Positions 1-35,627 of a DNA stretch of 35,627 nt are shown in pieces (position 1 is the stretch's first letter; every line of letters starts with the position of its first letter). The DNA comes from Gemmatimonadota bacterium (GTDB taxonomy: Bacteria > Gemmatimonadota > Gemmatimonadetes > Longimicrobiales > Gaopeijiaceae), in the NCBI GenBank assembly GCA_022560615.1, contig JADFSR010000038.1:1-35627 (forward strand). Reading direction: 5' to 3'. A program made the translations under genes and the position numbers. The notes below the pieces were generated by a model. That model made no database searches and was not told where the DNA came from. It worked only from the letters and a program-made list of their open reading frames with translations.

Positions 1-2
1 AG

Positions 3-188
3 CCCAGACGCCAGAGACCCGATCGCGGCGAGACGCTGGACGGCTTGGGCGGCGGGGGCCCCAGGCCGGCGGAGCTAGATGACGAGGACCTCCGATACCT
101 AGAAGCCGAGCGCGCCGGGATGCAGACGGAGGCGGCGGGGACGACGACGCACATCGCAGATTCAGTTCTGGCCGGGGAGGCAGTATGA
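3..188 (+). CDS. Hypothetical protein, 5' end outside window
   Basis: An open frame runs from the window edge to a TGA at 186-188, which overlaps the ATG of the next ORF at 185. The visible 61 residues are rich in Gly, Ala, Glu and Asp, with no motif I recognise. The ATGA junction places it as the upstream member of the translationally coupled chain that ends in the integrase gene. Function unknown. It is probably cargo or maintenance DNA of the integrative element. Confidence 0.45.
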   Translation, partial: PRRQRPDRGETLDGLGGGGPRPAELDDEDLRYLEAERAGMQTEAAGTTTHIADSVLAGEAV

Positions 189-451
189 CGCCCGGACTAA
201 GACGGAGCCGGGGCCGCGAACTTTGCGTCCACCTCGCCGAGCAGATCGCCAACATCGCACCACCGGGCATCGGCAACTGGGGCGGAGCGTGGGGGATCGT
301 CGGCGATGCTGACGCCGAGTTCATGGTCGCTCTGTTCGAGTGGGAGCGCACTGGCGACGACGCTGTCCAGATTCGAGTCCGTGAAGGTTACGACCGAGTG
401 CTCGACGCCTGGCGTGAAGCCTCACGCCAGTACGAGCGGGAGACGGCATGA
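185..451 (+). CDS. Hypothetical small island protein (88 aa)
   Basis: An 88-residue ORF whose ATG overlaps the stop of the preceding frame (ATGA) and whose stop overlaps the next ATG at 448. The sequence has a Gly/Trp-rich stretch near residues 28-38 followed by a probably helical, charged C-terminal half (residues 45-88). There is no signal peptide or membrane segment. I do not recognise a family. Position and tight coupling suggest a small accessory gene of the integrative element. Confidence 0.5.
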   Translation: MTPGLRRSRGRELCVHLAEQIANIAPPGIGNWGGAWGIVGDADAEFMVALFEWERTGDDAVQIRVREGYDRVLDAWREASRQYERETA

Positions 452-504
452 ACGTCCTCGCACTCGACATCGTGAGCCGAACCGGCGGCGGGGTCTGCGC
501 ATGA
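448..504 (+). CDS. 18-codon micro-ORF in ATGA-coupled chain
   Basis: ATG at 448 and TGA at 502-504 encode MNVLALDIVSRTGGGVCA. Its start overlaps the stop of the 88-aa ORF and its stop overlaps the ATG at 501. Such a short frame would not normally be called. The support is the unbroken series of 4-base ATGA overlaps running from 185 to 955. It could be a real micropeptide, a translational relay, or the remnant of a longer decayed gene. Confidence 0.3.
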   Translation: MNVLALDIVSRTGGGVCA

Positions 505-557
505 AGGCCGTGAACAAGCTCTCCTTGGCCGACCTACCGGGGCGGGCTGATCCATGA
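501..557 (+). CDS. Second 18-codon micro-ORF in the chain
   Basis: ATG at 501 and TGA at 555-557 encode MKAVNKLSLADLPGRADP. It is joined by ATGA overlaps to the previous micro-ORF and to the 134-aa gene starting at 554. No homology can be claimed for 18 residues. It may couple translation of the excisionase-like and integrase genes to upstream genes. An extended in-frame start at 306 exists but would run far into the 88-aa gene. Confidence 0.3.
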   Translation: MKAVNKLSLADLPGRADP

Positions 558-958
558 CACTCGCGGACCTGCGTGCCCAGATCGAAAGTCACGCGCCAGG
601 AAGCCTGATCCCACGCGATTGGCTAGTCGATCAGCTCGCCGAAATTGCAGGCGATGATGCCAGCGTGGAAAGTTGGGTCGACACGGAACGTGCTGCCGAG
701 ATCACGGGCGATACGCCGGAACAGTTGAGGCACCGGGCGGTGACCTGGCGGGGTATGCCGAACCCCACGATCAGGGTCACCAAGAACGACAATCACAACA
801 ATCTTTCCCGGTGGCTGTTTGCCGAGGAGGACTGCTGGACGTACGCTCGCACGAAGGGCGTCGCTGGACCCCAGCAGCCCGTGACTGAGCACGCCGACTC
901 GGACGACACCGACGCGATCGCCGACGGCTGCCTCGAACGGATCGTGCCCAATCTATGA
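554..958 (+). CDS. Putative excisionase-like DNA-binding protein
   Basis: A 134-residue protein lying immediately upstream of the integrase gene and overlapping it by 4 bases. Residues about 42-95 read like a short winged-helix or MerR/excisionase-type unit: a 'VDTERAAEITGDTPEQLR' helix-turn-helix-like segment followed by 'TWRGMPNPTI' and a basic/aromatic stretch. The C-terminal tail (about 105-134) is acidic. In integrative elements the gene next to the integrase often encodes the recombination directionality factor, which fits here. The assignment rests on position and general shape, not on a diagnostic motif. Confidence 0.45.
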   Translation: MTLADLRAQIESHAPGSLIPRDWLVDQLAEIAGDDASVESWVDTERAAEITGDTPEQLRHRAVTWRGMPNPTIRVTKNDNHNNLSRWLFAEEDCWTYARTKGVAGPQQPVTEHADSDDTDAIADGCLERIVPNL

Positions 959-2241
959 GCCAGTATCGTCGTTGCCCCGAGTGCAGAAAACGGAACTCCG
1001 CCGAGGCCGAGACCTGCTCGGCGTGCGGCTATCGGTTCCTCTGGCGGCGGTCGTTCGGCCGGAAAGGCTACAACCGGGTCACAGTCTACGAACGTGACCC
1101 CGGCGGACCGCTGCAACTCCTGTACTGGGACCGAGACGGAGCGCGCCGGGAGAGCCTGACGAACCTCGATGGAGTGCCGATCTTCGACAGAGCGGACGCC
1201 GAGTTGATCGCGCGCCGCATTTCCGACGGGATCGAGCAGGCACGTCGATCCAAGGCGACGACGCTCAACCAACTCGTCGGGACGCCCGAGCGGCACACGG
1301 TCGGTGAGTTGTTCGCCCAACTCCACACCGACCGCGCTGACGAATGGTCGAAGAAGTGGGCGAGGGACCAGCGTCGGTACCGACAGTTCTGGGAGACAAC
1401 GCTCCGTCGGCGCACTGACATCACCGAAGTCACCCCTGCGCTCGTGGCGCGAATCGTCGTCAGGGAAGCAAGGGCGAAACGCTGGTCGCAGAAAACACAG
1501 AATCACTACCTGAACAGCGCGGTCGAGACGTGGGGGTACGCGGTTGTCCACCTCAAGTGGCTGGCACCGAAACACGGCCTTGAAGCCGTACGTCGTCACA
1601 GCATCCACGTCGACAACACCGAGATCGCTTATGAGACTGCAGAGGCTCACGCGGTTTTGGCAGAGCTACCCGATGTCGACTTGAGAGCCGCCGTCGTCGG
1701 CGAACTGAGCTACGTCGGTGGCCGGCGCCTAAACGCGATCATGACCTTGCCGATCTCGTGCTACCGGACCGAGACACGCATCGTACCGACGGAGTCAGGG
1801 CGGGTGTCCGTGGACTTTGGGGTCTTGACCTTCCCGGCGGAGACGGACAAAGCATCGAAGCGCGGCGAGGTCTATCTCTTCGGGCCGCCGAAGTCGCTGA
1901 TCGAGGAACTGATCGCCAGCCCGCTCTGCCAGGCAAGCGGATTGGTCTTTCCTCGAGGTGATGATCTACAGGCAGTTGAACGGGTGGAGCTTCCCCAGAC
2001 GGACAAGAAGCTCCGCCGGGCTCTGCGCGAGGCTGAACAACTCGCCGGCGTGCCGGAAGTGAGGGGCCGATCGTTCCACGCCTTCAACCGCACGTTCGCG
2101 ACGGACGCTGAAGATCCCCGCGCGGCGAGCAGCCAGAGCGGCAAGACCGAAGAGACGATGCGCCGCATCTACCGGCAGCCGAAGCCGGCAGAGAAAGCCG
2201 CGCTCGCGATGCAGCTCGATGGCTTGAGGAGAGAAGCATGA
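955..2241 (+). CDS. Tyrosine recombinase / site-specific integrase with zinc ribbon
   Basis: A 428-residue integrase expected to catalyse integration and excision of the island at ssrA. The N-terminus has a zinc-ribbon pattern (Cys7, Cys10, Cys21, Cys24). A SAM-like core-binding region follows at about 110-205 and the catalytic domain at about 230-415. Candidate catalytic residues are Arg257/258 in GGRRLNAIM, a beta-hairpin Lys (299 or 302), His375 and Arg379 in FHAFNRTFAT, and the nucleophile Tyr406 in MRRIYRQP. The HxxxR box varies slightly from the common HxLRHT form. The start overlaps the upstream TGA (ATGA). The gene points toward ssrA, the typical arrangement for tmRNA-targeting islands. 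All key residues are present, so it is probably functional. Confidence 0.88.
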   Translation: MSQYRRCPECRKRNSAEAETCSACGYRFLWRRSFGRKGYNRVTVYERDPGGPLQLLYWDRDGARRESLTNLDGVPIFDRADAELIARRISDGIEQARRSKATTLNQLVGTPERHTVGELFAQLHTDRADEWSKKWARDQRRYRQFWETTLRRRTDITEVTPALVARIVVREARAKRWSQKTQNHYLNSAVETWGYAVVHLKWLAPKHGLEAVRRHSIHVDNTEIAYETAEAHAVLAELPDVDLRAAVVGELSYVGGRRLNAIMTLPISCYRTETRIVPTESGRVSVDFGVLTFPAETDKASKRGEVYLFGPPKSLIEELIASPLCQASGLVFPRGDDLQAVERVELPQTDKKLRRALREAEQLAGVPEVRGRSFHAFNRTFATDAEDPRAASSQSGKTEETMRRIYRQPKPAEKAALAMQLDGLRREA

Positions 2242-2323
2242 CCCGGACCCGAGGAGCAGACCCTTTGGGTCCTCGCGGCCTCACACGCGCTGGCGGTCAT
2301 CGAAAAATCCAAAGATCCGGGGT

Positions 2324-2346
2324 CAACCTGCACACCAACCTGCACA
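2324..2346. repeat. Short direct repeat downstream of integrase
   Basis: CAACCTGCACA occurs at 2324-2334 and again at 2336-2346, separated by one base. It lies between the integrase stop and the tmRNA 3' end, where arm-type integrase or excisionase binding sites are often found. That role is inferred from position only. Confidence 0.4.
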
Positions 2347-2362
2347 GTGATATCACAACGAA

Positions 2363-2395
2363 AGCGGGCCACCGCCACTAAGACGATGGCCCGCT
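2363..2395 (-). terminator. Probable intrinsic terminator of ssrA
   Basis: AGCGGGCCA at 2363-2371 is perfectly complementary to TGGCCCGCT at 2387-2395. Read on the minus strand, downstream of tmRNA, the stem is followed by TTTCGTT, a short U-rich tract. No comparable T tract follows on the plus strand, so it fits ssrA better than the integrase gene. Confidence 0.55.
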
Positions 2396-2398
2396 ATG

Positions 2399-2419
2399 GC
2401 TTGCGCGTGTTGCGCAAGC
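2399..2419 (-). other. Hairpin abutting the tmRNA 3' end
   Basis: GCTTGCGC (2399-2406) pairs with GCGCAAGC (2412-2419) around a 5-base loop, immediately beyond the tmRNA acceptor end. It may be a 3'-processing or stability hairpin of pre-tmRNA, or part of the attachment region. No direct evidence separates these. Confidence 0.4.
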
Positions 2420-2421
2420 AG

Positions 2422-2772
2422 TGGAGGCGGCGGGAGTCGAACCCGCGTCCGCACTTGGGTCCAGCGGAGTCTCTACGTGCATAGATCACTGCTTTGTCTC
2501 ACCTCGGGCGGTCAGTGATCAACCGACCCCGCGGCCAGCCGCCTAAAATCTCATCCCCCGGCCCGGCGACGAAACCGGGGGACCAGCTCGACTTATCGTC
2601 GCCTCAAGGACCGCCTCGAGCGGGCGATCAAGGAGACGGGCACGTAAGAAAGCTTACGCAGCCAGCGCCAGGTTGTTGTTGGCAGCTAAAATTATTCCCG
2701 AATATTTACGAGGATCAGGACCTCGGCACGCTACTCCACGTTCACCAAACACGTCGAAACCGGGACGCCCCC
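2422..2772 (-). ncRNA. ssrA: tmRNA (transfer-messenger RNA)
   Basis: About 351 nt on the minus strand. The 5' acceptor strand GGGGGCG (from 2772) pairs with the 3' strand CGCCTCC ending at 2423, with discriminator A at 2422. A canonical T-arm, GCGGG-TTCGACT-CCCGC, precedes the 3' acceptor strand, and the 5' segment has the typical CCCGGTTTCGACG block. The tag reading frame is present at 2654-2686. The RNA rescues stalled ribosomes with SmpB. The genome continues CTG after the discriminator, so the full CCA end is not encoded and must be added. The gene is the apparent integration target of the neighbouring island. Confidence 0.95.
2654..2686 (-). other. tmRNA proteolysis-tag reading frame
   Basis: Codons GCT GCC AAC AAC AAC CTG GCG CTG GCT GCG TAA give AANNNLALAA. 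The C-terminal LALAA fits the hydrophobic/Ala-Ala degron recognised by ClpXP-type proteases. The resume codon is probably the first or second Ala codon. A stem-forming AAGCTTTCTTACG region follows the stop. Confidence 0.85.
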
Positions 2773-2871
2773 GATGATGTGGATGGGTCTGTCAAACATC
2801 CTTGGAATGAAAGCTACGCGAAATGCAGGGTCTCGGTCCACCCGCGGCCGCAGCCCCAGCGGTTGCGCGGC

Positions 2872-3870
2872 CTATACTAGAGCTTCGGCCCTATGCTCCG
2901 TGAGGTAACCTTCGAGGAGTATCTCGACGTCCTCGAGCTTGCTCGCTTGGAAGAGCTCAGTGCGGAGTTGTCTGCCGTCTGGCAGTCCTTTGGTATACCA
3001 GCCGAGGTGTTTTCGGAAGTCGATGATCGCCCGTTCGGGGTTCCGCTCGAAGGCGATCGCGTTCCTCGCGTGTTCGAGGCAGATCTCGAAGCGCTCTTCG
3101 ATATCCGGATCGCTTGGCACGGGGTCTCCGTCCAGCGCTGCGCGAGCCTGTGAGAAGAGCCAGGGATCTCCGTGCGACCCCCTGGCGATCATGATTCCGG
3201 CGCATCCGGTTTCGTCACGCATGCGTCGAGCGTCCTCGCCCGTTCGGATATCGCCGTTCCCGATCACCGGGATATCGAGCGCCTCGGTGACGGCACGGAT
3301 CTCATCCCAGCGCGCCTCGCCGCTGTACATGTCGGCGCGCGTCCGCGGGTGGATGCACAACGCCTGTGCCCCAGCGTCCTGACAGCGGAGGCCGATGCCG
3401 ACGGGATCCCGCGTCTGCTCGTCGAAACCGCTGCGGATCTTGACCGTCGTGGGCAGTGACGTGGCGTCGTCGACAGCCCGGACCAGCGTCTGGAGTAGAT
3501 CGAGGTCCTTCAAGCAGCCCGAGCCACCCTGTCGCTTCACGACCTTCTTCACCGGGCACCCGAAGTTGATGTCGATGAAGTCCGGGCCGTACGTCTCGCC
3601 AACGAATGCGGCCGCGTCGCGCATCATGGCGGGATCGGAGCCGAAGATCTGGATCCCGATGGGGCGCTCTTCCTCCTCGAAGCGAAGGTAGTCGCGCGAC
3701 CTCGGAGAATTCATGACGATGCCTGCCGCGCTCACGAACTCACTCACGACGACGTCCGCCCCGTGCCGACGGCAGAGGCGACGAAACGGCGACTCGCTCA
3801 CGCCGGCCTGGGGCGCGAGGTATAGGGGGGTGTCGGGGCCGCTCAGTAAGGCGACAACGTCTGTGGACAT
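2872..3870 (-). CDS. dusB: tRNA-dihydrouridine synthase (DusB-like)
   Basis: A 332-residue FMN-dependent enzyme reducing uridines in the tRNA D-loop. The TIM-barrel begins with the typical 'YLAPQAGVSESPFR' segment (about residues 17-30). The catalytic cysteine is Cys105 in INFGCPVKKVVKRQGG. Downstream are the KIRSGFD and 'HPRTRADMYSGEARWDEI' substrate/FMN-binding blocks, then 'VIGNGDI' and the glycine-containing 'MIARGSHGDPWLF' phosphate-binding motif. Length is normal for the family. Transcription runs away from the repeat element, which occupies the presumed promoter region upstream. The ribosome-binding site before the ATG is weak. The exact Dus subfamily is inferred from the overall pattern. 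Confidence 0.92.
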   Translation of the reverse strand: MSTDVVALLSGPDTPLYLAPQAGVSESPFRRLCRRHGADVVVSEFVSAAGIVMNSPRSRDYLRFEEEERPIGIQIFGSDPAMMRDAAAFVGETYGPDFIDINFGCPVKKVVKRQGGSGCLKDLDLLQTLVRAVDDATSLPTTVKIRSGFDEQTRDPVGIGLRCQDAGAQALCIHPRTRADMYSGEARWDEIRAVTEALDIPVIGNGDIRTGEDARRMRDETGCAGIMIARGSHGDPWLFSQARAALDGDPVPSDPDIEERFEICLEHARNAIAFERNPERAIIDFRKHLGWYTKGLPDGRQLRTELFQASKLEDVEILLEGYLTEHRAEALV

Positions 3871-3890
3871 GACAATGCGAAGCTATCCCA

Positions 3891-3913
3891 AGCAGCCCGT
3901 GATAGAAGTACAG
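3891..3913 (+). repeat. Left terminal inverted repeat, copy 1
   Basis: Twenty-three bases ending in AGAAGTACAG. They are the exact reverse complement of 4243-4265. Confidence 0.9.
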
Positions 3914-4242
3914 CGGGCCGCGTTACGGTGCCACGGCCCCAGAGGGCACCCGCGCATTGCGCGGGTCGCGGTGCGACGACGCCATAGCCGTCGCTACGGA
4001 TAGGAGCACCAACGACGGAGATGGGGCCGTGCCACCGTAACCCACGAACTGGTAAGTATCGTCACACTTGGGGTCGGGCGCGACCACCGCTTCGCGGCGG
4101 TGCCCGGTCGCGGCCCAATAGGTCGTCTCTCCTCCTCGGACCACCGCCTTCGGCGGCGGTGCCCGCTACGGCTACGACTCGTCGTCCTTCCTACTCTTGA
4201 TCTCGCGAGACCCCCGGGTACCCGCTTGCGGGTGGCGGTTCA

Positions 4243-4265
4243 CTGTACTTCTATCACGGGCTGCT
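4243..4265 (-). repeat. Right terminal inverted repeat, copy 1
   Basis: Twenty-three bases beginning CTGTACTTCT. They are the exact reverse complement of 3891-3913. Confidence 0.9.
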
Positions 4266-4380
4266 AGCGCTGGCCCCGGTGAAGCCGCTGGTTGACTGGG
4301 GCTGACGTACCTGCCCGCATGCGGTTATTGTCTCGCTCCTTCGTAGGATACGGCAGCGAATCGAGATTCGGAGGCGATGG

Positions 4381-4833
4381 ATGCGGTTGAAGGACCTCTT
4401 CACGTTGGATGTCGTGAAGCTCGACCTGGAATCCCAGAGCAAGGACGATTTGCTCAAGGAGCTGGTGAGCTTGCTCGCGCTAGACGAGAAGTCTGCGGCG
4501 ATCTTGTTCAAGACCCTCAAGCGGCGCGAGAACCTCGGCTCCACGGGCATCGGAAAGGGCATCGCGATCCCCCACTGTCGCACCCTTGTGGTCAATCGCT
4601 TGCGCCTCGCCTATGGGCGAAAGCCCGCTGGCGTCAACTTCAATGCGATCGATGGCGAGCCCGTCTACAACTTCTTCCTGATCATCGCGCCGCCGCTCGA
4701 AGTCTCGAACCAATACCTGCCGGTACTCGGGAAGATCGCGCAGTTCGCCAAGGATGCTGCCGTACCTAGGGACCTCCTAGAGCTTGCCGAGCCGGAGGAG
4801 TTTCTGGCTCTACTCGCTGAGAAGGGTTCGTAG
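4381..4833 (+). CDS. ptsN: PTS EIIA domain protein, PtsN/nitrogen-type
   Basis: A 150-residue single-domain EIIA of the fructose/nitrogen class (PTS_EIIA_2). The phosphoryl-accepting histidine is His65 in GIGKGIAIPHCR, preceded by the usual 'KRRENLGSTG' segment. The later 'FFLIIAPPLEVSNQYLPVLGKIAQFAKD' region matches the conserved second half of the fold. ATG at 4381 follows GGAGG at 4370-4374 with good spacing. It stands alone on the plus strand, divergent from dusB and convergent with the FlgD-like gene. It is probably regulatory, taking phosphate from the HPr/EI encoded about 9 kb away. It is distinct from the mannose-type EIIA at 15543-15938. Confidence 0.88.
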   Translation: MRLKDLFTLDVVKLDLESQSKDDLLKELVSLLALDEKSAAILFKTLKRRENLGSTGIGKGIAIPHCRTLVVNRLRLAYGRKPAGVNFNAIDGEPVYNFFLIIAPPLEVSNQYLPVLGKIAQFAKDAAVPRDLLELAEPEEFLALLAEKGS

Positions 4834-4849
4834 GCCAGTCGTTCCTACT

Positions 4850-5293
4850 TCAGCTCACGTACATCTTCCGCGTGTCGCTGATGCCGTTCACGGTGAGCTG
4901 CAAGAAGTAGACGCCGAAGGCGACCTGGCGACCCGATTGATCGGTCCCGTCCCAGAACGCTTCGTACGTGCCGGGCTGAGCGTACTCGAGCTGGATGAGC
5001 TCAACGCCTTCGCCCGAGGAGTGACCGAGAGCGACTGGGGAGGCAACGAGCTGCTGGAGCAGGTTGAAGATGCGTATGGACACAACGGCAGGACGCCCGT
5101 CCACGAACAATCCCTCGTGTAGAATGAAGGGTATTGTCGTTTCCGGGTTGAACGGATTGGGGTAGTTCTGCTGTAGTTCGAAGCCGCTCGCCTGACCGGG
5201 CGACGCGGGAGGCCTAGAGTCCTGGGCGGATACGGCCTCAGCCGCGACGAACAAGGAGAGGAGGACGGACAAGACGCCGGCAATGCGTCTCAT
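4850..5293 (-). CDS. Secreted FlgD-Ig/T9SS-like domain protein
   Basis: A 147-residue protein with a signal peptide (about residues 1-24, hydrophobic core VLSVLLSLFVAAEAV, then VSAQ). The mature part is essentially one domain: 'ELQQNYPNPFNPETTIPF' near residue 39, 'FWDGTDQSGRQVAFGVYFLQL' (in parts) near 113-133, and a short tail ending RKMYVS. This is the FlgD Ig-like / type IX sorting-domain type that normally ends large secreted proteins. Here no passenger precedes it. The ATG is preceded by GGAGGGATCC. It may be a surface-anchored mini-domain or the remnant of a longer protein. The exact function is unknown. Confidence 0.7.
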   Translation of the reverse strand: MRRIAGVLSVLLSLFVAAEAVSAQDSRPPASPGQASGFELQQNYPNPFNPETTIPFILHEGLFVDGRPAVVSIRIFNLLQQLVASPVALGHSSGEGVELIQLEYAQPGTYEAFWDGTDQSGRQVAFGVYFLQLTVNGISDTRKMYVS

Positions 5294-5305
5294 GGATCCC
5301 TCCGC

Positions 5306-5334
5306 ACACTAGATGTGCTGTAGCCTAGGGTCAA
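5306..5334 (-). promoter_or_regulatory. Candidate sigma70-type promoter for FlgD-like gene
   Basis: On the minus strand, TTGACC (5334-5329) and TAGTGT (5311-5306) are separated by 17 bases, just upstream of the ribosome-binding site and ATG at 5293. The -35 is 5/6 and the -10 only about 3/6 against consensus, so this is a candidate only. Confidence 0.35.
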
Positions 5335-5470
5335 TCGCACTCCATGCATGGTTCACCAAGCGGCACACACGCTCCGCATTCATCATACGTTCTCAGGCTC
5401 TCGCAGGTCAAGCGAAATCGCTCGATCCCCTGTAAAAACCCGAGCAAACCCACTTTGTGCTACCGCGGTG

Positions 5471-5507
5471 GGCCGTTTTTGTTGCCTAGCACCCACCAGA
5501 AACGGCC
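5471..5507 (-). terminator. Hairpin at the end of selB
   Basis: GGCCGTTT (5471-5478) and AAACGGCC (5500-5507) form an 8-bp stem that begins at the selB stop codon. No clear T tract follows on the minus strand, so it may act as a processing barrier or a weak terminator. Confidence 0.4.
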
Positions 5508-7402
5508 TAGAGGAGCACGCTTCGCCCTTCGTCGCTCCTCATCGTGATGCCCAGGCCGTCCAGGTGGTTGAGCAACGGAATGAGGTGCTTTCGGGTCACC
5601 GGCAGCGCGTCCCGGAACGCAGACGGTCCGAGTCCGGTCTGCCCGCCGAGCATCTCGCGCACCGCAGCGATGCCTTTCTCGAGCTCGGTAGTGCTCACGT
5701 AGTATCCGTCGGCGACCGGGCTGACGACTCCCTCTCCCTCGAGGAACTTCAAGAGCGACCAGAGGTCGCCTCGGCCCTTGAGTGATGCCGGGAACTCGTC
5801 CACGAACGGCGGAGCGAGGCCTGCCGCCGCGAGCAGCGCTCGGACTTCGTTCGCGGCCGCCTCCTGGTCTCGCGTCAGCGTCACCACATGCCCGGGTAAG
5901 CGAACGCCGCCATCGGCTGCTTCCAACACCTTTCGGTCGCACAGTCTGGCGATCGTGGCATCGGCCAGGCCCGTCGCCGCCCACGCAGGTAGAGCCGTCC
6001 GTACTGCGGCGAGTGAGACGGCTGGCCGCAGCGAGTCCGTGGCGTGCGCAGCGGTGACCGCGGCGACGATTCGGTCATCGGCCTGGGCGACGATTTGTGG
6101 GGAGAAGAGGCGGCCACCCGTTCGCGGATCACCCCGAGTTTCGAGTTCGTCCAGGGTCGGGGCCAGCTCGTCGAGGGCGAGGCCAGTCGATACGGGGAGC
6201 TTCGCTACCTCTGCACCGTGCCACCCGGCCAGGTCCAGAAGTGCGCGAACACGCGACCGGGCGTCGCCCTCCAGCAGACTCTCGAGCCCCGCTCGAACGG
6301 TGTCGTCGATGCGATTTCTCTTGGGCGGCGTCGCCTCCGCAATGAGTCCGCCCCCGATCGTAGCAACTGGGGAGTATGCCCTGAGCACGAGCCGGTCGTG
6401 TGCTCGGGCGACGACAGGCTCCTCGAGTCTCAATTGCACCCACCCTGCTCCGCCCGCCCGGATCGTCTCGGCCTCGAGCAACGCGCAGCGGGCCATGACC
6501 TCCGCCGTGCCGACGTGAACACGGACTCGCTGGTTGTGTTCGAGGCTCCAGGCCGTGTCCGCGAGCATCCTGACGCGAGCGGTGAGCATCCACGTCGGTG
6601 ACCATGCCGGGTCCGACACGAGCGTCGCGCCTCGTCCCACGGCGGTGCGGTCCGCTCCTTCGCCGGTCAACGATATCGCGGTCCGGTCCCCAGCCGTCGC
6701 TTTCTCAACTTCCCGACCATGGACCTGCACGCCACGTACTCGCGCCTCGAGGTCGTCTGGAAGGATGCGCACCCGGTCCCCCTTGCACAGGGTGCCGCTC
6801 CAGAGCGTTCCGGTAGCTACCGTGCCGGTGCCCCGGATCGTGAAGACACGATCGAGGGGCAGTCGGACCAGATCTTCGCCCGCCGACTTCTGTACGGCCT
6901 CCGCGGCGAACGCCAAGGCCTCCTTGAGCTCATCCAGTCCGAGCCCCGCCGGAGCGGACGTAGGAACGGACAGCGCCCCACGATACGGCGTCGGCTCGAG
7001 AAGGTCTTCAACCTCCGAGCGCACCAGTTCCAGCCACTCTTCGTCGACCAGGTCGCACTTCGTGAGTGCGACGACGAGCTGCCGCACGCCCAACAGCTCC
7101 ACGATCGCCAGGTGCTCCCTGGTTTGCGGCATGACCCCTTCATCGGATGCGACGACGAGCAGAACGAGGTCCATGCCCGCCGCTCCGGCTACCATCGCGC
7201 GTACGAACGCTTCATGGCCGGGCACGTCGACAACGCCCAGCCGGGCTTCCGGCAGAACCAACTCTGCGAAGCCGAGCTCTATGGTGATACCGCGGGCCTT
7301 CTCTTCTTTGAGTCGGTCGGTGTCGACGCCGGTGAGCGCGTGCACGAGCGTGGTCTTGCCGTGGTCGATGTGTCCGGCCGTACCGAGGATGAGCCGCTTC
7401 AC
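5507..7402 (-). CDS. selB: Selenocysteine-specific translation elongation factor
   Basis: A 631-residue SelB that delivers selenocysteyl-tRNA to UGA codons marked by SECIS hairpins. The GTPase domain shows G1 GTAGHIDHGKTTL (residues 7-19), DVPGHEAF (G3) and TKCD (G4). Beta-barrel domains follow (about 180-370, with 'VFTIRGTGTVATGTLWSG'), then winged-helix repeats (about 380-631) that bind SECIS RNA. Total length and order match bacterial SelB and differ from EF-Tu by the long C-terminus. The GTG start overlaps the recO stop by 4 bases (GTGA). No selA, selD or selC is visible in this window, and no gene here shows an obvious in-frame Sec UGA. Confidence 0.9.
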   Translation of the reverse strand: MKRLILGTAGHIDHGKTTLVHALTGVDTDRLKEEKARGITIELGFAELVLPEARLGVVDVPGHEAFVRAMVAGAAGMDLVLLVVASDEGVMPQTREHLAIVELLGVRQLVVALTKCDLVDEEWLELVRSEVEDLLEPTPYRGALSVPTSAPAGLGLDELKEALAFAAEAVQKSAGEDLVRLPLDRVFTIRGTGTVATGTLWSGTLCKGDRVRILPDDLEARVRGVQVHGREVEKATAGDRTAISLTGEGADRTAVGRGATLVSDPAWSPTWMLTARVRMLADTAWSLEHNQRVRVHVGTAEVMARCALLEAETIRAGGAGWVQLRLEEPVVARAHDRLVLRAYSPVATIGGGLIAEATPPKRNRIDDTVRAGLESLLEGDARSRVRALLDLAGWHGAEVAKLPVSTGLALDELAPTLDELETRGDPRTGGRLFSPQIVAQADDRIVAAVTAAHATDSLRPAVSLAAVRTALPAWAATGLADATIARLCDRKVLEAADGGVRLPGHVVTLTRDQEAAANEVRALLAAAGLAPPFVDEFPASLKGRGDLWSLLKFLEGEGVVSPVADGYYVSTTELEKGIAAVREMLGGQTGLGPSAFRDALPVTRKHLIPLLNHLDGLGITMRSDEGRSVLL

Positions 7403-8160
7403 GCACCGACCCCCTCATCTGGGGGGAGCAGTCCACCCAGGAAGCGGAGGGATTTAAGGGGCTTGGACACCACGTGATACGCCACGAAGTCGGAAAGCAC
7501 GCCAAGGTGTCGCCGCGCATACGTGAGCTCCGCGTCGAACTCGGACGCGAGCAAGTTCGCGATCTGACCGCGCGCGATGGGTCCGATACGCGGCCCTGCG
7601 GCTTCCTCGGCGCATCGGGCACAGCGAACTCCACCGGATGCGAAGTCGAAACGTCCCACCTCGTCGTCCGCGAGCGGCTCCCCGCAGCGCACGCACGGGT
7701 CGAGTTGGGGAGCGAACCCGAAGGCCTCAGTGATGCGCCAAACAGCCGAGAGCGCCGCTGCGGGCACGTGGGCCGTCTCGATCGATTCCAGAGTGTCGAG
7801 TCCCTCCTCGAGCGCACGGAGCAAATCGGGACTTCGCTCCTGGTCGGCGTGGGCGAGGACCAGCTCCACAGTCGCGGAAGCTCCGGCGAAGCGCAGCACG
7901 TCGAGCCCGAGTCCCTCTCTCATCCGTGTGCAGTCGAAGTCCTTCATCGTATGCAGGTCACGGTGTGGCTTTATGTACGCCGTGAGGGTTCCGGTCGCGA
8001 ACGTGGCAATTGCGGTGGTGCCCTTTCCGCTACGGGTACGAACCCCCCGAGCCATGACGCTCAGCAGTCCCTGGGCCTCGGTATAGAAGCGGAGGATGCG
8101 ACTGGTGTCGCCGTAGTCGTGGGATCGGAGCAGCACCGCGGAGGTGCTGACCGGCGCCAC
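7399..8160 (-). CDS. recO: DNA repair protein RecO
   Basis: A 253-residue RecO, which anneals ssDNA and helps RecR load RecA in the RecFOR pathway. The N-terminal OB-fold contains the usual 'AVLLRSHDYGDTSRIL' opening and 'VMARGVRT' segment (residues about 8-45). The helical C-terminal part carries a four-cysteine zinc site, CVRCGEPL and CARCAEE (about residues 157-190). Length is typical. The GTG start shares a base with the stop of the upstream gene (TAGTG), and its stop overlaps selB, so the three genes look translationally coupled. Confidence 0.9.
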   Translation of the reverse strand: MAPVSTSAVLLRSHDYGDTSRILRFYTEAQGLLSVMARGVRTRSGKGTTAIATFATGTLTAYIKPHRDLHTMKDFDCTRMREGLGLDVLRFAGASATVELVLAHADQERSPDLLRALEEGLDTLESIETAHVPAAALSAVWRITEAFGFAPQLDPCVRCGEPLADDEVGRFDFASGGVRCARCAEEAAGPRIGPIARGQIANLLASEFDAELTYARRHLGVLSDFVAYHVVSKPLKSLRFLGGLLPPDEGVGA

Positions 8161-9320
8161 TATGGCGCCCCACGAATGCGGCGAAGCAGCTCCCTGCGAC
8201 GGCGCTCGTACAGCGTGCGCGCGGCGGCGTTCGGATCGGCCTGGGCCTCGAAATCATCGTCGAGGCGCGCGACCTGGACGAGTAGGCTGTGCCGGTCCGC
8301 AGCGGGCGAAACTGGTGTCTCGCCGGCCAAGGACAGACCGGTTCCCCGTAGCGCGAAGAGTCCCATGCCGGCGAGCAAGACCGCGAGGACGACCGCGACC
8401 CATTTCACCGGCGGCTGAGTCGGGGCGTCGATCGCGACTAGACGGATCGAAGCTAGATCGACCGATTGGCCGCTGTATCGTCGGTACGTCGAGCCCACTT
8501 CCAGCTCCACTCTCGTGAGGAAGCGCAGACCCTCGACCTCCATGAGCGGAGCGGGCTCTCGGATGAGCACCTCGAACTGGTCGATGACACCGGGCGTGGG
8601 TATCACGGTGAACATGTCGTCGAGCGTGTACCGGACCACGAACATTCGGGAGCCGGGAGACATGGGGGCCCGGAGCACGAGGTCGCCGTCCTCGAGGCCA
8701 ATGACGTCGGGGCCCACGTCACCCTCACCGACCGCGAACTCAGCCGCCCCGGCCGCGAGCGGGTACCGCCAGACGGCGCCCGGTTCCCGCGTCACGACCG
8801 TACGCGCACGGCTGTTGGCTAACTGAAAGACATCCGTTACGCGCCAACGGTTCTCGACCGCCTCGAAGAACACCGTCCTGATCTCGATCTGCAGATCGAC
8901 GCCCTCCTCCGGAGCTAGAAGCGTATCGTACGTTTGAATCGCGTACACGGAGTCGAGCTGACTCGCCGTGGTCACGAAACTGCCGAAGTAGCTCACACCC
9001 TCGCGTCGTATCGACGCGAAGAAGACGTCTCCACGATCGGGGTCGGGCACGTTCGGTAGGCGGAACGAGAACGAACCGTCCGGTGCCACAGCGGCGGAGT
9101 CCACCTCACCTTGCGTCGTGTTGGTGAGGTGGTGCAGGACGACCGTGCCGCGGGTGAGCGCGGTATCGCCAAGGAGCGCGCGACCGTTCAGGACGGGGTC
9201 GGCTTCGACCTGAGCAGAGATGCCCGCGGGAGCCGCGGAGGTTGAGAGCGCGACGAGGGAGGCGACGAATGCGGTGCGGAGCCGATTCGTGACCGTGCCG
9301 TCAGGGCTTGAATCGCCCAA
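8160..9320 (-). CDS. Membrane-anchored protein with regulatory-like beta domain
   Basis: About 386 residues if it starts at TTG 9320. No ATG or GTG lies at a better position, so the start is uncertain. Residues about 12-37 form a signal peptide (AFVASLVALSTSAAPAGISAQ, in part). The next 100 residues resemble a carboxypeptidase-regulatory/transthyretin-like beta domain ('GTVVLHHLTN...DGSFSFRLPN'). A transmembrane helix (VKWVAVVLAVLLAGMGLFAL) lies near residue 315. A charged cytoplasmic tail of about 50 residues follows. It overlaps the DUF151 gene by about 20 bases and recO by one. I cannot assign a function. An envelope role is likely. Confidence 0.6.
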   Translation of the reverse strand: MGDSSPDGTVTNRLRTAFVASLVALSTSAAPAGISAQVEADPVLNGRALLGDTALTRGTVVLHHLTNTTQGEVDSAAVAPDGSFSFRLPNVPDPDRGDVFFASIRREGVSYFGSFVTTASQLDSVYAIQTYDTLLAPEEGVDLQIEIRTVFFEAVENRWRVTDVFQLANSRARTVVTREPGAVWRYPLAAGAAEFAVGEGDVGPDVIGLEDGDLVLRAPMSPGSRMFVVRYTLDDMFTVIPTPGVIDQFEVLIREPAPLMEVEGLRFLTRVELEVGSTYRRYSGQSVDLASIRLVAIDAPTQPPVKWVAVVLAVLLAGMGLFALRGTGLSLAGETPVSPAADRHSLLVQVARLDDDFEAQADPNAAARTLYERRRRELLRRIRGAP

Positions 9321-9831
9321 AGTCCTCGGGGTTGAGCCTACGAAGGCGCTCCTCGAGGTCTTCCGCGCTCGTGCGCTGGACGATGTCGAGCGTAGCCTCC
9401 CCGAACGATATCTCCGCGGCGCCCTCGTTCTCGAAGATTTCGAGTGGTCCGGCCTCGAGCAGGTCCTCGTTGGCGAAGATGCCGGCGGCGGCCCGAAGCG
9501 CGAGCGCGATCGAGTCGGAGGGGCGCGCGTCCAGACCGATGATTTCACCGTTGCGTCGGACGAGCAGTTCGGCGTAGTAGGTGCGCTCCTCGACCTTTGT
9601 GATCACCACCTTCTGAAGGCTGCCACCCAGGCCATGAAGAACCGAGCAAAGCAGGTCGTGAGTCAGCGGCCGGGGGACCACCACTGCCTCCAGGTGCATG
9701 GCGATCGCGAGCGCCTCCGTCTCTCCGATGTAGATCGGGAGGACCCGGTCGCCGTCCGCCTCTTTGAGGACGACCAACGCAATGTTGTCAGAGCGGAACC
9801 GCAATTCATCTACTCTGACTTCTACGAGCAC
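9301..9831 (-). CDS. DUF151 / bifunctional-nuclease domain protein
   Basis: A 176-residue protein from a GTG at 9831 that has GAGG at suitable spacing. An upstream in-frame start at 9936 would add 35 residues with no family similarity that I see. The body matches DUF151: 'VLPIYIGETEALAIAMHLE', 'PRPLTHDLL', and 'LDARPSDSIALALRA', followed by 'PLEIFENEG'. The C-terminal 'AEDLEERLRRLNPEDF' resembles the short UVR-like tail found on some family members. DUF151 proteins are described as bifunctional nucleases or stress-related proteins, but the role is poorly defined. It lies between metK and the membrane-anchored gene on the same strand. Confidence 0.82.
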   Translation of the reverse strand: MLVEVRVDELRFRSDNIALVVLKEADGDRVLPIYIGETEALAIAMHLEAVVVPRPLTHDLLCSVLHGLGGSLQKVVITKVEERTYYAELLVRRNGEIIGLDARPSDSIALALRAAAGIFANEDLLEAGPLEIFENEGAAEISFGEATLDIVQRTSAEDLEERLRRLNPEDFGRFKP

Positions 9832-9966
9832 CGTAGGGTCCTCCGAAGCGAGGAAACCGACAGGGCGTCCATGCCCAGTGACTTCCACCAATACTCCAAA
9901 GCTCGACTGGGGTTCTACTCCGGACGATCCGGCCATCGGTGCAACGGGACGTGCGAGTCGGGAGTG

Positions 9967-11145
9967 TCAGCCGCCGAGCGCCGTCCTGAGGTCGTCGACG
10001 CGGTCCGTGATCTCCCACGGGAAGAACTGTACCTCCGGGCCGCCGGCGTCCGGTACTCCGACCTCGGGGTCTCGGCCGAAGTGCCCGTACGCGGCCGTCG
10101 CCGTGTAGATCGCCGACCTCAGCCCGAGTCGGTCGATGATCGCCACGGGCTTGAAGTCGAAGACGTCCGAGATCGCGCGGGCCAATTCGGCCTCGGACAC
10201 TTCGCTAGTACCGAAGGTGTGTACGCTGATCGAAACGGGCTCGGCGACGCCGATGGCGTATGCGAGTTGGATCTCGCAGCGCCGTGCGAGTTTCGCAGCC
10301 ACGACGTTCTTGGCCGCCCACCGGGCGGCATACGCCGCCGAGCGATCGACCTTGGTCGCGTCCTTGCCGGAGAACGACCCACCGCCGTGTCGTCCGACCC
10401 CGCCGTATGTGTCGACGATGATCTTCCGGCCGGTGAGACCCGCGTCCCCGTGGGGTCCGCCGATCACAAAGCGGCCGGTCGGATTGATGTGCATGATGCA
10501 GTCGTCGTCGAGTAGTTCTTCCGGTAGAACCGGCCTCACGACCTTGGAGATGATCTGCTGCTGGAGGTCGGCGTGGGTCACGTCCTCGTCGTGCTGCGCG
10601 CTGACGACCACCGTGTGGATGCGAACGGGCGTATCGCCCTCGTACTCGACCGTTACCTGCGACTTGCCGTCGGGCCGGAGCCACGGAAGTTCCCCGTTGC
10701 GGCGCATTCGCGCCAACTGCCGGGTGATCGCGTGGGCGTACTGGATGGTCGCCGGCATCAGTTGAGGCGTCTCGTCCGACGCGTAACCGAACATCATGCC
10801 CTGGTCACCCGCGCCGCCGGCATCCACGCCCATGGCGATATCTGGGGATTGCCGGTCGAGGTTGGTGAGGACCGCGCAAGTGAGCGAGTCGATGCCGAAG
10901 TTCGAGTTCGTATAACCGATTCTGTGCAGCGTGCCTCGCACTACGTCGGGCACGTGTACGTAGCAGTCGGTGGTGACTTCGCCGGCCACCATCGCGAGTC
11001 CGGTCGTCACGAGCGTTTCACACGCCACCCGCGACATCGGATCCTGGATCAGGAGATGATCCAGTACGGCGTCGGAGATCTGGTCTGCGATCTTGTCCGG
11101 GTGGCCTTCGGTGACCGATTCGGACGTGAAGAGGGTACGGCTCAA
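9967..11145 (-). CDS. metK: S-adenosylmethionine synthase
   Basis: A 392-residue enzyme forming SAM from methionine and ATP. TTG at 11145 gives the standard N-terminus [17 protein letters not shown] and has GAGG about 8 bases upstream. An open extension to 11256 is unlike the family. Signature motifs are [16 protein letters not shown], '[12 protein letters not shown]' near residue 115, and the late loop '[19 protein letters not shown]' (first part) near residue 270. Catalytic His and Lys/Asp positions are retained. It is 61 bp downstream of ptsI and shows no riboswitch-sized leader, so it is probably cotranscribed with the PTS genes. Confidence 0.95.
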
Positions 11146-11206
11146 GGTAGGCGCCTCGTTGGGGTCGTATGCCGGCCCGCGAGTGGGGGGCGTCAACGCT
11201 AGGCAA

Positions 11207-12985
11207 TCACTCCGGGAGCGACAAGCTCCAGCGGCCCTGGAAGACCTTGAGATCAACGGAGTCCCCGATCCCCTCGACGAGGCAACGTGTCACGTCCGCG
11301 CTGGTCGGCGCCGCGAGCGCCTTGCGGGCGGCCTCGCGGGCGTCCTCCATGCGGACGTCGCGAATGACCTTCTTGATCTCTGGGAGCGACGGCCACGCCA
11401 CGGAAAGCGCGGTGATATTGAGGCCGAGCAGCAGGAACGCGGCGAGCGGATTGGATGCCATCTCACCGCACACGCTGACCTCGATTCCTGCCGCGCGTCC
11501 GACCCTCGCGACCTGGTGCAGTTGTCGAACAACCGCCGGATGGAACGGGTTGTACAGCTTCGCGAGTCGCGTATTGGTTCGGTCCACGGCGAGCGTGTAC
11601 TGGATGAGGTCGTTGGTGCCGATCGAGAAGAAGTCCGCGTGACGCGCGAGCTCCACGGCTTCGAGCGCAGCCGCCGGCGTCTCGATCATCACACCCAGCT
11701 TGTACCCGGTATTGAAGGGGATCCCGTCTGCTTCGAGCCGAGCCTCCTCCTCCCCAAGCAGCGTGCGCACCTGACGGATCTCGTCTACGTCGTTCACCAG
11801 AGGGAGCATTATGCGCACGTCGCCGTACGCCGTTGCCCTCAGCAGCGCTCGAAGTTGTGTCCGGAACAGCTCTGGTTCGTCGAGGCAAACTCGGATCGCA
11901 CGCCATCCCAGGAACGGGTTCTCTTCCCGGGGCATGTGCAGGAACATCGGGAATTTGTCCCCCCCGAGATCGAAGGTACGGATGTACACGGCACCCTCGG
12001 GAAACGCCTGCGCCGTCGCTTTGTACGCTTCGAACTGTTCTTCCTCACCGGGCATCGTATTGCGTCCTACGACGAGGAACTCGGTGCGGAACAGCCCTAC
12101 GCCGTTGGCTCCGTGCAGCCGCGCCTGCTCGGCTTCGCCCGGTAGGTCGAGGTTGGCGCGCAGCTCGACGAACTGACCGTCCTTCGTCACCGACTCTTGC
12201 TTGGCGATGACCGCGATCTCGCCCTCCCACGCCTCAAGCCGTCGCTGCCGCTGCTGGAAACGCTCCCGGTCGTGTTCGTCAGGGTCGAGGATGATCCGCC
12301 CGATCCGACCATCGACGATCGCGTGCTGACCCTCGACGGCTCTCTTGGACACATCACCCAAGCCGACGACGGCTGGGATTTCCAAAGAGCGTGCGAGGAT
12401 CACCCAGTGCGCGGTGCGGGTCCCCAGATCGGTCGCGATGCCGAGTACCCGCGCCGCGTCGAGATGCACCGTCAGGCTTGGCGTGAGGTTCGTCGCGACG
12501 ATGATCACGGACTCGTCGAGGCCTTCGAGATCGGTGGGGTCGTGGTTCCCCAGGAGGCGGTGAAGGACCCGGATCATGAGATCCTCGAGGTCGTTCAACC
12601 GGTCGAGCACCATCGGATGGGAAGTGCGACTCCACATCGCCTGCAGCTCGAGCATCCGCCATTCGAACGCCCTCTGAGCGTTCAGCCGATTCTCTCGGAT
12701 GTTTCGAACCGTGCCGTCCACCACGGCCGCGTCGTCGAGCATCAGGATCTGGGGATCGAAGATCCGGGCCTCAACCGACCCGAGTCGCGCCTCGGTCCTC
12801 TCCTTTGTCTCAAGTAGCCGAGCTTTCGCCCACTCCCGGGCTTCGTGGAATCGCTCGACTTCATCCGGTGCGTCCGCCTCTTCGAGGATCTCGTGCGGCA
12901 CGACTGGGACGCCCCAGTCGAGCATGAAGACGCGCCCGGAGCCGATCCCCTCGGACGCGGGGGAGCCGTCGAGGATGATCGACAC
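11207..12985 (-). CDS. ptsI: PTS enzyme I (phosphoenolpyruvate-protein phosphotransferase)
   Basis: A 592-residue EI taking phosphate from PEP to HPr. GTG at 12985 gives [20 protein letters not shown], which matches the conserved N-terminal block. The active-site His is about residue 193 in [21 protein letters not shown] (slightly diverged from GGxTSH). The PEP-binding barrel has '[10 protein letters not shown]', '[17 protein letters not shown]' and the catalytic Cys in 'VCGEMASN'. Repeat copy 2 ends exactly at this start. The region now before GTG lacks a Shine-Dalgarno, and the frame stays open into the element as far as an ATG at 13075. The real start or the mode of initiation is therefore uncertain. 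Confidence 0.92.
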
Positions 12986-13009
12986 TAGAAGGCTGTTGAA
13001 GAAGTACAG
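12984..13009 (+). repeat. Left terminal inverted repeat, copy 2
   Basis: Twenty-six bases beginning ACTAGAAGG and ending GAAGTACAG. They are the exact reverse complement of 13349-13374 and overlap the ptsI start codon. Confidence 0.9.
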
Positions 13010-13348
13010 CGGGCCGCCACCCGTGCGAACGCACGGGTACCCGGGATGCCACGGCTCCAGAGGGCACCCGCGCATCGCGCGGGTCGCGGAGCGAGGACGC
13101 CATAGCCGTCGCTACGGCTAGGAGCCCCAACGACGGAGATGGGGCCGTGCCACCCCAACCCACAGAAGCGTTTGTTCATTTCATCTCGGTGTTGGGCGCA
13201 TGGCGGTTGCGCGGTTGATGCTGCGTCTCTCCTCGTCGGACCACCGCCTTCGGCGGCGGTGCCCGCTCGGCTACGACTCCTCGTCGTTCCTTGCCTGAAC
13301 GCGCGCAAGCGCGGGGCACCCACGCTGTAACGTGGGTCGCGCGGCCCA

Positions 13349-13374
13349 CTGTACTTCTTCAACAGCCTTCTAGT
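13349..13374 (-). repeat. Right terminal inverted repeat, copy 2
   Basis: Twenty-six bases beginning CTGTACTTC and ending TTCTAGT. They contain the ptsH stop codon (13370-13372) and are the exact reverse complement of 12984-13009. Confidence 0.9.
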
Positions 13375-13651
13375 TCTCCTGAAAGCCGCGTCCGACGAGG
13401 TCGGCCAGCGCATCGACAGCGTCTCCGGCATCGTCGCCGTGGGCGGCGACTCGTAAGGTGGAGCCGTGTTCAGCCGCCAGCATGAGCACGCCCATGATGC
13501 TCTTCCCGTTCACCTCCAGGCCGTCTTTCTCCACGGTGATCCGTGCGGCGAAGCTGCCCGCGAGCTTTACGAACTCGGCGGCGGGACGTGCGTGCATGCC
13601 GGCGGGGTTCACGATCTCGATCGCTCTCTCGGCACGTGGGAGCTCCATCAT
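13370..13651 (-). CDS. ptsH: Phosphocarrier protein HPr
   Basis: A 93-residue HPr. The EI-phosphorylated His is about residue 20 in NPAGMHARPAAEFV. The regulatory serine is about residue 51 in VNGKSIMGVLMLAAEHG, the site used by HPr kinase, which matches the hprK gene in the same cluster. The ATG at 13651 overlaps the EIID stop (ATGA), with GGGGGTG upstream. The TAG stop lies in the arm of repeat copy 2. A purine-rich CAGGAG near the 3' end was probably the ribosome-binding site for ptsI before the element was inserted. Confidence 0.93.
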   Translation of the reverse strand: MMELPRAERAIEIVNPAGMHARPAAEFVKLAGSFAARITVEKDGLEVNGKSIMGVLMLAAEHGSTLRVAAHGDDAGDAVDALADLVGRGFQEN

Positions 13652-14397
13652 TGTAGCACCCCCCACGCAGCGATGAGCGCGATCGCGGTAACGGTGGCAA
13701 TCGCTGCCGGTCTCCAGATGCGATGCCCGACGACGAGCCCCACCACGAAGCAGACGATCGCAACAACGAGCCAGAGGAGGCCGCCGTCGCTCAGTCCGCC
13801 CCGGCCGGCCAGCAGCACCCCCGCCAGTACGCCGACGAGCAGCGATGCGATCGACTTTATCCGCTCAGCCAGTTGCGCCAATCTCGCTTTGCTGAGCGTG
13901 CGCGCCACGTCGCGCCCGTCGCGGAGCCCGCTGCGGAAGCCCCAGATGCGCAGCGCCAGGTGGCCCGCGTTGTAGAGGACGAGAAAGAGCCCCACGACCA
14001 CCCAGACGGGGAGCCCGATCCACCACATCGCCAGGGCTGCCATCGAGACCGTGGGTAACCATGCCGCCCAGACGAGGGAATCGCCGAGGCCGCCGAGTGG
14101 CCCCCGAACGGCCGTCTTGAATCGGCGCACCGTCTGTGCGTCGGTGCCGTCCGCCTCGAGCCTGAGCGCCGCACCTAGTGCGACGTTCGCCAGATACGGA
14201 TGCGCGTTGAAGTGATCCAGGTGACGTCGCACGGATGCGTCCATGGCCTTTGCATCGTCATCGAATATTCGCCTCAGACCGGGCAGCATCGCAAAGGCGA
14301 AACCCGTACCGATCATCGTGTGGTAGTTCCACGAGCCCTGGACTAGGAACGAGCGCAAGAAGGTCGAGGTGATGGCACGACGCGAGAGAGCGCTCAC
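13648..14397 (-). CDS. PTS mannose-family EIID component
   Basis: A 249-residue membrane component of a mannose/fructose/sorbose-type PTS permease. It opens with 'FLRSFLVQGSWNYHTMIGTGFAFAM' (in part), the characteristic EIID block around residues 14-38. 'HLDHFNAHPYLANVALGAALRLE' (in part) follows, and the 'RFKTAVRGPLGGLGDSLVWA' loop is conserved. Hydrophobic helices occupy roughly 115-155 and 185-249. It is slightly shorter than well-known ManZ proteins. It overlaps both ptsH and EIIC by 4 bases. The substrate cannot be read from the sequence. Confidence 0.9.
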   Translation of the reverse strand: MSALSRRAITSTFLRSFLVQGSWNYHTMIGTGFAFAMLPGLRRIFDDDAKAMDASVRRHLDHFNAHPYLANVALGAALRLEADGTDAQTVRRFKTAVRGPLGGLGDSLVWAAWLPTVSMAALAMWWIGLPVWVVVGLFLVLYNAGHLALRIWGFRSGLRDGRDVARTLSKARLAQLAERIKSIASLLVGVLAGVLLAGRGGLSDGGLLWLVVAIVCFVVGLVVGHRIWRPAAIATVTAIALIAAWGVLQ

Positions 14398-15053
14398 AGG
14401 AACCGCACGCCCACAAGGCCCAAAGCAAGACCCGCGACGAAGAGGACGCGGCGCTCCCGAAAACCGCCGAGGTCATGGAGCAGAATGCCCACCGACACCG
14501 CAGCGCCCGCGAGCACCAGAGCGAAGGACTCGCGTTCCCCGAGCGGCCACGGCGCGCTGACACGTGCAACCACCACGCGCCCGATGGTGACGCCAGTCCC
14601 CGTAATCAGGACCCCGCGCATGAAGTCGAGCCCGACCGCACCGAGGTGGGCGGCGGTTATTCGTGCGGTGCTCACGCGGGAGTCGGCGGGCTCTGGCACG
14701 ATGAAGCCATTCGCTTTCCGCAGCGCGGTGATCGAGAAGCCACCGACCTGACCCCACAACAGGCCGACTGCGATCGCGACCGGGACCGCGCCCGGTGCGC
14801 TGGACGCCGACGCGGTCGCCACGGCGACGACCGTCGCGGTCGCGCCCTCCGGGAATCGTGCGCCGCCGCTGGGAAAAGAGACGAGCAGATACAGCTCGAG
14901 CAACGTCCCGATCAAGAGGCCGAGTGCCGGGTCCCCGAGCATCCAACCCGTGAGCGCGCCAGCGACGAGGGGCCGGGACAGCATGAATTGCCCGACCGAC
15001 GTCGCGTCCAGCGCCAGGCCTCCGCCTAGGAGGGCGATCAGCGCAAGTTCCAT
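14394..15053 (-). CDS. PTS mannose/sorbose-family EIIC component
   Basis: A 219-residue integral membrane protein. The N-terminal part reads 'LDATSVGQFMLSRPLVAGALTGWMLGD' (in part), then 'LIGTLLELYLLVSFPSGGARFPEG', which is typical of the EII-Sor/ManY channel subunit. Several hydrophobic segments follow to the C-terminus (AGLALGLVGVRFL). It appears shorter than the roughly 250-270 residues common in enterobacterial ManY. The stop overlaps EIID, and the ATG directly abuts EIIB, sharing one base. With EIID it should form the translocation complex. Confidence 0.88.
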   Translation of the reverse strand: MELALIALLGGGLALDATSVGQFMLSRPLVAGALTGWMLGDPALGLLIGTLLELYLLVSFPSGGARFPEGATATVVAVATASASSAPGAVPVAIAVGLLWGQVGGFSITALRKANGFIVPEPADSRVSTARITAAHLGAVGLDFMRGVLITGTGVTIGRVVVARVSAPWPLGERESFALVLAGAAVSVGILLHDLGGFRERRVLFVAGLALGLVGVRFL

Positions 15054-15532
15054 CAGCCTTCCATGAGTGTTTCGAGCGGAACCCGGTGTGCGTCGGGCAG
15101 ATCGCGTGCGCTTACCTCCACACCCTCCGCGGCGAGATTCACGAGGTGGTCTACGTCCTCGGGGGTCAAGTGGAGATAGGTGAGCAGCTCACGCCGGCCG
15201 GGGCCGTGGTGGATTCCGCCCAGATTCACTCTTTCCCCTGACAGCATCCCACCCGCGCCGAGACGCCACATGGTCGCGACGTCCCGCGTAAGTAGGATGG
15301 TCCGCTGGGGGTCATCGCGCCACTCGGACAGCCGGTCGCGCGCGTCCTCCGCAGTCGCGAAGACGACTTGGGCGGTGCCAGCGCCGAGGCGATACAGGTC
15401 CTGCTCCCAGTCACTCCCGGCGAGGTCATCGTCGACGACTGCATATCGGTCGGGACGTAGCTGATGGCCCCACCCGATGACCACCTGACCGTGGATCAGA
15501 CGCTCGTCGACTCTGAAGAGGACGATGGACAT
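15053..15532 (-). CDS. PTS mannose-family EIIB component
   Basis: A 159-residue cytosolic EIIB. The phosphorylated histidine is His14 in the hallmark VDERLIHGQVVIGWG. The middle part 'AQVVFATAEDARDRL' and the later 'VNLGGIHHGPGRREL' match the family fold. It receives phosphate from the EIIA encoded just upstream and passes it to sugar at EIIC/EIID. It is a separate polypeptide here, not fused to EIIA as in E. coli ManX. The gene abuts EIIC. Confidence 0.93.
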   Translation of the reverse strand: MSIVLFRVDERLIHGQVVIGWGHQLRPDRYAVVDDDLAGSDWEQDLYRLGAGTAQVVFATAEDARDRLSEWRDDPQRTILLTRDVATMWRLGAGGMLSGERVNLGGIHHGPGRRELLTYLHLTPEDVDHLVNLAAEGVEVSARDLPDAHRVPLETLMEG

Positions 15533-15542
15533 GCCCTATCGG

Positions 15543-15938
15543 TCACTCGGTCGCTGGAATCGTTGCGATCGATTCACGGCCGCTCTCTAACAGGCGCGGT
15601 ACCAGCTGCTCGAGCGGCAACCCACGATTGAACACAAAATCGAGCAGCATGGGCAGGTTGACCCCGGAAACGACCACTCTGCGCACCGAGTCCCGGCAGC
15701 ACGCCAGGGCGGCCATGCCGCAGCTACCCGACCGCAAGTCGACGAAGACAACCGACCTGGAGTCCCCCACCATGCCGTCGAGCTCGCTCTTCAGCTGCTC
15801 GGGGTTCTTCCCGTCGTTCGAGAGCGGAGCGAGGCAGTCGGCGATTCCGCCAGTGACACGCTGTGCCGCGTCCACCAGCCCCTGGGCCATCGCTCCGTGT
15901 CCCACAACGACTCCGAGGGCGGCCTCCGCCTCACTCAT
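15543..15938 (-). CDS. PTS mannose-family EIIA component
   Basis: A 131-residue EIIA of the mannose class. The active histidine is His14 in GVVVGHGAMAQGLVDAAQ. 'VVFVDLRSGSCGMAALACC' and 'VVSGVNLPMLLDFVFNRG' match the conserved second and third blocks. The ATG lies inside the last codons of hprK (8-base overlap), suggesting translational coupling. It is expected to accept phosphate from HPr. It belongs to a different family from the ptsN-type EIIA at 4381. Confidence 0.9.
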   Translation of the reverse strand: MSEAEAALGVVVGHGAMAQGLVDAAQRVTGGIADCLAPLSNDGKNPEQLKSELDGMVGDSRSVVFVDLRSGSCGMAALACCRDSVRRVVVSGVNLPMLLDFVFNRGLPLEQLVPRLLESGRESIATIPATE

Positions 15939-16905
15939 AGTCCTGCTCCAGGTACTGCTTGATCTTCTCGTCGAAGATTTGGGCCGAGTTCACTCCGGTG
16001 AACCGCAGTAGATGGTTCATCGCCACGACCTCGGAGATCACCGTGATGTTCTTCCCGGGGTTGAGTGGCACGGTGACCTTCGGGACCGACACCCCGAGAA
16101 TGTCCTCGTATTCCTCTTCGAGGCCGGTGCGGGAGTAGTCCCGGCGCTTATCCCACATGTCCAGGGAGACGATCACCTGAATCCTCTTCTGCTGACGGAT
16201 CGCGCGCACCCCGAAGAGTGCAGAGACGTCGATGATGCCGATACCCCGGATCTCCATGTGGTGCTTCTGGAGCTCGTGTCCCCGTCCGATGAGCACGTCG
16301 TTTCCCTGTTTGGAGGCGAGCACGAGGTCGTCCGCAACGAGGCGGTGCCCCCGCTCCACGAGGTCGAGCACGCATTCGCTCTTGCCCACGCCGCTGTCGC
16401 CGACGAAGAGCAGGCCGACTCCGTACACGTCGGCGAGCGAGCCGTGCAGCGTCGTGGTCGGTGCCATCGAGAGCTCGAGAAACGGCTTGATGCGCCGGTA
16501 GAACTCCTTGGTCGACACGCTGCAACGGAGAACGGGGACCGCCGCGGAGACGGCCTCCTCGAGAAAGTACTCCGAGACCTGCTGACCCTTCGTGACGAAG
16601 ACAGCCGGCACGTCGAAGGTGAAGAGAGTCGCGAGGCGGCTGCGAGCGTCCGCCTCGGGGAGCGCCCCGAGGTAGGTCATCTCCGTCTCGCCGAACACCC
16701 ACATACGCCCACGAGGTGTACGCGCGGTGTGGCCGGCGAGCGCGAGGCCCGGCGATGTGATATCGGGATCCGATGCCGGACGATCGAGCGACGTGGCTTC
16801 GGTGAGGACCTCGAGTCCCAAGGTCTGCCGCTTGGCTTCCAGGATCTCCCGGACAGAAACGCTCTTCGGGGTCAGTGGGGCCTCACTTCTCGACCAGCCT
16901 TCCAA
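15931..16905 (-). CDS. hprK: HPr kinase/phosphorylase
   Basis: A 324-residue bifunctional enzyme that phosphorylates and dephosphorylates the regulatory serine of HPr. The N-terminal domain covers about 1-140. The kinase domain has a Walker A loop GDSGVGKS (about 169-176), then 'ERGHRLVADD', and the signature 'MEIRGIGIIDVSALFGVRAI' (in parts). The C-terminus reaches the 'VAMNHLLR' region. The chosen TTG start at 16905 is uncertain. A later start near the VSVREIL motif would also give an intact protein. The gene lies between hpf and the mannose-type EII genes, linking carbon supply sensing to HPr. Confidence 0.93.
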   Translation of the reverse strand: MEGWSRSEAPLTPKSVSVREILEAKRQTLGLEVLTEATSLDRPASDPDITSPGLALAGHTARTPRGRMWVFGETEMTYLGALPEADARSRLATLFTFDVPAVFVTKGQQVSEYFLEEAVSAAVPVLRCSVSTKEFYRRIKPFLELSMAPTTTLHGSLADVYGVGLLFVGDSGVGKSECVLDLVERGHRLVADDLVLASKQGNDVLIGRGHELQKHHMEIRGIGIIDVSALFGVRAIRQQKRIQVIVSLDMWDKRRDYSRTGLEEEYEDILGVSVPKVTVPLNPGKNITVISEVVAMNHLLRFTGVNSAQIFDEKIKQYLEQDYE

Positions 16906-16920
16906 TGAGGCTGGGACGCT

Positions 16921-17256
16921 TCAAGACGGCTCGGGTTCACGTGTGCCCACAGGAAGCGGCGGGGCCCAGTGATCGCGATGCTGCTGCCGCTCTCGCTTCA
17001 ACATGCGCGTGATCCGGTCGATCGCTTTGTCGAGCGCGGACCTGAACTCACGCTCCTCGGCATGCGCGACGACAGGCTCTGCGCCGTGGATGTGGAGGAC
17101 CACCTCGGCCTTCCTGGAGCGTTTTTCTTCGGTGTAGGTCACTTCTGCCGAGCCGACGCGGGGATCGTACCGGCTCAGCTTCTGAATCTGCTCCTCGGTA
17201 CGTCTCAGCAGAGTATCCGGGACGTTGCAGTGTCGGGCCGTGATCTGAATTCTCAC
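16921..17256 (-). CDS. hpf: Ribosome hibernation promoting factor (short form)
   Basis: A 111-residue protein of the HPF/RaiA family that binds the 30S decoding site and inactivates ribosomes in slow growth. It opens MRIQITARHCNVPDTL and carries 'KAEVVLHIHGAEPVVAH' and 'DKAIDRITRMLKRERQ', the usual features. It lacks the C-terminal dimerisation domain of long HPF. The GTG start has GGGAGG five bases upstream. It is followed by hprK after 15 bp, a linkage reminiscent of the hpf-pts order near rpoN in Proteobacteria, though rpoN is not here. Confidence 0.88.
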   Translation of the reverse strand: MRIQITARHCNVPDTLLRRTEEQIQKLSRYDPRVGSAEVTYTEEKRSRKAEVVLHIHGAEPVVAHAEEREFRSALDKAIDRITRMLKRERQQHRDHWAPPLPVGTREPEPS

Positions 17257-17301
17257 GAGAACCTCCCGAGAAGATCGTTAGGAGACCGCCCTCCCTAAAA
17301 A

Positions 17302-18441
17302 CTAGCCGAGCGCCGATCCGGCCACCACCCGACGGAGGAACGCCTCCATCTGGTCCGCGGATGCGTCCCACGAGTACTGCTCCGCGAAGCTCCGCGCCTG
17401 TCGGCCCATCGCCAGCCGCCGCTCGTCATCGTTGAGCAGCGACGCGATCGAGTCGGCGAGTGCGCGCACGTCTCCGTGAGGCACCAGCAGCCCGGTCTCT
17501 CCGTCCACGACGCTTTCGCGGAGACCGGGGGCGTCGCTCGCTACGCTGGGTGTGGCGCAGGCGCTCGCCTCCATGATCGAGATGCCCCACCCCTCGTTCG
17601 GCGATGTCAGCGCGTGCAGCCAAGACGTTCGGAACAGATCCAGCTTCTCCTCATCCTCCACGAAGCCCAGGAAGTGGACCCTGTCCGCAAGCCCGAGATC
17701 GCGTGCCACCTTCTCGAGTCGCGGACGATCGTTGCCGCTCCCTCCCACTCGGAGCGTCACCCGCAAACCGTCGGAGGCGAGCAGAGCCACCGCACGCATG
17801 AGAAGGTCGACGCGCTTGTACTTCTTCAAGCGCCCGAGGTAGAGCAGAGAAGGCTCCGCCGTTTGGGCGCCGTCGGGGTGGGGTGAATAGCGCTCCAGAT
17901 CGATCCCGTTCGGAATCACTTCGATGCGGCTCGTGTCGAGACCTCTGCGTCCGAGGTCTTCCCGAGTGCTCGCTGACACGGCGATGGTGGGTGTGGTCCG
18001 GAAGACGAGCGGGATCGGCCGTTCGAGCAACCATGTCGCTGCTGCCAGCGGGAACGAGGCTTCTTGGAATGCGGTTATGCCGAAGAGATGGTGGACCAAC
18101 GCAACCACCGGTATGCGCGTCCAATACCGCGTGAAGAGAGGGACCTTGTTCAGGTCCTCGACGACGACATCGAAGGGTCTGTCCCCTAGCTGACGCCGGA
18201 AGTATCGGGGTGCGGCGAGCGAGAACGTGTAGCGCGCACCGGTACGGTGGACTTCGATGCCATCTAGCTCGGCGCGGGGATCCGAGCCCTTCCAACCGGA
18301 GGCCAGGAGAGTGATCGCATGGCCGCGCTCGGCGAGACGTCCGAACGTCTCGTGGAGATGCGCCTCTGCTCCTCCGGCCTCCGGGTTTTGACGGTCGAGC
18401 CAATTCACGACCAGGACGCGCATCGGCGCGGTTCCGCTCAC
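17302..18441 (-). CDS. Glycosyltransferase family 4 protein
   Basis: A 379-residue GT-B fold enzyme. The N-terminal domain begins 'MRVLVVNWLDRQNPEAGGAE' near residue 7 with the glycine-rich acceptor-side loop. The C-terminal nucleotide-sugar domain (about 185-379) has 'LLYLGRLKKYKRVDLLMRA', 'FLGFVEDEEKLDL', and the EX7E signature EGWGISIMEASACATPSVAS. It probably transfers a sugar to a surface glycan or lipid. Donor and acceptor are not predictable. The GTG start overlaps the nusB stop (GTGA). After its stop a TTTTT run follows a GC-rich stretch, a possible weak terminator before hpf. Confidence 0.88.
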   Translation of the reverse strand: MSGTAPMRVLVVNWLDRQNPEAGGAEAHLHETFGRLAERGHAITLLASGWKGSDPRAELDGIEVHRTGARYTFSLAAPRYFRRQLGDRPFDVVVEDLNKVPLFTRYWTRIPVVALVHHLFGITAFQEASFPLAAATWLLERPIPLVFRTTPTIAVSASTREDLGRRGLDTSRIEVIPNGIDLERYSPHPDGAQTAEPSLLYLGRLKKYKRVDLLMRAVALLASDGLRVTLRVGGSGNDRPRLEKVARDLGLADRVHFLGFVEDEEKLDLFRTSWLHALTSPNEGWGISIMEASACATPSVASDAPGLRESVVDGETGLLVPHGDVRALADSIASLLNDDERRLAMGRQARSFAEQYSWDASADQMEAFLRRVVAGSALG

Positions 18442-18893
18442 GACGGATTACCTTCATGCCTCTTGAAGAGTGCGTCGAGAACGCCGTTCACGAACCGCGG
18501 CGAGTCCGGGCCACCGTACGCTTCCGCGAGCCGAATCGCTTCCTGGATCGAGACCTTCGGGGGAACCTCCTCGATGTACAGAATCTCGACAGCTCCGATG
18601 CGAAGGATCGCGCGATCGATCTTCGAGACCCGCTCGAGCCTCCAGTTGTCCAAGGCGCTCGACACCGTCGCATCCACTTCATCGAGATGTTCGTCGAGTA
18701 GCCCGAGCACCGAGCGGATGTACGGAAGTCTGCGAGGTGAGATTCTCCGAGTCGCGACAGTGTCCACGAGCGCGTCTCGAAGGCTCCCGTCGCCGCTCGC
18801 GCTTTCCCACCGGTAGTGGATCTGAAGCAACCACGCGCGCGCTCGGCTCCGATCGATACGCTCGGCGAGCCCGAGACGTTCGGTTTCGGTCAC
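18438..18893 (-). CDS. nusB: Transcription antitermination factor NusB
   Basis: A 151-residue helical protein that pairs with S10 (NusE) on boxA RNA during rRNA transcription. Recognisable parts are 'SRARAWLLQIHYRWE' near residue 16, 'RVSKIDRAILRIGAVEILYI' near 88-107, and 'AIRLAEAYGGPDSPRFVNGVLDAL' (in parts) near the C-terminus. The ATG overlaps the ribH stop by 4 bases. The ribH-nusB order is widespread in bacteria and supports both calls. Confidence 0.92.
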   Translation of the reverse strand: MTETERLGLAERIDRSRARAWLLQIHYRWESASGDGSLRDALVDTVATRRISPRRLPYIRSVLGLLDEHLDEVDATVSSALDNWRLERVSKIDRAILRIGAVEILYIEEVPPKVSIQEAIRLAEAYGGPDSPRFVNGVLDALFKRHEGNPS

Positions 18894-19381
18894 CGACGTT
18901 CTAGAGCCCTGTACACGCTCACCATCTCGAGTGCGGCAAACGCGGCCTCATACCCCTTGTTGTCCTTCCCATCTCCCGCGCGGGACAGCGCCTGTGCGTG
19001 ATCGTCCGTGGTCAATACGCCGAAAAGCACGGGAATCGATGCCGAGCGGGCCACTGCCCCCAAACCCGCGGAGGCCTCCGCACACACATAGTCGAAGTGG
19101 GGCGTGTCACCGCGGATCACACAGCCGAGCGCGACGATCGCGTCGTGCCGATCCAGCTGGGCGATGCGGGCAGCCGTCGGCGGTAGCTCCCACGCTCCCG
19201 GCACGTGAATGACCTCCACGTCGTCGCGCACCCCGCCGTGCTCCTCGAGGCATGCGAGCGCGCCCCTCAGAAGACGGTCCGTGATGTCGACGTTGAACCG
19301 ACTCACCACGATCGCGAGCCGGAGCCCGGCTGCTTGCAATGAACCTCCTGAGTTGTCGACGAAGGAACCGTCGGTGCTCAC
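18890..19381 (-). CDS. ribH: 6,7-dimethyl-8-ribityllumazine synthase
   Basis: A 163-residue enzyme joining the dihydroxybutanone phosphate and ribitylamino-uracil branches, the penultimate riboflavin step. Motifs include 'LAIVVSRFNVDITDRLL', 'VIHVPGAWELPPTA', 'ALGCVIRGDTPHFDYVC' and 'PVLFGVLTTDDHAQALSRAG' (in part). These cover the substrate-binding sites and the catalytic His in TPHFD. The ATG overlaps the ribBA stop and the stop overlaps nusB, so it is tightly coupled on both sides. Confidence 0.95.
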   Translation of the reverse strand: MSTDGSFVDNSGGSLQAAGLRLAIVVSRFNVDITDRLLRGALACLEEHGGVRDDVEVIHVPGAWELPPTAARIAQLDRHDAIVALGCVIRGDTPHFDYVCAEASAGLGAVARSASIPVLFGVLTTDDHAQALSRAGDGKDNKGYEAAFAALEMVSVYRALERR

Positions 19382-20577
19382 AGGAGGTGTCCAAGCTTCA
19401 AGCGCTTGGTCTCGAGGTACCGCTGGTTGTGCACGCCCGCCTCTACCAGGAGAGCTTCACGACCCGTGATCTCGATGTCGTAGCCGTCGAGGCCAACGAT
19501 CTTGCGGGGGTTGTTCGTCAGCAGCCGGATCGAGTGCAGCCCGAGATCCAGGAGAATTTGCGCGCCGATGCCGTAGTCGCGGAGGTCGGGCTTGAAGCCG
19601 AGCTTTCGGTTGGCCTCGACCGTGTCCATGCCTTCGTCCTGCAGCTCATAGGCCCTGAGCTTGTTGACGAGACCGATGCCGCGGCCCTCCTGGCGCAGAT
19701 AGATGATGGCGCCCCGCCCCTCCTCTTCGATCTGACGCATCGCAGCAGCCAACTGCTCTCCGCAATCACACCGCGCGGAGGCGAACACGTCCCCCGTCAT
19801 GCACTCGGAGTGCATGCGCACCAGCACGCTTGCCTTCCCAGTGATGTCGCCCTTCACGAGCGCGAGGTGCTCGCGCTGGTCGAGGATGCTCTCATACGCG
19901 AAGACCCGGAAGTCCCCGAAGCGCGTCGGCAGTGCGGCTTCCGCCATGCGTCGGATGATGCGCGTCTTGGTCAGCCGATACGCCACGAGCTGAGCGACAG
20001 TGATGAACTTTAGCTCGTGCTCTTGGGCGAAGGCCTCGAGTTCGGAACGACGTGCCATCGTGCCGTCCTCGTTGAGGATCTCGCAGATGACGCCAACGGG
20101 GGGAAGTCCTGCGAGCCGCGCGAGGTCGACCGCGGCTTCGGTTTGCCCGACACGTCGAAGTACACCGCCGGGTTTCGCACGGAGCGGGAACATGTGTCCG
20201 GGCCGGCGGAGGTCGCCCGGCACGGTCTCAGGGTCCGTCAGGACCTGGATGGTCTTTGCGCGGTCGTGCGCGCTGATTCCCGTCGTGACCCCGAAGCGCT
20301 CTTGGGCGTCGACCGCGATCGTGAACGCCGTCCCCTGGGGGTCGGTGTTCCGCTCGGTCATCGGCGGGAGCTCGAGCTCGTCCGCCCGTTCCGGGGTCAG
20401 GGCCACACAGATCAGGCCCCGCCCGTGTTTCGACATGAAGTTCACGTGGTCCGGCGTGACCATCGCCGCGGCCATTACCAAGTCGCCCTCGTTCTCTCGA
20501 TCTTCGTCGTCCGCCACGATGACCATCCGCCCCAGGCGGACTTCATCGATGGCTTCTTCGACTCGGTCGAGCTTCAT
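19378..20577 (-). CDS. ribBA: Bifunctional DHBP synthase / GTP cyclohydrolase II
   Basis: A 399-residue fusion performing both entry reactions of riboflavin synthesis. The N-terminal RibB domain (about 1-200) has the acidic loop DDEDRENEGDLVMAA and 'RPGHMFPLRAKPGGVLRR'. The C-terminal RibA domain (about 205-399) has the zinc-cysteine motif CMTGDVFASARCDCGEQL, then 'GAIIYLRQEGRGIGL' and 'LLTNNPRKI'. All metal ligands appear intact. The ATG overlaps the ribE stop and the stop overlaps ribH, within the ribD-ribE-ribBA-ribH operon. Confidence 0.96.
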   Translation of the reverse strand: MKLDRVEEAIDEVRLGRMVIVADDEDRENEGDLVMAAAMVTPDHVNFMSKHGRGLICVALTPERADELELPPMTERNTDPQGTAFTIAVDAQERFGVTTGISAHDRAKTIQVLTDPETVPGDLRRPGHMFPLRAKPGGVLRRVGQTEAAVDLARLAGLPPVGVICEILNEDGTMARRSELEAFAQEHELKFITVAQLVAYRLTKTRIIRRMAEAALPTRFGDFRVFAYESILDQREHLALVKGDITGKASVLVRMHSECMTGDVFASARCDCGEQLAAAMRQIEEEGRGAIIYLRQEGRGIGLVNKLRAYELQDEGMDTVEANRKLGFKPDLRDYGIGAQILLDLGLHSIRLLTNNPRKIVGLDGYDIEITGREALLVEAGVHNQRYLETKRLKLGHLL

Positions 20578-21191
20578 GATCTATTCCTCTCCGGGTCCGC
20601 GCGGCTCGCGAGGATTCTTTCGACGTATTTGCCGATCATGTCACCCTCGACGTTGACGGGTGTGCCGGCCGTGAGGGTACCGAGATTCGTATGCTGATAC
20701 GTGAACGGAATCACCCCGATCCGGCAAACCCGATTCGGTAGCAGTTCGCTGACGGTGAGGCTTACCCCATTGAGCGTGATCGATCCGTGCATTACGGTCA
20801 GATCGAACACCCGTAGGGGGACCTCGAAGTCCATCAACCAGTACTCACCGTCCTTCACAATATGAATCAGGTGACCAACACCATCTATATGCCCCTGAAC
20901 GAGATGGCCGTCTACGCGGTCTCCCAGCACCATGGCTTGCTCGAGGTTGAGCCGCTGCCCTTCCCGGTAGCTTCCGGCAACGGTCCGTTCGAGCGTCGTT
21001 GCGATGACATCGACCGTGAAGCTCGTGCCCTCGACGGCCGTGGCGGTCAGGCACGCCCCGTCGACGGCGACCGAACTACCGGCGCGGAGCTCGGAGGCGA
21101 TCTCGGGCGCCTCTATCCAGAGCCTACGGGTCGAGTCCAACGTCTCGATCCGAGCCAAGGTGCCGGTATTCGCCACGATGCCGGTGAACAT
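20574..21191 (-). CDS. ribE: Riboflavin synthase, alpha subunit
   Basis: A 205-residue enzyme that dismutates two lumazine molecules to riboflavin. It has the diagnostic start MFTGIVANTGTLARIE and two repeated lumazine-binding domains (about 1-97 and 98-190). The second domain contains 'LVQGHIDGVGHL' and 'SITLNGVSLTVSELLPNRV'. Length is normal. The ATG shares one base with the ribD stop (TGATG), and its own stop overlaps ribBA. There is no FMN-riboswitch-sized leader in front of the rib genes in this operon. Confidence 0.95.
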   Translation of the reverse strand: MFTGIVANTGTLARIETLDSTRRLWIEAPEIASELRAGSSVAVDGACLTATAVEGTSFTVDVIATTLERTVAGSYREGQRLNLEQAMVLGDRVDGHLVQGHIDGVGHLIHIVKDGEYWLMDFEVPLRVFDLTVMHGSITLNGVSLTVSELLPNRVCRIGVIPFTYQHTNLGTLTAGTPVNVEGDMIGKYVERILASRADPERNRS

Positions 21192-22306
21192 CAGCCTCCC
21201 TCCCTGTCCAGCACGATGAGCGTATCGCGCCCGTAGGTCTGCGGAGCCAACGCCGGCGAGAAACCGCTCCAGTCGAGGGTTCCCGCTTCCTCAGAAAACG
21301 CGGATACACCTTGGGAGCCAAGAGTGATGGGCGCGATGATGAAATAAAGTCGCTGCACACGGTCCTCCCGGAAGAGGCTCCCGGCCAGGCGCGCGCCGCC
21401 CTCACAAAGAATCGATTCGATGCCGATTTCCCAAGCGACGCTCAGAACCGAACCCAGATCGAGCCCGTTCTCGTCGTGCGGGACCGGGTGAAGCTGGGCG
21501 CCAGCGGATTCCAGCCGCCGGATGTCGCCCTCGTCGAGGTCTTCGCGCGTGAATACGTGTAGGGGTGCGTCCGCGACGTCCGCAAAAAGGGCAGCGTTCT
21601 CAGGTAGCTTGCCGCGAGCGTCGAGGATCAGCCGCCGCACGGGGGTGCGGCCGGGGGGGACCAGGCGCACGGTGAGGCGAGGATCGTCAGCCCGCACCGT
21701 GCCGCTCCCTACGAGCAGGGCGTCGAAACCTGTGCGGAGACGGTGCACCTCCCGCTCCGCCTCCAATCCACTGATGCGGGTGCGCTCACCCGGAGCCGAG
21801 GCGATGCGCCCGTCCAGGCTCATCGCCAACTTCAAGGCGACGTACGGAGTCTTGTGGGTCTGGGTGTGGAAGAATGCGGGATTCTCGGCGCGCCCGACCC
21901 GCTCTCCCCACACGGGGCCCACGACCTCCACCCCGGCCCGGCGCAGCGTGTCAGCGCCTCCGCCGGCGCAGGCGCCAGGCTCGGCGACCCCGTAGACGAC
22001 ACGAGACACTCCCGCGCGCACGAGTGCACTCGCGCACGGAGGGGTCTTGCCGTCATGGTTGCACGGCTCGAGGCTCACGAAGGCGGTAGCACCCTCCGCG
22101 CCACTGCGTGCTTCCTCGAGCGCGACGATCTCGGCGTGCGGTCCACCGAATTCACGGTGATATCCCTGCCCCACCAGACGTCCGTCACGCACGATCACAC
22201 AGCCCACGAGCGGATTGGGGTGCACACGCCCCCAGCCACGCCGCGCGAGCGTTCTAGCCCGCTCGAGGTGGGCCACGTCCTCTCGGCTGAGCCGTTCGTC
22301 GTTCAT
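21191..22306 (-). CDS. ribD: Bifunctional pyrimidine deaminase/reductase
   Basis: A 371-residue protein catalysing the second and third riboflavin steps. The deaminase domain (about 1-145) has zinc ligands in GGPHAEIVALEEA and LEPCNHDGKTPPC. The reductase domain (about 150-371) opens with 'PYVALKLAMSLDGRIAS' and includes 'LIVGSGTV'-like 'LLVGSGTVRADDPRLTVR' and 'ILCEGGARLAGSLF'. ATG at 22306 fits the usual family N-terminus. An open extension to 22411 overlaps the upstream coding gene and is rejected. The upstream gene stops 3 bases before the start. Confidence 0.94.
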   Translation of the reverse strand: MNDERLSREDVAHLERARTLARRGWGRVHPNPLVGCVIVRDGRLVGQGYHREFGGPHAEIVALEEARSGAEGATAFVSLEPCNHDGKTPPCASALVRAGVSRVVYGVAEPGACAGGGADTLRRAGVEVVGPVWGERVGRAENPAFFHTQTHKTPYVALKLAMSLDGRIASAPGERTRISGLEAEREVHRLRTGFDALLVGSGTVRADDPRLTVRLVPPGRTPVRRLILDARGKLPENAALFADVADAPLHVFTREDLDEGDIRRLESAGAQLHPVPHDENGLDLGSVLSVAWEIGIESILCEGGARLAGSLFREDRVQRLYFIIAPITLGSQGVSAFSEEAGTLDWSGFSPALAPQTYGRDTLIVLDREGG

Positions 22307-22308
22307 GG

Positions 22309-23280
22309 TCAGATCGTCAGCCGTGCCGCGAGGCTCCCGAACACGGATCCCCGCGTCGGATCGAACGCCGCGCCGGCGTAGCCGGAGGGTGCCGAGAAGC
22401 CTTTGGCCCACCCGAACTCCGCCGACAGCTGCAACACCAGGAAGTTCAAGGACGCGCCCCCGAAGAAGAGCAGTCGGCTCGCTTTCAGACGTGCCTCCAC
22501 GGTGACGTAGCCGGCGAGATCATCCGCGACACCAATCCTTGCGGCCGTCGAATACACGTCCCACCCCGCGCCCAAGAGAAGCCCGACCGCGAAGAGATCT
22601 TTGCCGACCACGATACGATACGAGGCGACGCTTGGGTCGACCTCTACCTCGGTCGGATCGCCGAGCGGGACGCTTCCCATGCGCACGACACCGAGCAGCC
22701 TCCGCGAAGCGGAGAGTGTGATGCCCGGTAGCGTGAAAGACTCCCGCAGGATGCCGACCCGCGCGCCGAGGGAGAGTGAGCCAACCGGCCCGTCGAAACC
22801 TTGGCCCTTCGGGAGGAAGATCATGCTCGTCTGAGCGAGCAGGTCCAGCGACAGGAACCCCCCCACGGTCGGCATCAGGCGGAATCCGTCGAATACTCCG
22901 AGAGCCACGCTGCCGTGCAGCGTGGGCAAGAAGAATCTGGCTTCCCTCGCGGGCGCGTTTTGGCGGTCCGTCAGGTCGGGCAGCCGCGCGTCCAGACCGC
23001 CGGCGCGCAGCGAGAGCGCGACTCGGGGTGTGCTGCCGATCCGCCGGCCGAGCGTGGTCGGGCTTCCAGCGATCTCGGACCCGAGCCCAGCCACCAGCCC
23101 GGTGTGCCCGAGCAATGCCTGGGACGCGATCGACCCCTCGAGACACTGCGTTGTCGACGTGGGCGCAACCGACTGGCAACGATCGGATAGGCTGGTCACG
23201 TCTTGCGCGGCGAGCCCCGGGGAGAAGGCGACCATCAGGGCGAGACCGAAGCGGGCGCCCCACGCGAGATGCCGCATCAC
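22309..23280 (-). CDS. Putative outer-membrane beta-barrel protein
   Basis: A 323-residue protein with a clear signal peptide (about 1-25, ending GLAAQ). The mature part alternates polar and hydrophobic residues in many glycine-rich strands ('FGSLAARLTI' at the end), as in beta-barrels. Two cysteines near residues 34 and 46 could form a disulfide. I recognise no specific family. It sits between purM and ribD, overlapping the purM start by 4 bases, so it is cotranscribed with metabolic genes of unrelated function. Location in the outer membrane is inferred from pattern only. Confidence 0.6.
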   Translation of the reverse strand: MMRHLAWGARFGLALMVAFSPGLAAQDVTSLSDRCQSVAPTSTTQCLEGSIASQALLGHTGLVAGLGSEIAGSPTTLGRRIGSTPRVALSLRAGGLDARLPDLTDRQNAPAREARFFLPTLHGSVALGVFDGFRLMPTVGGFLSLDLLAQTSMIFLPKGQGFDGPVGSLSLGARVGILRESFTLPGITLSASRRLLGVVRMGSVPLGDPTEVEVDPSVASYRIVVGKDLFAVGLLLGAGWDVYSTAARIGVADDLAGYVTVEARLKASRLLFFGGASLNFLVLQLSAEFGWAKGFSAPSGYAGAAFDPTRGSVFGSLAARLTI

Positions 23281-24305
23281 TGGTATTCGACGCCCCCGCC
23301 GGGCTCGATCCGGCCGATGACCCGCGAGCCAATGCCGTGCTCAGCCGCGGCGGAGACCACGGCCTGCACTTCGCCCTCCGACACGACCGCGAGCATGCCG
23401 ATACCCATGTTGAAGACGCGGTCCATCTCGTAACGGTCGACGTTGCCGGCGTCTTGCAGCGTCCGAAACACCGCCGGCACTCGCCAGCTCCCACGGTCGA
23501 TGGAAGCGCCGAGCCCGTCCGGCAGGACACGCGGCAGATTTCCTGGAATACCGCCTCCGGTGACATGCGCCAGGCCGTGGACGACGTTGCTATCGAGCAG
23601 TCCCTGGAAGACGGGCAGATAGCTCCGGTGCACGGTCAGTAGTTCGTCGCCGACGGAGCGCCCGGTACCGGGGAGCTCGTCTCCCACGCTGAGGCCCATC
23701 ACGTCGAATACGATCCGGCGCGCGAGCGTGTACCCGTTGGTGTGCAGGCCGGACGAGTCCAAGCCGACCAGCAGGTCGCCGCTTTCGATGCGCGAGCCGT
23801 CGATGATGCGGTTCCGGTCCACGATCCCGACAATGAAACCTGCGAGGTCGTACTCGCCGGCGGCGTAGAAATCGGGCATCTGAGCGGTCTCGCCGCCCAG
23901 AAGCGCGCAGGCGTTCGCCTTGCAGGCGAGCGCGACGCCTCGCACTACCTCCTTGACGACATCCTCGTCCATCTCTCCCGTCGCGAGATAGTCGAGGAAG
24001 AAGATGGGGCGCGCTCCCTGCACCAGGACGTCGTTGACGCAGTGGTTCACGAGGCACTGGCCTACCGTGTCGTGCCGTTGCGTCGCGAAAGCCAGCTTCA
24101 GTTTCGTTCCGGCGCCGTCTGCGCTCGCGACGAGCACCTGCGTGTCCTCGCCTTCCGGGACCTGGTACAGTCCGCCGAACGCGCCCAACTCGGAGAGCGT
24201 GAACCGATCTGCCGTGGAGGCGACTAGATCCTTCAGGCCCAGCTTGGCTCGCTCCGCGGCGTCGAGATCGACGCCGGCCTCCCGGTAGCTCAGCCGTTCA
24301 GACAC
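23277..24305 (-). CDS. purM: Phosphoribosylformylglycinamidine cyclo-ligase
   Basis: A 342-residue AIR synthetase that closes the imidazole ring in purine synthesis using ATP. Typical blocks are 'SYREAGVDLDAAERAK' at the N-terminus, 'VLVASADGAGTKLKLAF', 'CVNDVLVQGARPIFFLDYLA', 'CALLGGETAQMPDFY', 'LVGLDSSGLHTNGYTLAR' and 'GLAHVTGGGIPGNLPRVLP'. These exclude SelD, which has a different N-terminal Cys/Sec motif. The GTG start lies within the end of the PfkB gene (8-base overlap). Its stop overlaps the downstream barrel gene. Confidence 0.95.
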   Translation of the reverse strand: MSERLSYREAGVDLDAAERAKLGLKDLVASTADRFTLSELGAFGGLYQVPEGEDTQVLVASADGAGTKLKLAFATQRHDTVGQCLVNHCVNDVLVQGARPIFFLDYLATGEMDEDVVKEVVRGVALACKANACALLGGETAQMPDFYAAGEYDLAGFIVGIVDRNRIIDGSRIESGDLLVGLDSSGLHTNGYTLARRIVFDVMGLSVGDELPGTGRSVGDELLTVHRSYLPVFQGLLDSNVVHGLAHVTGGGIPGNLPRVLPDGLGASIDRGSWRVPAVFRTLQDAGNVDRYEMDRVFNMGIGMLAVVSEGEVQAVVSAAAEHGIGSRVIGRIEPGGGVEYQ

Positions 24306-25227
24306 GTTCCTCCACCTCTATGTGTGCCTCGAATGCGGTCATCTCATGGAACTCCAACATGCGTTCCTCGATGGTATCGGGCGTCAGATCGATCAAGCGA
24401 TCCACGCTGAAGCTCTCGACCGTAAACGCGCCCATGACGGATCCATACACCATCGCGCGCCGAAGGTCGGCCGTATCCAGCGATCCCGAAGCTGCCATGT
24501 GACCCATGAAGCCACCCGCAAAGGCGTCTCCTGCGCCCGTCGGATCGAAAACCACTTCCAGCGGGAATCCTGGCAGGAAGAAGAGCCAGTCGTCGGCGAA
24601 GAGGATCGCGCCGTGCTCCCCCTTCTTCACCACGACGATGTCGGGCCCACGCTCACGGATCCACCGTGACGCTTTCAGCAGATTCGGTTCGTCGGCGAGT
24701 TGGCGTGCCTCCTCGTCGTTGACCATGAGGATGTCGACGCGGTCGAGCAGAGAGACGAACGATTCTCGGCTCCCCTCGATCCAGTAGTTCATCGTGTCGC
24801 ACGCGACTACCTGTGGAGATTCCACCTGGTCGAGCACGTCGTGCTGCAACGAGGGGTCGATGTTGCCGAGGAACACGAGGCGCGACTGCCGGAACGGCTC
24901 CGGGATCTTCGGTTGAAAATCCGCGAATACGCCGAGCTCGGTAGCGAGGGTGTCGCGTCCGCTCAGATCCGAGTGATAGCGTCCGGCCCAGAAGAAGCTC
25001 TTGCCTTCCCGTTCTTCGATGCCGGAGAGGTCGGCTCCCCGCTTTGCTAGGAAGCCGAGCTCTGCGAGCGGGTAGTCGTCGCCGATGACGCCCACGACGC
25101 GAACTGGCGCGAACAGTGTTGCCGCCGACGCGAAGTAGACGGCCGAGCCACCCAGGACGCGGTCGGCCTTGGCGAACGGCGTCTCGACCGAGTCGAGCGC
25201 GACGCTACCTACGCAGAGAATCGACAT
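24298..25227 (-). CDS. PfkB-family carbohydrate/nucleoside kinase
   Basis: A 309-residue kinase starting at ATG 25227 (MSILCVGSVALDSVETPF). A GTG at 25251 adds eight residues and abuts the argS stop. The ribokinase-fold signatures are 'RVLGGSAVYFASAATLF' near residue 28 and the catalytic/anion-hole motif FDPTGAGDAFAGGFMGHMA near 230-250. Substrate cannot be deduced. Proteins of this type have been described as sugar or nucleoside kinases. Its place between argS and purM, with an overlap to purM, hints at a purine- or nucleoside-related role, but this is only an inference. Confidence 0.85.
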   Translation of the reverse strand: MSILCVGSVALDSVETPFAKADRVLGGSAVYFASAATLFAPVRVVGVIGDDYPLAELGFLAKRGADLSGIEEREGKSFFWAGRYHSDLSGRDTLATELGVFADFQPKIPEPFRQSRLVFLGNIDPSLQHDVLDQVESPQVVACDTMNYWIEGSRESFVSLLDRVDILMVNDEEARQLADEPNLLKASRWIRERGPDIVVVKKGEHGAILFADDWLFFLPGFPLEVVFDPTGAGDAFAGGFMGHMAASGSLDTADLRRAMVYGSVMGAFTVESFSVDRLIDLTPDTIEERMLEFHEMTAFEAHIEVEERV

Positions 25228-25251
25228 GCCATCAACTCGAGAAGATTCCAC

Positions 25252-26946
25252 CTAGGGCTCTTCGTCCAGAACCGCACGGTCCATCCGTGTGGGCGCTGAT
25301 ATGCCGAGCACAGCGAGGCCGTTCCTCAGCACGATCTGCACCGCGCGAGCGAGAACGAGACGAGCTCGACGTAACTCGGGATCTTCTGCCAGCACCGCGA
25401 GCTCGGGGTTACGGCTCGGGTTGCCGGCATGATACCACCCGTTCGTCGAGCCTGCCGTCTGCTCGAGATACTCGCAGAGCGTGTGCGGTGTGGATTGCCG
25501 GGCAGAACGCTCGATCACTTCCGTGAACTCGCCGAGGTTCTTGACGAGCTCGCGCTCCAGTTCGTGGTCGAGCACGCTCAGATCCGTCGCGCCTGCTTCG
25601 ATCGACTCGGCTGCGATTCCCGCCTTTGCGAAGATCGAGCACATGCGCGCATGTGCGTACTGAACTTTGTACACCGGATTCTTGTCGGACTGGTCCAGCG
25701 CCGCGTCGACATCGAAGAGCATCTGCGCATCCGGCTTCCGCATCTGGAAGAAGTAGCGCGTGACGTCGACTCCGACCTCGTCGTACAGCTCCCGCAGAGA
25801 GAGTGCAGAGCCCGCGCGCTTCGAGAACTTCACCTCCTGTCCGTCGCGCGTGACGCGGACCATCTGGTGCAGCACGTACTCGGGGTATCCCTCGGGCAGG
25901 CCGAGCGCTTGCGTACCGCCGCGCACGCGGTCCACCGTTCCGTGGTGATCCGACCCCTGGACGTTGATGACTCGGTGGAAGCCTCGCTGCCATTTGTGGA
26001 GGTGGTAGGCGACGTCCGGCAGGAAGTATGTGGGAAGCCCGTTGCTGCGCACCATGACCCGGTCCTTCTGGTCACCGAACTCCGTCGTCTTGAGCCAGGT
26101 CGCTCCCTCGTGCTCGTACACGAGCCCTGTGTCCTTCAGAGCCTGGATGGCGGCCGCTACGCGGCCTTCGCTGTAGAGTGACGACTCGAGGTAGTACTCG
26201 TCGAAGAAGACCCGGAAATCGTTGAGGTCGCGGTCCTGTTCCGCGCGGAGGATGCGTACCGCGAAGGCTCGGATCTCGTCCAGTTCCTCCTCGCTGACGC
26301 CCTCTCGGTATTTCTCTCCGACGTCGTCGGCCAAGCGCTCTGCGATCTCCGCTACGTACCCGCCGTGATATCCGCCTTCGGGGATCTCCGCCTCGCCACC
26401 GAAGTGTTCCAGATAGCGCGCGTACACGCTGAGGGCGAGCAGCTCCATCTGCCGGCCGCCATCGTTGTAGTAGAACTCGCGATGCACGTCCCAGCCGGTC
26501 CAGGTCAAAAGCGAACAAATCGCGTCCCCGAGCGCTGCCTGGCGGCCGTGGCCGATGTGCAGGGGTCCGGTCGGGTTCGCGGAAACGAACTCGACCATTA
26601 CGCGCGCTCCGCTTCCGGTCTCGCTCCGCCCCCACGACTCATCGCATGCGAGAATCTCAGGGAGCACAGATGCCACCACCCCGGACGACAGCCGGAAATT
26701 GAGGAAGCCCGGTCCAGCGATCTCGACGGCTTCAACCCCTGCGGCCTCGAGGTCGAGCAGCTCCATGATCTCCTCAGCGATCTGCCGCGGGGCACGCTCC
26801 AGCTCCCGGGCGAGCGTCATCGCCACGTTGCTGGCGACGTCGCCGTGGCTCGGATCCCGAGGTCGCTCCAGCTTCACGGTCGGCTCCTCGACACCCATGT
26901 CCTTCAGAACCGCGCACAGCGCGGCCTGAATCTTGGCGCGGCTCAT
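25252..26946 (-). CDS. argS: Arginyl-tRNA synthetase
   Basis: A 564-residue class I aminoacyl-tRNA synthetase. The N-terminal Add-1 domain (about 1-110) recognises the tRNA D-loop. The HIGH motif is in EFVSANPTGPLHIGHGRQAA. A KMSK counterpart, VKFSKRAGSALSL, is of the reduced form usual in ArgRS. 'LPTYFLPDVAYHLHKWQRGF' lies before the DHHGTVDRV block. The C-terminal DALR anticodon-binding domain is about 440-564. Length and order are normal. The stop is immediately before the PfkB gene, and fmdB-like coding ends 3 bp upstream. Confidence 0.96.
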   Translation of the reverse strand: MSRAKIQAALCAVLKDMGVEEPTVKLERPRDPSHGDVASNVAMTLARELERAPRQIAEEIMELLDLEAAGVEAVEIAGPGFLNFRLSSGVVASVLPEILACDESWGRSETGSGARVMVEFVSANPTGPLHIGHGRQAALGDAICSLLTWTGWDVHREFYYNDGGRQMELLALSVYARYLEHFGGEAEIPEGGYHGGYVAEIAERLADDVGEKYREGVSEEELDEIRAFAVRILRAEQDRDLNDFRVFFDEYYLESSLYSEGRVAAAIQALKDTGLVYEHEGATWLKTTEFGDQKDRVMVRSNGLPTYFLPDVAYHLHKWQRGFHRVINVQGSDHHGTVDRVRGGTQALGLPEGYPEYVLHQMVRVTRDGQEVKFSKRAGSALSLRELYDEVGVDVTRYFFQMRKPDAQMLFDVDAALDQSDKNPVYKVQYAHARMCSIFAKAGIAAESIEAGATDLSVLDHELERELVKNLGEFTEVIERSARQSTPHTLCEYLEQTAGSTNGWYHAGNPSRNPELAVLAEDPELRRARLVLARAVQIVLRNGLAVLGISAPTRMDRAVLDEEP

Positions 26947-26949
26947 CGA

Positions 26950-27321
26950 TCAGCTGTCCGAGGACGAACCCGTGGACGTGGAGGAACCCGAGTCGCCGCT
27001 GCCGGCGGAGGGCGAGGAATCCGAAGACGAGGAGGACCCTGAAGACGAGGCCGAGTCCGAGCCGCCCGACGAGGCACCTGAGGACCGGTCCTTGGACGAG
27101 CCCGACGAGGACATCTCGGCGGATGCCTTTTTCTTGTAGTCCTCGGAGCGATTGTCGGTGATGTAGAAGCCGTCGCCCTTGAAGATGAAGCCGGCGCCAC
27201 CCGAGATCTGGCGTTCCGCACCCGCCCCGCATTCAGAACATTCCGACACGGGGTCGTCGGACATTCTCTGGAAGACCTCGAACTGGTGCCCGTTCGGGCA
27301 GCGGTATTCGTACGTAGGCAT
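26950..27321 (-). CDS. FmdB-type zinc-ribbon protein with Ser-rich tail
   Basis: A 123-residue protein. Residues 1-45 form the FmdB/CxxC_CXXC_SSSS zinc ribbon: [18 protein letters not shown], with Cys8, His12, Cys28 and Cys31 as likely ligands (a CPNGH variant of CxxCGH). Residues about 45-65 keep the '[13 protein letters not shown]' part. From about residue 68 the chain becomes a low-complexity Ser/Gly/Asp tail. The family is small and of poorly known function, sometimes described as regulatory. It lies 3 bp upstream of argS and downstream of the mutase gene. Confidence 0.85.
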
Positions 27322-27402
27322 GCGTAGAAAACGGGGAAGAAAAAGGGGCTCAATGCCGCGGTAGATACGGCCCAGGAACGTAACTGCCCTGGGCTGGACC
27401 GC

Positions 27403-28980
27403 CTACCCGTCGAACACGCCCCACTCGGCCCGCAGCCCGTCGCTTATCTCGCCCAGTGTCACCCCGGCTTTCACCGCCTCGATGATGGAAGGCAACAGGT
27501 TGCTGGTGCCGCGGGCTCCGTCGCGGATCGCGACGAGGCGAGCCCGCACCTCGGCGGCGTCGCGTTCGCCCTTGAAAGCGGTGAGGCGTTCGATTTGACC
27601 ACGCTCGAGCGCGGAATGGTCGGGTTGGCCGACGCGCCCAGGCCCCTCGTCCTCGGTGTGCAGATTCACACCGACCACGGGACGCTCACCCGACTCGATA
27701 TCCATCTGGAAGGCATACGCCGCCCGGTGGATCTCCTCCCGCATGTAGTCGATTGCCTTCGAGGCTCCACCGAGCTCATCGATGACGTCGAGATATTGGA
27801 CGGCGCGTCGCTCGATCTCGTCCGTGAGCGCCTCGACGTAGTGCGAACCGCCGAGCGGATCCGCGGTGCGCGTGACACCGCATTCCGCGGCAATGATCTG
27901 CTGGGTACGGAGAGCGAGCCTTGCGGACTCCTCTGTGGGGAGCGCGAGGGCCTCGTCGAAAGCGTTCGTATGTAGCGACTGCGTGCCGCCTAACGTGGCC
28001 GCCAGCGCCTGCACGGTGACGCGAACCACATTGTTGAGCGGCTGCTGGGCCGTCAGCGTCGAGCCGCCGGTCTGCGTGTGGAAGCGGAGCCGGCACGACT
28101 CGTCGGAGGCGCCGTAACGCTCTTTGAGCAGCCTAGCCCACAGGCGGCGGGCCGCCCGGAACTTCGCTACTTCCTCGAGCAGATCGTTGTGTGCTGCGAA
28201 AAAGAAGGAAAGCCGCGGCGCGAACGATTCGATGTCGAGGCCAGCGCTGATTGCACGCGCCACGTACTCGAGCCCGTTGGCAAATGTGAATGCGACCTCC
28301 TGAGGAGCCGTGGACCCGGCCTCCCGGATGTGGTAGCCGGAGATCGAGATCGCGTTCCAGCGAGGAATCTCACGAGAGCAGAACACGATGATGTCCGAGA
28401 CGAGCCTCAGACTCGCGTCCACCGGATAGATGTACGTGCCTCGTGCGACGTACTCCTTGAGCACGTCGTTCTGCACCGTGCCGGCGAGCGAGTCCCGGGG
28501 CACGCCTCGCTCGTCGCCGAGGGCGACGTAGAAAGCCAGGAGAATCGACGCCGTCGAGTTGATCGTCATCGACGTGGAGACATCGTCGAGACGGATGCCG
28601 TCGAAGAGTCGCCGCATGTCCGCGAGCGAATCGATCGCGACCCCCACACGCCCCACCTCGCCTTCCGCCATCGCTCCGTCCGAGTCGTACCCCATCTGCG
28701 TTGGCAGGTCGAAGGCGACCGAGAGGCCGGTCTGGCCGCGGTCGAGCAGATATCGGAAGCGCTCGTTGGTCTCCTCTGCCGTACCGAAACCGGCGTACTG
28801 GCGCATCGTCCACACCCGACCCCGGTACATGTCCGGATAGATTCCGCGCGTGAAGGGGAAGACGCCCGGCTGATGGGAGGCGTCTTGGGGACCGTAGCAC
28901 GGCTCGACCTCGATCCCGCTGTCGGTCGTCACCGTGCGCCGGGTGTCTTCGAGGCGCCTGGTGTCTTCGACGTCAGACAT
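27403..28980 (-). CDS. Methylmalonyl-CoA mutase, catalytic (large) chain
   Basis: A 525-residue TIM-barrel subunit interconverting methylmalonyl-CoA and succinyl-CoA through adenosylcobalamin radicals. Motifs: '[26 protein letters not shown]' (in part), with the MCM-type TMRQYAGF tyrosine, '[17 protein letters not shown]', and '[21 protein letters not shown]' (in part). The C-terminal B12-binding (DxHxxG) domain is absent, so a separate cobalamin-binding subunit must be encoded elsewhere. The tyrosine favours methylmalonyl- over isobutyryl-CoA mutase, where Phe is expected. It follows the biotin-carrier gene by about 24 bp in the propionyl-CoA module. Confidence 0.9.
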
Positions 28981-29004
28981 CTCGCCTCTCCGGGGCGGGT
29001 TCGA

Positions 29005-29532
29005 TCACGGGGCGTCCTGCTCGTCTTGCTCGATGGCTGCGAGCTCGACGAGCACCTGGCCCCTCTTGACGGCGTCTCCCTGCGCGACATGCACGGCGGA
29101 GATGCGCGCCGCCACTTCCGCGGTCAGCTCGTTTTCCATCTTCATTGCCTCTATGATGGCCACCCCCTGCCCGGCCGTCACGATGTCGTCCACGGATACC
29201 TCAACTCTGACCACCAGGCCAGGCATCGGTGCTCGCACTGGACTCGGTCCCACAGGTCTCGATACGGCCGCCGTGATCTCCCGAATCGCCATGGCGCGTT
29301 CGTCGAGCACCTCAGCCTGGAATCGGTGACCTCCCACGTGCACATCCCATCGCCCTCTGCACTCGCGACGTGCGAGCAATCGATGGGAGTCGCCATCCAT
29401 CAGAAGGCTACGCACCGCGGTCCCCTCGAGGCCCGCGAGATCGATGTCCACCGCCACCCCGTCGATCTCGACTCCGTCCGGGCCGAGCTTCACTTCGAAC
29501 GTGCGCTTGCCGATGGCCACGTGGTAGATCAT
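29005..29532 (-). CDS. Biotin carboxyl carrier protein of acyl-CoA carboxylase
   Basis: A 175-residue protein with a C-terminal biotinyl/lipoyl domain (about 97-172) opening 'VRAPMPGLVVRVEV'. The biotin-accepting lysine is Lys131 in IIEAMKMENELTAEV. The N-terminal ~90 residues form an unassigned beta-rich region ('HVAIGKRTFEVKLG', 'DVHVGGHRFQAEVLDE') like the linker domain of acyl-CoA carboxylase alpha chains. It carries carboxyl groups from AccC to the PccB-like carboxyltransferase. It overlaps rlmD by 4 bases. Confidence 0.92.
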   Translation of the reverse strand: MIYHVAIGKRTFEVKLGPDGVEIDGVAVDIDLAGLEGTAVRSLLMDGDSHRLLARRECRGRWDVHVGGHRFQAEVLDERAMAIREITAAVSRPVGPSPVRAPMPGLVVRVEVSVDDIVTAGQGVAIIEAMKMENELTAEVAARISAVHVAQGDAVKRGQVLVELAAIEQDEQDAP

Positions 29533-30824
29533 GCGTCGTCCCCCGATGGGGCGAGCACCGCGACTGTCTCCACGTGCGCGGTCTGGGGGAAAAGATCGAA
29601 CGCTTGGATCTCAACCAGCGTGTATGCGTCGATGAGGCGGGCCACGTCGCGGGCCAGCGTGGCAGGGTCACAACTTACGTAGATCACGCGGCCGGGTGCG
29701 GATGCGCGGATGATTGCTGGCACCGAGTCGTGCAAGCCCGAACGCGGTGGGTTGAGGATGAGCACCTCCGTCGGTAGCACCGCCGTCAGCCGTTCCTCGA
29801 CGCGCCCCTGCACGATGCTGAGCTCGTCCGGAGCATCGTTCCTAGCCGCGGCGCACGCGGCGGGGTCCACTTCGATGCCTGTGACCTGGGCACCGCGTCG
29901 TGCGAGCTCTCTCGCGTATGCCCCGACGCCGCAATACGCGTCCACCACCTGGCTTGCCGCTTCCGCTCGCTGGAGCACGAAGTCACGAAGGGCGTCCCCA
30001 AGCGCGGTGTTCACCTGGAGGAAGCTGTCTCCCACCCACCGCGACGCGTCCGGGCCCCCTTGGGTGACTGCCTCAGATCCGCGAACGAGTGTCGCTCTTG
30101 TTGCCCCGCTGGGTCGGTGCCAGATCGCTACGAGACCGGGCACCGACTCGGCAAGGTCCCCGGCGCTCCACCCGGGCGCGCCACCGTCGACCACGAGCGC
30201 TACGCCATCTCCCGTGCTGCGAAGCGTGAGCCGCAGCCGGCCTGCCGGTGGCAGGTAACGCGCGCCGCCACCCCAACCCTCCCGAAGCGCTGTCCAGGCG
30301 ATCCGGAGCGAAGCCTCGGGAAGCAGGCACTCATCCGCGACATCAATCACGTGGGCAGGCCGCCCGAAGGCATGGAAGCCCGCCACGACTCGCCCGCCCC
30401 GGAGGCGGCGCAGAGAATAACTGACCCGGTTCCGGTAGGCGAAGACTTCCGGCGATGGCAGCACGCTTGGCGGATCGACTTCGAGGCCTCCGATGCGCTT
30501 CATGGCATCCGAGACAAAGAGACTCTTCCATTTGAGCTGGTCTTCGTAGGGCAGGTGCTGGAGCGTGCATCCGCCGCATCTGTCGAAGAGCGGACACGGA
30601 GCGTCAATCCGGTTCGGGGCGCGCTCGAGCAACTCCACGACCGAGGCCTGCGCCCACCTGCGCTTGACCTTGCCCAGCCGCACACGCGCGTAGTCGCCTG
30701 GAGCCGTTCGCGGTATGAAGACGACTCGTCCGTCCGGTAGGTCCGCGACGCCGGATCCGTTCGAGGCGATGGCGCGCACGCGCACGTCGGCCAGCGCGTC
30801 TCGAGTCGCTACGGCATCGCTCAT
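29529..30824 (-). CDS. rlmD: 23S rRNA (uracil-5-)-methyltransferase, RlmD/RumA type
   Basis: A 431-residue TrmA/RumA-family methyltransferase. A TRAM domain covers about 10-60. The iron-sulfur motif is CPLFDRCGGCTLQH, with a probable fourth Cys in DECLLPE. The SAM-binding part has 'VDAYCGVGAYARELARRG', then LNPPRSG and the catalytic 'VSCDPATLARD' cysteine. ATG at 30824 overlaps the accC stop (ATGA). A longer open frame upstream overlaps accC and is not credible. RlmD versus RlmC or another TrmA-family target cannot be settled here. Confidence 0.88.
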   Translation of the reverse strand: MSDAVATRDALADVRVRAIASNGSGVADLPDGRVVFIPRTAPGDYARVRLGKVKRRWAQASVVELLERAPNRIDAPCPLFDRCGGCTLQHLPYEDQLKWKSLFVSDAMKRIGGLEVDPPSVLPSPEVFAYRNRVSYSLRRLRGGRVVAGFHAFGRPAHVIDVADECLLPEASLRIAWTALREGWGGGARYLPPAGRLRLTLRSTGDGVALVVDGGAPGWSAGDLAESVPGLVAIWHRPSGATRATLVRGSEAVTQGGPDASRWVGDSFLQVNTALGDALRDFVLQRAEAASQVVDAYCGVGAYARELARRGAQVTGIEVDPAACAAARNDAPDELSIVQGRVEERLTAVLPTEVLILNPPRSGLHDSVPAIIRASAPGRVIYVSCDPATLARDVARLIDAYTLVEIQAFDLFPQTAHVETVAVLAPSGDDA

Positions 30825-32329
30825 TTCTGCTCCCGCCGCCAAGGCCAGCCAGCCGCGCGCCACGCTGAAATCGCGTTGCTCCCTTTCACCCCGATCCGTA
30901 ACGTGCGGTGCAGCCGACGGTCCTCTTCTTCGAGCAGGGCGGCGGTCACGGCGGCCACCCGAAGAGCGCAGCCCGAGTCGGCGAATTCCACCAGCTCGGG
31001 GTGTTGCTCCAGGTACCGTACCGAGAAGGAGCCGGAGCGAAAGTCCGCCTCGTCCATCACACGTCGAAGAAACGGCGCGCTGCTTTCCACACCGCTGAGC
31101 ACGAGCGCGTCGAGCGCTCGCGCCATGCGCGAGATCGCCGCGGCGCGGGTCGGTGCATGCACGATGAGTTTCCCGAGCAACGGGTCGTAGTGCGGCGAAA
31201 CGTGGAAGCCCTCGACGACACCTCCGTCCCAGCGTACACCGGGACCTGTCGGCGTTTCGAGCCGCGTGATGACGCCGGTCGAGGGCAGGAAACCCGCCGA
31301 GGGGTCTTCGGAGACGATTCGGCACTCGATGGAGTGCCCTCTCAGCTCTACATCTTCCTGACGGAAGTCCAGGAGCTCGCCCGAGGCGATGCGCAGTTGC
31401 CAGTCGACGATGTCCAGCCCGGTGACGAGCTCGGTAACCGGGTGCTCCACCTGTAGGCGTGTGTTCATCTCGAGGAAGAAGAAGTCGCCGTCCTGGTACA
31501 GGAACTCGACCGTGCCCGCGCTACGATAGTCCACGGCCTTCGCGGCCCGGACCGCCGCCTCACCCATAGCGGCACGTGCCTCAGGGCTCAAGACCGGCGA
31601 AGGCGCCTCCTCGATCAGCTTTTGGTGCCGGCGCTGAATGGAGCACTCGCGATCGCCCAGGTGCACCACGTTGCCCTGAGCGTCGCCGAGCAGTTGGATT
31701 TCGATGTGTCTGGGTTGGTCCAGATACCGTTCCAGGTACACGGAGTCGTCGCCGAACGCGGCGAGCGCTTCGCGCTGGGCGGACTCGAAAGCTCGCTCGA
31801 TGTCAGCCTCGGCCTCGACCACGCGCATGCCCTTGCCCCCGCCTCCCGCGGCGGCCTTGAGCAGCACGGGAAAGCCGATCTGGACGGCGGCGGCGGCGGC
31901 TTCTCCCGCGTCGGAGACCGTCTCTGTCAGGCCCGGAACGATGGGCACGCCCGCGTCGGCCATTCGCCGCCTCGCCTCGGTCTTGTCCCCCATCGCGGCA
32001 ATCGTCTCGGCGCTAGGCCCGACGAAGATCAGCCCGGAGTCTTCGACTGCCTGCGCGAACGAGGCTCGCTCCGCGAGAAAGCCGTACCCGGGGTGGATCG
32101 CTTCGGCGCCCGACGCCTTGGCGACCTCGATCAGCTTGTCCCCTCTGAGGTAGCTCTCGGCAGGAGCAGCCGGTCCGATCGGGTACGCCTCGTCCGCCTC
32201 AAGCACGTGAGGCGCGAGGCGATCAGGCTCGGAAAAGACCGCGACGGTCCGGATCCCTCTCTCGCGGGCCGCGCGCACGATGCGCACTGCGATCTCGCCG
32301 CGGTTGGCGACGAGCAGAGATCGGATCAC
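30821..32329 (-). CDS. accC: Biotin carboxylase subunit of acyl-CoA carboxylase
   Basis: A 502-residue ATP-grasp enzyme that carboxylates biotin with bicarbonate. It opens MIRSLLVANRGEIAVRIVRA. The ATP loop is 'LLKAAAGGGGKGMRVVE' (about 157-173), and catalytic residues lie in 'FFLEMNTRLQVEHPVTE' near 278-294. The C-terminal domain has 'GHSIECRIVSEDPSAGFLPS'. The last ~50 residues are less conserved. In this operon it probably serves propionyl-CoA carboxylase, together with the carrier and the carboxyltransferase at 33678-35228. It overlaps rlmD by 4 bases. Confidence 0.94.
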   Translation of the reverse strand: MIRSLLVANRGEIAVRIVRAARERGIRTVAVFSEPDRLAPHVLEADEAYPIGPAAPAESYLRGDKLIEVAKASGAEAIHPGYGFLAERASFAQAVEDSGLIFVGPSAETIAAMGDKTEARRRMADAGVPIVPGLTETVSDAGEAAAAAVQIGFPVLLKAAAGGGGKGMRVVEAEADIERAFESAQREALAAFGDDSVYLERYLDQPRHIEIQLLGDAQGNVVHLGDRECSIQRRHQKLIEEAPSPVLSPEARAAMGEAAVRAAKAVDYRSAGTVEFLYQDGDFFFLEMNTRLQVEHPVTELVTGLDIVDWQLRIASGELLDFRQEDVELRGHSIECRIVSEDPSAGFLPSTGVITRLETPTGPGVRWDGGVVEGFHVSPHYDPLLGKLIVHAPTRAAAISRMARALDALVLSGVESSAPFLRRVMDEADFRSGSFSVRYLEQHPELVEFADSGCALRVAAVTAALLEEEDRRLHRTLRIGVKGSNAISAWRAAGWPWRREQK

Positions 32330-32422
32330 GTTCGCGGCCGCCTAGGAGGGTCGAAGAGTCAACGGGACAATGACTTGGGGATCGTGCGGCCCGAAGTTAA
32401 ACCCCCGTATGGACGCGAAGAA

Positions 32423-32463
32423 GGGGCGGGAGCGTCCCACCTGGAGGTGGGTGCTCCCGCCCC
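32423..32463 (-). terminator. Strong GC-rich hairpin after the PDZ gene
   Basis: GGGGCGGGAGC (32423-32433) pairs with GCTCCCGCCCC (32453-32463), continued by CCCACC/GGTGGG around a TGGA loop. The predicted stem has about 17 bp with a small bulge. It lies between the PDZ gene stop and the accC start. The minus-strand flank lacks a T tract, so it may terminate partly or stabilise the mRNA end. Confidence 0.55.
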
Positions 32464-32494
32464 GATTCCGCAGGGGAGATGAGGTTTCTGCCCG

Positions 32495-33526
32495 TCAGCC
32501 GCCTAGGCGACCTGTGACGGTCATCTCGTCATGATCCCGCATGATGCGCAGGGTGATCTCCTCGTCCTCGTCGTACGTGCTCAGGATGCGGCGGACCCGG
32601 CCCGGACTCGTCGCGTCTCGGCCGCCGATGCGGAGAATGACGTCGCCCGGCTCGAGGCCGAGCGTCGAATCCTCGTCCACGTTGGTGACGAGCATCCCGT
32701 CCTCCGTGCCGAAGTAGGAGGCGAGCCCCGGCTTCATCTCCATGAGCTCGATCCCGTGGATGCGCCCCATGTCGATCGTGAGCAGGTTACCGCCCAAGAA
32801 GTTGCCCAAGATCACTCCGGACGCGTCAGGGCCCGTAAACACTCGAATATTGGACCGTGGCGCACGGACCCGTACCCTGCTCCGTCGGGCTTCCTCCTGG
32901 GCGCGCTCGGTGAGCTCCTGCAGGCGCTCCCGCAGTTCGTGGAGGTCGTCCGACCGAAAATCGAAGCCACCCCGCAGTGAGTCGTTCCCCCACGAGGAAA
33001 GCTCTTGCGCCTCTACCGTGGCGGTCCGGGTCTCGCCGCGCCGCAGGTACTCGACCTCGATCTCCTGGCCGGGCTCGAGATCAGCGGAGATCGCGAGCAA
33101 TCGCTGTACCGGAATCGACTGGTCGAGATCGAAGTCGTCCTCCGCATTTCCCGAAAGCGGCTCGAAGAGCGAGTGGCCGTCGACCGACGTGATCACGTCG
33201 CCCACACGGATTCCGGCTTCTGCGGCTGGACCGTCTTCCATGAGCGCCGTCACCCGGGCGCCGCGCGTATCATTTCTGGCGCTCTGCTGCGGGTCGACGG
33301 AGATCCCGATACGCCGGCGAGCGTCCGTCACTGGAGCGAATCCCCGGACCAGCCCTCGGAGTGGGCTCACGCCGAAGCACGAGCAGTTCTCGATCTCGTT
33401 ACCGTCGCGATCGACGCATCGGCAGTCGCCCGAGTTCTGCGCGGAGGCAGGGGCGGCTGAGATCGTGGAGGCGAGCGCGGCAATGCTGAACAGCTGCAGC
33501 ATCACTCTAAGGCGGGCCATCTTCAT
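32495..33526 (-). CDS. Secreted protein with two PDZ domains
   Basis: A 343-residue protein. Residues 1-30 form a signal peptide (ending ASAQ). Four cysteines follow closely (35, 37, 48, 50) in a CRC...CSC motif. The first PDZ domain is about 70-175, with 'RIGISVDPQQS', 'GPAAEAGIRVGDVITSVDG' and a conserved binding groove. A charged helical linker covers about 190-220. The second PDZ is about 250-343 ('TLGLEPGDVILRIGGRDATSPGRVRRIL', in parts). No protease domain is present. It is probably periplasmic, possibly a scaffold or protease adaptor. It lies between pccB and accC. Confidence 0.82.
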   Translation of the reverse strand: MKMARLRVMLQLFSIAALASTISAAPASAQNSGDCRCVDRDGNEIENCSCFGVSPLRGLVRGFAPVTDARRRIGISVDPQQSARNDTRGARVTALMEDGPAAEAGIRVGDVITSVDGHSLFEPLSGNAEDDFDLDQSIPVQRLLAISADLEPGQEIEVEYLRRGETRTATVEAQELSSWGNDSLRGGFDFRSDDLHELRERLQELTERAQEEARRSRVRVRAPRSNIRVFTGPDASGVILGNFLGGNLLTIDMGRIHGIELMEMKPGLASYFGTEDGMLVTNVDEDSTLGLEPGDVILRIGGRDATSPGRVRRILSTYDEDEEITLRIMRDHDEMTVTGRLGG

Positions 33527-33677
33527 GAATCGTCCCTCCGTGGCGTGGAATTCCTACTCTTCCGATCTGCTCTTCGATTGGGATGCACGGACGCTGGGGA
33601 GGGTTGTCCCATCGGCGGAAGTGCTCCCGCGAGAGCGGCTGCGAGCGTGAGCCCTAACGAGGGCTGAACTTTCCGTT

Positions 33678-35228
33678 CTAGAGCGGGATGTTGCCGTGCT
33701 TTCGCGTAGGGTTCTCGTCGCGCTTGTTCTGGAGCATGTCGAGTGCGTTGATGAGACGCGGCCGGGTCTCACGAGGGTCGATGACGTCGTCCACGTAGCC
33801 GCGCGCTGCCGCGATATAGGGGTGAGCGAACTTCTCGCGGTACTCCTCGATAAGCGCGTCGGTGACGGCCTGTGGGTCGTCGGCGCTGGCGATCTCCTTT
33901 CGGAACAAGACTTCGACCGCACCCTGGGGCCCCATCACCGCGATCTCGGCCTGTGGCCACGCCAGGTTCACGTCGCCCCGAATGTGTTTGGAGCTCATGA
34001 CGTCGTACGCTCCGCCGTACGCCTTGCGGGTGATCACGGTCACCTTGGGTACGGTGGCCTCTGCAAATGCATAGAGCAGCTTCGCCCCGTGGCGGATGAT
34101 CCCGCCGTGCTCCTGAGCCACGCCCGGTAGGAAGCCCGGCACGTCCTCGAGCACCACGAGCGGAATGTTGAAGCTGTCGCAGAAGCGTACGAAGCGAGCA
34201 CCCTTGTCCGAAGAGTCGATGTCGAGCACACCCGCGAGAAAGGAGGGCTGATTCGCCACGATACCGACCGCGCGCCCCCCGAGACGGGCGAATCCCACCA
34301 GTATGTTCTGCGCGAACCGTTGGTGTACCTCGAGAAAGGCACCGTCATCTACGACGCGCGTGATGACATCACGCATGTCGTAGGGCTTATTGGGGTTATC
34401 CGGTACTACCTCGAGTAATTCATCATCTTTGCGGTCGTGCGGATCTGACGAATCGAGCGCCGGCGACAGCTCGGTGTTGTTCTGAGGCAGGTAGAGCAGG
34501 AGCTCCCGGACCGCAGCGAGGCATTCTGGTTCCGAGTCGCACGCGAAGTGAGCGACCCCGGACTTGGAGGAGTGCACATCGGCGCCGCCCAATCCTTCCA
34601 GGTCGATGTCTTCGTGCGTGACGGTCTTCACCACGTTCGGGCCGGTCACGAACATGTAGCTCGATCCGCGGACCATGTAGACGAAGTCGGTGATCGCTGG
34701 GGAATAGACTGCGCCGCCCGCGCACGGCCCCAGAATGACGCTGATCTGCGGGACCACGCCCGAGGCCAGCGTATTGCGCAGGAAGATGTCCGCATAGCCT
34801 CCGAGGCTCGCCACGCCTTCCTGAATCCGGGCCCCGCCCGAGTCGTTCAGGCCGACGAGTGGAGCGCCGTTCTTCAGCGCCATGTCCTGCACTTTCACGA
34901 TCTTCTCGGCATGCGCCTCGGACAGCGAACCTCCGAAGACCGTGAAGTCCTGGCTGAAAACATAGACCAGGCGACCGTGGATGGTGCCGTACCCGGTCAC
35001 GACCCCGTCGCCGAGGATTTTCTTGTCGGCTAGTCCGAAGTCGGTAGACCGGTGGGTGACGAAGCGGCCCAGCTCGACGAACGAGCCCTCGTCCATGAGC
35101 AGGTCGAGCCGCTCTCGCGCCGACAGCTTGCCACGATCGTGCTGGGCCTGGAGCCGCTCGCTTCCCCCGCCCTGTTCAGCGGCGTGGCGCAGTTCCTCGA
35201 GGCGAGAAAGCTTGTCGTGGATGGACAT
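33678..35228 (-). CDS. pccB: Acyl-CoA carboxylase carboxyltransferase (propionyl-CoA type)
   Basis: A 516-residue crotonase-fold carboxyltransferase that transfers carboxyl from biotin to propionyl-CoA or a similar acyl-CoA. Typical motifs: '[19 protein letters not shown]', '[21 protein letters not shown]' (in part), '[20 protein letters not shown]', '[16 protein letters not shown]', '[20 protein letters not shown]' and '[15 protein letters not shown]'. The C-terminus ends KHGNIPL, as in this family. ATG at 35228 lies only about 12 bases from an insertion sequence and lacks a clear Shine-Dalgarno. Substrate choice is inferred from the neighbouring mutase. Confidence 0.92.
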
Positions 35229-35273
35229 GAGTTAGTTACACCTAAACTGAGCGATTCTTGAGGTAGAAAAAGA

Positions 35274-35352
35274 GCACCCTATGGGTTAAGTTACTGGTAG
35301 GCAACAAGTTATAGCCAGTGGCGGTCGCCACCGCCCTCAACCCAAAGGGTGC
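35274..35352. repeat. Inverted repeat upstream of transposase start
   Basis: GCACCCTATGGGTT (35274-35287) is complementary at 13 of 14 positions to AACCCAAAGGGTGC (35339-35352). A smaller hairpin GTGGCGGTCGCCAC lies between them. The structure would sequester the purine-rich AAAGGG in front of the transposase ATG when transcription enters from outside, a control known for some insertion sequences. Confidence 0.45.
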
Positions 35353-35358
35353 CAAGTG

Positions 35359-35627
35359 ATGATCGCCGAGTCGCTCTCCTCGCGCAATGCTGCTCCACCG
35401 CTGTTCGATGGTGTTGAGGTCACGTCCGACACCCTGACGGGCCGAGGTGGCCTGGCTCTGTTCAGCCGCTACGTGCGTAACCTCGAGATCTTGCCCCACC
35501 TCGATCGCCTATTCGGCTCGATGCGCAAGAGTTCGAAAGGGCTTCCTGTGGCCACGCTCTTCCACCAGATGTTCTGTTTCTTCCTCGACGGAACGAGTCG
35601 GCATCTTGTCCGCTTCGATGAGCTCAA
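35359..35627 (+). CDS. IS1380-family transposase, N-terminal part
   Basis: Eighty-nine codons are visible before the window edge. Starting from ATG 35359 (GTG at 35356 is also possible), the protein reads MIAESLSSRNAAPPLF, then 'GRGGLALFSRYVRNLEILPHL', 'SSKGLPVATLFHQMFCFFLDG' and 'TSRHLVRFDEL' (in parts). This pattern is the N-terminal region of IS1380-type DDE transposases. The catalytic Asp/Asp/Glu residues would be further downstream. AAGGG lies upstream. There is no frameshift in the visible part. Confidence 0.7.
   Translation, partial: MIAESLSSRNAAPPLFDGVEVTSDTLTGRGGLALFSRYVRNLEILPHLDRLFGSMRKSSKGLPVATLFHQMFCFFLDGTSRHLVRFDEL

Follow-up and report, generated by a model that had tools for sequence, protein, structure and literature searches.

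The Correia or NEMIS elements of Neisseria are TA-flanked MITEs that form a long terminal stem in transcripts and can affect neighbouring mRNAs (PMC2229807, PMC10969869). In Pseudomonas syringae, the miniature element MITEPsy1 targets CTAG or YTAA and carries ends, GGAAGGTCTGAAAAAGCC, that resemble those of an insertion sequence (PMC3189936). The Chunjie MITE of Geobacter uraniireducens is described in a review as present in dozens of copies of varying size (PMC10969869), and TIME elements are miniature inverted-repeat elements able to generate mosaic non-autonomous transposons (PMC4133298). As for translation across a structured RNA, a parallel comes from T4 genes 38 and 25, where RNA structure brings the Shine-Dalgarno to the AUG, from 22 to 5 nt and from 27 to 11 nt (PMC3014915).

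The element that we describe here, at the ptsH-ptsI junction of a 35,627-nucleotide stretch of DNA from an uncultured member of the Gemmatimonadota (the window, meaning the whole stretch analysed), shares traits with these systems but departs from each. Correia elements measure 107 or 155 bp, with 24-bp ends and no modular hairpin core (PMC2229807), against 383 bp and 34-nt ends here, and we rejected membership in that family since neither size nor end length fits. MITEPsy1 is 100 nt long, has one end type, a reported 4-nt duplication and no large modular core (PMC3189936). Chunjie has another sequence, a length of 178-235 bp and conserved ends, and no end-swapping appears in the review (PMC10969869); the TIME elements have ends of the Tn3 family (PMC4133298). 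The T4 structures are short native hairpins that were tested experimentally (PMC3014915), whereas ours is a mobile insert of 383 nt with a predicted fold.

The element at the ptsH-ptsI junction

Both genes belong to a PTS cluster on the minus strand that also holds HPr kinase and EIIA/B/C/D genes (Table 1). The first-pass annotation had placed an insertion precisely where the stop of ptsH and the start of ptsI overlap, and had predicted that the original junction joined TAG and GTG in this overlap, with AGGAG five bases upstream. Joining the flanks in silico without the element gives AGGAG-AACTA-GTG, and the same-genus relative G001 has exactly this junction in an empty state (GAGGAGAAC-TAG-TGTCC, where five bases separate AGGAG from the ptsI GTG), collinear with the window over 1398 bp at 84.5% identity. 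From this matching element-free junction it therefore follows that we are dealing with an insertion. Comparing the junctions of close relatives had been proposed as a check, a long native spacer being the outcome that would speak against a coupled junction; this objection does not hold, as in most other relatives, too, the two genes lie a short distance apart or overlap.

Table 1. Features of the ptsH-ptsI junction and of the rest of the window mentioned in the text
Feature	Position	Strand	Remarks
tmRNA gene	2419..2772	-	
Second family copy, end type B	3892..4264		Empty CTAG site in G001
ptsI (EI), native GTG start	11207..12985	-	Pfam EI match; GTG at 12985-12983; N terminus same as G001
TA target duplication, ptsI side	12986..12987		Within CTAG 12985-12988; empty site in G001
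Very probable mobile element (MITE), end type A	12988..13370 (383 bp)		Has TIRs and homologous copies; ends fixed in the 36 copies delimited
Terminal inverted repeat, ptsI side, GAAGGCTGTTGAAGAAGTACAGCGGGCCGC	12988..13017	+	Outer part matches IS1182-type ends in L127
Structured core	13018..13340	-	GGGYACC...GGTSG hairpins, not present in every copy, surround nearly invariant blocks and an apical loop that is hypervariable
ATG within the element, in frame with ptsI; weak candidate for its start	13073..13075	-	Frame open into ptsI
Terminal inverted repeat, ptsH side	13341..13370	-	TIR comparison
TA target duplication, ptsH side	13371..13372		Within CTAG 13370-13373; part of ptsH TAG stop
ptsH (HPr)	13370..13666	-	Reads from 13666 to 13370, stop TAG; reaches element edge; PF00381 Pfam match
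AGGAG Shine-Dalgarno of ptsI	13376..13380	-	Across element from ptsI; conserved in G001

The interval originally assigned to the insert, 12984-13374, does contain a real element, but its proper bounds are 12988-13370, the outer bases being the TA duplication and bases of the target. The 34-nt inverted repeat, 97% complementary (12984-13017 / 13341-13374), thus counts flank bases. The preservation of both reading frames, also pointed out at first, holds; moreover, both proteins are unchanged: with a G as its first base and a C as its last, the element lets the duplicated TA rebuild the TAG of ptsH and leaves the GTG of ptsI whole. EI is intact, with 93% identity to that of G001 over the 499 aa compared.

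There is no transposase ORF in the element, which with its 383 bp and 34-nt TIRs corresponds to the definition of a MITE. Chance is excluded as an explanation because some 40 further homologous copies exist in the same genome, and we hold it very probable that 12988-13370 is a non-autonomous MITE of IS1182/IS5 type inserted at ptsHI.

Copies of the family and their target sites

The window is part of a 4.5-Mb assembly. When this was searched, 87 stretches matched, of which some 40 are separate copies; the assembly is metagenome-derived, and a repeat in such an assembly could be polymorphic. We could delimit 36 copies at both ends, and none of them combines ends of two types. A TA flanks 27 of them on the left, 28 on the right and 22 on both sides. 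On the outer side of the left TA, the base is C in 18, T in 7 and G in 2, whereas the element's own outer bases hardly vary, the last one being nearly always C; the duplication is for this reason TA, within a preferred CTAG/YTAR target, and not the four bases CTAG that had been proposed. Empty or near-empty sites exist in G001 for several copies, including the second one of the window and L005, whose empty site reads TTAG. The core is also found in other Gemmatimonadetes assemblies, and relatives across the family and the order carry it with several of the same end types.

Two side observations concern CTAG sites. At 1440-1465 of L009, a type C copy lies immediately next to a type B end, as though the CTAG flanking another copy had served as its target. 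Also, an element of about 1.6 kb was found four times in G037 (L132, L140, L143 and L145); its ends resemble CTAGGAGTCTGCGCCGCAG, and CTAG flanks every copy.

Besides the one at ptsHI, several copies lie at or beside stop or start codons, raising the possibility that such junctions are specially targeted. We rejected this idea: with crude ORF-based gene calls and control CTAG sites taken from G001, 21 of the 33 scored copies have a stop or start no more than 12 nt away; for the CTAG sites outside genes the share is 49%, and the excess is not significant (p = 0.14). The only enriched class is that of copies touching both a stop and a start (5/33 versus 13/337, p = 0.015). Insertions within genes, for their part, are under-represented (8/33 versus 415/752, p = 0.0005). 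CTAG sites are few in this GC-rich genus (G001 has 752 scored ones in 1.04 Mb) and often coincide with stop or start codons, which makes an insertion exactly at the overlap less remarkable than it seemed. The simplest reading is that stop/start insertions are largely explained by a rare CTAG target together with selection against gene disruption.

Exchangeable ends around a structured core

One structured core is found with six types of ends, five of them clear and the sixth, A2, a variant of A with one change. As judged by eye, ends similar to each clear type flank a transposase gene of an IS element in this genome or in relatives: type A (GAAGGCTGTTGAAGAAGTAC) in L127, type B (GCAGCCCGTGGTAGAAGTAC) in L112, type C (GAAGGGTGATCGGAAAGGGG) in L138, type D (GGGAGCCTCTGCACAAGTAG) in L116 and type E (GCAGGTCGCTGAAAAAGTAC) in L128. 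The transposase of L138 exceeds the NCBIfam cut-off for IS1182 and that of L116 the one for IS5; L128 exceeds the latter but not the former, and L112 and L127 have IS1182 as their best match, below its cut-off. An IS630 origin, suggested by the TA/CTAG target, was discarded, as the IS630 elements found have different ends.

This genome yielded no intact autonomous element whose ends are exactly of type A, and L127, which belongs to another genus, has a truncated transposase ORF. Three orphan type A ends were considered as candidates for such an element and rejected: C16 is a solo end, C89 adjoins an IS110-like gene and C90 an ISL3-like gene (family names by eye). Truncated copies adjoining IS110-like and ISL3-like transposase genes, again by eye, were seen at L091 and L092. 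Type A ends also occur around a different interior, in elements of about 268 bp found in G081 and in G033, the latter of another genus (L161, L170, L176, L179, L181 and L183).

A tree of the core built without the ends requires at least 11 changes of end type where 5 would be enough, and the starred branches alone force at least 3 changes for C and at least 4 for A, although this is a quick tree whose branching may be blurred by recombination. We consider it likely that ends have been exchanged repeatedly, the one core having been joined in turn to those of different IS1182- and IS5-type elements. Such an exchange appears to be new, judging by a small search of open papers that may be incomplete. 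The two ends also seem to vary together: when the 22 outermost bases are set against the type consensus, 8 deviations are identical in both ends of a copy and 16 occur in one end only, while by our own calculation from the counts about 0.1 identical double changes are expected by chance. Inherited subtypes common to several copies would also yield this two-end symmetry.

As to the core itself, 32 aligned copies hardly differ in the blocks around GACGAGGAGTCGTAG, GACGAGGAGAGACG and GGTGGCACGGCCCCATCTCCGTCGTTGG. A loop of some 25-35 nt is hypervariable, hairpins are present or absent at several positions, and there are indels between copies. That a large structured insert separates the coupled genes, as first described, is borne out by a single-sequence fold far more stable than shuffles (z = -12.5), something to be expected for a palindrome. 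A stand-alone repeat family of the REP/BIME kind was considered for the inner hairpins and rejected, given that GGGYACC...GGTSG hairpins standing alone number 3 in 1.04 Mb of G001 versus 2 in the shuffled control. One could also take the core for a non-coding RNA with a function of its own, more than a passenger of the element, since nearly invariant blocks flank a hypervariable loop across the 32 copies. We find this quite improbable: palindromy alone can explain the folding, the co-changing pairs are mostly in the TIR ends, and the inner helices hardly vary, which makes their covariation little informative. Also, the Rfam search of the element gave no match to a known structured RNA family, and no promoter-like site was found in it. 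The two terminator-like hits in the element are without a real U tract.

Translation of ptsI across the insertion

The ptsHI mRNA carries the minus strand of the element. A change in the HPr:EI ratio, which the first-pass annotation expected from the insertion, may be one outcome. A shift of the Shine-Dalgarno by about 390 bp had been noted initially, and this is correct in the linear sequence; what it overlooked is the fold, in which the foot of the TIR stem is predicted to lie exactly between AGGAG and GTG. As far as this predicted fold goes, the junction thus shares with the split ribosome-binding sites of the T4 gene 38 type a structure placed between Shine-Dalgarno and start. We tentatively propose, on the basis of this predicted fold, that the folded ends bridge the insert and keep an effective AGGAG-GTG spacing of about 7 nt (AACTA plus TA) versus 5 originally, a possibility that we regard with some doubt: part of the GTG is itself paired in the predicted fold, and a stem of 34 bp may be more of an obstacle than a help to ribosomes.

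It is quite possible, if somewhat short of an even chance, that the insertion instead uncouples the genes and lowers EI through a polar effect, weak independent initiation occurring at the GTG and the organism tolerating this or benefiting from it. The AGGAG is some 390 nt away in the linear RNA, the sequence directly upstream of the native GTG, CAGCCTTCTA, has no Shine-Dalgarno, and the insert is very stable. However, this explanation leaves the folded distance out of account, and EI is intact and highly similar to that of the relative over the part compared.

A new start inside the element had also been suggested. The frame is indeed open from ptsI up to the ATG at 13075, and no other in-frame ATG, GTG or TTG is found between it and the native GTG by translation; EI made from there would be longer by about 30 residues. 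But the sequence upstream of this ATG, CTATGGCGTCCTCGCTCCGCGACCCGCGCG, has no Shine-Dalgarno, the ATG sits by eye in the loop of a strong CCCGCGC/GCGCGGG hairpin, and the core, with its indels between copies, is non-coding in character. We thus judge this start very unlikely, and EI would more plausibly be made from the native GTG.

The stem might also act as an RNase III processing site that splits the ptsH and ptsI transcripts and sets their ratio, by analogy with Correia elements. The stem is long, and RNase III cleavage of Correia-containing transcripts has been reported (PMC10969869), whereas the stem of the ptsHI element is a prediction and its ends differ from those of Correia; we see such processing as rather unlikely.

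Taking the bridged native start as the preferred reading, the course of events would be as follows. A transposase acting in trans would have inserted the element into the CTAG shared by the ptsH stop and the ptsI start, at its TA, most likely after the split from the same-genus relative. In the ptsHI mRNA, the ends would then pair into a long stem, and EI would still be made from the native GTG through the shortened spacing, probably less efficiently, with possible cutting of the stem by RNase III.

The insertion at ptsHI is thus ordinary in its mechanism, and the end-swapping core is the more surprising finding. A wider model, to which we give little credence as a whole, would make of the core an end-generalist parasite that takes matched pairs of ends from IS1182/IS5-type transposons, relies on fold-back conversion or template switching to keep its arms alike, and owes to its terminal stem that insertions at coupled junctions are nearly neutral, the Shine-Dalgarno being held beside the start codon. 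With this family one may ask by what route a miniature element trades both of its ends, jointly, for those of another transposon group; a switch of both ends of this kind would explain an escape from the loss of a transposase. As for ptsHI, a matched pair of empty and filled junctions within one genus, in a pathway whose two proteins cooperate, constitutes a natural experiment, and makes it testable whether a hairpin insertion can occupy a translationally coupled junction without uncoupling it.
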